Positions 1 through 64,000 of a DNA stretch of 64,000 bases are shown in pieces (position 1 is the first letter of the stretch; every line of letters begins with the position of its first letter). Origin of the DNA: Dokdonella sp. (GTDB lineage: Bacteria; Pseudomonadota; Gammaproteobacteria; Xanthomonadales; Rhodanobacteraceae); contig JADJQH010000003.1 of assembly GCA_016712865.1 (NCBI GenBank), positions 122,932-186,931 on the forward strand, written 5' to 3'. A program made the translations under genes and the position numbers. The notes under the pieces were generated by a model that saw only the letters and a program-made list of their open reading frames with translations, searched no databases and was not told the origin of the DNA.

Positions 1-2446
1 GCAAAACCGTGTAGCTGCCGGGTGCCGGATAGGTGTGTTGCGGATTGGGTTCGGTCGAAGCCGCGCTGCCATCGCCGAAATCCCAGTTGTGGCCGACGAT
101 GCTGCCATCAAGATCGATGGAAAGATCACTGAAGGCGACGTCCAACCCATTGGCTGTTGCCTCGAAATCGGCCGTCGGTGCGCTGTTGCCTGCGCTGCCA
201 TTGAGGATCAAGCGCCACGCACCCCGACTGTAGGTACCCGCAGTCAGCACGTGCGGGAGGTCGTCGATCTCCAGGTCGGTGACCACGAGGCCGAGCGGCA
301 AGCCGGCCGAGAACGCGGTGAAATTGTCGCCGCCATCGGTGCTCTGATACACGCCGATGTCGGTGCCGACGAAGATGCGATTGGCATCCAGCGGATCAAT
401 CGCAACCGCATTGGCCGGCACGTTCGGCAGGCCATTGCCCACGGCGGTCCAACTGGTTCCGCCACTGGTTGAGCGGTACAGGCGCGCCGCCCCGAAACCG
501 GCGCGCGTCAGGAACACGCGTTGGGCGTTGACCGGATCCATGGCGATGTCGGAAACCCTGCCACCCGAATAATTGCCGGTGACATCGCTGAACACGGGCG
601 ATGCAATTCCCGCATCGGCACTGAAGAAGATTTTTCCGGCCGAGGTGCCGACATAGGTCGGCGTGAGCATGCCGCGCATGTCGGTAGTGATGACCGATGC
701 CGAGCTGCCCAAGCCGCCACTGACCTGGGTCCAGCTGCCGCCGAGGGTATTGGCGCGATACACCTCATCGGAGGCAACAAACAACTGGCTGCCAGCCGTC
801 GCCAGCGGAGTCACCCAGGGAAAATTTCCCGAGCCGAGGCCGGTGTTGGACATGCGCGTGAAACTGCCCGGCGCTCCACCCGTGGTGCTGCGCACGATGT
901 AGGGCAAGCCACTCGAGGGATAGCTGGTCTGGAACACGATGGACGGGTCGTTCTCGTCGATGGCGTTCATGAAGCCGTCGCCGCTGGCGAAGGTCAGGTT
1001 CCACACCGTGCTGGTGCGTCGCCCCGAGGAGCTGTTGTCCTGCGCGCCGCCAAACACGATGTTGGCATCACCCGGGTCAACCGCGATGTCGTAGAACTGG
1101 GTGATGTTGATGTTGGCATTCATGTTGTTGTACGTGCTGCCGCCATCGTCGCTGCGCCAGATGCCGCCATCGCTGCCCACCCAGAAACGATCGGGGTTGG
1201 TGAGCGACCAGCGCACCACGTGGGTGTCCTGATGCACGGTTTGCGAGGTTCCCCAGGTGCTGGTGAGCGGGGTGAGGGTGACGCCGGCATTGGTTGATTT
1301 GGCAAACCGGATGGAACCGACCAGCACGGTGTCCGGGTTGGTCGCGTGCACGCTCAGGGTCTGGTTGTAGGTGCACTGGCCTTCGCAGGCATTGCCGTTC
1401 TGCAGTGTCCAGTTGGCGCCGGCATCGACGCTGCGATAGAGCTTTGCCTCGTTCAGCACATACATCACGTTGTTGTCGGAAGGCGCCATGGCCAGGCGCA
1501 GGCGCGAGCCGCTGATGCCGAGGCCGCTGCTGGCACTGGTCCAGTTCAATCCCCCATCAATGGACTTGAACACGCCAAGGCCGTTCTGACCCGCGTAAAC
1601 GGTTGCCGTGCCAGGCACGAACAGGATGTCCTCGCTGTTGTTGTTGCGCACCTTGCTCCAGCTGAGGCCGCGATCAACCGACCGATAGATGCCGGCGCCA
1701 GACAGGTTCCCGCTGGCATCGCAGGCACCCGCGCCACCCACCAGGATCACGTTGCTGTCGGTGGGCTGCACCGCCACCGCATTCACCACGGAGAGCGGCA
1801 TGCTGCTCGGGGTGCTGCCGTTGCGTGCGCTCCAGCTCGCGCCCGCATCTTCACTGAGGAATACGCCTTGTCCGAAATAGCCGGCACAACCACCACCGTT
1901 CTTGTCGCCGGTTCCGACCCAGACTGCCGATGCATTGTTCGGATCGAGGGTGATGGCACCAATCGGCAGGGTGCCGACTTGATCGAAAATGGACGTCCAA
2001 CTCTGGCCTGCATTGGTGGTCTTCCAGACGCCACCCGCCGCGGCACCGACATAGACCGTGTTCTCGTCGTTGGGTAGCGGGGTGATGGCATTCAGGCGCC
2101 CGGATACGCGGCCCATGATCCAACTGAGCATGTTCATCGAGGAGGGGCCAATCTCCTGCCAGCTCTCGCCGAGCAGGGCCAGCGTTGAATCGCGTTGTGC
2201 ACGTTGCTCACGCAAGGCCGCAACTGCGCCGCTGCGCAGCGCACCTGCATTCGCCACATCGCGCAGTCCACGGGTTTCTTCGAACCAGCGTTGGCGCTGC
2301 TCGATCTGCCAGCTCTCATCGCCGGCAGTCTTGCCTTCGTCTTCGCGCTCCTCGGCGATTGCCGGCAGGGCGGCGGACAGCGCGCAGCCCATGAGGAAAA
2401 ATCGGATCAATCGGGAAATCGTGCACACGTCGGATGGTTCCTGCAT
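1..2446 (-). CDS. secreted BNR/Ycf48-like repeat protein with PKD domain (3' end outside window)
   Basis: The minus-strand frame is open from an ATG at 2446 through base 1, so the C-terminus lies outside the window. The N-terminus has a basic then hydrophobic stretch (RLIRFFLMGCALSAALPAIAE) that fits a Sec signal peptide. Next comes a segment rich in Glu and Arg, then many repeats of the type 'VYVGAAAGGVWKTTNAGQSW', 'IYRSVDRGWSW' and 'GVFKSIDGGLNW', which are the Asp-box/BNR blades of sialidase- and Ycf48-like beta-propellers. Near the window edge the motif WDFGDGSAAS...PNPQHTY marks a PKD domain. Such proteins are exported and usually surface-attached or released; the ligand or substrate is unknown. 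No catalytic residues were identified, so an enzymatic role is not claimed. Plus-strand open frames across this region are GC-driven shadows. Confidence 0.85.
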   Translation of the reverse strand, partial: MQEPSDVCTISRLIRFFLMGCALSAALPAIAEEREDEGKTAGDESWQIEQRQRWFEETRGLRDVANAGALRSGAVAALREQRAQRDSTLALLGESWQEIGPSSMNMLSWIMGRVSGRLNAITPLPNDENTVYVGAAAGGVWKTTNAGQSWTSIFDQVGTLPIGAITLDPNNASAVWVGTGDKNGGGCAGYFGQGVFLSEDAGASWSARNGSTPSSMPLSVVNAVAVQPTDSNVILVGGAGACDASGNLSGAGIYRSVDRGLSWSKVRNNNSEDILFVPGTATVYAGQNGLGVFKSIDGGLNWTSASSGLGISGSRLRLAMAPSDNNVMYVLNEAKLYRSVDAGANWTLQNGNACEGQCTYNQTLSVHATNPDTVLVGSIRFAKSTNAGVTLTPLTSTWGTSQTVHQDTHVVRWSLTNPDRFWVGSDGGIWRSDDGGSTYNNMNANINITQFYDIAVDPGDANIVFGGAQDNSSSGRRTSTVWNLTFASGDGFMNAIDENDPSIVFQTSYPSSGLPYIVRSTTGGAPGSFTRMSNTGLGSGNFPWVTPLATAGSQLFVASDEVYRANTLGGSWTQVSGGLGSSASVITTDMRGMLTPTYVGTSAGKIFFSADAGIASPVFSDVTGNYSGGRVSDIAMDPVNAQRVFLTRAGFGAARLYRSTSGGTSWTAVGNGLPNVPANAVAIDPLDANRIFVGTDIGVYQSTDGGDNFTAFSAGLPLGLVVTDLEIDDLPHVLTAGTYSRGAWRLILNGSAGNSAPTADFEATANGLDVAFSDLSIDLDGSIVGHNWDFGDGSAASTEPNPQHTYPAPGSYTVL

Positions 2447-2579
2447 GAATCGGTTGGCCACGCCGCAGGGCGGACGCGGAAAAAAGTGGGGATCGATGCG
2501 CGCAAGACGGCACCAATCCGCCGTGCAGCCTAACCGATTGCGCGTGACGTTGCCGCGCGGGCTTGCCCGTGGGCGATGC

Positions 2580-3293
2580 TCAGCTGCCGAGGCGCTGGGA
2601 CGATGTCGGCAGCTCGGTGACCTTGCCGCCGGTGCGCGAATCCGCGGCACGGCGCTCCAGCCATTCCAGCAGGGTTTTCCAGTCGTCCTGGTGCGTGCGC
2701 ACAGCGGCACTGTCGTTGTCGAACACGCTCTGGCCGAGGTTGGCCAGGGTCACGTAGACCTGGGAATCGCGCACGCGGATCAGCGCCGCTTCGGTCAGGC
2801 GCTCGAGCGTGGCATCCAGCTGCTTTGCGGAATTGGTGCGTTCACGCAGCCGATTGGCAATCATCGCCACGCGCATGCGCCCGGTGCGCACGACATCGAG
2901 CTTGCGCACCATGTCGATGAAGATCAGGGTCGCGCGCAGGTCGATCGGCGAAGGCACCACCGGGATGACCAGCGCATCGGCATGGCGGGCAAACTGTTCG
3001 AATTCGTAGGAACGCAAGCCGGCGGGTGTATCGATCAGCAACACCTCGGTATTCGCCGGCACCTTGAGCATCCAGCCCGGAGTCAGTCCATGGCTGGGGT
3101 TGTTGCTGGTGAAGGTTTGCACCGGCGCCAGATGCGCGGGGCGCTGGCTGCTCCAGGCCATGGATGAGCCTTGCGGATCACAATCCATCAGGCTGGTGCG
3201 CCGCCCGCTGCGCGCGAAATAGCCGGCCAGCGAGGTGGTCAGGGTGGTCTTGCCGCAACCGCCTTTGCTGTTGGCGATCAGGATCCGGAACAT
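2580..3293 (-). CDS. ParA/MinD-like P-loop ATPase
   Basis: A 237-residue ParA-family ATPase. The deviant Walker A motif (NSKGGCGKTTLTTSLA, about residues 8-23) carries the signature lysine, followed by the 'MDCDPQGSS' Walker A' region and a Walker B-type 'VLLIDTPAG'. The ATG at 3293 is chosen because it places the P-loop eight residues from the N-terminus as in the family; upstream in-frame codons only add a non-conserved tail. ParA proteins move DNA or protein cargo by ATP-dependent binding to the nucleoid. No parB or parS-like neighbour is visible, so this may be an orphan ParA that positions a protein complex rather than a chromosome segregation factor. It is transcribed divergently from the tricorn-like protease at 3476; the 182 bp between them should hold both promoters. 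Confidence 0.88.
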   Translation of the reverse strand: MFRILIANSKGGCGKTTLTTSLAGYFARSGRRTSLMDCDPQGSSMAWSSQRPAHLAPVQTFTSNNPSHGLTPGWMLKVPANTEVLLIDTPAGLRSYEFEQFARHADALVIPVVPSPIDLRATLIFIDMVRKLDVVRTGRMRVAMIANRLRERTNSAKQLDATLERLTEAALIRVRDSQVYVTLANLGQSVFDNDSAAVRTHQDDWKTLLEWLERRAADSRTGGKVTELPTSSQRLGS

Positions 3294-3475
3294 GGCGTTT
3301 TCCAAAAAGCTGCGGGGCAAGGGCTTGGCCGTGCGCATTCTATGCCGAATGACGGCCTGCATACGCCAAATCCAGCCCGGAAACGATGATCCGGCAAGCC
3401 GGTAGACATGACTATTCGGCCACGCAAGGGCCCCGGCATCCCGGCACAATGCCGGCCTGGTTCGGGGAGACACAC

Positions 3476-6400
3476 ATGAAATCGATGCTGACAGGCTTGC
3501 TGTTGTTCTTGCTCCTGGGTTCGACTGCGCACGCGGAAAACGCCTACTACCGGTATCCGGCCGTGCACGGCGATACCCTGGTGTTCACCGCCGAGGGCGA
3601 TCTCTGGCGGGTGGCCCTTGCCGGTGGCAGCGCCCAACGCCTGACCACGCATGCCGGGCTCGAATCCGAGGCCGCCATCTCCGCGGACGGTCGTCGCATT
3701 GCCTTTGTCGCCGGCTACGATGCCAGCCCCGAGGTGTATGTCATGCCATTTGTCGGCGGTGCGCCCAAGCGCCTGAGCTTTGGCGCCGGCAATGTTCACG
3801 TACTGGGCTGGACTCCGCAGAAGGAGGTTCTCTACGCCAGCAGTGCCGTGGTTGGCCCGGGCAGCAGCGTGGTGTTGCGAGCGGTCAATCCCGACACCCT
3901 GCTTGAGCGCAGCCTGCCGTTCGCCGATGCCAACCAGGCCAGCTTCGATGCCGACGGCGACGATGTTTTCTTCACCCGCTTCGGCCTGCACATCACCGGC
4001 GATCATGCCCGCGGCTATCGGGGTGGCGCCATGGCCCAACTGTGGCGGGCCAGGGCGGATGGCAGCAGCGAGGCCACGCGCCTCGCCGCCGGGGTCGCGG
4101 CGTCACTGCGCAACCCCATGTGGTGGAACGGACGTCTGTATCACCTCAGTGACGAGGGTGGCAGCGACAATCTGTGGAGCATGGCGGCCGATGGCAGCGA
4201 TCGAAAGGCAGTCACCCGCCACCGCGAGTTCGATGTGATCAATCCGCAGTTGCAGGATGGCCGCATCGTTTACCAGTACGGCGCGGATATCCACGTTTTG
4301 ACGCTGGACAGTGGCGAGGATCGCGTGGTGGCCATCGACCTGGCCAGCGATTTCGAACAGCGCCGCACGCGCTGGCTGGAAAAGCCGCTCGACTATCTGG
4401 ATTCCGTCAGCCTCGATGGCAAGGGCGAGCGTGCGGTGCTGGTGGCGCGCGGTGCAATAACCCTGGGGGCCACCGACGCGCGCCGGCGCATCGACATCGC
4501 CGTACCGAAAAATGCACGGGCACGTGCTGCGGTGGCCAGCGCGGATGGCAAGTGGGTCTACGCGATCAGCGACATCGGCGGCAGCGAGGAGATCTGGCGC
4601 TTTCCTGCCGATGGCTCCGGACCCGGCGAAGCCCTGACCCGCGAATCCAAGGCACGCCGCTGGCGCCTGTATCCGTCGCCGGATGGCAAGGCCATTGCCT
4701 TCGACGACAAGGATGCCCGCCTGTCGCTGCTCGACCTTGCAACACGCAAGGTTGCGGTGCTCGATCAGGGCACGTTTGGAGGCGATGACACCTACGCGTC
4801 GGTGCAGTGGTCCCCCGACAGTTCGCTGATCGCCTTTGCGCGACCGGACAGCAACGAGGTGCGCAACCAGCTGGTGTTGATGCGACGCGATGGTTCAAGC
4901 AAGCAGGTCCTGACCAGCGACCGCTACGACAGCCGGGCGCCCAGCTTTTCCACAGACGGCAAATGGTTGTATTTCCTGTCGGACCGAGCCTTTGTCGCCA
5001 CGCCTGGCGCTCCCTGGGGCGATCGCAACATGGGTCCTCTGTTCGACAAGCGCACCCGCATCTTCGCGCTCGCACTGCAGGCAGGCAACCGCTTTGCGTT
5101 CCAGCCGGTGGATGAATTGAGCGCGGCAAAATCCGACGCCACCGGCAAGGACAAGGATGCCGCCGGCGACAAGAAATCGGCCAAGGACGCAACCGATGCG
5201 CCTCGCCTGCCCGCCGTCGATTGGGATGGTCTCGCCTCGCGCCTGTTTGAGGTTCCGCTGGATGCCGGCAACTACAGTGCGCTCGCCAGCGACGACAAGC
5301 GACTGTATTTCCTCGATCAACCCGCGGGCGAGGATGCTTCACGCCTCTTGAGTCTTGCCATCGACAACAAGGGCGACAAGCCGGCAACCTTCAGCGAGGG
5401 CATCGGTCAGTTTGCCTTGTCCACCGATCGCAAGCGCGTGTTGCTGCAGAAGTGGAGCGAGCGCGGCAACGGCGACCTGTACATTGTCGATGCCGGCGCC
5501 AAGGCTCCGGATGCGCTCGACAAGAACAAGCTGCGCGTTGCGGATTGGCGCCTGGCCATTGATCCGCGCGCGGAATGGCAGCAGATGTTCAACGACGCCT
5601 GGCGCATGCACCGGCAATTCTCGTTCGATCCAAACATGCGTGGACTCGATTGGAACGCGGTACGCGCCCGCTACGAACCGATGCTGTCGCGGGTTGCCGA
5701 TCGCTGGGAACTGGATGACCTGCTCGGCCAGATGACCGCGGAACTGGGCATCCTGCATTCACAGGTGCGTGGCGGCGAGATGCGCAAGGATGCGGAGACG
5801 GCCAAGACTGCCGGCCTCGGGGCCGAGCTGGTCACGCAGGCCGATGGCCTGCGCATTGCACGCATTTACCGCAGCGATCCGGAATTGCCCAGCGAACGCG
5901 CGCCACTCGCTCGACCGGGCGTCGATGCACGCGAAGGCGATGTACTCACCGCCATCAACGGGCGCGAGGTCAGGAACGCAGCCGACGTTGCCGAGGCGCT
6001 GGCCAACCAGGCCGGCCGACAGGTATTGCTGGACCTGCGCCGCGGCACACAGGCCATGAAGACGGTGGCCGTGCCCGTCGATGATCGCAGCGAGGCCGGT
6101 TTGCGTTATGGCGACTGGGAGCAAAGCCGGCGTGCGCAGGTGCTGGAGAAGTCCCAGGGCCGCATCGGCTACCTGCACCTGCGCGCCATGGGTGGCAACG
6201 ACATTGCCGATTTTGCGCGCGAGTTCTACACCAACATCAACCGCGAGGGCCTGATCATCGACGTGCGCCGCAACAATGGCGGCAATATCGACAGCTGGAT
6301 CATCGAAAAACTGCTGCGCAGGCGCTGGGCATTCTGGACCTATGAACACGCAAGCCCCCAGTTCAACATGCAGCAGACCTTTGCCGGTCACCTGGTGGTG

Positions 6401-6784
6401 CTGATCGACGAGCGCACCTACTCGGATGGCGAAACCTTTGCCGCCGGCATCAAGGCGCTGAAGCTGGCACCATTGATCGGGCAGCGCACCGCCGGCGCCG
6501 GCATCTGGTTGTCCGGACGCAATCCGCTCGTGGATGGCGGCATCGCGCGCATTGCCGAATTCGGCCAGTTCAGCGCCGAGAACGGGCGCTGGCTGATCGA
6601 GGGACGCGGCGTGTCACCGGATATTGCCGTGGTGAACCTGCCGCATGACAGCTTTGGCGGTGGCGACGCGCAACTGGAAGCGGCATTGAGCTACCTCGAC
6701 AACAAGCTCAAGACCAAGCCGGCAAACCCCACCGCACCGGAAGCCATCCCGGCGGTGGGCACCCCGGGTTGGGATATGCACTAA
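3476..6784 (+). CDS. tricorn-like S41 peptidase with TolB-type propeller and PDZ domain (copy 1)
   Basis: This 1102-residue exported protein starts at the ATG at 3476, preceded by GGGGAGA. The signal peptide is MKSMLTGLLLFLLLGSTAHA. TolB/WD40-like propeller repeats fill roughly residues 25-520 ('AISADGRRIAFVAGYD', 'YASVQWSPDSSLIAFA'). A short Lys/Asp-rich linker follows (about 550-580), then a PDZ domain near 815-860 ('REGDVLTAINGREV') and the S41 peptidase core with IIDVRRNNGG near residue 929 and the nucleophile region RTYSDGETFAAG around Ser983. The upstream ILHSQV segment probably supplies the catalytic His. The architecture matches bacterial tricorn protease homologues, which degrade peptides; here that would be in the periplasm. 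A second copy lies at 14972-18223 on the other strand. The natural substrate is unknown. Confidence 0.92.
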   Translation: MKSMLTGLLLFLLLGSTAHAENAYYRYPAVHGDTLVFTAEGDLWRVALAGGSAQRLTTHAGLESEAAISADGRRIAFVAGYDASPEVYVMPFVGGAPKRLSFGAGNVHVLGWTPQKEVLYASSAVVGPGSSVVLRAVNPDTLLERSLPFADANQASFDADGDDVFFTRFGLHITGDHARGYRGGAMAQLWRARADGSSEATRLAAGVAASLRNPMWWNGRLYHLSDEGGSDNLWSMAADGSDRKAVTRHREFDVINPQLQDGRIVYQYGADIHVLTLDSGEDRVVAIDLASDFEQRRTRWLEKPLDYLDSVSLDGKGERAVLVARGAITLGATDARRRIDIAVPKNARARAAVASADGKWVYAISDIGGSEEIWRFPADGSGPGEALTRESKARRWRLYPSPDGKAIAFDDKDARLSLLDLATRKVAVLDQGTFGGDDTYASVQWSPDSSLIAFARPDSNEVRNQLVLMRRDGSSKQVLTSDRYDSRAPSFSTDGKWLYFLSDRAFVATPGAPWGDRNMGPLFDKRTRIFALALQAGNRFAFQPVDELSAAKSDATGKDKDAAGDKKSAKDATDAPRLPAVDWDGLASRLFEVPLDAGNYSALASDDKRLYFLDQPAGEDASRLLSLAIDNKGDKPATFSEGIGQFALSTDRKRVLLQKWSERGNGDLYIVDAGAKAPDALDKNKLRVADWRLAIDPRAEWQQMFNDAWRMHRQFSFDPNMRGLDWNAVRARYEPMLSRVADRWELDDLLGQMTAELGILHSQVRGGEMRKDAETAKTAGLGAELVTQADGLRIARIYRSDPELPSERAPLARPGVDAREGDVLTAINGREVRNAADVAEALANQAGRQVLLDLRRGTQAMKTVAVPVDDRSEAGLRYGDWEQSRRAQVLEKSQGRIGYLHLRAMGGNDIADFAREFYTNINREGLIIDVRRNNGGNIDSWIIEKLLRRRWAFWTYEHASPQFNMQQTFAGHLVVLIDERTYSDGETFAAGIKALKLAPLIGQRTAGAGIWLSGRNPLVDGGIARIAEFGQFSAENGRWLIEGRGVSPDIAVVNLPHDSFGGGDAQLEAALSYLDNKLKTKPANPTAPEAIPAVGTPGWDMH

Positions 6785-7291
6785 AAGCCGAGATTCGAGA
6801 TTCGAGATTCGGGATGACCAGCCGTTCGGGTCTTGAAGGCCGGGGGCTCGGGAATCTGCTTGTCTGCCTCTCCCGCCAGCGTACCCGCAGGACATGAAGG
6901 AGATGGCCGGGGTGAGCGTGGCGCATCACGCACGCGTGAACATTCGAGCAAGTCCAGGCCCCACCCTCACCCGCGCCATTGGCGCGACCTCTCCCGCTGG
7001 CGGGAGAGGTGAATCAAAGCACTGACTGTCCCCCTCTCCCGCCAGCGTACCCGCAGGACATGAAGGAGAGGGCTGGGGTGAGGGTGGGCCATGCGATGCC
7101 GGCAAAGTAGGGTGGATAAGCCTGCAAGGCGCATCCACCAACGCGATCCACGGCGGATGTGCTGCGCTTGTCCTTCCTGCGTTGGAACATCTCGATGACG
7201 CGTGAACATTCACCTCTCCTGCTGGCGGGAGAGGTGACTCAAGGCACTGCGCCAATTCTGCAAGTTTGAATCTTGCAAGCTCAGCGACGGC
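6785..7291. repeat. intergenic repeat cluster between convergent genes
   Basis: No gene is supported in these 500 bp. The sequence holds two near-identical copies of a stretch reading CTCTCCCGCCAGCGTACCCG...GACATGAAGGAGA (about 6870-6903 and 7034-7069), a palindrome CGACCTCTCCCGCTGGCGGGAGAGGTGA near 6989-7013 with a partial inverted copy near 7211-7234, and a GTAGGGTGGATAAGCC...GCATCCACC hairpin (about 7108-7139). The last element is the same family as the repeats before lpdA at 62.5-62.9 kb. The hairpins sit at the 3' ends of two convergent genes and could also act in transcription termination. Confidence 0.75.
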
Positions 7292-9136
7292 TCACAGGCC
7301 CAGAACTTTCTCGATGCTGCCCTGGGTGATCGGGTGATAACCCGGCTTGGCCTTGGTGTACTGCTCGATGGCCCAGGCTTTGCCTTCCGCAGTCTTGGCC
7401 AGTTCCTCGTAGATCGGCTGCACCAGCTTGCGTCGGCCGATGTGCTGGATGAACGCGGCAATCTGCGGTCTTGCCTGCGTGTATCCGGCGCGCACGGTGG
7501 CCACGAACCAGCGGAAGGCGATTTCCGAATTGCCGCTGTCGCTCAGTTTCCAGGCTTTATCCAGCGCAGCGATTTGCGCAGCCTCGGGCTTTTCCGGCAG
7601 CGCATTGATGAAACGCACCCATTCCGAAGTCACCCAGTCCTTGGCCGGCAGACGCTTGGCGCTGAGCGTGCCGGCGAGGAAATCGGCAGCGGCCCGGTCA
7701 ACCGCGTCGAAGCGCTGTGAATGGGCCTGGGGTGCATTGTCGGGTACGCCCGCTTCATGCAGCCAGGCATTGATCTCGGCCGCGCTGACCTTCCCCGGAT
7801 GCTGCTTCTCCAGATTGGCGCTGTAGAAATCGAGGAAATCCTGGGTGGTGATGCTGCTGAATGCAAAGTGATCGAAATAGGCGCGCAGGAAGGCATCGAA
7901 GGTTTCCCGCCCGTAACGGGATTCGAGGAAACGCAGGAACCAGCGGCCCTTGTCATAGGGAACTCCGCTGAGCGCCTCGTCCGGATCCCCGCCGCGCAAT
8001 TGGGTCACCAGCAACTGGTCCTCGGCCTTCAAGTCCTTCATTTCGGTGAGCAGTTCCTGGTCATCGACCACCAGCTGCATGGTGGCCACATCCTTGCCGT
8101 AGAGTGATTCGACGATGCGGTTCTCGACATAGGTGGTGAAACCTTCGTTGAGCCACATGTGCTGGGCATTGGCGTTGGTCACCAGGTTGCCGGACCAGGA
8201 ATGCGCAAGCTCATGCGCGATCAGGCCGACCAGGGATTTGTCCCCGGCAATCACCGTGGGTGTGGCAAAGGTGAGGCGCGGGTTTTCCATGCCGCCGAAC
8301 GGGAAGCTGGCCGGCAGCACGAGGATGTCGTAACGCTCCCAGCGGTACGGGCCATACAGCTTTTCAGCCGCCGCAATCATCTGTTCGGTGTCTTCGAATT
8401 CCCTGGCCGCTTTTTTCAAAATGCCGGGCTCTGCATACACCGCGCTGCGTGGGCCGGTTTCCGCCACCGCCAGCTCACCGACGGCAATGGCCAGCAGATA
8501 GGACGGGATGCGCTGCGGCATGTGGAAGCTGAAATCGCCATCGAGCGCGGCCTTGATCTCATTGTCTGCACTCATCACCACGCGCAAGCCCTTGGGTGCG
8601 GTGATGTGGGCGCGATAGGAGAAGCGCACCGAGGGCGTGTCCTGCAGCGGAACCCAGCTGCGCGCATGGATCGCCTGCGATTGCGAGAACATGAAGGGAT
8701 GCTTGCCGCTGGCCGTCTGCTGCGGAGTCATCCATTGCAGGCCCGATGCGCCGGGTGCGCTGTGATAGCGGATGCTCACCTTGGGCGCCGCCTGCTTGAG
8801 TTCGATGCGCAGCGCCGATCCGTAGATTGGATGGCGCGCGTCGAGCGTGAAAGGCGCCGGGCTGCTGGAACCGTCGGCAGCAATGGCATGGATCGATTCA
8901 ATGCTCAGGTCACGCGTATCCAGCACGAGGGTATGCGCCGCGGCATCGTGCCAGTCCAGCGAAAGTTCGGCCGAACCGGCCAGTTCGCGCTTGTCGAAAT
9001 CCACCGCCAGGTCCAGCGCCAGCGCGTTCACGGTGACCTTGTCCGGCTCGGCGTAGCTGTGTGGATCGGGTTCGGTGCTGGCCTGCGCTCCGGCGGAGGC
9101 GACCATCAGGAAACAGAACAGGGTGTGGAAGTTCAT
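7292..9136 (-). CDS. M1-family zinc aminopeptidase (leukotriene A4 hydrolase-like)
   Basis: A 614-residue exported metallopeptidase. The signal peptide is near MNFHTLFCFLMVASAGAQAS. The zinc site is complete: HELAH at residues 308-312 and the third ligand in NEGF at Glu331, giving the family spacing HExxH-x18-E. The substrate-anchoring loop GGMENPRLTFATP lies just upstream. The C-terminal third is helical, as in leukotriene A4 hydrolase/aminopeptidase B proteins. It should remove N-terminal residues from peptides in the periplasm, which fits with two tricorn-like proteases nearby. It is divergent from the LuxR gene at 9269, with 132 bp between. ATG at 9136 is the only start that gives a full signal peptide; GAGGAGATGCC lies just before it. 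Confidence 0.93.
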   Translation of the reverse strand: MNFHTLFCFLMVASAGAQASTEPDPHSYAEPDKVTVNALALDLAVDFDKRELAGSAELSLDWHDAAAHTLVLDTRDLSIESIHAIAADGSSSPAPFTLDARHPIYGSALRIELKQAAPKVSIRYHSAPGASGLQWMTPQQTASGKHPFMFSQSQAIHARSWVPLQDTPSVRFSYRAHITAPKGLRVVMSADNEIKAALDGDFSFHMPQRIPSYLLAIAVGELAVAETGPRSAVYAEPGILKKAAREFEDTEQMIAAAEKLYGPYRWERYDILVLPASFPFGGMENPRLTFATPTVIAGDKSLVGLIAHELAHSWSGNLVTNANAQHMWLNEGFTTYVENRIVESLYGKDVATMQLVVDDQELLTEMKDLKAEDQLLVTQLRGGDPDEALSGVPYDKGRWFLRFLESRYGRETFDAFLRAYFDHFAFSSITTQDFLDFYSANLEKQHPGKVSAAEINAWLHEAGVPDNAPQAHSQRFDAVDRAAADFLAGTLSAKRLPAKDWVTSEWVRFINALPEKPEAAQIAALDKAWKLSDSGNSEIAFRWFVATVRAGYTQARPQIAAFIQHIGRRKLVQPIYEELAKTAEGKAWAIEQYTKAKPGYHPITQGSIEKVLGL

Positions 9137-9242
9137 GGCATCTCCTCATCAAGCCCGGCAGTATGCCATTCAAGGGGTGCCCGAGGCGTGGCTGCGCCGT
9201 GCTGGCCTTGCCCGGAACCCTGCGATTGCGCAGCAGTCGGCG

Positions 9243-9248
9243 TATAGT
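9243..9248 (+). promoter_or_regulatory. candidate -10 box of the LuxR gene
   Basis: TATAGT lies 20 bp before the LuxR start codon, in an otherwise GC-rich divergent region, and would give a very short leader. No convincing -35 box is seen at 16-18 bp, so an activator or a weak promoter is likely. A GGCGGGGG ribosome-binding stretch follows. Confidence 0.3.
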
Positions 9249-9268
9249 CGCCGGCGGGGGAATCATGC

Positions 9269-9982
9269 ATGCGTGATCGCTGGAACAAGCTGCTGGGCCT
9301 GCTCGAGTGCGAATCCACCGGGCAGCTGCAGACCCGAAGCTCGGCCCTGATTGAAGACCTGGGCTTTGCGCACTGGGTGTACACGCTTGCCACGCCAACG
9401 TCCGCGCCCTCGCTGCGGCTCGGCACCTTGCCCGACGAATGGCTGGTGCATTACCAGCGCCGACGCTACGCCCGCATCGACCCGGTGCTGGATCATTGCC
9501 GGCAACATGCCACTCCGTGCCTGTGGGCTTCCGATCCGCAAGCCCGGCGCGCCGGCTATCTCACCGAGTATTTCCCGGAAGCCGCGGATTTCGGACTCAG
9601 CGTCGGCATCGGCATGCCCCTGCACGGACCCATGGCCCAGGCACGATTGCTGTCCGTGGCCGCGTGCAGTGCCGAACAGGCACGCCGGCACCTGGCAAGA
9701 CTCGGCGAGCTGCAATTGATTGCCTCGTTCATGCAGGAGGCAGACCAAGGCCTCCTGCACAAACGGCCGATGCCCTGCGCAACGGCACAACTTTCCCAAC
9801 GCGAGCAGGATTGCCTGCGTTGGGCGGCGGAAGGCAAGACCAGCTGGGAAATCGGCCAGTTGCTCGACATTGCCGAGCGCACCGCGATCTTTCACCTCAA
9901 CAATGCCGCCCGCAAACTGGGCGTGACCGGACGCCGCCAGGCCATCGCGCGCGCGCTGAGCCTGCAACTGATCAGCCTCTGA
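9269..9982 (+). CDS. LuxR-type regulator with autoinducer-binding domain
   Basis: This 237-residue protein has the two-domain plan of acyl-homoserine lactone receptors. In the N-terminal domain the residues that bind the signal in TraR/LuxR appear conserved: Trp58, Tyr62, Asp71-Pro72 (YARIDPV), Trp86 and a Gly-rich turn at 109-115 (GLSVGIG). The C-terminal part (about 174-233) is a LuxR helix-turn-helix: LSQREQDCLRWAAEGKTSWE, then AERTAIFHLNNAARKLGV. ATG at 9269 is used; the ATG at 9265 is out of frame and stops at once. No luxI synthase is found in the window, so it is an apparent solo receptor, unless luxI lies elsewhere. A perfect lux-box palindrome sits 160 bp beyond its stop codon, where luxI would normally begin. 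It could respond to its own, foreign or non-AHL signals. Confidence 0.92.
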   Translation: MRDRWNKLLGLLECESTGQLQTRSSALIEDLGFAHWVYTLATPTSAPSLRLGTLPDEWLVHYQRRRYARIDPVLDHCRQHATPCLWASDPQARRAGYLTEYFPEAADFGLSVGIGMPLHGPMAQARLLSVAACSAEQARRHLARLGELQLIASFMQEADQGLLHKRPMPCATAQLSQREQDCLRWAAEGKTSWEIGQLLDIAERTAIFHLNNAARKLGVTGRRQAIARALSLQLISL

Positions 9983-10000
9983 GCGGCCGATCGCGCGCAC

Positions 10001-10120
10001 CCTTAGGGAAACTCTGAACAAGCACGGAACTCATTCGTCGCGAGCAAGCTCGCTCCCACAAAATCAAGCAATGGTGGGAGCGAGCTTGCTCGCGACAATA
10101 CTTGTTCAGACATTCCCTAG
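10001..10120. repeat. 120-bp palindromic element, copy A
   Basis: The ends CCTTAGGGAAACTCTGAACAAG-like and CTTGTTCAGACATTCCCTAG form imperfect inverted arms. Inside is a long inverted repeat, GTCGCGAGCAAGCTCGCTCC against its complement GGAGCGAGCTTGCTCGCGAC, which closely resembles the REP core known from Pseudomonas. A second copy lies at 43021-43142. The whole unit can fold into one long hairpin. Confidence 0.85.
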
Positions 10121-10141
10121 CACATTTGCCGTCTCTTGCCT

Positions 10142-10161
10142 AGCTGTCAGAACTGACAGCT
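10142..10161. promoter_or_regulatory. lux box (LuxR-family operator)
   Basis: AGCTGTCAGAACTGACAGCT has 9-bp perfect arms (10 bp with the flanking T and A) around a 2-bp centre. It fits the lux/las-rhl box rule of CT-N12-AG. It lies 160 bp downstream of the LuxR stop codon, in the position where a luxI promoter is often found. No protein gene follows on the plus strand before the convergent ubiE, so its regulated transcript is unknown. The sequence match is direct; the regulatory role is inference. Confidence 0.6.
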
Positions 10162-10198
10162 ATCGCAAACACGACTTGGCATGCATGCTTGATCCATG

Positions 10199-10281
10199 TG
10201 AGGGATTCGACCCTCAGCCAAGTCCCCCTGGCCGGGCAAGGGGGGCACGGATCACAGGATGCGGTCCGCCCCTTGCCCGGC
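10199..10281 (+). other. pair of hairpins downstream of the lux box (possible small RNA or luxI remnant region)
   Basis: Two inverted repeats follow the lux box: TGAGGG/CCCTCA around a 6-base loop (10199-10216) and GCCGGGCAAGGGG/CCCCTTGCCCGGC with a 25-base loop (10231-10243 with 10269-10281). No credible reading frame or LuxI-like peptide was found in this stretch. It could be a structured transcript driven from the lux box, or merely another dispersed repeat. Confidence 0.3.
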
Positions 10282-10366
10282 TAATCTCCTGAAACACCCG
10301 GTGCGCCCAGCGCCTCCAGCCGCAGCCGCATGGCAGACGGTTGATCCGCCCCCAAAATTCCGGCTT

Positions 10367-10420
10367 GTAGAGCCGAGCTTGCTCGGCTCGGAGACGACAG
10401 CCGAGCAAGCTCGGCTCTAC
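10367..10420. repeat. GTAG-headed REP pair (inverted)
   Basis: GTAGAGCCGAGCTTGCTCGG and its inverted partner ending CTCGGCTCTAC face each other around a short spacer, the BIME-like arrangement. It lies 9 bp beyond the ubiE stop codon. The same unit recurs in arrays at 44.5, 51.3, 52.6 and 56.6-57.0 kb. Confidence 0.9.
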
Positions 10421-10429
10421 AACGGATAC

Positions 10430-11179
10430 CTACACGCGGTAGCCGCGATGGATGGCCACGATGCCGGCGGAAAGATTGCGCACATCGACACGGGCAAACC
10501 CTGCCGTTTCCATCATCGTCTTCAAGGCCGCCTGGTCCGGGTGCTTGCGGATCGACTCGGCCAGGTAGCGGTAGCTGGCTTCATCACCGGCAATGATCCG
10601 ACCCAGCCGTGGCAACACGGAAAAGGAATGAAAGTCGTAGAGCGGACGCAACCACGGCGCGCGCACGCTGGAAAACTCCAGCACCAGCGCACGGCCACCG
10701 GGTTTGAGCACGCGATGGATCTCGGCCAGGGCACGTTCCTTGCGGGTGACATTGCGCAAGCCGAAGGCCATGGTCACGCAATCGAAACGACCATCCGCAA
10801 ACGGCAATGCTTCGGCATCCAGTTGGCAATAGTCGATGCCGCGCACGAGGCCGCGATCGGTCAGCCGATCCCGGCCAACCCTCAGCATGGCGTTGTTGAT
10901 GTCGCCGATCACCACCTGCCCGCGTTCGCCAACCCGATCGTGCAGGAGGCTGGCAATGTCGCCGGTACCACCGGCCAGATCGAGCACCTGATCGCCGCTG
11001 CGCACCCCGCTGGTGGCGACAAAATGTCGTTTCCACAGGCGATGGACGCCAAACGACATGAGGTCGTTCATCACGTCGTAGTTGCGCGCCACCGAGCTGA
11101 ACACTTCACCGACCAGCCTGGCCTTGTCGTCCTGCGCAACTTCGCGGAATCCGAAATGGGTCGAATCGGGTTTGTTCAT
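10430..11179 (-). CDS. ubiE: ubiquinone/menaquinone C-methyltransferase UbiE
   Basis: A 249-residue SAM-dependent C-methyltransferase that methylates the benzoquinone ring in ubiquinone synthesis (and demethylmenaquinone where that is made). The N-terminus (THFGFREV), '[19 protein letters not shown]', the SAM-binding LDLAGGTGD and the '[11 protein letters not shown]' motif are characteristic of UbiE/Coq5. ATG at 11179 matches the E. coli N-terminus and has GGAG just upstream; a GTG at 11224 would overlap the preceding gene and add 15 non-conserved residues. It is 28 bp after the ankyrin-repeat gene and probably cotranscribed with it. Other ubi genes are not nearby. Confidence 0.97.
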
Positions 11180-11207
11180 GGTCTCCGCGTCCGGCGTACC
11201 TGTATCG

Positions 11208-14200
11208 TCAATTGTCGCTGACACGCTTGCGCAATGTCAGGCGTGGTCCCGGCACGCTCGGTCGCACCACGCCAAGTTCGGCTGCCACATCGACGTAGCC
11301 GAGCAGGGCGGCGATGTCGCCGGCCGTGCGGCCGAGCGTATCAAGCTGGTCCAGCGCTGCGCCGCGGGACTTGAGCATGCGCACCACACCGAGCAGGCCG
11401 TGCATGGCGCAGCAGTGCAAGGGGCTGACACCACGACTGTCGCGCCGATCGATGGCCGCTCCCTTGTCCAGCAACACGCCGCAGAGTTGCGCCAGATGGC
11501 CCGCCTCGCATTCCGCTCCGGGTTCGGCGCGCGCGCCCAGCAGGATCAGCAAGGCATCCTGCCCGGATGGATTGAGACTGTCGACGCGGGCGCCGTGGCG
11601 CAGCAGCAGGGCCAGCAATTCGCTCGCAACCGCGGTATCCCGGCTGTCGAAGGAAAACTGGGCGGCTGCATGCAACGCGGTATTGCCGCGCGCATCCACG
11701 GCGTTGGGGTCGGCACCGCGCGTGAGCAGCGGTTCGGCAAGGCGTGGCAACCCGAGTGCCGCGGCAATCATCAGCGGCGTTCCGCCACCCGGCAGGCGCT
11801 GGTCCGGTTCCACGCCTTGTTCAAGCAGGGTACGCACCACGGCTTCGCGCCGCGCGGCAACCGCCGCGGACAGGCAGGTTGCGCCGGAATGCGCGGCAAA
11901 TCCGGGATTGGCGCCGACATCGAGCAGGCGCACCACGAGTGCGGCATAGCCCGAACCTGCGGCACGAATCAATGCGCTCGCGCCCTGGCTGTCGACACTG
12001 TCCACGGCAAAACCCAGGGCGAGCAGCTTGTCGACCGCATCCACATCGCCGGCTGCCGCCGCTGCCGGCAGGTCCGCTGCCACCAGCGCGCGGCCGGGCA
12101 AGCGCCAGCGTGGCCAGTTCAGCCAGTAGTTCAGCTCGCGGTCGGCGCGTGACAGGACGAGGCCCAGCGCCGTTTCGCCACTGGCCGCCGCGCGCTCCGG
12201 ATCTGCGCCGTAGCGGATCAGCAGTTTGACGATTGCGGTGGCGTGGTTCGGTGCGGATTTCAACGCGTAGTGCAAGGGCAAGCGGGCGCGAGTGTCACGC
12301 GCGTTGGGGTCGCTGCCGCGCAGCAGGAGATCCTCGACCAGGGCCGCATGGCCGAGCGCGCAGGCCAGGTGCAGTGGCGTTGCCTCGTTGCCGGCGCGGC
12401 CAAAGCAATCACCCCCGCGTTGCAGAAGTTCACCCGCCAGCTCGCAGAGCGCGCCGTTGTCGGAACCGACTGGCGCCAAGGCGAGCACGCGCGCAAGCAA
12501 GCCGGCGCCACCCACGGAAAATCCGCGTCGCACGAAGTGGATCGCCGCCACAGCCGTGTTCGGCAAGCCTTCAAGCAAGGCATCGGCGAGGGTCTTGCCG
12601 CCACCCACGCGCACATCGCCAGGCAATCCCAAATTCAGGATCCAGTCGCGTGCCGCGCCCAGGTCAGGGTCCTGCAGCCCAAGAAAGATTTGCGCCAGCT
12701 CATGGGCAGGTCGCGCGACCGTGGCCGCACGAAGCTCCTCGACAACCGGCCAGTTGCCGAAGCGCAAGGCATCGAAAAGGCGAGCGGCATCGAGCGGGGT
12801 CTCGGCGAGCTCACCGGCCATGCTGGTCGGCAATTCAACGCCCGGATCGAGCATGGCGACGATGGGCCAGCGCCCGATGGCTGCGGCAAAGTCGACCGCG
12901 CGCCGACCGTCACCGGCAACGAGGGCGCGATCCGCGCCGATATCGAGCAGGGCGCGCACGGCATCCTCGCCACCGGCACGCGAACCGCAGGCGATCATCA
13001 ATGCGCTGCGTCCCAGCGAGTCGACCAGATCCGGATCAACCTTGCGCCGACCCAGGGACTGGATGATGGCAACCGATCCGGAACGCGCGGCTTCCATCAA
13101 GGCATTGGTTCCATTGCGGTCGCGCAAGGCCATTTGCGCACCGGCGCCGAGCAGCACCTCCACCACGGTCTGGTGGCCGGCAAGCGCAGCGGCCATCAGT
13201 GCCGTGCGATCCAGCAGTCCGCGCGCATCCACCTTGTGCTTGCGCTTGAGCAGCAGGCGCACGCCGTCGGCGTCGTCTTCGGCAGTCGAGGCCGCCAGCA
13301 GGATGGCTGGCTGTGCATGTTCGACTTCGGCCAGTGCGCCGCGGTCAAGCAGGAACGTGGCCAGCGTCCAGTTGGCGTTGGCGCAGGCGATTCCGAGCGC
13401 GGTCATGCCATCGCGATTGACGGCATTGATGCGCGTGCCCGCATCCAGCAGCAAGGCGGCAACGATGGGTTCGCTACACAAGGCCGCGTGATGCAACGGC
13501 GTGTTGAGAGCGGCATCGACCACATCCGGGTCCGCGCCATTGGCGAGCAGGGTCATGACGGCTTCCGGGCGTCCCTGCAAGCTGTCGCGACTGGCGGCAA
13601 GAAGTGGCGACAAACCCGAATGACCGTGATTGAGATCCACGCCCCTGCCGATCAAGGCCCGCAACAGGCGCAGGTCCGGCAGCAGCACGGCATGAATGAG
13701 CGCGCTGCGCTGGTCACGGTCATCGGCCAGTGGCGCCGCTTCGGGATTGGCTCCACGCTCCAGCGCAGCAAGGGCAAGTTCGACATTGCCGGAACGCGCG
13801 GCGGCAAGCAGGGCGACGCTGGCATCGAACACGCCGAGGTCGGCGACGAGCACGGGCGCTGGAGACTCCGTTTCCGCGATTTCCCTGCGTGACCCGGACC
13901 TGCGCACCCGCGCATCCAGTGCAATGGCACTCATGCAGCGCGTGACCAGCACCAGGCTGGCCAAGGGCACCAGCACCAGTGCGTAGAGAACCGCTGCCGA
14001 CAGGCGCATCTCGAAGGAGAATGCGGGCAGGAAAAGCGCGATCACCAACGCGCCCGCGCAAACCAGGAACATGGCCAGCGAGGACAGCATGCCGTGACTG
14101 AAGAACAGCTCGTGCTCGTCGGTGAGTTGCAGCGCCGATGCGAAGCTGCGTCGCAGAACCGCGCCTGGCGATGCCGCCTCGGCATGCACCTCGTCCACGA

Positions 14201-14606
14201 TCAGCGGCCATGTCAACGCCGGCCAAATGCGCCATGGAACCAGCAGGGCAACGAGCAGCGCAGCGGAAAGCAGCAAGGCGCCGAGCAAGGACGGTTCATC
14301 CAGCAGCCACCAAACCGGACCGGCGAGCACGAGGGCCATGAACGATGTGTGCAGTACCAGCATGAAGAAGCTGACGGAGCCACGACGGATAACGCTGCGC
14401 AGGAAATCACGCTCCATGGCAAAACCGATTCCGGCACAGATGGCGGTGAGCATCCATGCGCTGCCCGCCAGCAAGGCCAGCACCACAACCGGATGCGCGC
14501 TGAGCAGGCTGGTGGCATAGAGCGCAAGCGCCGGAATGAAACTGAGCAAGCCGGCCAGCAGCGAGCGACGGTGCGGCGCAGGTGTTTGCGGGGATTCCTC
14601 GACCAT
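11208..14606 (-). CDS. membrane-anchored ankyrin-repeat protein
   Basis: This protein of about 1132 residues has an N-terminal membrane region of roughly 220 residues with several hydrophobic segments (for instance [60 protein letters not shown]). A long soluble part follows, built mostly of ankyrin repeats ('[20 protein letters not shown]', '[20 protein letters not shown]', '[20 protein letters not shown]'). Ankyrin repeats bind proteins, so a cytoplasmic scaffold at the inner membrane is plausible; the partner is unknown. ATG at 14606 is preferred to TTG at 14612. No catalytic domain was recognised. It is followed by ubiE after 28 bp, which may be only a shared transcript. Confidence 0.88.
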
Positions 14607-14674
14607 GCTCAACCGGACAACAGGGGAAATCGCGACGCCCGCAGTATATCGACGTCCGAACCCCTTGCGCCGGA

Positions 14675-14923
14675 TCAGTCGACCGCGCTCTCGAGCACGG
14701 GAGGAAATTGCAGGTGATAGCCTTGCGCCACCAGGTTGGCCATGACCACCTCGACGTTTTCGCGTGCCAGCTTGCGCGTGGGCGAAAGCTCGATCTCGAT
14801 GACGAACACGAGTTCACCGAACTGCGTGCGCAGGGCGTCCGGCATCAGCTCGAACGCATCCTGTGCGCGCAGGAACACGTAGGTATCCGCCTTGCGCAGG
14901 CTCTTGTAGACGAAACACTGCAT
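14675..14923 (-). CDS. YcgL domain protein
   Basis: An 82-residue protein with the compact YcgL fold signature: an N-terminal 'MQCFVYKSLRKADTYVFL', a central 'LRTQFGELVFVIEIELSP' and a C-terminal 'VMANLVAQGYHLQFPPV'. The family is common in gammaproteobacteria and of unknown biochemical role. Length matches the family core (about 80-100 residues). It lies upstream of the ankyrin gene in the same direction, about 70 bp apart, and downstream of the tricorn-like protease gene. Confidence 0.9.
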   Translation of the reverse strand: MQCFVYKSLRKADTYVFLRAQDAFELMPDALRTQFGELVFVIEIELSPTRKLARENVEVVMANLVAQGYHLQFPPVLESAVD

Positions 14924-14971
14924 GGCGGCACGCTCCGGGCGCGAGTCAGGGCCACGCAGGATAGCGCAGCC

Positions 14972-17900
14972 TCAGGGTTTCGTTGGTGCTCCGAAGTCGC
15001 TCGGTGCCGGTGGCGCAACAACTCTTGCACGCGGATTTGGACCCAGCTCGGTCAACAGCAAGTCCACGGCCTTCTCGACACTGGGATCGTGGCCGGCAGC
15101 GATTTGATCGGGCCGGTCGATCACCTCGATGTCGGGACTGACGCCTTCGTTCTCGACGGCCCAATGACCGTCCGTATCGAGGAAACGGAAGGTCGCAGCC
15201 AGCAGGACGCCGCCATCGGCCAGCGAAGGATTGCCGGAAATGCCGATCAGGCCGCCCCAGGTGCGCGTGCCGATCAGCTTGCCGAGGCCCAGCTTGCGGA
15301 AGTAGTACGGCAGGGCATCGCCGCCGGAGCTGGACAGCCCGTTGATCAACATGGCCTTGGGCCCGTTGTGCGAAAGCATGGGCGTGGCCTGCGGATCCAG
15401 CCCGCGCCGCTTCCAGTAGTTGAGTGGCTTGCGCGCCAGCAGTTCGATCATGCGATCGGGAATGAAGCCGCCGCCGTTGTAGCGATCATCGATGATCAGG
15501 GCTTCCTTGTCGGCGTAGGCAAGCATGCCCTTGAACAATTCGCGATTGCCATCCACGGCGGTATTGGGCAGATGGATGTAGCCGATGCGCCCGCCGGAGA
15601 GACGATCCACCATGGCCCGGCGCTCGCCCACCCACTGCGTGTAACGAAGCTCCTGCTCGGACGTCAGGGTTCCCACGCGCACTTCGCGGCTACCCTCGCT
15701 GCTTGCACGCGCATTGACGCGCAGGCTTACCTTTTGCCCACCCTTGCCTTGCAGCAACTGGTAGAAATTCCTGACCGTGCGCGCATCGACGCCATCCACG
15801 GCAAGGATGAAATCCCCCGCTCGCACCTGCACGCCGGGTTCCGCCAAGGGCGAACGCTGGCCTTCATCCTGGCTTGCGCCCGGGAAAATCCGCTCGACGC
15901 GGAAATAGCCGCTGGCATCGGCCACGATCTCGGCACCGAGCAGGCCGCCTGGCGTGCGCTCGACGTTCGACTCGTCGCCCTGCTGCACGTAGACATGGCC
16001 GGATTGCACTTCACCAACCAGCTCCTGGAACAGGTAATCCAGGTCCTGGCGCGTGGTGACGTAATCGACGAGGGGCGCATAGCGCGCGCGCACCGCATTC
16101 CAGCGCTCGATGCCACCGTGCACGCCGGGGTCATAGAACCAGTCGCGCAGGATGCGCCAGCCATCGGTGAATTCCTGGCGCCATTCACGCGGCGGATCGA
16201 TCAACAGCTTCATCCGCGACAGGTCGAGGGCGGACTTGGCCAGATCCTGATCGGGCTTGGTTTCGATACGCGAAAACTTGTCGCCTGCGCGAGCCAGCAC
16301 CTTGCTGCCATCCGCCGCCAGGCGATAGTCCGACAAGCCCTTGGCCAGGGTGGTGTCCTTGTCTGCATCCAGTGCCAGCATGCGCAGCTCGAAGGCACCA
16401 TCGTCGCGACCCCCATCGCCTGCCCCGTAGAACACCGCATCGGCGCTGGCCTGAAGACTGCGATAGTTGCCGCTTGCGGCGTTCATGACCTGCTCGCGGC
16501 CGATCATGCCCGCAAGATCCATGCGGATGCTCGGCGTTGTCGCGGCCGCCGGCTTGTCCTTTGCTTCGCCTGCGCTGTCGGCATCTGCATCGGCATACAG
16601 GAAGGGCCCTTGTGCCGACAGGCTCAGCGCGTAGATTCGTGTTGCGTCCACGTACAGGTAGTTCTGTTCGAAGGCGCTGAACTGCAGGTTGAAATCGCGA
16701 TTGGAAAGGAAGTAGAGACGACGACCCTTGGGATCGAACACCGGATTGAATGCGGAGGAGGTCGCTTCGGTGGCAGCCGTTCGCGAACCATCCTTGAGCG
16801 AGTACAGCCAGATCCGGGTCAGGCCGTTGTCGCTCGTCAGGGTGTAGGCCAGCCACTGGCCGTCGGGTGACCAGGTGTATTCGGTGATGTCGTCATTGCG
16901 GCTGCTGTCGACCTCGCGCGTGCGTCCACTATCCACATCGACGATGCGCAGGCGCTGACGCTTGTCGGCATAGGCGAGGTGTTTTCCATCCGGCGAGAAC
17001 TGCGGAGCAAATCGCCATACGTCGCCATCGCGGGTGAGTTGCCTGGACTTGCCGCCGGCAATGTCCGCGAGATAAATCTCGTACTCACCGCTGGCGTCGG
17101 ACAGATAGGCAAGCGTGCGGCCATCCGCTGAAAGATCCACGCCCAGTTCGCGTGCATCCGGCGTTTGCGAGAGATTGCGCACGTCCAGCTCATTGCCGCT
17201 GACGCGGAACAGTTCGCCGCGTGCCGCAAACAACAGGGTGTTGCCGGAGGCATCGAGGTCAAAGGATTCGGTCTGTCCGACCACCTCCTTCCAGGTCGGC
17301 AGGCGCTGCGGAGAATCCCCGCTGACGCGGATCGGCACGCGCGTGGCTTGCGCCGATGCCGGATCGAAGCGCCAGATCGCACCGCCATTCTCGAAGACGA
17401 TGGCGTCCTTGCCCGCACTTGGCCACAACACGTCGAAATCGGTGAACCAGGTGAGCTGGCGTGCCTCGCCACCTTCGGGCGATACCGCAAACAGGTTCAT
17501 CGTGTGGTTGCGGTCGGACGTGAAATAGATCGTGTCGCCAACCCAGGTCGGCTGGCTGTCCGAAGCCGGGTTGTCGGTCAGGCGCCGTGCACTGTTGTTG
17601 GTGAGGTCGAAGGTCCAGACATCCTGCGCGCGGCCACCGCGATAGCGCTTCCAGCTGCGGAACTCGCGGTCGATCGGCGTGTACACAAAGCGCTTGCCGT
17701 CCGGCGAAAGCATGCCACCGCCGGTTTCCGGAACCGCCAGCGGGGTTTCCATGCCACCGGCCACTGGCACGAGATACGGGCGTCCGCCGCGGTCATCGGT
17801 TGCCACCCGGTTGGCACGCACCAGCACGTTGGCACCGTCCACAGTCCAGTCGAGCACGCGGTAGTCGGTGCCGCCGCGCACCGGCTGACGACCGATGTCG

Positions 17901-18223
17901 TTGTACCAGGTGAGCTGGCGGGGCTCTCCGCCAGCGGTGGGCATGACATAAACCTGGCGGGTGCCGTCGTATTCGGCGGAGAAGGCGATGGAACGGCAAT
18001 CGGGCGAGAACTTCGGATACAGCTCTTGCCCCGCGTGCGTGGTCAGGTGCATGGCCGTGCCGCCACTGGCCGGCACGGTGTAGATGTCGCCGCCCTTGAC
18101 GAAGGCGATGGTGTCCGCGCAGATGTCGGGAAAGCGCAGCACGCGCGATTCCGTCGCAGTCTGGGCAAGTGTCATGCCCGAGGCCATGAGGCCCGGCAGC
18201 GCAAGCAAAAGGATTGGACGCAT
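14972..18223 (-). CDS. tricorn-like S41 peptidase with TolB-type propeller and PDZ domain (copy 2)
   Basis: A 1083-residue exported protease with the same plan as the protein at 3476-6784. ATG at 18223 follows GCGGAG and opens a signal peptide (MRPILLLALPGLMASGMTLA). Propeller repeats are clear ('LYPKFSPDCRSIAFSAEYD', 'FAPQFSPDGKHLAYADKR'). A PDZ domain follows ('VRAGDFILAVDGVDART'), then the S41 core with IIDDRYNGGGF and the active-site serine cluster SSSGGDALPYYF (Ser964-966). VQSGHVYV probably carries the catalytic His. It should cleave peptides or unfolded proteins in the periplasm. It differs from copy 1 in much of the propeller, so the two are old paralogues rather than a recent duplication. 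Confidence 0.93.
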   Translation of the reverse strand: MRPILLLALPGLMASGMTLAQTATESRVLRFPDICADTIAFVKGGDIYTVPASGGTAMHLTTHAGQELYPKFSPDCRSIAFSAEYDGTRQVYVMPTAGGEPRQLTWYNDIGRQPVRGGTDYRVLDWTVDGANVLVRANRVATDDRGGRPYLVPVAGGMETPLAVPETGGGMLSPDGKRFVYTPIDREFRSWKRYRGGRAQDVWTFDLTNNSARRLTDNPASDSQPTWVGDTIYFTSDRNHTMNLFAVSPEGGEARQLTWFTDFDVLWPSAGKDAIVFENGGAIWRFDPASAQATRVPIRVSGDSPQRLPTWKEVVGQTESFDLDASGNTLLFAARGELFRVSGNELDVRNLSQTPDARELGVDLSADGRTLAYLSDASGEYEIYLADIAGGKSRQLTRDGDVWRFAPQFSPDGKHLAYADKRQRLRIVDVDSGRTREVDSSRNDDITEYTWSPDGQWLAYTLTSDNGLTRIWLYSLKDGSRTAATEATSSAFNPVFDPKGRRLYFLSNRDFNLQFSAFEQNYLYVDATRIYALSLSAQGPFLYADADADSAGEAKDKPAAATTPSIRMDLAGMIGREQVMNAASGNYRSLQASADAVFYGAGDGGRDDGAFELRMLALDADKDTTLAKGLSDYRLAADGSKVLARAGDKFSRIETKPDQDLAKSALDLSRMKLLIDPPREWRQEFTDGWRILRDWFYDPGVHGGIERWNAVRARYAPLVDYVTTRQDLDYLFQELVGEVQSGHVYVQQGDESNVERTPGGLLGAEIVADASGYFRVERIFPGASQDEGQRSPLAEPGVQVRAGDFILAVDGVDARTVRNFYQLLQGKGGQKVSLRVNARASSEGSREVRVGTLTSEQELRYTQWVGERRAMVDRLSGGRIGYIHLPNTAVDGNRELFKGMLAYADKEALIIDDRYNGGGFIPDRMIELLARKPLNYWKRRGLDPQATPMLSHNGPKAMLINGLSSSGGDALPYYFRKLGLGKLIGTRTWGGLIGISGNPSLADGGVLLAATFRFLDTDGHWAVENEGVSPDIEVIDRPDQIAAGHDPSVEKAVDLLLTELGPNPRARVVAPPAPSDFGAPTKP

Positions 18224-18320
18224 CGGAAACTCCGCATTCCCCTGAGGATGCGTGGATTCTAGCCTGTCGTGCCCACCCCTCCGCCTGCCGAAAGGCATGC
18301 GCGGCTACCGCGCACTGGCG

Positions 18321-18995
18321 TCAATGCGCAGAAACGGCCTGCTTCATGGCCGCGATCACCGCGGCATAGTCGGCCTGGCCGAAGATGGCGGAACCGGCAA
18401 CGAAGGTGTCGGCACCGGCGCGCGCAATCTCGGCGATGTTGTCGACCTTCACGCCACCGTCGACTTCCAGGCGAATGTCGCGACCGCTGCGGTCGATCAT
18501 CCCGCGCACCCGCCGCAGCTTGTCCAGCGCCGAGGGAATGAATTGCTGGCCGCCAAAACCAGGGTTGACCGACATGATCAGCACCAGATCGAGCTCATCG
18601 AGCACGTGGTCGAGATAATCCAGCGGCGTGGCCGGATTGAACACCAAGCCCGCCTTGCACCCGCTGGCATGGATCAGCTGGATGGTGCGGTGAACATGTT
18701 CGGATGCTTCCGGATGAAAGCTGATCAGGCTGGCGCCGGCCTTGGCGAAATCCGGAATGATGCGATCCACCGGCTTGACCATCAGGTGCACGTCGATGGG
18801 TGCGCTGACACCGTGCTTGCGCAGCGCTTCGCAAACCAGCGGGCCGATGGTCAGGTTCGGCACGTAGTGGTTGTCCATCACATCGAAATGCACCCATTCG
18901 GCCCCGGCCGCGATGACGGCATCGACTTCCTCGCCGAGACGGGCAAAGTTTGCTGAGAGGATGGACGGTGCAATGACGCAGCTTGATCTGGACAT
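18321..18995 (-). CDS. rpe: ribulose-phosphate 3-epimerase
   Basis: A 224-residue TIM-barrel enzyme that interconverts ribulose 5-phosphate and xylulose 5-phosphate in the pentose phosphate pathway. The motifs are complete: [16 protein letters not shown] at the N-terminus with the active-site Ser, WVHFDVMD with metal-binding His and Asp, DVHLMV, '[13 protein letters not shown]' and the C-terminal catalytic LEVDGGV. Length is typical. ATG at 18995 gives the canonical N-terminus. It lies 97 bp before the tricorn-like gene in the same direction. Confidence 0.98.
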
Positions 18996-19087
18996 GACGG
19001 GCTCGAGGGCAATCGGTCAGGAGTGCATGCTGGTCGAACCCGTCGCCCACGGCAAGCACCCATCGCCCATCCAATCGCCGAGCGAGA

Positions 19088-22033
19088 TCAATCCGCGATT
19101 TCAGAAGCCGGAAAATCCGTACCCACGGGCCGCGCCACCTCGATTTCGTCTTCAAAATAGGGAGCCGCACTTGTCGAAGTGCAGGCAGAATTGGGCGCAG
19201 GAGGTGTATTCGGAAACGAGATCACGCCCCCTGTATCTGCGTGTGCCGGTGCATTGAGTGGTAGAGAAAGACTGCCGACGTCATTGGGCCCCATGTCGCC
19301 TGGAGGCTGCGGATCAGCGCCGGAAATCAAATAGAACGGCATGGGTCGGAAGCTGCCGATTACTCCGCGTTTCGTGTAGAACGGCTCCGGCAAATACGGT
19401 GCAGTCGGGGTCACGATTTCCATCGACGCCTGCCTTACCTGCCCGGTCAGGCTCTTGTCCACGATGACCAGGTCGTTTGCGGTTCCTACCAACAGGCGCC
19501 CTCGTGTGTTCTTGGGTTGATCGTCCAGCAAGGCGGCCAACCTTACGTAATGCCCCTTGAGAATATTTCCGTTTCCTCCAGTCGGTTGGCGGGTGTAAAG
19601 CAACTGTGCATTGATGCATAGGCGTGCTGTTCCGATTCCACGGGCAATGCCGCCGGGAAACGAACATCCGCCACCGCTTGAGGTTACCCAGTTGCCATTG
19701 CAGCCGGCATAGTCTGTGTTGTTCCAAAGCGTCAGATACGAGGCTTCGCGAATGTCGAAGCTGCCGACGGCGATGCCGTCGATTTCCTCACCCAAGGGTC
19801 CGCGATAGACCACCTGGATGATGAGGTCCGTTGCATTGATCGGTATCGGATCGGTGCCAAAGTCGAACGTGACCGGAGCGGAACTTGCTCCATTCAATGT
19901 GGCCGCGCCAACGGCCAGCGGTTTGGAAACCGAAATCTCCTGATAGGTTGACCGATTGCTGCCCGCGCAGGTGGGTGTGGTGACGGTTCCGGCATAGTCC
20001 ACGACGCTTTCACCCTGCAATCCGGCATCGTAGCAACGGTTGCGATGGTAACGTGCGACAGCCACCAGGCGCGGATCGGTGGGCCCGGGCGCTGCCAGCG
20101 TGGTGGCCATGTCTTGTGCAATGGCCGCCGCCGTACTGCCACTTTCCGTAAGCGCAGGCGTGTCATTGCGCACCTTCAGGCGCAACTTGGTGAAGCCGAA
20201 AATATCGCCTGCGGTACACAAAGGCGGCTCTCCGGCAATGGGAGCGGCAACCGTATTCGTGCAATAGGGGTAAGCAGTTGCTGGATCCACCGTATGCGCC
20301 ATGCCCTGGTCGGTTACGGAAAGCACCCCATCCTGCGGCGCCTCAACCTTGATCCGACCTCGAAAGAAGAAATCGATCATGCCCGCCGAATACCCGATCG
20401 CTCGTGGAATCAACACATCGGCATCGTATTGCATGTTGTTGTAGCGCATCGTCTGGTCAACGCCCTCGCGTTCTTCTGGCGGGAGCAAATCGAGCACGTT
20501 CTCGAAGATGCCTTGGGTGAGAATCGGCACTTTCCCGTGATATTTCGCGAGCAAAGCCGCGTCGTGCGATGGCGCGATATTGTCGGGTACCGTGCGCGCA
20601 AACTCGGTGTATTTCACGATCTTGCCATTGACGTAGAACTCGGATGGCAGCGCAAAAGACTCCCAGTCGTTGGCGTTGAAGGCTTCTTCGGGCATCGGAT
20701 AGGTCGACCCCGTTGCGTAGGTCGAGCAGGGATTCGCTCCGGGCCCCGGATTCACGCACTCGCGCATGCCCGGCACGGTGCCAGATGTGAAGAATCCCCG
20801 GTTGCTGTAGTCGGCCATGCCCCGCCGAGCGCACACCACATTGACCGTTGGCGAGCCCGGTCCGCAGCTTGCGGGGGCGGTATCGACATGGCGGGTGGTG
20901 AAGTATTTCACCGGCGTGGAGAACGCGATGTTCGGATAGTTGCCAAGCGTGACAGGGATAACTTGGCTGGGAGCCGGCACACTTTCGTCCATATAGCGCA
21001 ATGGGTTGCCCAGCAGGCCACCACTACCACTCGCCTCGGCGTAGTCTGCCGTGACGCGATAGTCCGTATAGGCTTCGTAGGCTGCGTCTGCTTCGCCTTC
21101 GTTTGGAAGTCCGTCGGATGAATATCTCACGTGCGGCGGAGCATGGGCGTCATTGCGTGTGTGTTGTGGCTGCGCAGCATCCTGCAACAGATGCAAGGTG
21201 TGGCCGAGGGACTTGATCGCTGTCGACCAACGCCACTGCCGTTCCTGGGAATCGTTGAAGCGTTCCGTCGCGGTTCGAGGTGAGCTGCTGCCTCGCTCCA
21301 GAGTGAGCGCCCACCAATAGTTGTTGCGTGCATCCTGCCAGGTAAAGTGGTTGCGGCGGGTCAAGTCATCCGCATCTGAGCCCGGATTCAAGGGGTCTGT
21401 TCTGCCCGTTGCCCAAAGTATGGACTTCGCACAGCCGTAGGTTGCGCATTGACTTGGGAAATCATAGCCGCGGTTCCGTGCGGGGTCATAGAAATGCTTG
21501 GCGGCGCGCAGGATTCGACCGTAGGGATCCAGATCACGGTCATCACCGTCCGTCCAAATCCCAAACGGTTGTACATCATTGTCGTCCTCACGAACTGCGC
21601 CGCGCATGAGCCAACCGACCAGTCGAGTCTCAAACTCGCTCACAAGAGGATCGCCAGGAATGTATTCGCGCCGAATCAGGCTTGCAAACGTGCTCCGCTC
21701 CTGCTGCTGCAAAAAGCGAGTGTGCGCCGCAAGCAAGGGCGGAAGATTGGGCTGGCTCGTGCCCTCATCATCATAGTAGGCATCTTTGATGGAAGTCGAA
21801 GGCAAGCCATCGGCTCGAAACGGCGCGTCAATGGCCAGCCGATCAAAGCCCACGATGGGAGTGATCGCGTTCGCATTGGCGGAATTGAGCACGGACCGCT
21901 GCTGCGCCACCTGCGTGATCAATGCGTGTGTGGTGATCTCATATGCATTTGCCGAACCGAACGCATTCATGAACAGTGCGATGCCCACTACCACACGGGG
22001 TCGCATACATGACCACCTGGGGAAACCGTTCAT
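19088..22033 (-). CDS. large secreted protein with zinc-dependent phospholipase C-like motif
   Basis: A 981-residue exported protein of uncertain function. ATG at 22033 overlaps the TGA of the preceding gene (ATGA) and has GGAG 8 bases upstream; ATG at 22006 is an alternative. The signal peptide ends near GSANA, and mature residues begin YEITTHALITQ. About residues 276-297 read LGHTLHLLQDAAQPQHTRND, which resembles the histidine/aspartate zinc-site helix of bacterial phospholipase C/S1-P1 nuclease proteins; His36 could be a further ligand. The C-terminal half is not recognised and contains beta-rich segments and many Cys. Because it is about four times longer than classical phospholipase C, it may be a lipase-like or nuclease-like enzyme fused to other domains. 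It ends a five-gene operon. Confidence 0.72.
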   Translation of the reverse strand: MNGFPRWSCMRPRVVVGIALFMNAFGSANAYEITTHALITQVAQQRSVLNSANANAITPIVGFDRLAIDAPFRADGLPSTSIKDAYYDDEGTSQPNLPPLLAAHTRFLQQQERSTFASLIRREYIPGDPLVSEFETRLVGWLMRGAVREDDNDVQPFGIWTDGDDRDLDPYGRILRAAKHFYDPARNRGYDFPSQCATYGCAKSILWATGRTDPLNPGSDADDLTRRNHFTWQDARNNYWWALTLERGSSSPRTATERFNDSQERQWRWSTAIKSLGHTLHLLQDAAQPQHTRNDAHAPPHVRYSSDGLPNEGEADAAYEAYTDYRVTADYAEASGSGGLLGNPLRYMDESVPAPSQVIPVTLGNYPNIAFSTPVKYFTTRHVDTAPASCGPGSPTVNVVCARRGMADYSNRGFFTSGTVPGMRECVNPGPGANPCSTYATGSTYPMPEEAFNANDWESFALPSEFYVNGKIVKYTEFARTVPDNIAPSHDAALLAKYHGKVPILTQGIFENVLDLLPPEEREGVDQTMRYNNMQYDADVLIPRAIGYSAGMIDFFFRGRIKVEAPQDGVLSVTDQGMAHTVDPATAYPYCTNTVAAPIAGEPPLCTAGDIFGFTKLRLKVRNDTPALTESGSTAAAIAQDMATTLAAPGPTDPRLVAVARYHRNRCYDAGLQGESVVDYAGTVTTPTCAGSNRSTYQEISVSKPLAVGAATLNGASSAPVTFDFGTDPIPINATDLIIQVVYRGPLGEEIDGIAVGSFDIREASYLTLWNNTDYAGCNGNWVTSSGGGCSFPGGIARGIGTARLCINAQLLYTRQPTGGNGNILKGHYVRLAALLDDQPKNTRGRLLVGTANDLVIVDKSLTGQVRQASMEIVTPTAPYLPEPFYTKRGVIGSFRPMPFYLISGADPQPPGDMGPNDVGSLSLPLNAPAHADTGGVISFPNTPPAPNSACTSTSAAPYFEDEIEVARPVGTDFPASEIAD

Positions 22034-22329
22034 ACCGGAACTCCAAAACCACCTGTCATAGCCAAAGCAAGAGCCAACAGCGGGAGAATCAGAAGTGCTG
22101 CAGCGAGCACGCTGAATCGAATGGTCATCGTTCGGGTCGCCGAGCAAGAAGCCCACGCGGCCGCGAGAGTGGCCGCCATGCCGGCAATCGAAAGCAGTGT
22201 CAGCAGCTTTCCAATCCCATGGATGTGAATGTTCGCGTCAAACCAAATGCCGCCGAATCCAACCACCATCCCGACCACAGCGAACAACACGGTTATCGGA
22301 CGGAGTCGTCTCCAATTCATGGGGATCAT
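22030..22329 (-). CDS. small membrane protein (duplicate A)
   Basis: A 99-residue protein with three predicted membrane segments (about 12-30, 40-60 and 70-92). It is clearly homologous along its whole length to the 98-residue protein at 22458-22754: both begin with M-x-P-x-(N/D)-W-(R/K)-RLRP, have GIWFD, a GKLLT(L/V)LS segment, and 'SCS' before the last helix. Its stop overlaps the start of the phospholipase-like gene, so the two are translationally coupled. The function is unknown; a role in anchoring or exporting the downstream product is only a guess. Confidence 0.75.
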   Translation of the reverse strand: MIPMNWRRLRPITVLFAVVGMVVGFGGIWFDANIHIHGIGKLLTLLSIAGMAATLAAAWASCSATRTMTIRFSVLAAALLILPLLALALAMTGGFGVPV

Positions 22330-22457
22330 GGCTTGCCCTCCCTGTCAAAGATCGAACAATGGCATTGAATCTGCACTTAGCGCACCCGATTCACTTGCTG
22401 TCGCATCAATTCGCGTCGTAGAAGCGAAGCGTGTAACGTGAACCTTGGGTGACGTAC

Positions 22458-22754
22458 TCAGGTCGGCGGACCAAAACCACGAATAGCTAAAAGCAGCGCC
22501 AGCAGCGGAAGGACCAAAAGCAGGATCGCGATCCCCGCTAGCGTGATGGTTCGCTTTCGTGGCTGAGAACAGGAGGACCACAAGGCCGCGATGGTTGCCG
22601 CAATTGACGCAAGCGACAAGACGGTCAGCAGTTTTCCAAAACCTTTGAAATGCACTTGGGTATCAAACCAAATACCAAACATGCCAAGCAGAATCCCAGC
22701 CACGGCCAGAAACACGGATACAGGGCGAAGACGTTTCCAATCTATGGGGTTCAT
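22458..22754 (-). CDS. small membrane protein (duplicate B)
   Basis: A 98-residue three-helix membrane protein, the tandem paralogue of 22030-22329. Shared features are the N-terminal DWKRLRPVS, GIWFDTQVH, 'FGKLLTVLSLASIAATIAA', and a conserved 'CS' pair in the short polar loop before the last helix. It starts 15 bp after the preceding gene, preceded by AGAAGGATCAATCC. No known family was recognised. Confidence 0.75.
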   Translation of the reverse strand: MNPIDWKRLRPVSVFLAVAGILLGMFGIWFDTQVHFKGFGKLLTVLSLASIAATIAALWSSCSQPRKRTITLAGIAILLLVLPLLALLLAIRGFGPPT

Positions 22755-22769
22755 GGATTGATCCTTCTC

Positions 22770-23060
22770 TTAGTGCCAGCCAGCGGCAATTCCCTTGGAA
22801 AGCTGCCAGAAGAACGTTAGAACGGCCGCACTCAGAAGAATGGAAATGCCCCCACTCCAGAGCGCCACTCGCTTCTTTCCAAGCCAGAGTGCGATCACGG
22901 TGGCCAAAACCGGCAGTTGCATGATCAATGCACTGGACACCATCAAGGTGTGGAAAGGCATCCATCGCGCACCCGGCGCAAACTCATGAAACGCAAGCCA
23001 GATCGCCAGGGCGGGAAGGATCGAGCCCAGCAAGCCAAAGGCAATGGCGATGAGTTTCAT
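22770..23060 (-). CDS. small membrane protein
   Basis: A 96-residue protein with three hydrophobic segments ('IAIAFGLLGSILPALAIWLA', 'LIMQLPVLATVIALWLG', 'SGGISILLSAAVLTFFW'). ATG at 23060 has a strong GGAGGAAAC ribosome-binding site, so it is preferred to the upstream codon at 23111, which lies inside the preceding gene. It resembles the two following proteins in size and topology but not clearly in sequence. It sits 29 bp after the PKD-protein gene. Confidence 0.72.
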   Translation of the reverse strand: MKLIAIAFGLLGSILPALAIWLAFHEFAPGARWMPFHTLMVSSALIMQLPVLATVIALWLGKKRVALWSGGISILLSAAVLTFFWQLSKGIAAGWH

Positions 23061-23089
23061 GTTTCCTCCGTGCCGATGAGCCAATATTT

Positions 23090-24121
23090 CTACATCGAAT
23101 CGATTCGCCACACACCCAAGCCATCCGGCGACATATGCAACGGATAACCACTAACCTCGCCAGCCTGTTCGGTCACGAGGATCAGTTCGGCGTCGATGGG
23201 GCTCAGCGTGCCGTTCGCGATCATGCCCAATCGTGTGGCGGCAATTGGCAGGTTGACGCCCAACGCGTTGAACAAGCGGGCGTACTTGTGTCGCTGCTTC
23301 AGGTGGAAGGCGTGCATGGCGCCGGTCACGTCGCTCGCCGCCATCCGAGTCCGCACGTGCGCATACACCGAGCAAAGAATCTCGCGTTGAGAGGCGATGT
23401 CGAGAATGGCCACCCGACGTTGGACCGTGTACTGATTGCTTGCCGTGTCAGTAACCGTCGCTTGCACAACATGGACACCGGCAGCGGTGAACAAATGCCG
23501 AGGAATCGCATTCGGATCGGTGCCTGTGTAGATGGCCGAGCCGTCACCAAAATCCACCGTGACGCTTTGCACCGTGATGGTGGACGGCACGCCGATGCTG
23601 AAACCGATGCCAAATGGCCAATAGCCGGCATCCGCATCGCTGAACAACTCGATGCCTGTGGACACCGGGGCCGAGGTAATGGATAGCGAAGTCGTCGCTG
23701 TTAACCCATCCAGGGTTGTAGCCTGAACGGGTAGCGAGTTCATGCCACTGGTCAAGGTGAAGCTGGGTGTCAGAAACGTGCCGTTATAGACGTAGGCACG
23801 GACTCCGTTGACGGATACGCCCGTGCCGGTTGGTCCTGTGAAGGTGCCTGAAACCTGCACCTTGTTCGATGGAATTGTCGCCCCGCTGGGCGGATAGGTA
23901 ACCGCAATCGCAGGCGTCACTCCCAGTGCCGGGGGTTGTACCGTCGAAACCGGCGGCCCCAGGCCAGGTGTTGGCGGGTCGAAGCCATCCGTGAAGATGA
24001 CATCGAAACTGGCCGTTTGCAGTCCGCAAATCTCCTGCGCGCGCGTCGTCGTCGCGAGACAGCCACTGCAGGCAGCGACGGCAAGAAAAAGCGCTCGTTG
24101 ACAACCATTTGAGTATTGCAT
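23090..24121 (-). CDS. exported PKD-domain protein, first gene of the five-gene operon
   Basis: A 343-residue protein that begins at ATG 24121 after GAGGGAGCC; a GTG at 24139 is an alternative. The N-terminal hydrophobic run ends in VAAC, a possible lipobox (with a Sec signal ending TTTRA-Q as the other option). Close behind is FDVIFTDGFDPP, a near-copy of the IFxxGF(E/D) motif found at the very C-terminus of other secreted proteins in this window. Then follow Ser/Thr-rich beta segments and a PKD-like domain (VTVDFGDGSAIYT...RHLFTAAGVHVVQATV). The last 100 residues are unique and end VWRIDSM. It probably acts at the cell surface or periplasm; the role is unknown. Confidence 0.75.
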   Translation of the reverse strand: MQYSNGCQRALFLAVAACSGCLATTTRAQEICGLQTASFDVIFTDGFDPPTPGLGPPVSTVQPPALGVTPAIAVTYPPSGATIPSNKVQVSGTFTGPTGTGVSVNGVRAYVYNGTFLTPSFTLTSGMNSLPVQATTLDGLTATTSLSITSAPVSTGIELFSDADAGYWPFGIGFSIGVPSTITVQSVTVDFGDGSAIYTGTDPNAIPRHLFTAAGVHVVQATVTDTASNQYTVQRRVAILDIASQREILCSVYAHVRTRMAASDVTGAMHAFHLKQRHKYARLFNALGVNLPIAATRLGMIANGTLSPIDAELILVTEQAGEVSGYPLHMSPDGLGVWRIDSM

Positions 24122-24403
24122 GGCTCCCTCTTCCGGCACGACAACTGCAATGCAATCTGTCTTTCAAGGCCGGCTTGAACAAAGAACATGACAGGGTGCA
24201 AGCTGTTACGCCACCAGCCGCCGCGCGGCATGATTCGCATCATCGTGCCGCAGATTGACATTAGCACGTCCTTGGTTTCGGCCAAGGTGTGCAATAGACG
24301 ATTTCTGTGTAAGAGAATTCGTACATTCGGCAAACGTGCAAGCCAGCAATTTTTACGGAATTCGGGCTCAACCCGGCCAGGCGGCATTTTTTGGAGACGT
24401 TTC

Positions 24404-24889
24404 ATGAGGCGATTGGCAATGGCCATGTCGGTTTCGTTGGGTCTGGGCCAGGCGCTTGCCTGTGGCACCCATCCGGCGCAGGAGCAGGCCAAGATCGATG
24501 CGCAGGAACTGGGCAAGCTGCAAGGACTGGTCCGGGATTCCGCGCGTGACGCGGATGCGGTCTTCATCGGCACGGTTTCCGCGCTCAGCCAATCCGCCGC
24601 GGGCTCGAAGGCGCCAGGCAAGGTGACGATTGCGGTATCGGAAACCCTCAAGGGCGAAGCGATGGCGATTCGCCATGCCGAATGGGTCGCAGCCTTCACC
24701 TATTCCTGCCAACCGTCCGCGATGTTTCACAACGTCGGCTTTCGACCCGGCGGTCGCTACATCGTTTACCTGCGCGATGGCAGCGTGACGCGATCCGAAG
24801 CTGCGGACGACCTGCGCAGCGGCTTGCTTCCCCTGGCGCAGGAACGCGACCTCATACGGGACGCGAGCACCCGCGAAACGGATTCCTGA
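24404..24889 (+). CDS. exported NTR/TIMP-like small protein
   Basis: A 161-residue secreted protein starting at ATG 24404, which has GGAG 8 bases upstream. The signal sequence MRRLAMAMSVSLGLGQALA precedes a mature N-terminal Cys, followed by 'DADAVFIGTVSAL' and later 'FTYSCQPSAMF' and 'GGRYIVYLRDG'. This order, an N-terminal Cys with a strand 'vFiGtV' and a downstream Cys and Gly-rich strand, resembles the bacterial NTR/TIMP-like OB-fold proteins. That assignment is moderate; the length fits. Its target is unknown. It is divergent from the PKD-protein operon; the 280 bp between has only weak promoter-like AT-rich stretches. Confidence 0.68.
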   Translation: MRRLAMAMSVSLGLGQALACGTHPAQEQAKIDAQELGKLQGLVRDSARDADAVFIGTVSALSQSAAGSKAPGKVTIAVSETLKGEAMAIRHAEWVAAFTYSCQPSAMFHNVGFRPGGRYIVYLRDGSVTRSEAADDLRSGLLPLAQERDLIRDASTRETDS

Positions 24890-25137
24890 GCATCAGCCGA
24901 GGGCCTGCATGCAGGTGACGATGTTACGCAGGGCATGGCCGAGCGTGCGCACCGCGGGTGCAACCGGCGCACGCCCCGGCCAAGGCGCGCGGTTGTTTTG
25001 CTCAGGCAATTGAGTAGAAGTACTCAGCACAACGAGCACGAATCAGGTGCAGCTCCAACGCTCTGAAGCAGCCACCCTCGCCGGGCGGCTCGCCCATCCG
25101 CACCGAGCAGGATGGCAATTTCAACTGTGTCGCTCTC

Positions 25138-25422
25138 ATGGATGCAGCCAGAGGCTTCTTCCTGAGCATGGCGTTTGTCCCAGCGAGCGAGACAGAGCCT
25201 TCCGAGTTCGAGGCGTGGCGCCTGTTCAAGGCGGGCTGGGCACACAAAGAGCAACACCCGGTTGCGCTGTTCACGCCAAAAGGCCAGTTTCAAACGACTT
25301 TGCCGTCTGAGGCAGCGCGTCACGGCACAACTGTGATATCGGTGCAGGAGTCAGAGCTGTCGGCCTTCACCAGTGACGCAAGGGAGGGATTCCGCGAGCA
25401 TGTCCGAGGTGGTAGGGCGTGA
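25138..25422 (+). CDS. hypothetical protein, possibly a truncated remnant
   Basis: A 94-residue frame that reads smoothly ('MAFVPASETEPSEFEAWRLF', 'ELSAFTSDAREGFREHVRGG'). The frame stays open upstream to 25018 with protein-like sequence but no start codon, so the gene may have lost its beginning or start at the internal ATG. No ribosome-binding site is obvious. No family was recognised. Confidence 0.35.
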   Translation: MDAARGFFLSMAFVPASETEPSEFEAWRLFKAGWAHKEQHPVALFTPKGQFQTTLPSEAARHGTTVISVQESELSAFTSDAREGFREHVRGGRA

Positions 25423-25543
25423 TGCCTGACATCTCGGTCAAGCGGACTGCCCGGTTGCCGAACTTCAGCATTGCGCGGGACACTCGAGTCGGGGCAGCCT
25501 GTTCAGGCGATGCCTTCGGAATATTCACAAGGAGAGACGTGCC

Positions 25544-25999
25544 ATGAAGATCAGGTTTTTCACTGTCGTGCTTTTTTCTGCTTCGGTGTGCGGCTGCGCC
25601 ACGGTTCAGTATGGATCAAGGGACGTGGAAGCCGACCTGCACAGGCTGCAGCCGGTTGCGGGCAAAGCCAGCCTCTACGTTTGTCGTGAAAGCGCGGCTT
25701 TTGTCGGCGCGGGAAACAGAACCACCGCGTTCGTCGACAACAAGAGTATCGGCACATTGAAACCGGGCAACTTTGCGCACACCGTCGTCGAACCGGGCAG
25801 CCACGACATCCATATCGATCGCAGTCCCGGCGGAAAGAGTGGCACCTTGACCATTGACACCAAAGCCAATGACGTACCGATTGTTTGGGTCGGCGTTACA
25901 GGTCATGGCTGGGGTGTGCTGACCGTGGACGAGTTTGAGGACCGCGCCGAAGCCGAGCGTTGCGTCCAGGCTGCCAAGTACGCGTTGCCAACGGAATAG
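25544..25999 (+). CDS. DUF2846-like lipoprotein
   Basis: A 151-residue lipoprotein starting at ATG 25544 after GGAGAGACGTGCC. The signal peptide ends in a lipobox VCGC, with Cys19 or close to it as the lipidated residue. The mature part has the pattern of DUF2846 proteins: 'ASLYVCRESAAFVGAGNRTT', 'VDNKSIGTLKPGNFAHTVVEPGSHDI' and a final beta-strand region. These small lipoproteins sit in the outer membrane or inner leaflet; no function is known. Confidence 0.8.
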   Translation: MKIRFFTVVLFSASVCGCATVQYGSRDVEADLHRLQPVAGKASLYVCRESAAFVGAGNRTTAFVDNKSIGTLKPGNFAHTVVEPGSHDIHIDRSPGGKSGTLTIDTKANDVPIVWVGVTGHGWGVLTVDEFEDRAEAERCVQAAKYALPTE

Positions 26000-26095
26000 A
26001 CGGGCCAGGCACCGGAGTTCATTCAGGCCGTGCCGCTTCGCGGCGCGGCGTTACCCGCGGACGTCAGGGTCCGCTCAAGACTGTCGGAGACCTGC

Positions 26096-26608
26096 ATGAC
26101 GCGCTCGCGCATCTTTTTATTCGCCGTATTGTCCATGTCGCTGAATGCCCGGGCGGCGGAGCCACCTGCACCAGACCTTCCCCAGCCGCTCAGCGAAACG
26201 ATTGCCGCACTCGACTCCGCCGTGTTCGATGCATTCAACCGCTGCGCCGCCCCGGAGCAGTTGGCAAAACACGCGAGCTATTTTGCCGAGAACGTCGAGT
26301 TTTATCACGACACCGGCGGAGTCACCTGGAACCGTGCGGACATGCTCGCCAACACAAGCAGGAATGCTTGCGGAAAGTTCACGCGCGAGCTGGTTCCCGG
26401 CAGTCTTGCCGTTTTTCCCATCAAGGATTTCGGAGCCATCGAACAAGGCTCGCATCGTTTCTGCCAGACGGATGCAAGCAAGTGCGAAGGCCTTGCCGAT
26501 TTCACCATCCTGTGGCGCCACTCGGGCGGCAGATGGGAAATCACCCGGGTGCTGAGCTACGGCCATCGCCCCGCCGCCGGATCGCTGTTGCAACCCCCAT
26601 CCCGATAA
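26096..26608 (+). CDS. periplasmic NTF2/SnoaL-like protein (DUF4440-type)
   Basis: A 170-residue exported protein. ATG at 26096 follows GTCGGAGACCTGC and gives the signal peptide MTRSRIFLFAVLSMSLNARA. The body has the NTF2-like helix/strand plan: 'LDSAVFDAFNRCA', 'HASYFAENVEFYHDTGGVTW' and 'WEITRVLSYGHRP' at the end. Such folds bind small molecules or act as weak hydrolases or isomerases, and the exact role cannot be read from sequence. It has two Cys that could form a disulphide. Confidence 0.78.
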   Translation: MTRSRIFLFAVLSMSLNARAAEPPAPDLPQPLSETIAALDSAVFDAFNRCAAPEQLAKHASYFAENVEFYHDTGGVTWNRADMLANTSRNACGKFTRELVPGSLAVFPIKDFGAIEQGSHRFCQTDASKCEGLADFTILWRHSGGRWEITRVLSYGHRPAAGSLLQPPSR

Positions 26609-26914
26609 GACCGGGCATGGCATCGGATTGCCGAAGGTGGCCACCCCGCGAGGCGTCACGCACAACCACGACAACGGGCTACTTGACGGCGGATCTCATG
26701 CGGTAGGTGAAGGCGTTCATTGCAGCCTCCCTTCTCGCGGGCCAGAAGTTTTCCTGAGGCATTCTTCTGCCACGGGAGCAGGCGAAGATCGATGCGGTGA
26801 ACTGCTCAAGCGGAATACTGGGCATCAAGCGGGAGCATGCATTCGGGTCTCCGGAGCCCGCATGGGTTTCCTTCACGAGCCGATGCCGGGTATCGCTTGA
26901 AGCGCTCCCCCGAC
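26609..26914. other. stretch without a clear gene; possible 13-codon ORF
   Basis: No conserved gene is seen here. On the minus strand a very short frame, MNAFTYRMRSAVK (26679-26720), follows GGGAGG at a good distance, so it may be a leader peptide or the start of a decayed gene. This is noted as weak evidence only. Confidence 0.25.
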
Positions 26915-27694
26915 TCAGGTGAAGCCACGCTCCGACTTGATGCGTTCGTAGGCCGCATTGATCTCGCGGGCTCGCGCTTCGGCATTGCGTTTGAGTTCCT
27001 GCGGAACATTGCCGAGCTTGTCCGGATGGTGCTGGCTCATCAGCTTGCGGTAGGCACGCTTGATCTCCTGCGCATCGGCGCTGCGTGCGATGCCGAGCAC
27101 CACGTACGGGTCCGGCGCGGCGGGCGCATTGTGCGGGCGGCTCTGGCCGGAATACCCGCCGCGCGGTCCGCCATGCGCCTGGCCATAGCCTTTCATGGCC
27201 GCCACCGCAGCCAGCTCGGCTTCGCTCAGTCCCAGCGCAGCGCACAGGTTTCGCACCAGGGCCAGCTTGTTCGCAGCCAGCGTGCCTTCGGCGTAGACCA
27301 GGTCGAGCAGCATGTCGAGCAGGAGGAAGGCGAGGTCGCGGCGTCCCTGGGTCCAACTGCGCAATTCAACAATGGCAGCCTGCGCATCGAACTCGGGTGC
27401 CTTGCCGCGGTTGAACTGTTCGATGGCCAGGCGCCGCCGATCCGCATCCAGGCGCAACCAGTCCATGAGGCGCTCTGCCGCGCGGATTTCCTGCTCGGAC
27501 ACGCGACCATCGGATTTCGCCAAGGCGCCGGCAAAGGCAAACAGCGGCGCGATGAAAGAGGAATTGTCGCGTTGCCGCTGGGTCATGCTGAGGTCGAACA
27601 TGTGCCCGACGAAGGCGCCGATCAGCATGCCGAAGAAGTTGCGGAAGACGATCAGGCCCACCACGGCGCCCACGATCTTGCCTATCATGCCCAT
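26915..27694 (-). CDS. djlA: DjlA-like membrane-anchored J-domain co-chaperone
   Basis: A 259-residue protein with the DjlA layout: an N-terminal membrane segment ('VVGLIVFRNFFGMLIGAFVG'), a central TerB-like helical domain ('FAFAGALAKSDGRVSEQEI', 'RRDLAFLLLDMLLDLVYAEG'), a Gly/Pro-rich linker, and a C-terminal J domain with the Hsp70-activating HPD motif in 'LMSQHHPDKLG'. It would stimulate DnaK ATPase at the inner membrane. Start is placed at ATG 27694; ATG 27688 is equally possible. A second J-domain gene lies 1.5 kb downstream on the other strand. Confidence 0.92.
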   Translation of the reverse strand: MGMIGKIVGAVVGLIVFRNFFGMLIGAFVGHMFDLSMTQRQRDNSSFIAPLFAFAGALAKSDGRVSEQEIRAAERLMDWLRLDADRRRLAIEQFNRGKAPEFDAQAAIVELRSWTQGRRDLAFLLLDMLLDLVYAEGTLAANKLALVRNLCAALGLSEAELAAVAAMKGYGQAHGGPRGGYSGQSRPHNAPAAPDPYVVLGIARSADAQEIKRAYRKLMSQHHPDKLGNVPQELKRNAEARAREINAAYERIKSERGFT

Positions 27695-27912
27695 GCAAAA
27701 ACAGGTCCTGGATGCGCGCGCTGGTGAACATTCCGGCAATGCCTCCGGACTCGCCCATGCAACGCGATGAAAGCGGCAGATACAGGTTTCCGCATGCATG
27801 CGCCAGACGCATGTGCCGGAAGCTGCACCAACGAGCGCGCAATTCTACACGGCCCCTCGCCCACGCACGGCGCCGACTGCATTTCTGCGCGCCTGTCCTG
27901 AAGCATCCGGGC

Positions 27913-28162
27913 TAGCCCGCATTATCCATGAACGGGCGCGGATGATCGCGGAGGATTTTGCCCCAAGCGCAAGGCGCGCGGAGCCGCAATGGTGGTTCCA
28001 TTGGGGCGACAAGCAACGCAGCGCTTGGGGCAAAAGATCCGCGAGGGCCGTGCCAGCAGGAAAATGCAACGAACACCTTGTTGAATTCGCGAACTGCCAG
28101 ATTGCATTGCGTAATCAAGCTCACGGGCGTTTTCCTGCGACGTTCATGAATAATGCGGGCTA
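27913..28162. repeat. 250-bp element with terminal inverted repeats and internal hairpin, copy A
   Basis: The 22-bp ends are inverted copies with one mismatch (TAGCCCGCATTAT... at 27913-27934 and its complement at 28141-28162). Inside are perfect 15-bp inverted arms, TTTTGCCCCAAGCGC (27956-27970) and GCGCTTGGGGCAAAA (28021-28035). No protein is encoded. A shortened relative sharing the right-hand half lies at 61567-61690. The element abuts the purC start; TAAAAT at its right end could serve as a -10 box for purC. Confidence 0.75.
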
Positions 28163-28196
28163 AAATGCCGCCCTTCACGAGCCCCGGAATGCATCC

Positions 28197-29093
28197 GTGC
28201 CAACCACCCTGTCCTCGTCCCACCTGCCTGGCCTTGATCTGGTTCATCGCGGCAAGGTGCGGGATGTCTATGCGCTGTCCGCGGATGAATTGCTGATCGT
28301 TGCCAGCGACCGGCTCAGCGCCTTTGACGTGGTGTTGCCTGACCCGATCCCGGGCAAGGGCGAGATGCTGACCCAGATGTCGAACTTCTGGTTTGCAAAA
28401 ACCCGCCACCTGCTGCGCAACCATCTGCTGGAACGCAGGCTTGCCGACGTGCTTCCGGCGGGCGTCGACCTTGCCCTGTATGCGCGTCGCAGTGTCATCT
28501 GCAAGCGCCTCAAGCCGATTCCGTTCGAGGCCATTGCGCGGGGTTACCTGATTGGTTCGGGCTGGAAGGATTACCAGGCCACGGGACAACTGTGCGGCAT
28601 CGCCCTGCCCGCCAGCTTGCGCCAGGCCGAGCAATTGCCCGAACCGATCTTCACGCCCTCGACCAAGGCGGCTCCCGGCCAACACGACGAAAACATCGAT
28701 TTCGACAGCGTGGTGAACCAGGTGGGCAGCGCGCTCGCGGGCCAGGTGCGCGACGCAACCCTGGCGATCTACCGCTTTGCCGCCGAGTATGCGGCGACGC
28801 GCGGAATCCTGATTGCCGACACCAAGCTTGAATTCGGCACCGACGCGGATGGCACCTTGCATGTGATGGACGAAATGCTGACGCCGGATTCCTCGCGCTT
28901 CTGGCCGACCGACGAGTATCGGGTGGGGATTTCCCCGCCCAGTTACGACAAGCAGTATGTTCGCGATTACCTGGAAACCCTGGACTGGAACAAGCAGGCA
29001 CCGGGGCCGCGCGTTCCCGCGCAGGTCATCGAAGCCACCGCACGCAAGTACGCCGAGGCTGTCCATCGCCTGACTGGCCAACGCGTGGAATAG
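28197..29093 (+). CDS. purC: phosphoribosylaminoimidazole-succinocarboxamide synthase
   Basis: A 298-residue SAICAR synthetase that joins CAIR and aspartate with ATP in de novo purine synthesis. The motifs are clear: [11 protein letters not shown] near residue 18, '[20 protein letters not shown]', '[17 protein letters not shown]' and '[10 protein letters not shown]', with a substrate-binding [13 protein letters not shown]. The length is that of the longer (yeast Ade1-like) subgroup rather than the 237-residue E. coli form. The start is GTG at 28197, because the nearby ATG at 28189 is out of frame; the ribosome-binding site is weak. It stands alone next to the 250-bp repeat element. Confidence 0.97.
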
Positions 29094-29148
29094 CCGGCAT
29101 GGGCGTCGCAAGCCTGGCTCGGCAGATCGTCGCGGGACCTCATCGCGC

Positions 29149-29829
29149 ATGAGCCGGCACGTCGACCTGCTGCGCCTGTACCGGGAGTTCCAGCTGGAGC
29201 CGGGAGCCAGTGTCGATGACCTGAAGCGGGCGTACCGGCGCCATGTTTCGCTGGTTCATCCGGACCGGCTTGTGGCCAAGGATCCGATTTCCCAGCATCT
29301 GGCCAATGAGCGACTGCAATTGCTGACCACCCTGTACGAAGCGGGCATGCAGTTTCATCGCCAGCATGGGCGTTTGCCGGGTGCTGCGGCTGAGCGCAGC
29401 GAAGCGCACACCGAGGCGCATGCCGAGGCGCGGGTGTCTGCGCCATTGAATGCGCCCTCTGCGCGACCCAGCCATCGCCGCTGGTGGTTGTTGCTGATGG
29501 TGGCCACTGCACTTTGTGGATATTGGCTGCTCAGTGATCAGCCCGAAGCGGAATTGGTCCGCACGCCGGCGCCGGTGCGTGCCGTTACGACGGTGGGCGC
29601 AAAGGCGCATTCTGCCTACGACGGTATCCAGCGCGGCATGCCGAAAACCGTGGTCACGGAAATCCTCGGCGCGCCCATTTCCATGGATCAGGATCGTTGG
29701 TACTACGGCCCCTCCTGGCTGCGCTTCGAGGATGGCAGGCTGGTGGAGTGGTACAGCTCGCCGCTGCGCCGGCTGCGCATTTCGCGATTGCCGGGCGAAT
29801 GGCACAAACCCGCCGCTGCCGGGGATTGA
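29149..29829 (+). CDS. membrane J-domain protein with BamE/SmpA-like C-terminal domain
   Basis: A 226-residue protein. The N-terminal J domain has HPD in 'HVSLVHPDRLVAKDP'. One membrane helix follows near residues 105-127 (WWLLLMVATALCGYWLL), so the J domain is cytoplasmic and the tail periplasmic. The tail (about 155-215) has 'IQRGMPKTVVTEILGAPISM' and 'WYYGPSWLRFEDGRLVEWY', a pattern similar to BamE/SmpA-type or related small periplasmic domains. It is an uncommon pairing that could couple cytoplasmic DnaK to the envelope. Its gene follows purC after about 55 bp on the same strand. Confidence 0.82.
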   Translation: MSRHVDLLRLYREFQLEPGASVDDLKRAYRRHVSLVHPDRLVAKDPISQHLANERLQLLTTLYEAGMQFHRQHGRLPGAAAERSEAHTEAHAEARVSAPLNAPSARPSHRRWWLLLMVATALCGYWLLSDQPEAELVRTPAPVRAVTTVGAKAHSAYDGIQRGMPKTVVTEILGAPISMDQDRWYYGPSWLRFEDGRLVEWYSSPLRRLRISRLPGEWHKPAAAGD

Positions 29830-29848
29830 CCTGGTCTTGTCCGCACGG

Positions 29849-30130
29849 GGATCGACCCTGAAGCCTGTCCTGAGCTCGACGAAGGGGGTCTCCTACCAAA
29901 GCCATGCAAGCCCGCGCATGAATTGCTTCTTCTCCTGTAGGAGCCCCTTTTAGGGGCGATTGGATTGGATCGCGCGAGTTCGACAGGGCGAATCGACCCT
30001 GAAGCCTGTCCTGAGCTCGACGAAGGGGGTCTCCTACAAACGCTTGCCCCTTTTTCGGGGCGATGGACTTCGGCTGCGGCATCGACCCTGAAGGGTCTCC
30101 TGCAGGCGAGACAGCCAATCCATTTGCATC
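29849..30130. repeat. intergenic direct repeats and hairpins after the J-domain gene
   Basis: A 46-bp stretch starting ATCGACCCTGAAGCCTGTCC and ending GGGTCTCCTAC occurs at about 29851 and again at about 29993, with a shorter third copy (ATCGACCCTGAAGGGTCTCC) near 30081. Between them is GTAGGAGCCCCTTTTAGGGGCG, another GTAG-headed hairpin. No protein gene is supported. Confidence 0.8.
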
Positions 30131-30140
30131 ATTACGGCGA

Positions 30141-32642
30141 TCAGGCGGTTTTCTCGAATGGGCGCAGCAGCCAGCGGCACAGCGCCGGCAGGAAGACGAT
30201 GGCGGCAATCATGTTGACGATGAACATGAAGGTCAGCATCACGCCCATGTCGGCCTGGAACTTGAGATCCGAGAACACCCAGGTGCCGACGCCCACCGCC
30301 AGCGTCAACGCGGTGTAGAAAATCGCGATGCCGGTGGTCTTGAGCGATGCAAAGTAGGCGTCGGTCAGCGCATGCCCGGCCAGCAGCGATTCGCGCATGC
30401 GCGCAAAAATGTAGATGCCGTAATCCACGCCGATGCCGACGCCGAGCGCGACCACGGTCAGGGTGTTGATCTTCATGCCGATGTCCAGGTGCACCATCAA
30501 GGCATGGCCCAATTCGGTGACCAGCACCAGCGGCAGGGTGATGCACAGGGCCGCGCGCGGGCTGTGGAAGCTGATCAGGCACATCAGGAACACGGCGGCA
30601 TACAGCATGTACAGGATCAGGCGCTTGACCGCGCGCACCTCGTCGTTGATGGCGGCCATGACGCCGACATTGCCGGTGGCCAGACGCAGGTTGACTTGAT
30701 TCAGCGAGCCTTCCGGCGCGTCGCCGCTGGCCGCCTTCTCGGCAAGCTGCTCGCGCAGGTTCACTTCGCCGCCCGCCCAAGCCTTGTTTTCAGTGCGGAA
30801 TGTCTTCACCGCATCGACGACGCGATCGATGGTGGTTGCGCGATGGTCGGTGAGGAATGCCATGATCGGCATGGCGCTGCAGTCGGCATTGAGCATGCCG
30901 GTGTCGGTTTCAAAGTTCTGCGTATCCAGGCGCAGGGTATCGGTATCGCGCGGCAGCTCGCGCCAGCGCACGTTGCCCTCGTTCCATCCGGCATTGACGA
31001 TCTTGGCCGCCATCGGCAAGGTCATCACCTGGGCCACGCCCTCGACATTGCGCAGGTGCCAGGCAAAACGGTCAACCAGCTCCATGGTGGGATAGCTGGC
31101 GGTACAGGCAGCCGGCGGGCCTTCTGCAATCACGTTGATGATGTCGACACCGAGCGCGAACTTGTCGCTGATCAACACCGCATCCTGGTTGTAGCGTGCA
31201 TCCGGACGCAACTCCGCAACGCCCTTCTGCGCATCGCCGATCATCACCTTCTCGCCATAACGCTCGGCGGCAAACCAGATGACGACGCCAGCGAGCAGGA
31301 TGATGGCAGCCGGTACCGGCTTGCTGAACTTGGCCAGGAACGTCCAGATCTTGTCGAACTGCGTCAGCTGGCGCAGGCGATACGCGCGCTTGCGCGGCAG
31401 ATTGCGCAACCGCGTGTAGGACAGCAAAACCGGCAACAACACCAGGTCGGTGAGAATGGTGAGCGCAACACCCACGGTTGCGGTAATGGCCAGTTCGAAA
31501 ATGATGCGGATCGGAATCACCAGGATCGCGGCAAAGCCGATGCATCCGGCCACCAGGGCAACCGAACCCGGCACCAGCAAGGTGCGGAAGGCAACGCGTG
31601 CGGCGGTTTCCGGGTCGTGGCCCTCGCGCTGGGCGAGTTGCTCGGGCGTGCCTTCTTCCAGTCCACCGAAAAAGATTTCGCCACGATAGCGGTTGATCAT
31701 CTGTTCGCCGTGGCTGACCGCAATGGCGAATATCAGGAACGGCGTCAGCATGTTCATCGGATCGATGCCGAAGCCGAGCAGGCGCAGCGCGCCCAGCATC
31801 CAGACCACCGAAACCAGCGCACAGAACACCGTCAATGAAGCCAGCTTCACCGAAGAGGAGTAGATGAACAGCAGCAACCAGGTGAAGGCGATGGTGATGA
31901 CGAAGAACCAGATCACCGAGCGCGCGCCTGCGGTGATGTCGCCGACCATCTTGGCAAAGCCGATGATCGCCACCGTGGTGTGTTCGTTTTCGTACTTCGC
32001 GCGGATCTGGTCGAGTTGCTCGGCAATCCGGTTGTAGTCGACCTTGACGCCCTGCTCCGGATTTTCCGGCACCAGGTCTACCCAGATCATGGCGCCGGAA
32101 AAATCCTTGGCCACCAGGCGACCGACAATGCTGGCCTTCTCCATGTTGGCCTTGATGGTGGCGAACTGCTCGGCGCTGGCGGCAAATCCTTCGCTGTTGG
32201 GCGTGAAATCCGCCGGAATCACGTTGCCGCCGGCAAAACCGTCCTCAACCACCTCCACGAAGCGCACGTTCGGCGTGAAGATCGAGCGCACGCGCGCCTC
32301 GTCCACGCTGTCGATGGCCTTGGCGTCCTGGGTGATCTTCTCCATGGTTTGGAAGAACGGCAAGTTGAACATGTCGCCGCTCTTGTCCATCACCGCGATC
32401 AGCACCCGGTTTGCACCACCGAATTCCTGCTCGTAGTCGATGAAGGTTTTCATGTACTCGTGCTGCAGCGGGATCTGCTTCTTGAAGCCCGCATCGACAC
32501 GCAGCTGCGATGCGAAGAAGGTCAGAACCGCGGTGATCAGCGCAAACAGGATCAACACAACCGGACGGTTGCCGAATACCAGTCGTTCCGCGAATCGGTG
32601 GAACGCGGTGGGTGTCTGGTTGCTGGAGCTTGCTGCGCTCAT
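30141..32642 (-). CDS. RND/MMPL-family inner-membrane transporter
   Basis: An 833-residue integral membrane protein of the RND superfamily (MMPL/hydrophobe-exporter branch). An N-terminal helix precedes a large periplasmic domain; then come multi-helix blocks ('VIWFFVITIAFTWLLLFIYS', 'PFLIFAIAVSHGEQMINRYR'), a second periplasmic domain and a final helix block ('VVALGVGIGVDYGIYIFARM'). The two-fold symmetry and the GxGxDYGIYI motif are typical. It would use the proton gradient to move hydrophobic molecules. Start at 32642 is 10 bp after the Ycf48-like gene. It is the last gene of the operon that starts with the lipase at 39398, so it probably moves lipid for the DUF1302/DUF1329 proteins. Confidence 0.93.
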   Translation of the reverse strand: MSAASSSNQTPTAFHRFAERLVFGNRPVVLILFALITAVLTFFASQLRVDAGFKKQIPLQHEYMKTFIDYEQEFGGANRVLIAVMDKSGDMFNLPFFQTMEKITQDAKAIDSVDEARVRSIFTPNVRFVEVVEDGFAGGNVIPADFTPNSEGFAASAEQFATIKANMEKASIVGRLVAKDFSGAMIWVDLVPENPEQGVKVDYNRIAEQLDQIRAKYENEHTTVAIIGFAKMVGDITAGARSVIWFFVITIAFTWLLLFIYSSSVKLASLTVFCALVSVVWMLGALRLLGFGIDPMNMLTPFLIFAIAVSHGEQMINRYRGEIFFGGLEEGTPEQLAQREGHDPETAARVAFRTLLVPGSVALVAGCIGFAAILVIPIRIIFELAITATVGVALTILTDLVLLPVLLSYTRLRNLPRKRAYRLRQLTQFDKIWTFLAKFSKPVPAAIILLAGVVIWFAAERYGEKVMIGDAQKGVAELRPDARYNQDAVLISDKFALGVDIINVIAEGPPAACTASYPTMELVDRFAWHLRNVEGVAQVMTLPMAAKIVNAGWNEGNVRWRELPRDTDTLRLDTQNFETDTGMLNADCSAMPIMAFLTDHRATTIDRVVDAVKTFRTENKAWAGGEVNLREQLAEKAASGDAPEGSLNQVNLRLATGNVGVMAAINDEVRAVKRLILYMLYAAVFLMCLISFHSPRAALCITLPLVLVTELGHALMVHLDIGMKINTLTVVALGVGIGVDYGIYIFARMRESLLAGHALTDAYFASLKTTGIAIFYTALTLAVGVGTWVFSDLKFQADMGVMLTFMFIVNMIAAIVFLPALCRWLLRPFEKTA

Positions 32643-32652
32643 TGATTCACCG

Positions 32653-33801
32653 TCACTTGGGCTGGATGCGGCGGATGCCGTTTTCGCTGACGATCAGCAG
32701 GTCATTGTTGTCCGTTGCAGGCAGCACGCCGGCGATCACGCCGGCCTCGTTGAAGGTGCTGGCGGCCAGTGGTTCGGAAGCACTGGCACGCTTGAGCAGT
32801 ACGCCATTAGCACCGACGATGACTGCTCCGCCGTTGTCCATGGCAACGCCACCCATCAGGCTCAGTTCGGTGCCGGTGGCCACTTCGTCCCAGTTGGCGC
32901 CGAGATCCCGCGACTCGAAAACGTGCCCGCGCAGGCCGAAGGCCAGCACATGCTGTCCCTCAAAACCGATGATCCCGAACATCGATCCGTCATAGGGCAG
33001 TTGGCCGCCTGTCCAGGTCTGGCCCTGATCGCTTGAATGGAAGAACGCGCCGCGCTCGCCGACGATCACATAGTCGCCGCTGGCGGTGCGTGCGATCGCG
33101 TTGAGGTGCGGATCGTCCTCCATGGCGATCTCCAGTTCCTCCTCGCTGAACACGGCGCTGTCGTTCTCCTCCGCCGCTTGCGCGTCATCGGCAGCAGCGT
33201 CCGCGGGTGCCTGCGGCGTTTCCGCTGCCGCTCCACCGGCCATCACCATGCGCGAGCCATTCCATGTCTTGCCGCCGTCGCTGGTTGTCAGCAACAGGCT
33301 GTAGGCACCGATCGCAATTCCGTGCTTCGGATCGCTGAACAGCACATCCAGCAAGGGCGCTCCCTGCCGAATCTCGTCGCCTGCGGCGGCGATTGCCGCG
33401 CCGCGTGGATCGCGGCGCTGGATTTCCCAGGTTTCGCCGGCATTTCCGCTGTGCAGGATGATGCCGTCGTGTCCGACAGCCCATACATCCGCACCCACCG
33501 CGCTGACCGCGGCCAGGGCGCTGCGCACCGGCACATTGGCGGATTGCGTCCAGGTCTTGCCGTCGCTGGACATCAACACATGACCACGCTCACCGACGGC
33601 AACCAGGCGCTCTCCGGATCGCGCCAGGTCCAGCAGCAGGGAATGTTCCGCCAGGGGCATCACTTCCGCCGTTTGCAACAGCGGATCGGCAGACTGCACT
33701 CCGAGTGTACTGGTGGCGGCCGCTGGAGGATTCTGCGCGGATGCGGAAGCGGCGAGGACGATCAGCGATGCAAGCGGAAACTTAAAGAATGATCGATGCA
33801 T
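32653..33801 (-). CDS. Ycf48-like photosystem II assembly-type beta-propeller protein, exported
   Basis: A 382-residue exported protein. ATG at 33801 has AGGA upstream and starts the signal peptide 'FPLASLIVLAASASAQ'. The body is a Ycf48/BNR-type propeller with Asp-box repeats ('LMSSDGKTWTQSANVPVRSA', 'ILHSGNAGETWEIQRRDP', 'LLTTSDGGKTWNGSRM', 'FFHSSDQGQTWTGGQLP'). A Gln/Ala/Asp-rich insertion lies in the middle. Proteins of this sort often occur next to RND transporters and DUF1329/DUF1302 proteins in gammaproteobacteria, and are not photosynthetic here. It lies 113 bp after the DUF1329 gene. Confidence 0.88.
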   Translation of the reverse strand: MHRSFFKFPLASLIVLAASASAQNPPAAATSTLGVQSADPLLQTAEVMPLAEHSLLLDLARSGERLVAVGERGHVLMSSDGKTWTQSANVPVRSALAAVSAVGADVWAVGHDGIILHSGNAGETWEIQRRDPRGAAIAAAGDEIRQGAPLLDVLFSDPKHGIAIGAYSLLLTTSDGGKTWNGSRMVMAGGAAAETPQAPADAAADDAQAAEENDSAVFSEEELEIAMEDDPHLNAIARTASGDYVIVGERGAFFHSSDQGQTWTGGQLPYDGSMFGIIGFEGQHVLAFGLRGHVFESRDLGANWDEVATGTELSLMGGVAMDNGGAVIVGANGVLLKRASASEPLAASTFNEAGVIAGVLPATDNNDLLIVSENGIRRIQPK

Positions 33802-33913
33802 GCCGATGTCCTGGTGCTGCTTCGGAGATACGCGGGCAGGCCCGCGCTGTCGTGGTGGCTGCCCTCCAACCGGTTGTCGGCGGAGGGCAGCGTTGGGCGC
33901 ATCGGAATGCTGC

Positions 33914-35299
33914 CTACTGGATGCCGCGCTGACGCAGCGATTGCGGTGAGAACATGTCCGGCGTGGTCTGGAACGAGAAGTCGTACATCGCGTCCTGGTT
34001 GTCCAGGCCAACCGCAAGGTAACGGCCCGACTTCAGGTCATGATGGTCTTCCAGGGTCGACCAGAACACCGGCACTTCGTAGTAGTTGACGCTCGGGGCT
34101 TCCGAATAGCGCCACAGCTTGCCTTGCGCATCGTAGTGATCGACGACGAGGATCTGCCAGCTGTCCTCGTCGAGGTACATGGTGCGGCGTGGATTGATGT
34201 GACGCTTGCCGGCCTTGAGGTTGGCATCCACCACGTACACGCGATGCTTCTCATAGCGCAGGTAATCCGGATCGACGTAACCCGGCTTGAGCATGTCGGC
34301 AACCTTGCTGTCCGAGCTGTGCGCCTTGTACGAGTTGTACGGCATGTACATTTCGCGCTTGCCGACCAGTTTCCAGTCGTAGCGGTCGAGCGCGCCGTTG
34401 AACATGTCGGTCATGTCGGTGGTGCGCAGGTTGTCTGCCGCGGTTCCCGGATTGTCATAGGCGATGTTCGGCGCACGACGCACGCGACGCTGCCCCGGGT
34501 TGTAGACCCAGGCCTGGCGTGGGCCAATCTGCGAGTTGAGGGTTTCGTGCACCAGCAAGACCTGGCCGGCAAGCCGCGGCGGTGACACGACCTCCTGGTA
34601 GAAATAGACCAGGATGTTGTTGATGTCGGCCAGGGTTGCGCCGGGTCGATAGTAGAGGCCGAGCAGTTCTTCCTTGATGCGCACCAGCACATAGTTGCCG
34701 GTGGCCGTGACCGGCGCCTGGTTGGACCAGCGTCGTGCGGAAACGCCCTTGTACTTGAGCTTGTGGTTCCAGATCGCTTCCTGCCCTGCCTTGACCGGGT
34801 CGCTGTCGAGGATCGGGAACGGAATGCCCTCGGCGACATTGGCAACGCCATCACCATCACCGACGATCTCGCCGGTCAGTGCATTCTTGATGGTCATTTC
34901 ATAGGTGCGTGCCGGATTGGATGCCGAGCGACGGGTCGGGTAGACCGCCATGCGCCATTCCGGGTACTTCTCGAACATCGCCATCTGACCGACCGTCAGC
35001 TGGTCGGCGTAATCCTTGTAGTTCTTGGCGGTGATCGTCATCAGCGGCTTGTCGGACGCGAACGGGTCCGGGTGATGCATGCCGATCTTGTATCCCGCCG
35101 GCGGTTGCGTGATGCCGCCGGTCCAGGCCGGAATCGAGCCATCGGCGTTGCCGGCGCGTTCCGCACCCATGGGCGTCAACGGTGTTCCGCTGACACCGAG
35201 CTTGGCGGCCTGGTCGGCACCGACCTTGGCCAACGCGCTGTTGGCCATCAATGCCGCGGCAACCAGTGTCGCGAGTCCTGCTTTGCTCATTACGGTCAT
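33914..35299 (-). CDS. DUF1329 periplasmic protein
   Basis: A 461-residue exported protein with the DUF1329 pattern: a signal peptide ending NSALA, 'LGVSGTPLTPMGAERAGNAD', 'IPAWTGGITQPPAGY', 'PRQAWVYNPGQRRVRRAPN', 'NPRRTMYLDEDSWQILVVDH' and 'GKLWRYSEAP'. DUF1329 proteins are reported to share the LolA/LolB-like fold class, and such a fold could carry a lipid across the periplasm; that link is background knowledge and inference here. ATG at 35299 follows a strong GAGGGGG site that overlaps the end of the DUF1302 gene, so translation is coupled. Confidence 0.92.
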   Translation of the reverse strand: MTVMSKAGLATLVAAALMANSALAKVGADQAAKLGVSGTPLTPMGAERAGNADGSIPAWTGGITQPPAGYKIGMHHPDPFASDKPLMTITAKNYKDYADQLTVGQMAMFEKYPEWRMAVYPTRRSASNPARTYEMTIKNALTGEIVGDGDGVANVAEGIPFPILDSDPVKAGQEAIWNHKLKYKGVSARRWSNQAPVTATGNYVLVRIKEELLGLYYRPGATLADINNILVYFYQEVVSPPRLAGQVLLVHETLNSQIGPRQAWVYNPGQRRVRRAPNIAYDNPGTAADNLRTTDMTDMFNGALDRYDWKLVGKREMYMPYNSYKAHSSDSKVADMLKPGYVDPDYLRYEKHRVYVVDANLKAGKRHINPRRTMYLDEDSWQILVVDHYDAQGKLWRYSEAPSVNYYEVPVFWSTLEDHHDLKSGRYLAVGLDNQDAMYDFSFQTTPDMFSPQSLRQRGIQ

Positions 35300-35310
35300 G
35301 GTCGTCCCCC

Positions 35311-37212
35311 TCAGAATGAATAACGGGCCGCGAGCTGCAAGAAGTCGCGGTCGTGGATCAGGTTGAACGAACCGCCACCGAAATAATTGGTGTAGGCAAT
35401 GTCGAACACCCATTTGTTGAGGTAATTGGCTTCGGTGCCGATGGTGACCGACTTGCGGCCATCCACGAAGCTGCCTCCCGGTCCGGGCGTGAAGCCATTG
35501 ACGTCATGCGAGAACGCAAGGCGCGGCGACAGGTTGATCGGCGTGCCCCAGACATTGGTGTAGTCGGCGCGAGCCGCCAGACGGTAGCCCCACGAGAAGC
35601 GCGTCGGGAATCCGTTGCGCAAGGTGATCGGATTGCGCCCCGCGCCTGTGGTCACGTCCGGACCACCACCGGTATCGGTGCCATCGCCGTTGAAGCGAAG
35701 ATTGTCCGGCAGGTCGACATGGGTGAATCCGGATTCACCAACCAGGGCGATCTGGTCCGCACCGAGCCAGTTGCCCGGTCCGAACACCTTGGTTGCGGTG
35801 AACTGCAACTGGGCGATCTTGTGCCGTTCGTAGCCGCGGATTTCCTCACCGGGAGCGTAGTTGCCGAGCTGGCTGCGGAACTGCAGATACGGTTGCGGAA
35901 TCACGGCATTCAGCGGCGACAGTCCGGCAAACAGCAATTCGACGTCATCAACCTGGAACGGCTGGTTCGGCCGATAGCTCAATTCACCCTGCAGGGCGAT
36001 GCCACTGGCTTCCAGCGAGGTGTTGAAGCTCACGCCAAACAGGTGGATGTCTTCCGGATACTCGGTGAAGAACGATCCACTGCTCGGCGCCGTATTGGTC
36101 ACGGCGATACCGCTGATCAATGGCACGCGGCTGTGGTAGTTCATTGCGTAGAAGCCGAACTCGGTGTTGTTCAGGCTCTCCGCGAAGTAGCGCAAGGCGA
36201 TACCGCCCTGGCCACTGTCGCCGGCTTCGCGCGTCTTGCTGCGCGGGAATGCGGCACTGCATCCTGCGGCAACCAGGGTGGCAGGCAGTCCGGAGTCGCT
36301 GGCTGCGAAGTTGCCGTCGACGCAGACTTCCTCGTACAGGTCGGGATTGATGACCGGCTGCGGCACCGTGCCGAAGTTGAGCATCACGTAGCTTCCGCCG
36401 ATGACGGCAAAGTCGTTGGTCGAGAAGAACGCACCGACCGGGTCCGGATCGGTCTTCTGGAAGTCGAGCAGGTAGAACGCTTCGGCCGAGAAATCGTCGG
36501 TGAAGTTGTAGGAACCCCACAGCATGTTGACCGGCAGGAAGGCCTGCTTCAATTCGGCACCGGCGACGCGCAGCTTGGAAACGTCAACCGGGTTGATGGC
36601 GTTGATGCCGCCCTGGATGAAGGTGCTCTCACCCCAGCTCACCACCTGGCGACCGAACCGCACCGAGGCCTGGTTGCCTGCCATCGTGAAGTCGTGGAAC
36701 ACGAACGCATCGAGGATGCGCGACTGCGTTCCGATGCGGGTCTTGGCAGCGTGCGAAAGGTTGTCGCGATCGTTGTTTTCGGCGTCATAGAAACCGGTGG
36801 CGCGGATGAATCCACCCCAGTTCGAGCCATAACGCAGGTTGAGCTCGACAGTTGCGCTGACCGCATTGGAGATCGGCGACCACTTGTCGTAAGCGAGATT
36901 GCCGTCATCGCCGTTGACCGAGAAACGGCCGCGCGCGGCACGCTGGGCCGGGCTGCCGAGGCCAAGCGCACTGACCGTCGGGTCGAACTGCGCCTTGCCG
37001 ACCAGGTCATCGGATGGATCTTCGGTGCGCCAGCCGATGCCGTAAGCCAGGGTGGTGTTGAGCGTGCCGTGGAAGCCTTCCTGGTCGCCGAATTCGATGG
37101 CCATGGCGTTTCCGCCAAAGCCGGCCAGGGCGATCGCCAGCGAAAGGGAGAGCGTGGACAGAGCCGGGTTGCGCATGCGCTTGCCGCTCTGGTTGGTTTT
37201 GCAAGTCTTCAT
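35311..37212 (-). CDS. DUF1302 outer-membrane beta-barrel protein
   Basis: A 633-residue outer-membrane protein. The signal peptide ends GNAMA. Beta-strand repeats typical of the DUF1302 family follow ('WGGFIRATGFYDAENNDRDN', 'ASVRFGRQVVSWGESTFIQG' with 'INAINPVDVSKLRVAGAELK'), and the last residue is Phe (QLAARYSF), the signature for Bam recognition. It would form the pore or docking site for a hydrophobic compound, together with DUF1329 and the RND transporter. ATG at 37212 is 23 bp after the lipase stop. Confidence 0.93.
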   Translation of the reverse strand: MKTCKTNQSGKRMRNPALSTLSLSLAIALAGFGGNAMAIEFGDQEGFHGTLNTTLAYGIGWRTEDPSDDLVGKAQFDPTVSALGLGSPAQRAARGRFSVNGDDGNLAYDKWSPISNAVSATVELNLRYGSNWGGFIRATGFYDAENNDRDNLSHAAKTRIGTQSRILDAFVFHDFTMAGNQASVRFGRQVVSWGESTFIQGGINAINPVDVSKLRVAGAELKQAFLPVNMLWGSYNFTDDFSAEAFYLLDFQKTDPDPVGAFFSTNDFAVIGGSYVMLNFGTVPQPVINPDLYEEVCVDGNFAASDSGLPATLVAAGCSAAFPRSKTREAGDSGQGGIALRYFAESLNNTEFGFYAMNYHSRVPLISGIAVTNTAPSSGSFFTEYPEDIHLFGVSFNTSLEASGIALQGELSYRPNQPFQVDDVELLFAGLSPLNAVIPQPYLQFRSQLGNYAPGEEIRGYERHKIAQLQFTATKVFGPGNWLGADQIALVGESGFTHVDLPDNLRFNGDGTDTGGGPDVTTGAGRNPITLRNGFPTRFSWGYRLAARADYTNVWGTPINLSPRLAFSHDVNGFTPGPGGSFVDGRKSVTIGTEANYLNKWVFDIAYTNYFGGGSFNLIHDRDFLQLAARYSF

Positions 37213-37235
37213 CGTGGACTCCGATACCAGAGGGG

Positions 37236-39398
37236 TTACTGCGTGCGAATGACGCTGGGGTTGGCAATTTGTACGGCTGCGCCCTGGCTGACCAGCAGGC
37301 TGGCCATTTCACCCTGCATTTCGGCAGTGGCGGCCGGGGATGCCACCGGACTCAGCAAGGAGCCGTGGTCGCCAGCCGTGAAGCGGACGACACCGCGGAT
37401 GCCGGTTGCCGACTGCGTGGTCTGGGTAATGCTGGCCAGTCCAAGCGTGCGGATCAACGGCTCGGTACCGGAGAGCGGCGCACCGGGCACCGCATTCGGG
37501 ATCACCTGGTCAGGCTGCGAAGTGCTGCTGCCGACAACTTCCTGCAACAGCAGGCGCTTCGAACCCAGCAGGCTGTTGTTGGCAGCCAGCGCCCAGTTCA
37601 CCGGGTCGGCGGAATCGATGACCGTTTGTGTCGCGCCAAAGAAGGAATCGTAGTCCGGCGTTCCCGGAGTCAAGCCCGCACCGGCCAAGCCGGCGCGAAT
37701 GACAGGCCCAAACCTGGGCGAGTATTCGAGCAGGCGGGCGATGCCGCCGCCGGGCACATTGAGCAGCGCCACCTGGGCATTCGGCTGTACGCCCATGAAC
37801 ACGGTGCCAATGATTCCGCCCAGGGACTGGCCAACGAAGGAAATCCGTGCACCATCGAAGTCGGTGGCACTGGAACTGTAGTGCGCGCTCGGAATGGCCT
37901 TGGCCAACACCAGCAGGTCAGCCACGGACTGGCGCAGGTTGTCGCGCGAGGTCAGCAGGCTGGTCAGGTTGATGTAATAGGTGCCTGACGAATCGATGAT
38001 GCCGTCCGGACCACTCGCACCCGTGTTGTTGTTGGAGAAGTCGAGGTTGAAGGTGCGCTCGCGTGCACCCAGCTGTGCAAACGGCGAATTGGCGACGTTC
38101 AGCGGGTTGGCCGGATCGGTAATGCCATGCAGGGGCGCATCGATGGCAATCACGGCGAAACCCTGCGATGCCAGGGTGCCGGCAACGGCAAAGGCATCGG
38201 TTCGATTGCGCGTGATGCCGTGCTGGAAGATCACCACTGGCCAGCCGGTGGCCGGCTTGGTCTTGCCGGATGCCGCATTCGGGATGGTCAACACCAGGGG
38301 CACCTTCTGCGTGGATCCGGCCACAGGCAGCGGATTGGCGAAGGTGACGTTGGTCGAGGTCGGATCCAGCAGACCGGCGAACGGCGGGATGTAGGCGCCG
38401 GGCGCCGCCTTCCAGAAACCGGTCAGCGGTGCGGTCGGATTCTCGGCCGTTGGCGCGCCGAGGTAATAGGGCAGGTCGATGGTGCCGATGTAGACATCGG
38501 CAATCGGCGGCAGGGACGGATTGAGCTGGGCGAGATTCAAACCGGTCGGGGCGATCTGCGTCGGCGCAGCAGGCGATGCCGCCGTGCGTGCCTGCACGGC
38601 ACCGAGTACCGGCGTCACGCTCTGCGTGGTGGCGACCCAGGACAACACGATCTTGCTGGGCGGAATGCCGGCGGCGTTGGCCGCGGCTTCCTGCGAGTTG
38701 GTCAGGCGGCGCAGCGGCTCAAGGGCGCAGGCGGTGGCATTCGGCAGCAGCGGCTCCTGCGAAACACCGTTCACGCACAACGGCGTGGTGCGCTTGGCGA
38801 GGAAGTAGGTCTGGTCCGGCGTGGCGTCGTTGCCCGCGGCATCGGTGATGCCATCGGTCAACACCACCAGGTACGAACTCAGCTGCTGCAGCGGATTGGT
38901 CGGCACGATGGCCAGGGTGCGACCGGTGCTGTCTGAAGGTGCCAGCGCGACCACGAATTCCAGATTGGCCGTGAGCTCACGCACGATGCCGGTGACTCCG
39001 CCGCCGGGACCGCTCAGGGTCACCTGGAATACTCGAACCGAAGATCCGGCGACCAGGGTGCTCGGACTCGGCGGTGCCGAGAAGGTGGTGGTCATCGGCG
39101 TCGAAGTGCCGAAACCGTCCAGCGCATTCATGGCCACTTTCGGATCGCCGAAATTGCTGGCGTTGGCAACCGGAATGTTGAGGGTGAGATCGGTCGTGCC
39201 CGACAGCAGCAGGTTGGTCGGGAACGGAACCACACCGCCCGACGGGTTGAAGCGGGCCGTGATCACCGCCGTGACCGGAGATCCGTTGTTGTTGGTGGCC
39301 GGCGGCGTGTCGACCGCGCGGGGACTGTTGCTTCCACCGCCGCACGCGGCGAGGAAAATGGACGGCAGCAACGCTGCCGCAATCAATCGGGCCTGCAT
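37236..39398 (-). CDS. lipase-like outer-membrane lipoprotein (VolA/Pla-1/cef type)
   Basis: A 720-residue lipoprotein starting at ATG 39398 after AGGGGATTCAA. The lipobox is FLAAC, with Cys19. An N-terminal Ig-like region ('ITARFNPSGGVVPFPTNLLL') is followed by an alpha/beta-hydrolase part with the lid-like 'GWPVVIFQHGITRNRTD' and the nucleophile elbow ISFVGQSLGGIIG. This matches the VolA-like virulence-factor lipase family; VolA is a surface lipoprotein that releases fatty acid from lysophospholipid. In this operon it could feed hydrolysed lipid to the DUF1302 barrel. It is the first gene of the operon; a promoter is expected in the 145 bp before it. Confidence 0.9.
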   Translation of the reverse strand: MQARLIAAALLPSIFLAACGGGSNSPRAVDTPPATNNNGSPVTAVITARFNPSGGVVPFPTNLLLSGTTDLTLNIPVANASNFGDPKVAMNALDGFGTSTPMTTTFSAPPSPSTLVAGSSVRVFQVTLSGPGGGVTGIVRELTANLEFVVALAPSDSTGRTLAIVPTNPLQQLSSYLVVLTDGITDAAGNDATPDQTYFLAKRTTPLCVNGVSQEPLLPNATACALEPLRRLTNSQEAAANAAGIPPSKIVLSWVATTQSVTPVLGAVQARTAASPAAPTQIAPTGLNLAQLNPSLPPIADVYIGTIDLPYYLGAPTAENPTAPLTGFWKAAPGAYIPPFAGLLDPTSTNVTFANPLPVAGSTQKVPLVLTIPNAASGKTKPATGWPVVIFQHGITRNRTDAFAVAGTLASQGFAVIAIDAPLHGITDPANPLNVANSPFAQLGARERTFNLDFSNNNTGASGPDGIIDSSGTYYINLTSLLTSRDNLRQSVADLLVLAKAIPSAHYSSSATDFDGARISFVGQSLGGIIGTVFMGVQPNAQVALLNVPGGGIARLLEYSPRFGPVIRAGLAGAGLTPGTPDYDSFFGATQTVIDSADPVNWALAANNSLLGSKRLLLQEVVGSSTSQPDQVIPNAVPGAPLSGTEPLIRTLGLASITQTTQSATGIRGVVRFTAGDHGSLLSPVASPAATAEMQGEMASLLVSQGAAVQIANPSVIRTQ

Positions 39399-39543
39399 TT
39401 GAATCCCCTTCTCGTGGAATTTCAGCGCAGCCATCTTAGGCCGTTCAAACGGGCGTTGGCAACGTCCGCTTAACGAAAAATCACCTGTAACAACAGCATG
39501 TTGCGCCGCACCATACGCGCAAGAATGGTGAACTCGCGAGTAC

Positions 39544-40425
39544 TCAAAACAAGACTTTCGGTGTCCAGGTCGAGGCATCCGGTGCGAAGCCACGCGGCGA
39601 CCACCCCAGCAGCGCACGGGCCGGCCCATCATCGGCCACAAGGTCTGCCGACAAGCGAGCGAGGAAGGCCGGACCCGGCATGCCTCCAGGCCGGAACGGG
39701 CGTGCCAATCCCATGCCCAGCCGCATCGCGACTGGATTGAGGGGAACGCGCAGCACCTTCACCTGCAGGGAGTCGATCACGCGATCGAGCATGCTCGAAA
39801 ACGGCAATCGTTCGGCACCGCCCACGGCCAGGATGCGACCATCGACCTGCGCATTGCCAACTGCCGCGAGGCAGGCCCCGGCCAGATCGCAGGCGTGCAC
39901 CGGCTGGCGCAAGCCGCTGGCAAACGGAAGCCTTGGAAAGATGCGGTATTTGGTCGCAATGCGCGCAATCGGACTCAGGCTGTGATCGATCCCCGCTCCG
40001 TAGATCAGCGTGCAGCGCAGGATCGTCCAGGCCAGGCCGCGCGAGCGCGCTGCGGATTGCAACCCCGCTTCGGCGTCGAGCAGCGACTGGGCCAGCTTGC
40101 CTTCCCGCGGATCGCTCGATTGGCGCTTGCTGAGGGCACTCATCGAACCCAGGGCCACGATCTGCGGTGTCCCGTGCAGGTGCGATGAATCCAACCAGCG
40201 CGCGAATCCGTCAAGCGGACCCAGGCTGAAGATCGCGTCCAGCGCCGGCAGCGTGGGCAAGCCTGAAAACAAATCGCCTTGCAGCCATGTCACGTCGGGA
40301 TGCTGCGTCATGCGCGGCTGGCGACTTGCCGCAAGCACCATCCAACCCGCATCACGCAGGCGCGGTACCAGGAAGCGTCCGATCTGGCCGCTGGCTCCCA
40401 GCACCAGCGCAGCGGGTTTGCCCAT
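39544..40425 (-). CDS. NAD(P)-binding SDR-type epimerase/reductase
   Basis: A 293-residue Rossmann protein with the N-terminal nucleotide-binding motif LVLGASGQIGRFLVPRL, then 'LGSMSALSKRQSS' and 'WTILRCTLIYGAGID', as in extended/atypical short-chain dehydrogenase-like proteins. The Tyr-x3-Lys catalytic pair is not clearly present, so an atypical SDR with a binding or regulatory role is possible. ATG at 40425 is 9 bp downstream of the kinase-like gene stop, so the two are likely coupled. The substrate is unknown. Confidence 0.82.
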   Translation of the reverse strand: MGKPAALVLGASGQIGRFLVPRLRDAGWMVLAASRQPRMTQHPDVTWLQGDLFSGLPTLPALDAIFSLGPLDGFARWLDSSHLHGTPQIVALGSMSALSKRQSSDPREGKLAQSLLDAEAGLQSAARSRGLAWTILRCTLIYGAGIDHSLSPIARIATKYRIFPRLPFASGLRQPVHACDLAGACLAAVGNAQVDGRILAVGGAERLPFSSMLDRVIDSLQVKVLRVPLNPVAMRLGMGLARPFRPGGMPGPAFLARLSADLVADDGPARALLGWSPRGFAPDASTWTPKVLF

Positions 40426-40434
40426 GCGCAACGA

Positions 40435-41466
40435 TCAGTGTCGGGCGACAGCCAGCGCAGCGGCCTGCGCGGCGGCTGTCACCGGCAGATTGATGACCAC
40501 CACCGTGCCCTCGCCGGAGGAGCTGCGCACATTGATGGATCCACCATGCGCCTTGACGATGGCCTGCGACAGATGCAGGCCGAGGCCGAGCGAATCACCA
40601 TGGCTGCTGGTGAACGGATCGAACACCTCGGGCAGCAATCCACCGGGAATTCCGGAGCCGGAATCGCTGATCTTGATCTCGACATTGCGCGTACCGCCCG
40701 CGCGCGTGTGCACCGTGATCCGGCCGCGGCCTTCGATGGCCAGGGCGGCATTGTCCAGCACGCTGAGGAAAACCCGTGCAATCTGCGCCGGCATGCAGGT
40801 GACGTTTGGCAAATCTCCAAATTCGCGCACGACCACGAGGCGTTCACCCCAGGCCACGACGGTCAGGTTGAGCACGGAATCGATGAGCTGGTGCAGATCC
40901 ACCGCCTCCAGCCCCTCGCTGTCGGCGCGGGTCAGGCGGCGCAGGCTCTGCACCAGGGTCGACGAGCGTCCGAGGCCGTTGACGGCATCGTTGAGGATGG
41001 CCTTGGAATCGCTGAGGATCGTGCTCTTTTCCAGCTCCACGCGGGCCAGGAACAGGCGGCGGCGTGCTTCCTCGACATGCTTGACCAACTGGTCCAGGCC
41101 GGCCTTGTCCGCGCCGAAGATCATTTCCACGGGCTGCAGGCAGTACTGCACTGCGGCGTCATAATTCTTCACCAGTTGCCGGTAGTCATCCAGCAACTCG
41201 CCAACCCCCTCAAGCTGGCTGTGGGCAAATCCGATTGGCGAATCCACTTCGCGCGCCACCTGGTTGGCCACCGATCCCACGTGGGACATCGGCACGCTGC
41301 GCAGGAGTCGGTTCTGCCTGGTTTTCAGCGACTCGATCTCGTCGGCCAGTTGCATGCGCTCGCTGCGCAAGCGCTGGTTGGCCTTGCGCTCTTCCGACCA
41401 GCGCATGGCCAGAAACCCCGCCGCGCCCAGCGCCGCCAACACCAGCAGCACGAGAATCCAGGTCAT
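40435..41466 (-). CDS. histidine-kinase-like protein without the phosphoacceptor His
   Basis: A 343-residue protein with one N-terminal membrane helix, a coiled-coil segment (about 25-55), a dimerisation-type helix and a HATPase_c domain. The ATPase domain is intact: N box 'VLDNAALAIEG', G1 'ISDSGSGIPGG', F box and G2 'GDSLGLGLHLSQAIVKAHGG'. In the dimerisation helix the usual 'GVAHEINNPIGF' appears as QVAREVDSPIGF, with Arg72 where the phosphorylated His should be. It therefore may not autophosphorylate in the normal way. No response regulator gene is adjacent. The gene after it encodes an SDR protein. Confidence 0.85.
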   Translation of the reverse strand: MTWILVLLVLAALGAAGFLAMRWSEERKANQRLRSERMQLADEIESLKTRQNRLLRSVPMSHVGSVANQVAREVDSPIGFAHSQLEGVGELLDDYRQLVKNYDAAVQYCLQPVEMIFGADKAGLDQLVKHVEEARRRLFLARVELEKSTILSDSKAILNDAVNGLGRSSTLVQSLRRLTRADSEGLEAVDLHQLIDSVLNLTVVAWGERLVVVREFGDLPNVTCMPAQIARVFLSVLDNAALAIEGRGRITVHTRAGGTRNVEIKISDSGSGIPGGLLPEVFDPFTSSHGDSLGLGLHLSQAIVKAHGGSINVRSSSGEGTVVVINLPVTAAAQAAALAVARH

Positions 41467-41551
41467 TTGCTACACCTCCCAGCGCCGATGATTCGTTTCG
41501 CCGCGCGAAAATCTCCGCGCAAGCCAGCTGCGCAGTATATCGGCGCGCCGC

Positions 41552-42502
41552 TCAGGCGAAAGTGAGCCAAAGCTCGGCGGCCACGAACAGCAACCAGGCG
41601 GCCAGGAGGATGCCGCCCTCACGACCCGACAACGCGCCGTCACTGCGCATCATCGGGTAGGTGGCCGCGGCCAGCGCAAACAGGGCTGGCAGTTCAAAAC
41701 GCATCAGGGAGGGAACGCTGGCCATGGGCTGCCACAGCAGCACGGCACCCAGCAGGAACAGCAGGCTGGCCATGGATGCATACAGCGCCTGTCCCAGGGC
41801 AAACTCGCCGTGACCGCGTCGCGCGCTTGCCAGCGCATTGGGCAGGCCAGCCAACGCCAGCGCCAGGCCCAGCACCAGCATGCCGACAATGAGCGGATTC
41901 CAGGCGAGATGACTGGCAAGCGCGCTGCCGCCCATCACCAGTCGCCAGCTGCCGAGCCCCAGCAGCAGCGCCCCGAGCAAACAACGCGCCACCAGCATGC
42001 CGGTACCGAACTCACGCATGCTGCGCTCGAACAGCGGGCGCGACGCGGCCCGCTCGCGACGCACGCTGCGAAGAAACAAGATCGCCACCAGCACGAAGGC
42101 AGCCAGCAGGATGCCGCCATCCATGCGCGCGTACAGGCCATCAACGCCCAGCAGCCAGACCAGTACCACGGCTCCGAGCAAGGCCAGGTTGAGCAATGCC
42201 AGCGACTTCAGGCGCGCCAGCAGCGGTGCCACCAGTGCGGCCAGCGCAAGAGTGACGCCCAGGTTGGCGATGGACGCGCCGACCACGGCACCGAAGGCAA
42301 GCTCCGGCTGCTGCATGCAATGGGCGGCGATGATCAAGGCGGCACCCGGGACCAGGGCCGCTGCCACGCTGGAACCCCAGGCGATGGCCAGCGCATCCTT
42401 GCTGCAACGCGCGGCCCAACCGGTCACGCCGTGCGCAAACGAATCGTTGCCGAGCAGCAACAGCACCATGCCCAGCGCAATGTTTCCGAGATCAATCCAC
42501 AT
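41552..42502 (-). CDS. CaCA-superfamily (YrbG-like) membrane protein lacking the acidic motif
   Basis: A 316-residue membrane protein with about ten helices and two-fold alpha repeats, as in sodium/calcium exchangers. The first repeat has 'FGAVVGASIANLGVTLAL', matching the family 'GNVVGSNIAN', but where most members have GTSAPE it reads ALVPGA. The second repeat reads 'LALALAGLPNALAS' where GTSLPE is expected. Both cation-coordinating Glu residues therefore appear absent, so calcium transport is doubtful. ATG at 42502 gives the N-terminus MWIDLGN; longer starts add non-conserved sequence. It is 85 bp upstream of the kinase-like gene. Confidence 0.78.
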   Translation of the reverse strand: MWIDLGNIALGMVLLLLGNDSFAHGVTGWAARCSKDALAIAWGSSVAAALVPGAALIIAAHCMQQPELAFGAVVGASIANLGVTLALAALVAPLLARLKSLALLNLALLGAVVLVWLLGVDGLYARMDGGILLAAFVLVAILFLRSVRRERAASRPLFERSMREFGTGMLVARCLLGALLLGLGSWRLVMGGSALASHLAWNPLIVGMLVLGLALALAGLPNALASARRGHGEFALGQALYASMASLLFLLGAVLLWQPMASVPSLMRFELPALFALAAATYPMMRSDGALSGREGGILLAAWLLFVAAELWLTFA

Positions 42503-42675
42503 GTCCCGTTTCCTCCCGTCGAAAACGCCCGATATTCCGCAGTCTAACCGCGCCCTGCGATATGCGCTTGTTCTCTCCATCGCTGCACAGGAATGCAACA
42601 ATCGATTTGCTGCGCCACACTTCGAAGCCGGGTGGACTGTGCGATGATCGACGGCCCGATTGGCGGAGGCTATCC

Positions 42676-43026
42676 ATGATTGCACGCATCTGGCGCGGCA
42701 TCACGCTTGCCGAGAAAGCCGACGACTACCTGGACTACCTGCGCGAGACCGGTCTGCGTGATTACGCCAAGACCAGTGGCAATCGCGGGGTCAACGTGCT
42801 GCGGCGCGTGCAGGGCGAACATTGCGAGTTCCTGCTGGTATCCCTGTGGGAATCCATGGATGCGGTGCGCGCGTTTGCCGGCGAGAACCCCGACCGCTCG
42901 GTCTACTACCCCGACGACGATCAATATCTGCTCGACATGGAGCCGCTGGTCCGCCACTACGAGGTGGTCGGCGAGCTGAGCGATCCGGCGGCGCTGGTTG
43001 CGGCCATCGACAAATCCGGACCTTAA
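42676..43026 (+). CDS. antibiotic biosynthesis monooxygenase (ABM)-like protein
   Basis: A 116-residue dimeric-barrel type protein that starts at ATG 42676 after GGCGGAGGC. It has the pattern of ABM-domain proteins: 'MIARIWRGITLAEKADDYLD', 'TSGNRGVNVLRRVQGEHCEF' and 'LVSLWESMDAVRAFAGENPD'. Such proteins oxidise small substrates without cofactor or act as heme-oxygenase-like or stress proteins; the role here is unknown. Its stop codon lies inside the left arm of the 122-bp palindrome at 43021. Confidence 0.82.
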   Translation: MIARIWRGITLAEKADDYLDYLRETGLRDYAKTSGNRGVNVLRRVQGEHCEFLLVSLWESMDAVRAFAGENPDRSVYYPDDDQYLLDMEPLVRHYEVVGELSDPAALVAAIDKSGP

Positions 43027-43142
43027 GAAAACTCTGAACAAGTACGGAACTCATTCGTCGCGAGCAAGCTCGCTCCCACAAAACCAAGCAATGGTGGGAG
43101 CGAGCTTGCTCGCGACAATACTTGTTCAGACCTTCTTTAAGG
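43021..43142. repeat. 120-bp palindromic element, copy B
   Basis: Same layout as 10001-10120. The inner inverted repeat is identical in the GTCGCGAGCAAGCTCGCTCC portion. The outer arms differ from copy A but have changed together, CCTTAAGAAAA against CCTTCTTTAAGG, keeping the stem. Its left end includes the stop codon of the ABM gene. Confidence 0.88.
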
Positions 43143-43159
43143 CAACACTGATCAAATCG

Positions 43160-43246
43160 TCTTCCCGGCGAACGCCGGGATCCATCGTGATTTCAAGGGC
43201 AGGTTTGTAAAACCCAAATGGATTCCGGCTTGCGCCGGAATGACGG
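43160..43246. repeat. pair of GC-rich hairpins between repeats and msrA
   Basis: CCCGGCGAACGCCGGG (about 43166-43181) and TTCCGGCTTGCGCCGGAA (about 43223-43240) are each short stem-loops with similar flanks (GGATCCA and TGGATTC), facing each other. This looks like another dispersed intergenic repeat. No gene is supported here. Confidence 0.7.
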
Positions 43247-43409
43247 CAGAAGCAAATTGTTGGGCGTTGCCTTGGGCAGGATGCGAGCGCCGGGTGTGAA
43301 ATCCCCGACACTCGAAGGCGGTCCTTATGCCGGTTCGACGCCACGGCGCCCTGGAAGGGCGACGGTTGCGACCCAATGTCCATGCCATCCGCATGATCCA
43401 GGAGTTGTC

Positions 43410-44051
43410 ATGAACCTCGTTTGCGAGATCCCCGGTGCCAACCTCGCCATTGCCCGCGGCGAGTTTCCCAACCCCGAGCGCGACATCGACCCCGCGTCGT
43501 CGAATGCTGAACAGCGGGCGGTGCTCGCTGGCGGCTGTTTCTGGTGCGTTGAAGCGGTATTCAAGGAACTCGACGGCGTGCTGGCGGTGACGTCCGGCTA
43601 CAGCGGCGATGGCGCGCACAATGCCGATTACAAGACCGTGTGCAGCGGCAGCACCAACCATGCCGAAGTGGTGTCGATCCGTTTTGATCCGCAGCGGATC
43701 AGCTTCGGCCAGCTGCTGCGCGTGTTTTTCTCCGTGGCGCATGACCCGACCCAGCTCAATCGCCAGGGCGAGGATCGCGGCCGCCAGTACCGTTCGGCCG
43801 TCTTCACGCTCGATGAGTCGCAGCGCGAAGTGGCCGAAGCCTATATCCACCAGCTGGATGCCGCTGGCGTTTTCAATGCACCCATCGTCACCGAAGTGGT
43901 GGCGCTGGAAGCCTTCCACGAAGCCGAGGCCTATCACCAGAACTATGCCGAGCTGCATCCCGAGCAGGGTTACATCGCCGCAGTGGCCTTGCCCAAGGTC
44001 GCCAAGCTGCGCCAGAAATTCGCGGGCAAGCTCAAGGGAGCCAAGGCATGA
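43410..44051 (+). CDS. msrA: peptide-methionine (S)-S-oxide reductase
   Basis: A 213-residue MsrA. The catalytic motif [17 protein letters not shown] has the nucleophilic Cys, followed by '[20 protein letters not shown]' and '[20 protein letters not shown]'. It reduces methionine S-sulfoxide in oxidised proteins. ATG at 43410 follows AGGAGTTGTC; the longer frame upstream is not conserved and overlaps repeats. No signal peptide is seen, so it should be cytoplasmic. It overlaps msrB by 4 bp (ATGA), so the two reductases are made together. Confidence 0.97.
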
Positions 44052-44470
44052 GTGTTTCGGCTTCCGGTCACGACCTTTCGCCGCTGGACAGCGCCGAGCG
44101 CGAACGCCTGGCTGCCGGACTTTCGCCCGAGGAACGCCGCGTGTTGCTCGATCACGGCACCGAGCGCCCGTTCTGCGGCGGTCTGCTCGACAACAAGCAG
44201 GATGGCACGTACCAGTGTCGACTGTGCGCGCTGCCGCTGTTCAAGTCCGACCACAAGTTTGATTCCGGTACCGGCTGGCCGAGTTTCTTCGCCCCCTTTG
44301 ATGCCGAGCATGTGCGTGAAATCCGCGACCAAAGCCACGGCATGATCCGCATCGAGATCCGCTGCGCGCGCTGCGACAGTCATCTGGGTCATGTGTTTCC
44401 GGATGGCCCACGACCGACCGGCCTGCGCTACTGCCTCAATTCCATCGCCATGGAATTTGTCTCCTCCTAG
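44048..44470 (+). CDS. msrB: peptide-methionine (R)-S-oxide reductase
   Basis: A 140-residue MsrB that reduces methionine R-sulfoxide. It has two Cys-x2-Cys zinc pairs (CRLC and CARC), '[14 protein letters not shown]', '[10 protein letters not shown]' and the active-site [11 protein letters not shown]. Start at ATG 44048 overlaps the msrA stop. No exported signal is seen. Together with msrA it forms a complete methionine sulfoxide repair pair. Confidence 0.97.
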
Positions 44471-44493
44471 CGCTCGTCACCCCCACGCCTCTC

Positions 44494-44835
44494 GTAGAGC
44501 GGAGCTTGCTCCGCTTGAAGTCTTGCACGGCTCTTGTAGAGCGGAGCTTGCTCCGCTTGCAATACACCTCATGCACAGCCGAGCAAGCTCGGCTCTACCA
44601 CGGCAAGAATGTAGAGCGAAGCTTGCCCCCGCTTGAAGTCTTGCACGGCTCTTGTAGAGCGGAGCTTGCTCCGCTTGCAATACACCTCATGCACAGCCGA
44701 GCAAGCTCGGCTCTACCACGGCAAGAATGTAGAGCGAAGCTTGCCCCGCTTGAGGTCTTGCACGGCTCTTGTAGAGCGGAGCTTGCTCCGCTGCAAACGC
44801 CACACAAGTCCAGCCGAGCAAGCTCGGCTCTACAG
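44494..44835. repeat. array of nine GTAG-headed REP units in about 117-118-bp tandem repeats
   Basis: Units GTAGAGCGGAGCTTGCTCCG (and a GTAGAGCGAAGCTTGCCCC variant) alternate with inverted AGCCGAGCAAGCTCGGCTCT units in the order two forward, one inverted, three times. A higher-order repeat starts with CTTGAAGTCTTGCACGGCTC at about 44514, 44632 and 44749. It fills the 480 bp between msrB and the gamma-glutamyltransferase gene. No gene is supported here. Confidence 0.92.
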
Positions 44836-44947
44836 CGACCGCCGCGATCTTGCGCCTTGCTCCACTTCAACGTTGCATGAACCGGGCGCATCACGTTCGC
44901 CCTTGCAGGGTCTGTTAACCTCCCAGCACCTGCTGCGGGAGTCGCCC

Positions 44948-46841
44948 ATGACAACGCGTTCATTGTGCAAATTGTTAATCGCCGCCTTGCTCGGCCTGCT
45001 CGCCCAGATCAGCGCACCGGCCATGGCGCAGCGCACGGTCAAACCGGTTTTGCACGGCTCGCACTGGATGGCAATCACCGGCAAGCCTTTGGCTGCAACC
45101 GCAGGCGCACTCACGTTCAACCGTGGCGGCAACGCGGTGGATGCGGCCTGCGCCATGCTGGCCGCGACGTCGACCATGTGGGACACGCTTGGCTGGGGCG
45201 GTGAAACACAGGCCCTGATCTACAACCCGCACACCGGCAAGGTGCAGGGCATCAATGCGCTGGGCGTCGCACCGAGCGGGGCCACCGTCGAATTCTTCCG
45301 CAAGCAGGGCATGGTCTATCCACCCGAGTACGGCCCGCTGGCCGCAGTGACGCCAGGAACGCCGGGCGGACTCATGGTGATGCTGTCGGAATACGGCACG
45401 CTCAGCCTCGCCGAAGTGCTGGCTCCCGCGATGGAAATGGCCAAAGGCTATCCGATCGAAGAATCGCAAGCCGACAACATGGAGTCGCGCCGCGAACTGT
45501 TGGCGAAGTGGCCGGGATCGCGCAAGGTGTTCCTGCCGCATCTGGATGAGAAGAACCCCGAGCAGCGCGCGGCACCGTTGGCCGGCGAAATTTTCCGCCA
45601 GCCGGACTTGCTTGCCACCCTGCAGAAGCTGGTGGATGCCGAGGCCGAAGCGCTGGCCGCAGGAAAGAATCGCAAGCAAGCGATACAGGCTGCCTACGAG
45701 CGTTTCTATCGTGGCGACATCGCCCGGCAGCTCGTCGCCGGCTCGAAGGCCCACGGTGGGCTGATGACGCTCAAGGACCTGGATCGCTGGCAGGTGCACA
45801 TCGAGGAACCGGTCAGCACCAATTACAAGGGCATCGACGTCTACAAACTCACCAGCTGGGTGCAGGGTCCGGTGATGTTGCAGGCACTGAACCTGCTGGA
45901 GCCGATGGATCTGAAATCCATGGGCTACAACTCCAGTCGCTACATCCACACCCTGTATCAGGTGATGAACCTGGCCTTCGCCGATCGCGATTTCTACTAC
46001 GGTGATCCCTATGTGCCGCCGGCGGAGCCAATCGCCGGGGTTCTTGTCGAAAAAATACGCCGACCAGCGTCGCGCCCTGATCAACCACGAACACAACGAC
46101 ACCGGCATCAAACCCGGCGACCCGTACCCGTTCCAGGGCGGCAAGAATCCCTACGTCAAGCTGCTGAAGAACTGGCAAGCCAATCCACCCAAGGCCAAGG
46201 CCGAGGGCGCCGAAGGATTCCAGCAAGCCAATTTGATGAGTGCCGACGAAGGCTTCCTTGCCGGCACCACCTCGATCCAGGCCGCCGATGCCGAAGGCTG
46301 GGTGGTTTCAGTGACGCCCAGCGGTGGCTGGATTCCGGCCTTCATTCCCGAAGGCACCGGCATTGGCCTCAGCCAGCGCATGCAGAGCTTCGTGCTGGAT
46401 GAAGCCATCAATCCGTTCAACGTGGTGCACCCCGGCCAACGCCCGCGCGCCACGCTCACGCCGAGCCTTGCCATGAAGGATGGCAAGCCCTTGATGGCTT
46501 TCTCCGTGCAGGGCGGCGACACCCAGGACCAGAACCTGTTGCAGTTCTTCCTCAACATGGTCGAGTTCAAGATGAACGTGCAGCAGGCGGTCGAGGCGCA
46601 CAATATCCTGAGCTACCAGATGCAAAGCTCCTTCGGTGCACACCAGTCGCAACCGGGCCGATTGGAACTCACCCGCCGCGTTTCCGAATGGGACCGCGCC
46701 GAACTCGAACGCATGGGATACAAGGTGGACGTGGTCGAGCGCACCTACAGCCCGGTCACCGCCATCTGGCTGGATCAGGAGAACGGCACGATCTGGGGCG
46801 GCGCCAGCGAGCAGGGTGATGACTACGGGATTGGCTGGTAG
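44948..46841 (+). pseudogene. gamma-glutamyltransferase family protein, single frame break
   Basis: The reading frame starts at ATG 44948 after GCGGGAG with a signal peptide (LLIAALLGLLAQISAPAMAQ). The first part has 'GGNAVDAACAMLAATSTMWD' and 'TPGTPGGLMVMLSEYGTLSL' as in gamma-glutamyltransferase. It shifts frame at the G-run 46037-46040: frame one reads IAGVLVEKI, the next frame continues naturally as GFLSKKYADQRRALINHEHN. Removing one G restores a protein of about 630 residues. The probable nucleophile is in 'GTTSIQAADAEGWVVSVTPS'; most relatives have TTH, here TTS. The intact second half argues for a sequencing error. It would cleave gamma-glutamyl bonds, such as in glutathione, in the periplasm. 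Confidence 0.85.
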
Positions 46842-46925
46842 GGTTTTCCTCAGGCGAACCGGATCGAACAAACGTGCTCCGTCGCGGCGGCCATCGCCTG
46901 TGTAGAGCCAGTATAGGAGTCCGCC

Positions 46926-47720
46926 GTGCGCGTACGGTTTTTTCAGATTGACGCTTTCACAACCCACTTGTTCGCGGGAAATCCTGCCGCTGTGATGGTG
47001 CTGGAACACTACCCGGACGACGCCACGCTGCAAGCAGCCGCCGCCGAAAACAATCTGGCCGAAACCGCATTTCTGGTAGCCGAGGGCAATGACTATCGAC
47101 TGCGCTGGTTCACGCCCACTGTGGAAGTTCCGCTTTGTGGACACGCCACCCTGGCGAGTGCGGCGGTGGTCATGGAAAGGCTGCAACCAGATCGCAACGC
47201 AGTGATTTTCCAGAGCGCAAGCGGCCCTCTCGCCGTGAGCCGGACACCGTCCGGTTATGTCATGGACTTTCCGGCTCGGCCTTCCACTGCGGTGGCAGCG
47301 CCCGCCACTCTCGCGGATGCACTGGGCGTGGGTCCCCTTGAGGTGCTCGACGATACCTTCAATTACATCGCCCTGCTGGAAAGTGCCGAGGTGGTGCGCA
47401 ACCTGACTCCCGACATCGAGGCAATTGCGCACCTGGATCGCAGCGGATTGATCGCCACCGCCGCAGGCGACGGTCGCTTCGATTTCGTCAGCCGCTACTT
47501 TGCCCCAGCCAAGGGCATCCCGGAGGATCCCGTGACCGGTGGCGCTCACTGTGCGCTGGTGCCCTACTGGGCAAAGCTCCTCGGCAAAACCGACTTTCGC
47601 GCATTCCAGGCTTCGCGTCGCGGCGGCGAGATCATCTGTCGGCAGCGTGGCAATCGTGTGGAACTGGAAGGCAGTTGCGTCTTCTACCTCGAAGGCGAAG
47701 CGGAAATCCCCGCTTGCTGA
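46926..47720 (+). CDS. PhzF-family isomerase-like protein
   Basis: A 264-residue protein with the PhzF/DapF-like double hot-dog fold signature: 'FFQIDAFTTHLFAGNPAAVM', 'NLAETAFLV', 'LRWFTPTVEVPLCGHATLAS' and 'EDPVTGGAHCALVPYW'. GTG at 46926 is used, with AGGAGTCCGCC before it. PhzF acts in phenazine synthesis, but most family members are of unknown function and no phenazine genes are present, so it is not called phzF. The gene is 85 bp after the gamma-glutamyltransferase. Confidence 0.9.
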   Translation: MRVRFFQIDAFTTHLFAGNPAAVMVLEHYPDDATLQAAAAENNLAETAFLVAEGNDYRLRWFTPTVEVPLCGHATLASAAVVMERLQPDRNAVIFQSASGPLAVSRTPSGYVMDFPARPSTAVAAPATLADALGVGPLEVLDDTFNYIALLESAEVVRNLTPDIEAIAHLDRSGLIATAAGDGRFDFVSRYFAPAKGIPEDPVTGGAHCALVPYWAKLLGKTDFRAFQASRRGGEIICRQRGNRVELEGSCVFYLEGEAEIPAC

Positions 47721-48103
47721 CCGGATCCTGCCACTGCGGTGCCGTTCGATTTCGTGTGGACTCGGTCATCACGGAACTCACGACCTGCGATTGTTCCCTT
47801 TGCGTGAAGCGCAACGCCGTGATGGCAAAGGTTCCCGAGCAGGCGCTCAGCGTGCTCGAAGGCAGCGAACTATTGACGCGCTATGAGTGGAACACACGCA
47901 GGGCGAAACACTATTTCTGCAGCCGCTGCGGGATCTACCTGTTCCACCGCAAGCGTGCGGCGCCCGACCATTTCGGCGTCAACGCGTTTTGCCTGGATGA
48001 TTTCAACCCGACAAGCGTTCCCCTGCGTGCAACCGAGGGTGCCAACATGTCGATCGAAGATCCGCTTGCCAACCCGGCCTGGCCAGGGCCGCGAGATCTG
48101 TAG
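47714..48103 (+). CDS. GFA-family zinc protein
   Basis: A 129-residue protein of the GFA (glutathione-dependent formaldehyde-activating-like) family. The zinc residues are visible: 'TGSCHCGAVRF', 'TCDCSLCVKRNAV' and 'YFCSRCGIYLFHRK'. The start is probably TTG at 47714, overlapping the PhzF stop, which suggests coupling; longer frames upstream are not conserved. GFA proteins bind S-hydroxymethylglutathione in some members; most are uncharacterised. It lies next to a fragment of a secreted protein on the other strand. Confidence 0.83.
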   Translation: MLTGSCHCGAVRFRVDSVITELTTCDCSLCVKRNAVMAKVPEQALSVLEGSELLTRYEWNTRRAKHYFCSRCGIYLFHRKRAAPDHFGVNAFCLDDFNPTSVPLRATEGANMSIEDPLANPAWPGPRDL

Positions 48104-48162
48104 GCGGATGACTTGCGATCCGCACACCTCAGTCGGCACGACCGCGCATCCAGCGCGTTCCA

Positions 48163-48525
48163 TTCGAATCCGTTTTCAAGGATCAGGTCTGAACCTTCCG
48201 CAGCAGTAATCGCATACAGCCTGGTGCCGCTGCGGTCATACCCATCATTGGCATGACTGAAGATGACATAGAGCAGATTGGCCCGAGTGCTGCCAGGACT
48301 ACCCTCGGCATGGAACCGCAACCGGACGAGGCATTGCTCACTGGGCGCCAGGACCAGGCCCGCGGCACAGGTGTTGCCGACGATCTCGAAACCGTTGCTG
48401 AGCGCAGGCACGCTACTCACGGTGAATGGCACATTGCCGCTGTTGCGAACGATGAAATCATGCGCAGGCGAGTATTCGTTTGGCGCGGTGCTGCCGAACT
48501 GGACAGAACGTCGTTCGACTGACAT
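48163..48525 (-). pseudogene. fragment of a secreted choice-of-anchor-D type protein
   Basis: A minus-strand segment reads 'RRSVQFGSTAPNEYSPAHDF', 'IVRNSGNVPFTVSSVPALSN' and 'LVLAPSEQCLVRLRF', the pattern of an Ig-like centrosomal/choice-of-anchor D domain. It ends SDLILENGFE, a variant of the IFxxGF(E/D) tail, then runs on without a stop into sequence overlapping the GFA gene. There is no signal peptide or start region, so only the C-terminal part of a former gene remains. Confidence 0.6.
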
Positions 48526-48761
48526 CCCAGACACGCATGCTCGACACGCTTCGAGGTTACGGCCTGCGCAGGAGCGACCTCGCTTGGCGGGTGAATCTGG
48601 CATCCGGTGCATGTTCACTGGTAGGCCAGGGCACCTTGGCCATCCTCGGCGAAGGCACGCTTTTCGGACAGATGCTTCCGTGAGGCGAGGCTTGAATTCA
48701 ATGCAACGCTGAACAAGTCGCACAACTGTCATCGCCTTCGCACGATGGGCGCTCGCGAAGG

Positions 48762-51250
48762 CTACGGGTCGAAACCATCCACGAAAATCGGCAGCTCGAC
48801 GGCTTCCACCGCGCCGATATCGCAGGCGGGGTTGGCCTCGCTGCGGCGCGCGGCGCCGGTGGCATCAAGCTGCACGGCAAAACCGCCCACGTCATCGCAG
48901 GCGGACACGGGGATGGCATCCACGGCGGGACTGTTCGAGCCGGGTGAGTGGAAGGGCATGCCGGCTGAAACCTGCCGCGGGCCGAGCTCAGGATCGACGT
49001 TGAGCAGATTGGTGCTGGTATCGCCGGAGATGGCGCAACTGTCGCCCGGGGATTCGATCAGGTTGTGGCCGAGGCTGACCAGGCTGGAGTTGAACTCGGA
49101 GGTTTCGCAGTCGGAGGGTTCGATACCGGCCAGGTTTCCCGCAATCAGCAGGTTGCGAACAAAGTTGTCCTGGCCACCCGCAGTCAAACCGCCCGCGTAC
49201 TGCGTGAAACCAGGCGGATTGAGCGGCCCGGAGCTGTTGCCGACGATGCTGACAAAGCTTGCCGAGAAAATGCCGTACAGCATGGCGCCGCCGCCATAAA
49301 GCTGGCTCTGATTGTCGGCGATGGTGCCATTGACCATGCTGAATCCGTCGCTGGCTTCGTCGAACGTGGATGGCCCAGTGGCGAAGACGCCCCCGGCAAA
49401 TACGTTGTATCCGCCGGGGTAGACCACGGTGTTGTCGATGACGGCAAAGCGTTCGAATCGGCTTTCCGCAGCATACGGCAGATTGCTGTTGCTGAAGTTC
49501 CGTGAACGGGTATCCACGAAGACGCCTCCGGCGTAGGCGTTGTCTCCCGGCGGCTCGGCTGCAACGACGTTGTCCTTGATGACCACGTTGTAGAACAGCG
49601 TACTGCCGCCGGTGATCTTGATGCCGCCGCCATCAAGGTGGCCATTGGGATCGACTTCAAACGGATCAACGACAAGCGCACCGCCACTCAAGGTGGCATT
49701 GAACAAGGCAAAGGCCAGCGGATAGTGAACGAAGTCAAACCCCGGCCCGGTACCTTCGCGGCCGCGCACTTCCAGCACCCGATCAGCCACCGTGCTGACG
49801 ATTCTCGTGGCGTCGGCATCACCCGCACCCATCAAGGTCAACTGCAAGGGATTGTCGTGTTCTTCCCGTCGGACATCGATATCGCCACCATCCGGATCGT
49901 TGTTGGGGTTCAGATTGCGATTCAAGAAATAGGTGCCGGACGGCAGATTGACGAACCAGCGCCCGCCGCTGGCGCTGGCTTCCATGGTCAGCGCACGCAG
50001 GGTGCAGGTGTTGCCCTGTGCCTGGCACACGCCATCGCCAGGATTGAGGTCAGGAAAATCGTTGAAGGAATTGACCGTGACATCGATTTTCTGTTCATAC
50101 GCGCCGATATCGCATGAGGTGCTGCGCGACACGCCACGCGCATCACTGGAAAGGCAAGCCAACAGCGCATTGGAATTGCTCGGGTTGCCCGCGTTGAGCG
50201 CGGCGCTGCCGGCCAGCAAGGCATGGGTGGGTCGTCCCGAACCGAAGTCGAACAGTGGAGACAGGCGTGCGTCGCTGCTGGCCGGGTTACCCGAAGTTGA
50301 GGCGAATGTGCAATTGACCACCGCGCCGATCATGGTGAAAGCGCGAGAGCCCAGTTGGTTGTTGCCGGTGCTTCCGGAACAGTAGAGATCGGATGGATCC
50401 CCGTTGCCGTTGGCATTGCCGACCAGCACGCTGTTGGCGAAATTGACGCCCGTGGTATTGCCCGACAGACCGTACTGGACACCGCCCACGCCGACCGACT
50501 TGTTGTTTGTGACCGTGGAATTGCGCAGGCGAAACCACCCTTGCGCGTAGAGGCCGCCCGCCGTGACATTGGCAATGTTGCCGCTGATCGTGAGGTTGTT
50601 GAGCACGGCCTCGATGCCACTGGGCTGGGTCAAGGCAATGCCGCCGCCGAAATTCGCCGAGTTGTCGAAGATGCTGACCTTGTCCAGGGTCAGTACGCCG
50701 GTTCCGGTCGCATATACCGCGCCGCCCAGGTCGGCCGTGCCATCGCGCAGCACGCTGCGGTTGATGGTGAGCGTGGCACCGGCGTTCTTGCGCACCACGC
50801 CGCCATCGTTGGCAGTGCCGCCTACACACTCCCGCCGATCACGGTGACATCGTTCAAGGTCAGCGACCCGCCTGGGCGCACGTCAAACGTGCGGTCGAAG
50901 TCATGGCCAACGATGATGGTCTGCTCGGGATTGGTTCCCTGGATGATGATCGCGCTGGTGATGTCCAGATCGCCCGTGAAATTGTCGTCCTCATCGGCAG
51001 TTGCGGCTTGGCCCGCCGAGAAGACCGGGTTGCCGTCGTTCTGCTGCAACACCAGGGTGTCGGTACCCGCGCCGGCCGTGCAGTTCATGTACGCCGTGTT
51101 GGTGTTGGCGGCCCGAATCGCATCCCGAAGCTTGCAACCGCCGACTCCATCGGCAAGAACGTTGATGGTTGCGGCGACTGCCACGTGCGTAGCCACCACG
51201 GCAACCAGGCTAGCCAAGGCAACCAGCGTGGAAGATCGTTTCGTTTTCAT
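48762..51250 (-). pseudogene. large secreted parallel beta-helix protein, one frame break
   Basis: The N-terminal part (50822-51250) has the signal peptide 'VALASLVAVVATHVAVAA' and 'DITSAIIIQGTNPEQTIIVG', stopping just after VIGGSV. The next frame continues VGGTANDGGVVRKNAGATLT, so one two-base unit appears extra in the ACACAC run near 50823-50828. The remaining 680 residues are a right-handed parallel beta-helix ('GGAVYATGTGVLTLDKVSIF', 'VFAGGVFATGPSTFDEASDG') with Cys pairs in ACDIGAVEA and SCDIGAYEQ. The last residues are ELPIFVDGFDP. It would be an exported adhesin-like or matrix protein. The break may be a sequencing error. Confidence 0.83.
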
Positions 51251-51334
51251 GGTCTGCTTTCCGTCCCGAAGGCATCGAGGTGCGTCGTGATGCCTTGTTC
51301 AATGCGGGGAGATGCCCAAAACCAACAGGGTGCA

Positions 51335-51442
51335 AGCCGAGCAAGCTCCGCTCTACATCAAACACCATTCCCCGTAGAGCGGAGCTTGCTCCCCTTCGAC
51401 AAGCAAAAGCCAAGGCAAGAGCCGAGCAAGCTCGGCTCTACA
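51335..51442. repeat. GTAG-headed REP cluster
   Basis: Three units: AGCCGAGCAAGCTCCGCTCT inverted (about 51335), GTAGAGCGGAGCTTGCTCCC forward (about 51375) and AGCCGAGCAAGCTCGGCTCT inverted (about 51421). They lie between two secreted beta-helix genes. Confidence 0.88.
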
Positions 51443-51467
51443 AAGGGCATCCAGCGATTCTGCCGGC

Positions 51468-52547
51468 CTATTCCTGCAAGTCGAAGTCGTTGGCAAAGAT
51501 GCGGTCGATGTTTTCGTAAGCGCCGATATCCACGCGGCCTTCGTTGATGCGTGCCTCCCCGGCCAGGTCGAGAGTGGACAAGACGAAATCTTCGGTACCG
51601 GCATTGCGCAAGGGCGAGTCCAGAGTGGGCCGCAAATCGTCGTTGAGCAGGTCGACGAATCCGGGATTGGCGTAGGCAATGTTGCCCACCAGTTGGGATG
51701 GAGCCGAACCGGAAAGGGTCACGTAGTTGTTGTAGTAAAGATCGATGCCACCGCCCCCGTCGACCAGGGAAATATCGCTGGCCACGTTTGCGGCAAATAC
51801 ATTGTTGTAAAACAAGGCCCGCGCCGAGCCGCCGAATCGACCACCGCCATTGGTACAGGAGGCACCGCTGGTGCATGCGTTGCCAACGACCGTATTGCTG
51901 CCGATGAAGATACGCGTGTTGGCCGTATCGGTGGCATTGGCGGTGAAGGAGAACGCGCAGTTCGCCATTGAACAGCGGTTGAGCAGGAACATGTTGTTGC
52001 GGACGTTGGCTATGCCTTCGGTGTACAGGCTCATTCCGCCACCGAACGTGGTGCTGGTATTGCGCTCCATGATGACCCGCGTCACCACGATGTTGCCGAG
52101 AAAACCCGCGCCTCCGCCAATGAAGAGGCCCGCGCCTTGTTGCGCGGTGAAGCCATTGCTGATGGTCAGATTGGAAATGGACAGAACACCGGAGGTGCCG
52201 GATGCGCCGGTCAACTTGAGAACCTGTCGCGCATCGGATCCGCTCAACGTGGTCGCGCTGGGATTGCTGACCTGACGAACGCACAGCTGATCCGGCGGAA
52301 TCGAATACCAACCTCCGGACACCGACAAGGATGAGTCCTCGCTGGTCGAATAGGCAAATGCCACGGCACTGCTGCCGGTATAGGTGCCGGCCTCGATCTG
52401 GATCGTGTCGGCCTCGCCATTGCTTCCGGCCATCATCAAGGCCTGTTGCAAGGTGGCGTTGGTGCTGACGCAGAATTCGGCCGCAGTTGCGGGGCTGACG
52501 ACGACAAGCGCGATTGTCAGCAGAATGGGTTTTCCATAAGTGGTCAC
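51468..52547 (-). CDS. secreted beta-helix protein, paralogue 1 of 3
   Basis: A 359-residue exported protein. GTG at 52547 follows GGGAGAACCATC and gives the signal peptide 'ILLTIALVVVSPATAAE'. It is homologous along its length to 55501-56568 and 57127-58236: FCV(S/N) near the mature start, an acidic 'NGE(A/S)D' segment, a beta-helix with 'GAGLFIGGGAGFLGNIVVTR', and 'LRNAG...VDIGAYE' near the end. The C-terminus is RIFANDFDLQE. No catalytic site is seen. It may be a surface or matrix protein. Confidence 0.85.
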   Translation of the reverse strand: MTTYGKPILLTIALVVVSPATAAEFCVSTNATLQQALMMAGSNGEADTIQIEAGTYTGSSAVAFAYSTSEDSSLSVSGGWYSIPPDQLCVRQVSNPSATTLSGSDARQVLKLTGASGTSGVLSISNLTISNGFTAQQGAGLFIGGGAGFLGNIVVTRVIMERNTSTTFGGGMSLYTEGIANVRNNMFLLNRCSMANCAFSFTANATDTANTRIFIGSNTVVGNACTSGASCTNGGGRFGGSARALFYNNVFAANVASDISLVDGGGGIDLYYNNYVTLSGSAPSQLVGNIAYANPGFVDLLNDDLRPTLDSPLRNAGTEDFVLSTLDLAGEARINEGRVDIGAYENIDRIFANDFDLQE

Positions 52548-52603
52548 GATGGTTCTCCCGTTGCGTTGCGACAAAAAGAATCTGCGCGACTACCGCGCAT
52601 GCT

Positions 52604-52745
52604 GCCGAGCAAGCTCGGCTCTACAACAACCACGAGCCCCATGGAGCGAAACCTGCTCCGCTCTCGACACCACCGCGCATGCAGCCGAGCAAGCTCGGCT
52701 CTATGCCAAGCTCGAATCCCGTAGAGCGGAGCTTGATCCGCTCGC
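52604..52745. repeat. GTAG-headed REP cluster
   Basis: Two inverted AGCCGAGCAAGCTCGGCTCT-type units (about 52604 and 52683) surround a decayed forward unit (GGAGCGAAACCTGCTCCGCT), and GTAGAGCGGAGCTTGATCCG follows at about 52731. They fill the gap between two secreted-protein genes. Confidence 0.85.
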
Positions 52746-52764
52746 AAGCCTGCGGACTTGAGGC

Positions 52765-55278
52765 TCATGGCTCGAAATCGTCCGCGAATATTTCATCGCC
52801 GATACCTGATGCGTATTCGTCCTGCACCATCAGCCCCTGGGTACCGCCGCTGCCAGTGGTGAAGCTGGTCACCACACTGCCGTCGTCCAGGCGTGCGCGC
52901 ACCACGCGACCGCTGGTGATTCCACCCGTCCAGAAGGTTTCACCATCCGGGTCGATGCTCATGGCGTAGAGCCCGTTGCTGTCGTTTTCGCCGAGGCTGA
53001 TGCGGGAATATTCCTGCACCAAAACACCATTTGGATCGAACCGGTAAATGCTGTCGCGGCAGGCCACCATCAGCTCGCCGTTGGGCAACTGGCGCAACGC
53101 GAAGCACGGCGAAGGCAAGGCAGTCGCCAGTGGAGTCATCGGCTGCTCAAGGCAGACATCGAAGCGACGCACCTCGGTGTCTTCCGAGTTGTAGTAGATC
53201 GTGCACTGGTCGGCATCCAGCTCGATATCGTCGGTACCCGACAAACCCACCGGCACGGCAAGGCTTCGCAACACGCGCCCGTCGGGCGCCACGTAACGCA
53301 ACAAGGCTGACTCGGCTTCAGGTGGAACTTCTTCGCCAACCCAGACGTTGCCGAGCGCATCGAAGGCGCAGCTTTCCTCGCTTCCCATGAACCCGCCGAA
53401 GGTTTCGTCAAGCACGGTGCCAGTCGCGGACATCAACACGGGGCCGGGGCCGTAGTTGAACCGCCCGGTCAGCACCTCACCTGAGGATGTGCGACACATG
53501 GGGACGCCGATGGGGCTTAAGGTATTGGGCAGCTTGTTGTCCCAACCATCGACGAATTCGCCGTCGGTGGTGTAGCGACTGATCTTGCTGACCTGCCCGG
53601 TTGGCGTCGGCTGGTTGGTGGTCTTGCCGATCAGCAGGTAACGCCGGCCTGGCGGACCATCGTCATCGACGATGCGCCCCTCCGCGCTGAACGTGAATCG
53701 GCGATTGTTGCCGAAGCTGGCATTCTGCAGGGTGCTGCTTGTTGAGGAATCGTCGGTAACAATCGAGAACGCTTCGTCGGCTTCGACCGAGCTGTCGCCA
53801 TTGATGGTGATCGGGATTTGCTTGCTGGTCTCGCCGGGATTGAAGGTCACCGTGCCGAGGGCATTGTCGAAGTCCGCCGCGTTGCCGCCGGCGGCGATGG
53901 TGACCGCCGTGCCCGGGCTGGTGGTGTAGCCAAAACTCACGGTTTGGCTGGTGGGTGCCGACAGGCTGACCGCCACCTGCATCTGCTGCGTGCCGCTGTT
54001 GCCTTCGCTGACCTGGGTGCGGGCCAGGGTGAGCGTCGGCACCACGCGAAGGTCGGTCTGGGTGGGCGTCGGACGCAGCGCAAGGCTGAGTGGATAGTCG
54101 CTGAGCACGCGCTCATGCACAGGTGTCGTCGGAGAAATCCGGCTGGCATGGGTGGCAATCGTGATGCTGCTGTCGATGCCCGGTGCGTAGCCACCCTGAA
54201 AGCGCACGCGTGGCGAAACGCGTTGCCACTTGATCGATCCGCTCACGCTGATGCGATCGTGCTGGGTGGCTCCCGGCCCAGACAGGTCCAGCGCGATCTC
54301 GCCCTGGTTGAACTGCGCATCACCTTGCACGCTGAGCACGCCGAACGGATCGCCATTGGCGGCTTCCGGGTCAAGCAGGCCTGATGAACGGAAGGGTCCA
54401 ATCACGCTTCCGCTACCTTCGAAGAAACCGCCCGCGGGAATCACCAATTCCGAGATACCGCCATCGAAGGTGCCATCGCGAAGCCGGAGCGAGGTATTGA
54501 AGCTTGCCTGGAAGCCGGCGAGCGGATTGAGCACCTTGAAGGTCGCGTTGTGGATTTCGAACAGGCCGGTCGATGTGAATTTGCCGCCATTGGCACCGCT
54601 GCGCTGGATCTGCATCAAGCCAGGCCCCTGGTTGATCCATGTGCCTTCGTTGCGGATATCGCCACTGATGGTGTAGCCGAAGATGTAGTCACCGTTGACG
54701 GTGACCTGGCCTTCTGCGGAGTTCACGAGCTGTCCGCTCAAATCAAAGTCCAGTCGCGCTCCGCTGCCTCCATTCAACGTGGCGCTGCCGGCGTTGGTGA
54801 GGATGGCACGGCGAAACAGGTTTGCTCCGCCCAGCGAAACCGTCGAGCCGACAGGCAACTGCAATGACAAATAGGCCGGAGATGGCCCGCCCGGTGGCGG
54901 CAATGCACCGGACACCGTCGCATTGGTCATCGTGAAGCTGCCGGTGATGGTCAGTTGGCGCGTCGTGGTCCAGGTTTCGACCACGCCCAGTTCGGCACCG
55001 GGGGCAAGCTGCAGATTTGCAACCGTCGTGAGTTGACCGTCGAGCCAGGCGACGCCCGCCGGAATCACCGCGCTGTCGGCAGGTCCCGGCGTTCCCGCTG
55101 GCGAGCCGTTGCCGCCCGCGCAAGCGCTCCAGTTTGCGGGTTCATGCCAGGAAGCCGGCGCAGCGGCACTCCAGGTGCAGGTGGCCGCCATGGCGTTGCT
55201 TGCGCCGACACAGGCCACGAAACCGATCCAGAGCCGTGCTTTCTGGCGCCATGCGGGCGTAGCGGACGACACGGGCAT
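52765..55278 (-). CDS. secreted Calx-beta and beta-propeller protein
   Basis: An 837-residue exported protein. ATG at 55278 follows ACGGAGTTGCAACA; the TTG at 55311 is an alternative. The signal peptide is near 'LWIGFVACVGASNAMA'. The N-terminal half is beta-rich with a probable ATCTWS...WACGG region and repeated strands. Around 430-520 is a Calx-beta-like domain ('NSGTQQMQVAVSLSAPTSQT' with ITINGDSSVEADEAFSIV), then a NHL-like propeller ('TRYTTDGEF'-like blades, 'IYYNSEDTEVRRFDVCLE'). The C-terminus is DEIFADDFEP. It is the largest intact member of the tag-bearing island; its ligand is unknown. Confidence 0.84.
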   Translation of the reverse strand: MPVSSATPAWRQKARLWIGFVACVGASNAMAATCTWSAAAPASWHEPANWSACAGGNGSPAGTPGPADSAVIPAGVAWLDGQLTTVANLQLAPGAELGVVETWTTTRQLTITGSFTMTNATVSGALPPPGGPSPAYLSLQLPVGSTVSLGGANLFRRAILTNAGSATLNGGSGARLDFDLSGQLVNSAEGQVTVNGDYIFGYTISGDIRNEGTWINQGPGLMQIQRSGANGGKFTSTGLFEIHNATFKVLNPLAGFQASFNTSLRLRDGTFDGGISELVIPAGGFFEGSGSVIGPFRSSGLLDPEAANGDPFGVLSVQGDAQFNQGEIALDLSGPGATQHDRISVSGSIKWQRVSPRVRFQGGYAPGIDSSITIATHASRISPTTPVHERVLSDYPLSLALRPTPTQTDLRVVPTLTLARTQVSEGNSGTQQMQVAVSLSAPTSQTVSFGYTTSPGTAVTIAAGGNAADFDNALGTVTFNPGETSKQIPITINGDSSVEADEAFSIVTDDSSTSSTLQNASFGNNRRFTFSAEGRIVDDDGPPGRRYLLIGKTTNQPTPTGQVSKISRYTTDGEFVDGWDNKLPNTLSPIGVPMCRTSSGEVLTGRFNYGPGPVLMSATGTVLDETFGGFMGSEESCAFDALGNVWVGEEVPPEAESALLRYVAPDGRVLRSLAVPVGLSGTDDIELDADQCTIYYNSEDTEVRRFDVCLEQPMTPLATALPSPCFALRQLPNGELMVACRDSIYRFDPNGVLVQEYSRISLGENDSNGLYAMSIDPDGETFWTGGITSGRVVRARLDDGSVVTSFTTGSGGTQGLMVQDEYASGIGDEIFADDFEP

Positions 55279-55500
55279 TGTTGCAACTCCGTAGGGGCTC
55301 TCCCTACTCAATGCCCAACAGTTGCCATTTCCAACAATCAGGATGAGGCCGGAGTTTGCCCTCGATCCCTGGGGACACTCTGACCAACTTCAGGTTCGTC
55401 GTTCCCGCGAAGGCAGAGGTCATGTTGGTTTTTCCTGCCCTTCGGCATTGATAGGGCCATGGCGCCGGTCGTTGCGCGACGGATGACGAGGAGAACTCCC

Positions 55501-56568
55501 ATGTTTCGGACCCGTATGGCGATGCTGGCGATTCTCGTGGCCTTGGGCGGGAATGCCGTGGCCGCCACCTTCTGTGTCAATTCCGGCGCTGAACTGCGCA
55601 GCGCCCTGGCCAGTGCCCAGAACAACGGGGAAAGTGACGAGATTTTGGTGGCTAGCGGTATCCATGAGGTCGACAGCGGGAGTACAGCGTTTGCCTATTC
55701 CACAAGCCAGGACTTTGCCGTATCGATCATTGGCGGCTACAACGCCACCTGCACCATTCGCACCGACATCGCCAGCTTCACCATCCTCGACGGCGAGGAC
55801 CAGCGTCAGGTGCTTGCCCTGACTGGTTCCGCCAACAGCGACGGCTACATCGGGGTATTCAACGTTTTGATCCGCAACGGCTATTCGGACCAGTTCGGCG
55901 CCGGCCTGGAAGCCGGGGGTCCAACCGGGTTCTCGGGAACCGTCAACGTGAACAACGTCATTTTCCTGGAAAACATCAGCACAACTGCTGTCGGTGGGCT
56001 TTCCATCAGCAACCCGGCCGGTCGCATCTCCGTGCTCGGCAACCTGTTCATCAACAATGGCTGCTCATGGGACTACTGCGCGTTTGACCTGCTTTCGAAT
56101 GCGCCCGCCACCGCCCTCCATCCCATTCCCGTGCTGTTCGGCAACAACACGGTGGTCGAGAGCGTGTGCATCAATGGCGCCCCGGCCAGCTGCGATGTGA
56201 GCGGAGGGCGATTCTACGGCGATGCGAACGCGGCCTTCTTCAACAATGTGTTCGCCTTCAATGAGGATGCGGATTTGCGCCTGCAGGGGTCGAACGTGGA
56301 TCTCGATCACAACAACCTGCTGACCTGGATCGGTACACCGGCGAGCCAGAGCGGCAACCTTGCCTATGTCGATCCGTTGTTCGGCGGTCCAGGGAATTAC
56401 CGGCTGTCCTCCGCTTCACCCTTGCGCAATGCAGGCGTGATTGGGGCGTATCCGTTTGGGGCGTTAGACCTTGACGGCAATCAGCGCATCTACGGCCCGG
56501 AAGTGGATATCGGCGCCTACGAGAACACGGTGGCGATATTCGGCAATGGTTTCGAGACACCGTTCTGA
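55501..56568 (+). CDS. secreted beta-helix protein, paralogue 2 of 3
   Basis: A 355-residue exported protein. ATG at 55501 follows AGGAGAACTCCC. The signal peptide is 'MLAILVALGGNAVAA'. The mature part starts TFCVNSGAELRSALASAQNN and continues with a beta-helix ('GAGLEAGGPTGFSGTVNVNN') like paralogues 1 and 3. The C-terminal region reads LRNAG...VDIGAYENT and ends AIFGNGFETPF. It is divergent from the Calx-beta gene; the 220 bp between could hold two promoters. Confidence 0.86.
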   Translation: MFRTRMAMLAILVALGGNAVAATFCVNSGAELRSALASAQNNGESDEILVASGIHEVDSGSTAFAYSTSQDFAVSIIGGYNATCTIRTDIASFTILDGEDQRQVLALTGSANSDGYIGVFNVLIRNGYSDQFGAGLEAGGPTGFSGTVNVNNVIFLENISTTAVGGLSISNPAGRISVLGNLFINNGCSWDYCAFDLLSNAPATALHPIPVLFGNNTVVESVCINGAPASCDVSGGRFYGDANAAFFNNVFAFNEDADLRLQGSNVDLDHNNLLTWIGTPASQSGNLAYVDPLFGGPGNYRLSSASPLRNAGVIGAYPFGALDLDGNQRIYGPEVDIGAYENTVAIFGNGFETPF

Positions 56569-56594
56569 ATCTCCGACGCCGACCGAGGGCCCGC

Positions 56595-56724
56595 AGCCGA
56601 GCAAGCTCGGCTCTACACCTTGGAATTCACAGCCGAGCAAGCTCGGCTCTACACCTTGGAATGCACAGCCGAGCAAGCTCGGCTCTACACCTTGGAATGC
56701 ACAGCCGAGCAAGCTCGGCTCTAC
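56595..56724. repeat. 36-bp tandem repeats of the REP unit, four copies
   Basis: Copies start at 56595, 56631, 56667 and 56703. Each is AGCCGAGCAAGCTCGGCTCT plus the constant filler ACACCTTGGAAT(T/G)CAC. The filler is conserved between copies, so this is tandem amplification and not a CRISPR array. Confidence 0.93.
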
Positions 56725-56791
56725 CAAATACATCCAGATACATCGCGCGACTGTAGAGCTTGCTCCGCCTGGAGCTGGCGCACGAGCACTT

Positions 56792-56862
56792 GGTAGGTCG
56801 GGTTTCAACCCGACGGCTTTGGCTCTTCTGCGGCAACTTGTCGGGCTGAAGCCCGACCTACA
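56792..56862. repeat. second GTAG-headed REP type, inverted pair
   Basis: GTAGGTCGGGTTTCAACCCG and its inverted partner ending AAGCCCGACCTAC enclose a short spacer. It has a different core from the GTAGAGC units but shares the GTAG head. Confidence 0.88.
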
Positions 56863-56900
56863 AACACAACTTGGCCTGCTTCCCGTTGTCGCACATCAAC

Positions 56901-57024
56901 AGCCGAGCAAGCTCGGCTCTACATCTTGGAATTCACAGCCGAGCAAGCTCGGCTCTACACCTTGGAATTCACAGCCGAGCAAGCTCGGCTCTTGGAATTC
57001 ACAGCCGGGCAAGCTCGGCTCTAC
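56901..57024. repeat. 36-bp tandem repeats of the REP unit, second block
   Basis: Copies start at 56901, 56937, 56973 and 57003; the third is shortened by 6 bp. The filler again reads ACA(T/C)CTTGGAATTCAC. The block lies between two secreted beta-helix genes. Confidence 0.92.
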
Positions 57025-57126
57025 GAGAGCGACCGCCGCGGATTCCGCAGAGCGGAACGGGATCCTCAAGGTCCCCAATCCCAGCTGATGCGTTCGACCA
57101 TGCTCATTCGGGAATCAGCCAGGACT

Positions 57127-58236
57127 TCATTCAAAGCCGTCGAAGAAAATGCGCTCTCCGAATTCATGGGCGCCGATGTCGATCACGCTTTCCTGCACCC
57201 GGGAAATGCCGGCGTAGTCGATCGAGCTGTACGGCGGCAGGCCTACCAGAAAACCGTCGTAGCCCGCATTTCGCAGTGGGGAATCCTGTTGCAGGTTGAA
57301 ATCATCATCCAGGATCGGCGAGACGAATCCGGGATTGGAATAGTTGAGGGTCCCAAGCTCGGAAGCCGGCGTGCCGGACATTTCGGTGATGTTGTTGTAC
57401 CAGAGATCCACCGCGCTACCGCCGGTCAGTTCAACATCATTGCCGTCGTTCTGCGCGAAGGCGTTGTTGAGCAAGGCCGTGCGCGGGCTCAAGCCCAGGC
57501 CATCGACGATCACGCCGCCGGTGACGCAGCTCGCCCCGGCATCGTCGCTGCAGGTGTTGCCGAAAACGGTGTTGTTGCTGAACACCGCGCGAACTTCGGA
57601 ACCGTCGAGGGAGAAGATGGCGATGCTGGCTGCACAGCCATTGTTCTCGCACTGATTGGCGCGGAAGATGCTGTTGCGCACGCGGATACCGCCATTGGTT
57701 GACGCGTACAGGCCGGCGCCTTCCGGTGCGGAGTTGTTGTCGAAGTACACACGCTCGACCACGATGCTGCCGCTGAATCCGTTGGAACCGATGTTTCCGC
57801 CGAGCTTCATTCCGGCACCCTCTGTTGCGCTGTCGCCGCCGCGCACGGTGAGTTGCTCGATGATGATGTCGCCAGCGCTGCTGTTGGCGCCTTTTATCGT
57901 CAGGATGGACTTTGTACCGTCACTGGCCAGCACGGTCGAGGTGGGGTTCAGGAAGCGTCGCTGGCAGGTTTCTCCGGAGCCTGTCCAGCCACCTTGCAGG
58001 GTGAGGTCGAAATCTTCCTGGGTTTCGTAATAGAACATGCCCGCAACGAACGGAAACGTGTAGGTGTAGGTGCCGGTCTTGATGCGGATCACGTCATCTT
58101 CACCATTGCTTTCGGCAACGGCCAGGGCGTCCTGGATCTCGGTGGTTTCGTTGACGCAGAATGTCGCCGCACTGCCGGCGTGGCTGGCGATGAGCAGGCT
58201 GCCGATACCCAGTTGCAACAGGAATGGAAGTTTCAT
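57127..58236 (-). CDS. secreted beta-helix protein, paralogue 3 of 3
   Basis: A 369-residue exported protein starting at ATG 58236 with the signal peptide 'LLQLGIGSLLIASHAGSAA'. The mature part begins TFCVNETTEIQDALAVAESN. Beta-helix repeats ('GAGMKLGGNIGSNGFSGSIV', 'GAGLYASTNGGIRVRNSIFR') match the other two paralogues. The end reads LRNAG...IDIGAHEFGERIFFDGFE, with the tag as the last eight residues. It follows the REP arrays and lies downstream of the kinase gene on the same strand. Confidence 0.86.
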   Translation of the reverse strand: MKLPFLLQLGIGSLLIASHAGSAATFCVNETTEIQDALAVAESNGEDDVIRIKTGTYTYTFPFVAGMFYYETQEDFDLTLQGGWTGSGETCQRRFLNPTSTVLASDGTKSILTIKGANSSAGDIIIEQLTVRGGDSATEGAGMKLGGNIGSNGFSGSIVVERVYFDNNSAPEGAGLYASTNGGIRVRNSIFRANQCENNGCAASIAIFSLDGSEVRAVFSNNTVFGNTCSDDAGASCVTGGVIVDGLGLSPRTALLNNAFAQNDGNDVELTGGSAVDLWYNNITEMSGTPASELGTLNYSNPGFVSPILDDDFNLQQDSPLRNAGYDGFLVGLPPYSSIDYAGISRVQESVIDIGAHEFGERIFFDGFE

Positions 58237-58321
58237 GGCCGCGAACCCGAAGCGAGGCAAGACGCCGTCACTTGCTTCAACGCTGCCGCGTGGCCAAATC
58301 CAACAACGACCCGGTTTCGCC

Positions 58322-60783
58322 TCAGTTCGACGTGGCCTTTGCCAGCAATTCGCGTGCCGTGCGCGTGCGTTGGTGGTCGGCACCCAGCATGCGCATGCGC
58401 GCATCCAGCAGGGGTTGAAGCAAGGCCAAAGCCTCGTCGCGACGGCCGAGTGCAAGCAGCGCGCGGGCCAGGTACTCCTGGGAAATCAGCGCGTAGGGCG
58501 TTTCGGCACCCATCATCCGGGTCTTGAGTTCAAGCGTGCGCCGATGCATCGGCAGCGCTTGCGCAGCTTGGCCGAGTTGCGTCAAAGCCAGGCCAATGGC
58601 GTCCTCGGTCTCCAGCGCGAACGGGTGATCGGCACCGGTGGCTTCGACCATGCGCGGAAGCAACGCGCGTCCGGCCGCCAGCGCGTCGGCGTGGCGGCCG
58701 AGGACATTCATGATCTCGACGCGGTTGAAGGTGTCGATCAGCGTGTTCGGATGATTCATGCCCAACTTGCGCTCAAGCAAGGGGATGTTCTCATCCAGCA
58801 TGGCCAGAGACTCCTGGTCACGGCCCGATTCGTGCAGCGTTACCGCCAGGGACGAGCGCGTCGTCAATGTGGATCGTGCGTCGATTCCATCAAGCGAGGT
58901 GGCGAGCTCGAGCATCTCCCGCTGCAAGGCCTCGGCTTCGGCGTACTTGCCCTGATCGCGCAGGCTGATCGACAGGTTCACCTTCATTGCCAGCGTGCCC
59001 AGGGTGCGGTCGCCGTAGGCTTCCTTGGCCCTGTCGGCCGCTTCGCGGTACACCGTCTCGGCTTCCGCAAAGCGACCCAGCTGGTTCAATGACGTCGCCA
59101 GTTCGTTGCGGATCCAGATCGACATCACGAAACTGGTTCGGCCCAGTTTGTCCGACTCCGCAAGAATGCTGCGCAATGTTCGTTCGCCCTCGACCAGTCG
59201 ACCTTGCTTGTTGTAGAGCTGGCCCAGGTTCCAGCCGGCCTCGATGCGTGTGTGCGCGTCGAGCCCCGGCGTATCCAGCACCGTGGTTGTCAGAACCTTG
59301 CCGGCTTCCTCGATGCGACCCGCATGCATGAGCGCATCGGCGCGGCCAATCGCGATCTCGGCCTGGGCAACGGCATCGCCGCTCCAGCGCGGGTCGGCAG
59401 CCAGCTCGGCGAGGATGGCATCAGCCGCGTCCCACTCGTCGAGCATGCTGCGCGCTTCGGCCAGTTTCAGCTTGATCCGTCGCAGCAGAACCGGATCGGC
59501 AGTCGGCTCGGATTGGGCCAGTTGCAATGCCTGCGAGAGTGCTTCTTCGGTGGCGCGCGGCCGGCCCAGCGCCCGGTTCGAGCCACCGATCGCGTGCAGC
59601 AAGGTGATCCGCACCGGCGAGGCAAGATCGCTGGCTCCAGTCACTCGTCGCGTGGCCGCGTCGAGCAACTCCGCCACCTTGACGTCGCGCCCCCATTGAT
59701 CGGGCGACGGCGCTTCCAGCAGATCGGTCAGGAAGCGATTGGTGGCCAAGGTCTGATCGCGTGCGGTGACGGCCTCGGCACGCAATGACTCGGCACGCTG
59801 GTAACCGAACACCGACACCAGTGCGACCGCGGCCAGTCCCGCGATGGTTGCACCCAGTGCGAAGCGACGCGCGCGACGTCGCGGCGCGTCGATCATCTGC
59901 TGCAAGCCATGGCGCAACCCGGCGGCCTTCGGTCGCGCGTTCGCATCGTCACTGAGCAAGCGCGGCATCAACTTGCGCAATGCGATTGGCCGCAACGCGA
60001 CAACCGCCTGGGCGGGCTCCGGGTATCTATTGCTGGCCAACAAATGGGCGAGAACGCCAAAGGCGTAAATGTCCACCGCCGATGTCGCCACGCCACCGGC
60101 CAGGACTTCCGGGGCCAGATAGCGCGGCGTGCCCGCGCCCTGCCGGCTTCCTTCACTGCTGGATTCGAAGCCCGCACCAAAATCCATCAGGATCACCCGA
60201 CTCTGGCGGTCGAGCATGACATTGCTGGCCTTGACGTCGCCATGACCAGGCCCGCGCTGTGCACGGCTTCCAGCGCCTCGGCGAGCTCGCGCAACACGCG
60301 CAGCAACTCTTCACCGTGCAGGGGGCCGCTGCGTTCCAGGCGATCCGTCAGGGTTTCACCGTCGATCCAGTCCGTCCACAACCCGGCACGGCCATCGTGA
60401 TAGCTGGCGCCGTGCACGGCGAGAACGTTGGGATGGCGAACACGCGCGAGGCGACGGGCCTCGGCCACGAAATCCGCGCCACTGGGCAACATCGCCGCGC
60501 CGTCGGTGTGGCGCAGCTTCAACGCGACCATGCGGTCCAGGGTGGGATCGTAAGCACGGTAGACCGCGCCAAACCCGCCCTGGCCGGCCAGTTGCAATTG
60601 CTGCAAATGACCCCAACGCGATCCGCTGGTGCTGCTGCCCTGCATGGCATGGGCCAACGATTGCAACTTGCCGAGGCGTCGCGCCAGATCCGGGTTGCCC
60701 TGCCCCAGCTCAGCCAGGTCCACGGATTCGCCATCGGCGATGCGCCGTGCGATTTCCAGCTCGGCTTCGTTTTCCGGGTTCAT
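58322..60783 (-). pseudogene. Hanks-type Ser/Thr protein kinase with membrane helix and helical repeats, one frame break
   Basis: An open frame starts at ATG 60783, overlapping the sigma gene stop (ATGA). The kinase lobe has the Gly-rich loop 'LAGQGGFGAVYRAYDPTLDR', 'MVALKLRH', and after the break HGDVKASNVML, DFGAG and APEVLAGG. One base seems lost near 60244, where GLVMATSR should read VHGDVKAS. After a membrane helix ('GATIAGLAAVALVSVFGY') comes a long TPR-like helical region ('ALREQG...LFNQLGRFAEAETVYREA'-type repeats). The full product would be about 820 residues. Such kinases often act with sigma factors; the intact motifs on both sides favour a sequencing error. Confidence 0.85.
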
Positions 60784-61345
60784 TCCAGATGTCGTGCAAG
60801 ATCAACCAACGCGCGCGACACCATCATGCTGGCGGCCGCTTCGCTGGGTCGGTCCAGCGCGGAGGCGATTTCCGCGTAGCTCATGCCGAACTCCAGGCGC
60901 AGCAACACCGCTTCACGCTTGATCTCGGGCAGCTTGGCCAGTGCGTTCTCGTAGTCCAGCCATTGATCGGAATCCGGGCGCGGCAGCGGCGTTTCTGCAC
61001 CCACCATCCCGGAATCCTTCGGCAGGGACTCGACCACGCCAGCACGCCCGACCCGCCGGATCTCGCCGCGTATCGCGTTGAGCAACGTGGTTCGCAGATA
61101 AGCGAGCAAGGCACCCTCGTGGCGGGATTCGAACTGTTCAAGGTTCTTCAATGCCGAAAGGAGGGTGATCTGAACAAGATCATGCGTGTCATTCAGATCC
61201 CGCGCCCGCGCCGGCAGGCGCCCGTGCGCCAGCGCCGCAGCATGGGCAGGTAGCGGGCCACCAGGCGATCCCGCGCCGAGTCGTCGCCCTGGCGCAGCAA
61301 CGACAATAAGGTGGCGGTGGATTCGGCTGCGTGGGTATCGCTCAT
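60780..61345 (-). pseudogene. ECF-type sigma-70 factor, one frame break
   Basis: ATG at 61345 opens MSDTHAAESTATLLSLLRQG and region 2 begins 'YLPMLRRW', then one base is missing near 61230; the other frame continues AHGRLPARARDLNDTHDLVQ. Region 4 is 'LAKLPEIKREAVLLRLEFGM' with 'SYAEIASALDRPSEAAASMM'. The product would be about 188 residues, which fits a short sigma factor. It overlaps the kinase gene, a common module in which a kinase adjusts sigma activity. No anti-sigma gene is seen. The break looks like a sequence error. Confidence 0.82.
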
Positions 61346-61566
61346 GCGCGGATGGTATTCCAATCCCGCTTGCGCTGTTTGTGGGGATTTCACCATTGCT
61401 CCAGGAGCCTGCGCGGCAGAAGCCATCCGGCTGCAACGCCGCTGTCATCGATTGATCGGATCAATCGTCAGGCTTGCATAGAGCCCGCTATGCGCACCTT
61501 CCGATTGAACCGCTGAATCGCGCCAGCGCCGTTTTGCTTCCGAATTCATTCTGCCGCGCAGGCTCC

Positions 61567-61690
61567 TAGCCCGAGGCGCCAGGCGATGTGGTTCCGCGAC
61601 AAGCACGCAGGCTGGGGCACCACACCTTGTTGAATCCGCGAACTGCCAGATTGCATTGCGTCACTGCGGGCGTTTTCCTGCGACGTTCAG
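61567..61690. repeat. shortened relative of the 250-bp element
   Basis: The right-hand half matches 27913-28162: ACCTTGTTGAATCCGCGAAC, TGCCAGATTGCATTGCGT and GGGCGTTTTCCTGCGACGTT. The left part (TAGCCCGAGGCG..., GACAAGCACGCAGG) is diverged and deleted. The trmY stop codon TGA sits within its terminal CGTTCA. Confidence 0.75.
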
Positions 61691-62241
61691 AATGCGTGGC
61701 CGCCAGGCTTGGGATCAGGTTTCCCGCTTTCGCGCCCAGCCGTTGCAGGCTGTTGAAGGACTTTCGGCATCGGCAGGTGATCGGTCAGCAGGAAACAGGG
61801 ATTGCCGGAAAACGCCTGCTCGCGGATGGACGTTCCCTTGCGATCCATCACGAACAAGGCGTGATCGACTGCCAATTCCTGCGCCAGCTTCTCAAAACTG
61901 ATGGTGCGCACAGTAATGCCGGGCTCGACCATGCGCGATTCTTCCTTGCCCATGCCGATGGAGGCATCGAGCGCATGGGCAATCCTTGCAAGCAAGGCCT
62001 GCTCGTGGAAACCACCCAGCTCGCGCAGGGCGTTGGAATCAAACGAAATCGTGCGCGAATAATCGCGCGTGCTTTCCAACACCAGATGCACCACCACATC
62101 CGCGCGGTGCGACTGCGCCACGAACAACGCATTCATCAAGGCGTGCGCGAGGATCTCGCTGTGGATATCCCCGCCGACACCAGCCAGCAGGGCCGCGCTG
62201 TCAGTCGGCGCCGCGCGGGCCCTGAGTACGAAAACACGCAT
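61687..62241 (-). CDS. trmY: tRNA pseudouridine(54) N1-methyltransferase-type SPOUT protein (TrmY family)
   Basis: A 184-residue SPOUT-class methyltransferase. It starts at ATG 62241 (MRVFVLRARA) and has the family features 'SHRADVVVHLVLESTRDYSR', 'SFDSNALRELGGFHEQALL', 'VEPGITVRTISFEKLAQELA' and 'SGNPCFLLTDHLPMPK', the last close to the trefoil-knot SAM site. In archaea TrmY methylates pseudouridine 54 in tRNA; bacterial members are scattered, so the substrate here is not certain. The last residues (KPGGHAF) are shaped by the overlapping repeat. It stands alone between repeats. Confidence 0.85.
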   Translation of the reverse strand: MRVFVLRARAAPTDSAALLAGVGGDIHSEILAHALMNALFVAQSHRADVVVHLVLESTRDYSRTISFDSNALRELGGFHEQALLARIAHALDASIGMGKEESRMVEPGITVRTISFEKLAQELAVDHALFVMDRKGTSIREQAFSGNPCFLLTDHLPMPKVLQQPATAGRESGKPDPKPGGHAF

Positions 62242-62310
62242 CAATTTTTCCGGGCATGTCGACAGCAACTGCCGACAACCATAGCAGCACGCATGAGGTG
62301 TTGGAGCCAA

Positions 62311-62524
62311 GGAACGACCAACCGTACATCGATGTCGCGCGTGATCATGCCAGGCCAGCAGGCTGAGCGACCACCCTCGACCCTCTCTCCTTTCTGCCCC
62401 CTTGGTACGCCGGTGGGAGAGGAGCGTGCAAGCAGGCCAGGCATTCCCGTGGAGGGCGGATAAGCGCAGCGCATCCGCCGCACAGGGCGTTGGTGGATGC
62501 GCCTTGCAGGCTTATCCACCCCTA
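62311..62524. repeat. intergenic stretch with a GTAG-type stem pair
   Basis: No gene is supported. It ends with GTGGAGGGCGGATAAGCGCA...GCTTATCCACC, a long stem closing with the same arms as the following tandem repeats, and thus probably a diverged first copy of that unit. Confidence 0.65.
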
Positions 62525-62962
62525 CCTTGATAGCCTCGCATCACCCACCTTGGCCTCAACCCAACCCCTGCCCTCCGGAAGAGGGAAGTGATTCCTTCTT
62601 CTATGGGAATGTAGACGCCACAAGCGAAGCGCTTTCCTGTAGGGCGGATAAGCGCAGCACATCCGCCGGACATCCCGTTGGTGGATGCGCCTTGTCGGCT
62701 TATCCACCTACCTTGATGGCCCTCGCATCAACCACCATGGCCTCAACCCAACCTCCCCTCCGGAAGATGGAGCTGATTACTTCTTCTATGGGAATGTAGA
62801 CGCCACAAGCGAAGCGCTTTCCCGTAGGGCGGATAAGCGCAGCGCGTCCGCCCGCACATCGCGTTGGTGGATGCGCCTTGCGGGCTTATCCACCCTACCT
62901 TGATAGCCTCGCATCACCCACCTTGGCCTCAACCCAATCCTGCCCTCCGGAAGAGGAGGTGA
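62525..62962. repeat. 187-bp tandem repeat carrying copies of the lpdA tail
   Basis: Units start at about 62525, 62711 and 62898 with CCTTGATAGCCTCGCATCAC. Each has CCTCCGGAAGA...GTGATTACTTCTTCT, then GGAATGTAGACGCCACAAGC, then GTAGGGCGGATAAGCGCAGC...CTTATCCACC. In the last unit TTACTTCTTCTTCGGGATGT is the real 3' end of lpdA in reverse; the earlier units hold its diverged copies. Some positions differ between copies, so the repeats are not very recent. Confidence 0.9.
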
Positions 62963-64000
62963 TTACTTCTTCTTCGGGATGTACAGATCGGTGATCGTGC
63001 CTTCGTGAACTTCCGCGGCCATGCCGACGGATTCGCTCGGGGTCGGGTGCGGATGGATGGTGAGGCCGATGTCGGCGGCTTCGCAGCCCATTTCGATAGC
63101 AAGGGCGACTTCGGCGATGAGGTCACCGGCATTCGGGGCGACGATGCCGGCGCCGAGCACGCGGTGGCTGGCTTCATCGAAGATCAGTTTGGTGAAGCCT
63201 TCGGTGCGGCCAATGCCAATGGCACGGCCGGAAGCCGCAGCGAAAACTTGCCAACACCGTAGGCGATGCCTTGCGCCTTGGCTTCGGTTTCGGTGGGAAC
63301 CAACCAGGTTCCGGATCGGTGTAGGCGACCGGGGAATCACCCGCGCGACGAACTCGCTCTTCTCGTACGCTGCCACTTCCGGCCACTTTTTCCTTCGTGG
63401 GTGGCCTTGTGCGCGAGCATGAGGTTGTCCGACCAGATCACCGATGGCAAAGATATGAAGCACGTTGGTGCCGCATCTGCCGGTCAACCGGAATGAAATA
63501 ACGATCGGTCACGTTCACGCCCGGCCGCTTGCGCGTTGATCTTGCCGCCATTGGCCGAACGGCCGATGGCGACCAACACCGTCATAATAGGTTTGCGGTT
63601 CCGGGCGCCTTTCCCCTTCAAACGTGGCGGTGAGGCCCTTCTTGCCGGCTTCGATCTTCGCGACTTTCACCTTGAGATGAATCCGGCTAGCGTTTGGCCA
63701 GACGCTGCTGCAAGGGTCGAACAAGATCGGCATCGGCGCCGGGCATCAACTGGTCGAACAGTTCGACCACGGTGACCTCGAGGCCCAGCGCGTCGTACAC
63801 GCACGCCATTTCAAGGCCAATGATGCCGCCGCCGACCACCAGCAGTTTCTTTGGGATGTCGGCAAGATCCAACGCATCGGTGGAATCCATCATGCGCGTG
63901 TCGTCGGGGAATCGGGCAATTTCACCGCTTGTGAACCGGCAGCAATGATGGCTTTCCCGAAGCGCACCAGTTTCTTGCAGTCCTTGCCTTCCACTTCGAT
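62963..64000 (-). pseudogene. lpdA: dihydrolipoamide dehydrogenase, multiple frame breaks, 5' end outside window
   Basis: The C-terminal two thirds of lipoamide dehydrogenase (E3) in scattered frames. Recognisable blocks, from 5' to 3', are [14 protein letters not shown], '[20 protein letters not shown]' (NAD-binding), 'KVAKIEAGKKGLTATFEG', HIFAIGDLVGQ, a VAYTDPE block and 'HPHPTPSESVGMAAEVHEG', which carries the catalytic His; the end is LYIPKKK. Between the blocks at least six frame changes are needed, for example one T missing near 63912. This strongly suggests poor sequence at the contig end. E3 oxidises dihydrolipoamide in pyruvate and 2-oxoglutarate dehydrogenase complexes. Confidence 0.88.

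Follow-up and report, generated by a model that had tools for sequence, protein, structure and literature searches.

A nine-residue peptide, D-x-I-F-x-[D/N/H]-[G/D]-F-[E/D], is carried by exported proteins of unrelated fold throughout this genome, and its distribution suggests that it serves to address them to the type II secretion system (T2SS). The choice of cargo by the T2SS is an open question and its signal has long been sought; according to recent papers, a common linear T2SS signal is not known (PMC7949064, PMC11981180, PMC12369372). From comparisons of sequence and gene distribution, there is about an even chance that the tag serves as a portable linear address, or recruitment signal, for the canonical T2SS with a PDZ-type GspC. 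Among the matches listed, a literature search gave no description of the tag, and the five papers listed of 18 that contain one of the tag strings (matches inside words included) were unrelated.

Tag copies in the window and across the genome

The window (the whole 64-kb stretch of DNA that was analyzed) contains all five of the C-terminal motifs that the initial annotation had listed, and a further copy in a sixth protein (23090-24121) that was absent from its list:

23978..23998, (-): tag IFTDGFD near the mature N-terminus, right behind the signal peptide (by eye), in a Glucodextran_B/PKD protein, 23090-24121
48762..51250, (-): two open frames, 48762-50798 and 50822-51250, where a single protein had been annotated; the tag is on the distal piece only
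48768..48788, (-): tag IFVDGFD, then P and stop, in a choice-of-anchor Q protein with this split frame (distal piece 48762-50798)
51480..51500, (-): tag IFANDFD, then LQE and stop, in a choice-of-anchor Q protein, 51468-52574
52771..52791, (-): tag IFADDFE, then P and stop, in a Calx-beta protein, 52765-55278
56536..56556, (+): tag IFGNGFE, then TPF and stop, in a choice-of-anchor Q protein, 55459-56568
57130..57150, (-): tag IFFDGFE, stop directly after, in a choice-of-anchor Q protein, 57127-58236

A fragment at 48163, previously thought to end in LILENGFE, belongs to a frame (47935-48732, minus strand) that continues for approximately 75 residues past that string.

The strict pattern followed by a stop codon matched 13 times in the genome and its reversed version 0 times, and a relaxed DNA pattern matched 80 times versus 1 for the reversed control; occurrence of the tag by chance is excluded. 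The tag is thus used genome-wide, so its description as a feature of all secreted proteins of an island was too narrow, and an island-specific origin is ruled out. Third codon positions vary among the copies, indicating that selection acts on the peptide. Of 79 distinct matches, 65 start at most 18 residues from a C-terminus, where uniform placement would put 4.1 within the last 20. The tag forms the extreme end of 25 of these 65 proteins and is followed by 1-11 residues in the remainder. The strictly C-terminal position originally described did not hold, because copies also occur at the mature N-terminus and, in one case, in a linker. In DUF1800 proteins the tag lies directly behind the signal peptide, i.e., at the mature N-terminus, at 22 of 25 loci of tag-positive genomes and at 0 of 3 loci of the untagged G011 and G016 (background for this match, 261 of 6000 windows). 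The DUF1800 proteins of family f7 (G041, G051) have no N-terminal tag, though a drifted tag is used elsewhere in these genomes. An IPTL-CTERM-like end behind the internal tag of one protein (L086) was set aside, as it was seen by eye only and had no NCBIfam match.

Comparison of 63 tagged proteins resolved 38-43 unrelated groups, so the tag is not part of a longer homologous domain. This result supports the earlier idea that a recognition-type tag marks exported proteins that do not share a fold, as does the enrichment of signal-peptide-like starts, found by a crude rule in 53 of 64 tagged proteins versus 124 of 298 untagged ORFs from the same stretches (a comparison set that includes spurious ORFs). 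Cytoplasmic use of the motif would have spoken against that idea, and no obvious housekeeping cytoplasmic family is present in the 25 of 43 Pfam families listed. The tagged enzymes include endonuclease I, GH44, and subtilases, and other tagged proteins resemble families that are surface anchored elsewhere (choice-of-anchor Q, rhombosortase- and myxosortase-dependent M36, and a MYXO-CTERM-anchored family). A Tat-signal DUF1501 protein (L119) and a LapA-like aminopeptidase (205 bits, under that model's cut-off) are also tagged, which fits a machine accepting cargo that is already folded and comes from both the Sec and Tat routes. No partner gene recurs in the neighborhoods of tagged genes, so a partner was sought through phylogenetic distribution.

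Co-distribution with a T2SS that has a PDZ-type GspC

By named records, the tag is nearly restricted to one order, Lysobacterales; matches to short frames in records from Ferruginibacter, Bacteroidales, Clostridia, and Flavobacterium were put down to chance. In a panel of 220 genomes of the order, scanned for the tag and for PF11356 (T2SS GspC) alike, PF11356 was detected in 64 of the 72 genomes that carry two or more strict tags versus 47 of 148 others. Within the window's own family the panel gave 6/6 tagged versus 0/33 untagged genomes, a count that omits G033, a member of this family outside the panel. The co-distribution partly reflects shared ancestry, so Fisher p-values overstate the association. 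Fourteen of 87 strict tag-positive genomes had no PF11356 match; nine belong to family f8, and the others (G079, G089, G141, G199, and G203) are 77-94% complete. In family f2, the tag and a strong PF11356 match coincide in G116 only, and four untagged genomes gave weak PF11356 matches.

A tree of the GspD secretin separated two classes, A and B, at 100/100 support, and class A GspD was found in 22 of the 23 strict tag-positive genomes of a 45-genome set. G053 has neither the tag nor a GspD match at 1e-50, whereas every other f9 genome in the panel carries the tag. The class B tree, in which several of the rows concerned are less than half filled, groups G024 (tagged) with G016 (untagged) and G022 (tagged) with G018, G011, and G013 (all untagged). 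These groupings indicate that joint loss of the tag and class A probably occurred two or more times within family f1. The initial annotation had proposed a search for co-occurrence with one particular secretion or protease gene, and the outcome is that the tag tracks the T2SS with a PDZ-type GspC. The exceptions run both ways, chiefly in family f8: G092 and G122 (97-98% complete) have real tags by reading and class A was not found in them, the secretin class of G122 being based on its score, and class A occurs without a seen tag in G108, G149, and the basal lines G033, G056, G177, and G197.

Two class A lineages that had looked untagged use drifted forms, IFxDRFE in genus g35 and [ILV]FADSFE in family f7, giving the wider consensus D-x-I-F-x-[DNH]-[GDRS]-F-[ED]. 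One locus was read in each of nine g35 genomes, and IFxDRFE or a close form was present in five and absent in four. An excess of loose-pattern matches is a weak indicator on its own, since untagged G016 shows 12 versus 0.

The window's own genome encodes gspC, gspD, and gspE at G000:C8, about 261139-265793, and its GspC has T2SSC and PDZ domains. These three are the genes of this T2SS that were seen, together with a gspF-like ORF recognized by eye in relatives. Only three of the stretches read have tagged genes close to the class A operon: two genes in this genome (G000), one in G034, and two in G068.

A possible route for tagged proteins

From this co-distribution we infer that the T2SS is the reader of the tag. 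Tagged proteins would pass the inner membrane via Sec or Tat. The flexible tag of the folded protein, usually at the C-terminal end of the mature form but in some cases at its N-terminal end or within a linker, would then be recognized by a common receptor of the canonical T2SS of these bacteria, the one with the PDZ-type GspC, and the bound protein would be handed out through the GspD secretin of that system. PDZ domains read short C-terminal peptides, and our guess for the docking site is the GspC PDZ domain, together with the N-domains of GspD. Unlike such C-terminal ligands, the tag does not end the protein with a fixed residue, being followed by 0-11 further residues, and it has N-terminal copies.

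In the parts of the reports available, loop 3 of the pectate lyase PelI is a T2SS secretion determinant read by the PDZ domain of OutC and by GspD (PMC7949064, PMC12369372). It resembles the role proposed for the tag: a flexible stretch about nine residues long, carried by a folded T2SS substrate, makes contact with both GspC and GspD. In those same parts, however, the loop belongs to one enzyme and is one of several determinants, whereas the tag is one linear motif that recurs, usually in a terminal position, across dozens of unrelated proteins. The broader proposal, that a single nine-residue tag at either end acts as a general linear T2SS signal recruiting at least some 70 unrelated proteins in folded form, while tag and receptor drift in step between lineages (position 5 G/R/S), falls a little short of an even chance. 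If it is true, a whole order uses one short tag; the question of cargo selection would then be directly testable, much of the exoproteome could be read off the sequence, and a small tag for portable use in export would be available.

Alternative readings and known sorting systems

One alternative, which we regard as unlikely, is that the tag is a surface-retention peptide: exit through the T2SS would be independent of the tag, which would then dock noncovalently to a co-inherited outer-membrane or matrix receptor. The tagged relatives of surface-anchored families favor retention, as does the distribution of rhombosortase, which looks as if it and the tag were alternatives. Rhombosortase scored above cut-off in 4 of 45 genomes, all untagged (G016, G033, G047, and G197), and in G033 its gene is directly upstream of gspC. 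None of the tagged genomes among the 45 tested had an above-cut-off match (best in the window's own genome, 48.9 bits versus a cut-off of 84), which rejects rhombosortase as the partner of the tag. Tagged G024, however, has a rhombosortase-like match of 80.1 bits, slightly below the cut-off, no receptor gene was found, and endonuclease I, GH44, and subtilases need no retention.

Less likely still, another periplasmic or outer-membrane factor may read the tag, and class A T2SS would correlate with it because both go back far in the order and disappeared from the same lineages. The tagged f8 genomes in which class A was not found, and the class A genomes without seen tags (G108, G149, and the basal lines), speak for such a reader. 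Against it, tag and T2SS agree in f1 (with probably more than one loss), in f2 (G116), and in f9 (G053 without both).

It is improbable that the tag is a CTERM-like C-terminal sorting signal processed by a protease or sortase dedicated to it, although it is mostly C-terminal, is shared by many proteins, and has choice-of-anchor neighbors. The initial annotation had noted the absence of a membrane helix and basic cluster, and this observation extended to the genome: 1 of 65 tagged ends has a helix-like stretch, which is borderline, and a basic cluster (two or more K/R) follows the tag in 0 of 65. The number of residues behind the tag is variable, and in the N-terminal and linker copies cleavage would remove the protein. 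The earlier suggestion of a tag for secretion, surface attachment, or a maturation protease therefore stands as to a recognition-type tag, but the N-terminal copies make a cleaving protease or sortase unlikely.

GlyGly-CTERM/rhombosortase, as described in the available parts of its reports, is likewise a many-to-one C-terminal tag on exported proteins and is tied to the T2SS in Vibrio (PMC3237569, PMC6219818, PMC13393428). That signal consists of a Gly/Ser motif, a hydrophobic region, and a positively charged end, all absent from the present tag, which occurs at the N-terminus too. MYXO-CTERM/myxosortase similarly marks dozens of surface proteins per genome within one lineage; in the part of the report available its signal is tripartite with an invariant Cys (PMC11980579), and the present tag has no such Cys or helix. 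Should the link to the T2SS fail, an address tag occurring at either end of proteins would still be unlike the CTERM systems considered here. For six window pieces searched against NCBIfam (E up to 10), whose curated C-terminal sorting models include PEP-, IPTL-, and MYXO-CTERM, no best-matching stretch reaches the tag. For the 63 proteins (E up to 0.001), no CTERM tag model is among the 25 of 37 families listed, match positions being absent for 62.

An explanation of the tag by chance, or as the terminus of a shared folded domain, has practically no probability left: the choice-of-anchor Q domain (NF041518), a neighbor of variable sorting signals, occurs in 4 of 5 window proteins, and in three of them the listed match stops no more than five residues from the tag, but this domain is in 5 of 63 tagged proteins and so accounts for few of them, and the 80 versus 1 matches, the 38-43 unrelated groups, and the N-terminal copies already contradict both. 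The structure of the 57130-58236 protein, predicted from 4 sequences, gives no firm picture of the tail, with a mean pLDDT of 63.7 and residues 277-369 below 50.

Tagged proteins of the window and its genome

The initial annotation had reported a shared C-terminal motif on five window proteins, and all five end with the tag D-x-I-F-x-(D/N/H)-(G/D)-F-(E/D), as IFVDGFDP, IFANDFDLQE, IFADDFEP, IFGNGFETPF, and IFFDGFE. The first of the genes, drawn as a single protein at 48762-51250, is in fact two open frames (48762-50798 and 50822-51250), and the frame at 48163, described as a fragment ending LILENGFE, does not stop there. The break at 50798-50822 divides a choice-of-anchor Q gene into two and is either a sequencing error or a real inactivation. 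A choice-of-anchor Q domain was found in four of the five tagged proteins (NCBIfam), and the remaining one is a Calx-beta protein (Pfam). In three of those four, the choice-of-anchor Q stretch shown stops no more than five residues away from the tag; at E values up to 10, none of the best NCBIfam stretches in the window proteins covered the tag.

In the 3.75-Mb genome, the strict DNA pattern with stop gave 13 matches versus 0 for the reversed pattern, and the relaxed (wider) pattern gave 80 versus 1. The loci read for the relaxed matches comprised 54 stretches and the window. Of 79 distinct relaxed matches, 65 begin within 18 residues of the C-terminus; uniform placement would put 4.1 in the last 20 residues. 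By a crude rule, a signal-peptide-like start was called in 53 of 64 tagged proteins (one tagged frame shorter than 100 residues was dropped) versus 124 of 298 untagged ORFs of at least 200 residues from the same stretches (odds ratio 6.8). The 11 tagged proteins lacking a call include one Tat protein, one clear miss by eye, and the split window gene.

Residues were counted in 71 tags, the 65 C-terminal ones and six farther from the C-terminus that look real. In 62, D stands two positions before I; D, N, or H occupies the second position after I-F in 65, and the third position holds G in 60 and D in nine. The invariance of both F residues, E/D, and the first residue is no evidence, because the pattern fixes F and E/D and limits the first residue. 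The 71 tags are an undercount, since C-terminal variants outside the patterns exist in the same genome (ILASGFEPRP, LFASGFD, LFADSFELP, IFADAFDVP, and LFDDDFEE; L427, L428, L430, and L431). After trimming of the N-terminal 30 residues and the tag, blastp sorted the cores of 63 aligned proteins into 38 groups and phmmer sorted them into 43. Families represented include M12B-like peptidases, subtilases, GSDH, FG-GAP, GH44, endonuclease I, and DUF1501, the last with a Tat-signal protein tagged at its C-terminus (L119). In one protein (L086:7996-9312), which had no NCBIfam match, a hydrophobic segment and a basic end come ~65 residues after the tag.

Tag distribution and type II secretion

Most of the named records in which the strict tag was found (at least 116 stretches) belong to Lysobacterales, and from these records we infer the order of the genome panel. 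Genera among the matches listed are Dokdonella, Tahibacter, Rudaea, Pseudofulvimonas, Marinicella, Wenzhouxiangella, Aquimonas, and Chiayiivirga; once short chance frames are set aside, real-looking tagged proteins also occur in a few possibly mislabelled metagenome bins (given as Alcanivoracaceae, Oceanospirillales, or Sedimenticola). The strict tag was found in 87 of 220 genomes of the order. In a class-wide set of 369 genomes (364 outside the order), three each matched a similar pattern once, and the reversed control gave two matches.

The tag was compared with components of the type II secretion system (T2SS). In the window's family (f1), GspC (PF11356) was found in 6/6 tagged and 0/33 untagged genomes of the 220-genome panel; G033, an untagged f1 genome that has a class A-like T2SS set, lies outside that panel. 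Order-wide, PF11356 was present in 64/72 genomes with at least two strict tags versus 47/148 others, with p-values (about 1e-16) that disregard relatedness. The six tagged f1 genomes have a GspD secretin at 1e-163 to 1e-175 (TIGR02517, 220 genomes), and the 33 untagged ones gave no match better than 1e-147. In family f2, only G116 has the tag and a strong PF11356 match, four untagged genomes having weak ones, and G053 of f9 has neither a GspD match at 1e-50 nor the tag; these are further concordant cases.

In a 45-genome set, class A secretins share 37-95% identity with the genome's own copy (G000:C8:262375) and class B secretins 23-32%, each class forming a clade with 100/100 support in a tree of 46 sequences. 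Class A was found in 22 of 23 strict tag-positive genomes; the 22 untagged genomes comprise nine class A-like and 13 with none assigned (assignment in G010, G026, and G031 was from score only). Two or more joint losses in f1 are likely, because the class B tree, in which several rows are less than half filled, groups tagged with untagged f1 genera in two places.

Exceptions exist. PF11356 is absent from 14 of the 87 tagged genomes, nine of them in family f8. Class A was not found in G092 despite its tags (seven relaxed matches, three ending long frames and one following a signal peptide), and G122 is similar; no tag was seen in G108, in G149, or in the basal genomes with class A-like secretins. 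Rhombosortase scored above cut-off only in four of the 45 genomes, all untagged, and slightly below it in tagged G024. In G033, a rhombosortase gene lies directly upstream of gspC-gspD (L321; G033:C47:20050-23331).

According to three papers, no common linear signal is known for T2SS cargo (PMC7949064; PMC12369372; PMC11981180), and two of them describe one T2SS enzyme with a nine-residue loop read by GspC and GspD (PMC7949064; PMC12369372). A free, flexible end peptide could serve many proteins as that loop does for one. We regard the proposal that the T2SS reads the tag as evenly balanced. T2SSC and PDZ domains were present in all four class A GspC proteins scanned (Pfam), with which the remaining ones align, and the PDZ domain is our guess for the binding site. 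The structure predicted for the 57130-58236 protein was of low confidence, with a mean pLDDT of 63.7 and values under 50 at residues 277-369.

Drifted and displaced tags

A looser pattern was run on class A genomes scored untagged by the strict pattern. Each of nine genomes of genus g35 had 9-39 matches (control, 1-3); twelve genomes without class A had 0-12. With one locus read per genome, five of the nine g35 genomes showed variants (IFKDRFE, IFSDRFD, IFSDRFE, IFADRFE, and VFEDRFE) and the other four none; loci read in family f7 gave LFADSFE, IFADSFE, and VFADSFE. Such a change, shared by several proteins within one lineage, would be expected if they had a receptor in common.

Of the six real-looking matches away from the C-terminus, two lie directly past the signal peptide (window protein 23090-24121; L120, a DUF1800 protein) and one lies inside a linker (L070, a LapA-like aminopeptidase). 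DUF1800 was searched in 60 relatives; the genes are present in 28, with large, incomplete overlap with the tagged genomes. Among 30 loci read, mostly each genome's best match, a tag-like motif stood between signal peptide and domain in 22 of 25 from tag-positive genomes, the other three looking degenerate by eye. It was seen in 0/3 from untagged G011 and G016 and in 0/2 from f7 (G041 and G051), though the f7 genomes use the drifted tag elsewhere. The background for this motif was 261 of 6000 random 34-residue windows. By eye, three of the four DUF1800 copies in the window's own genome are tagged. These tags are not independent cases, because DUF1800 proteins are homologous, but IFADGFD also immediately follows the signal peptide of a protein (L414) of G092, an f8 genome in which class A T2SS was not found.

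Repeats in the window

The palindrome-containing sequence GAGCAAGCTCGGCT has 22 copies in the window (one mismatch allowed) versus 0.04 expected, most in short arrays and several between tagged genes.

Repeat features of the window
44494-44833: GAGCAAGCTCGGCT sites
51339-51437: GAGCAAGCTCGGCT sites
52592-52743: GAGCAAGCTCGGCT sites
56594-56724: GAGCAAGCTCGGCT sites
56899-57024: GAGCAAGCTCGGCT sites
62444-62973: tandem repeat, 186-bp unit, 2.8 copies, 88% matches
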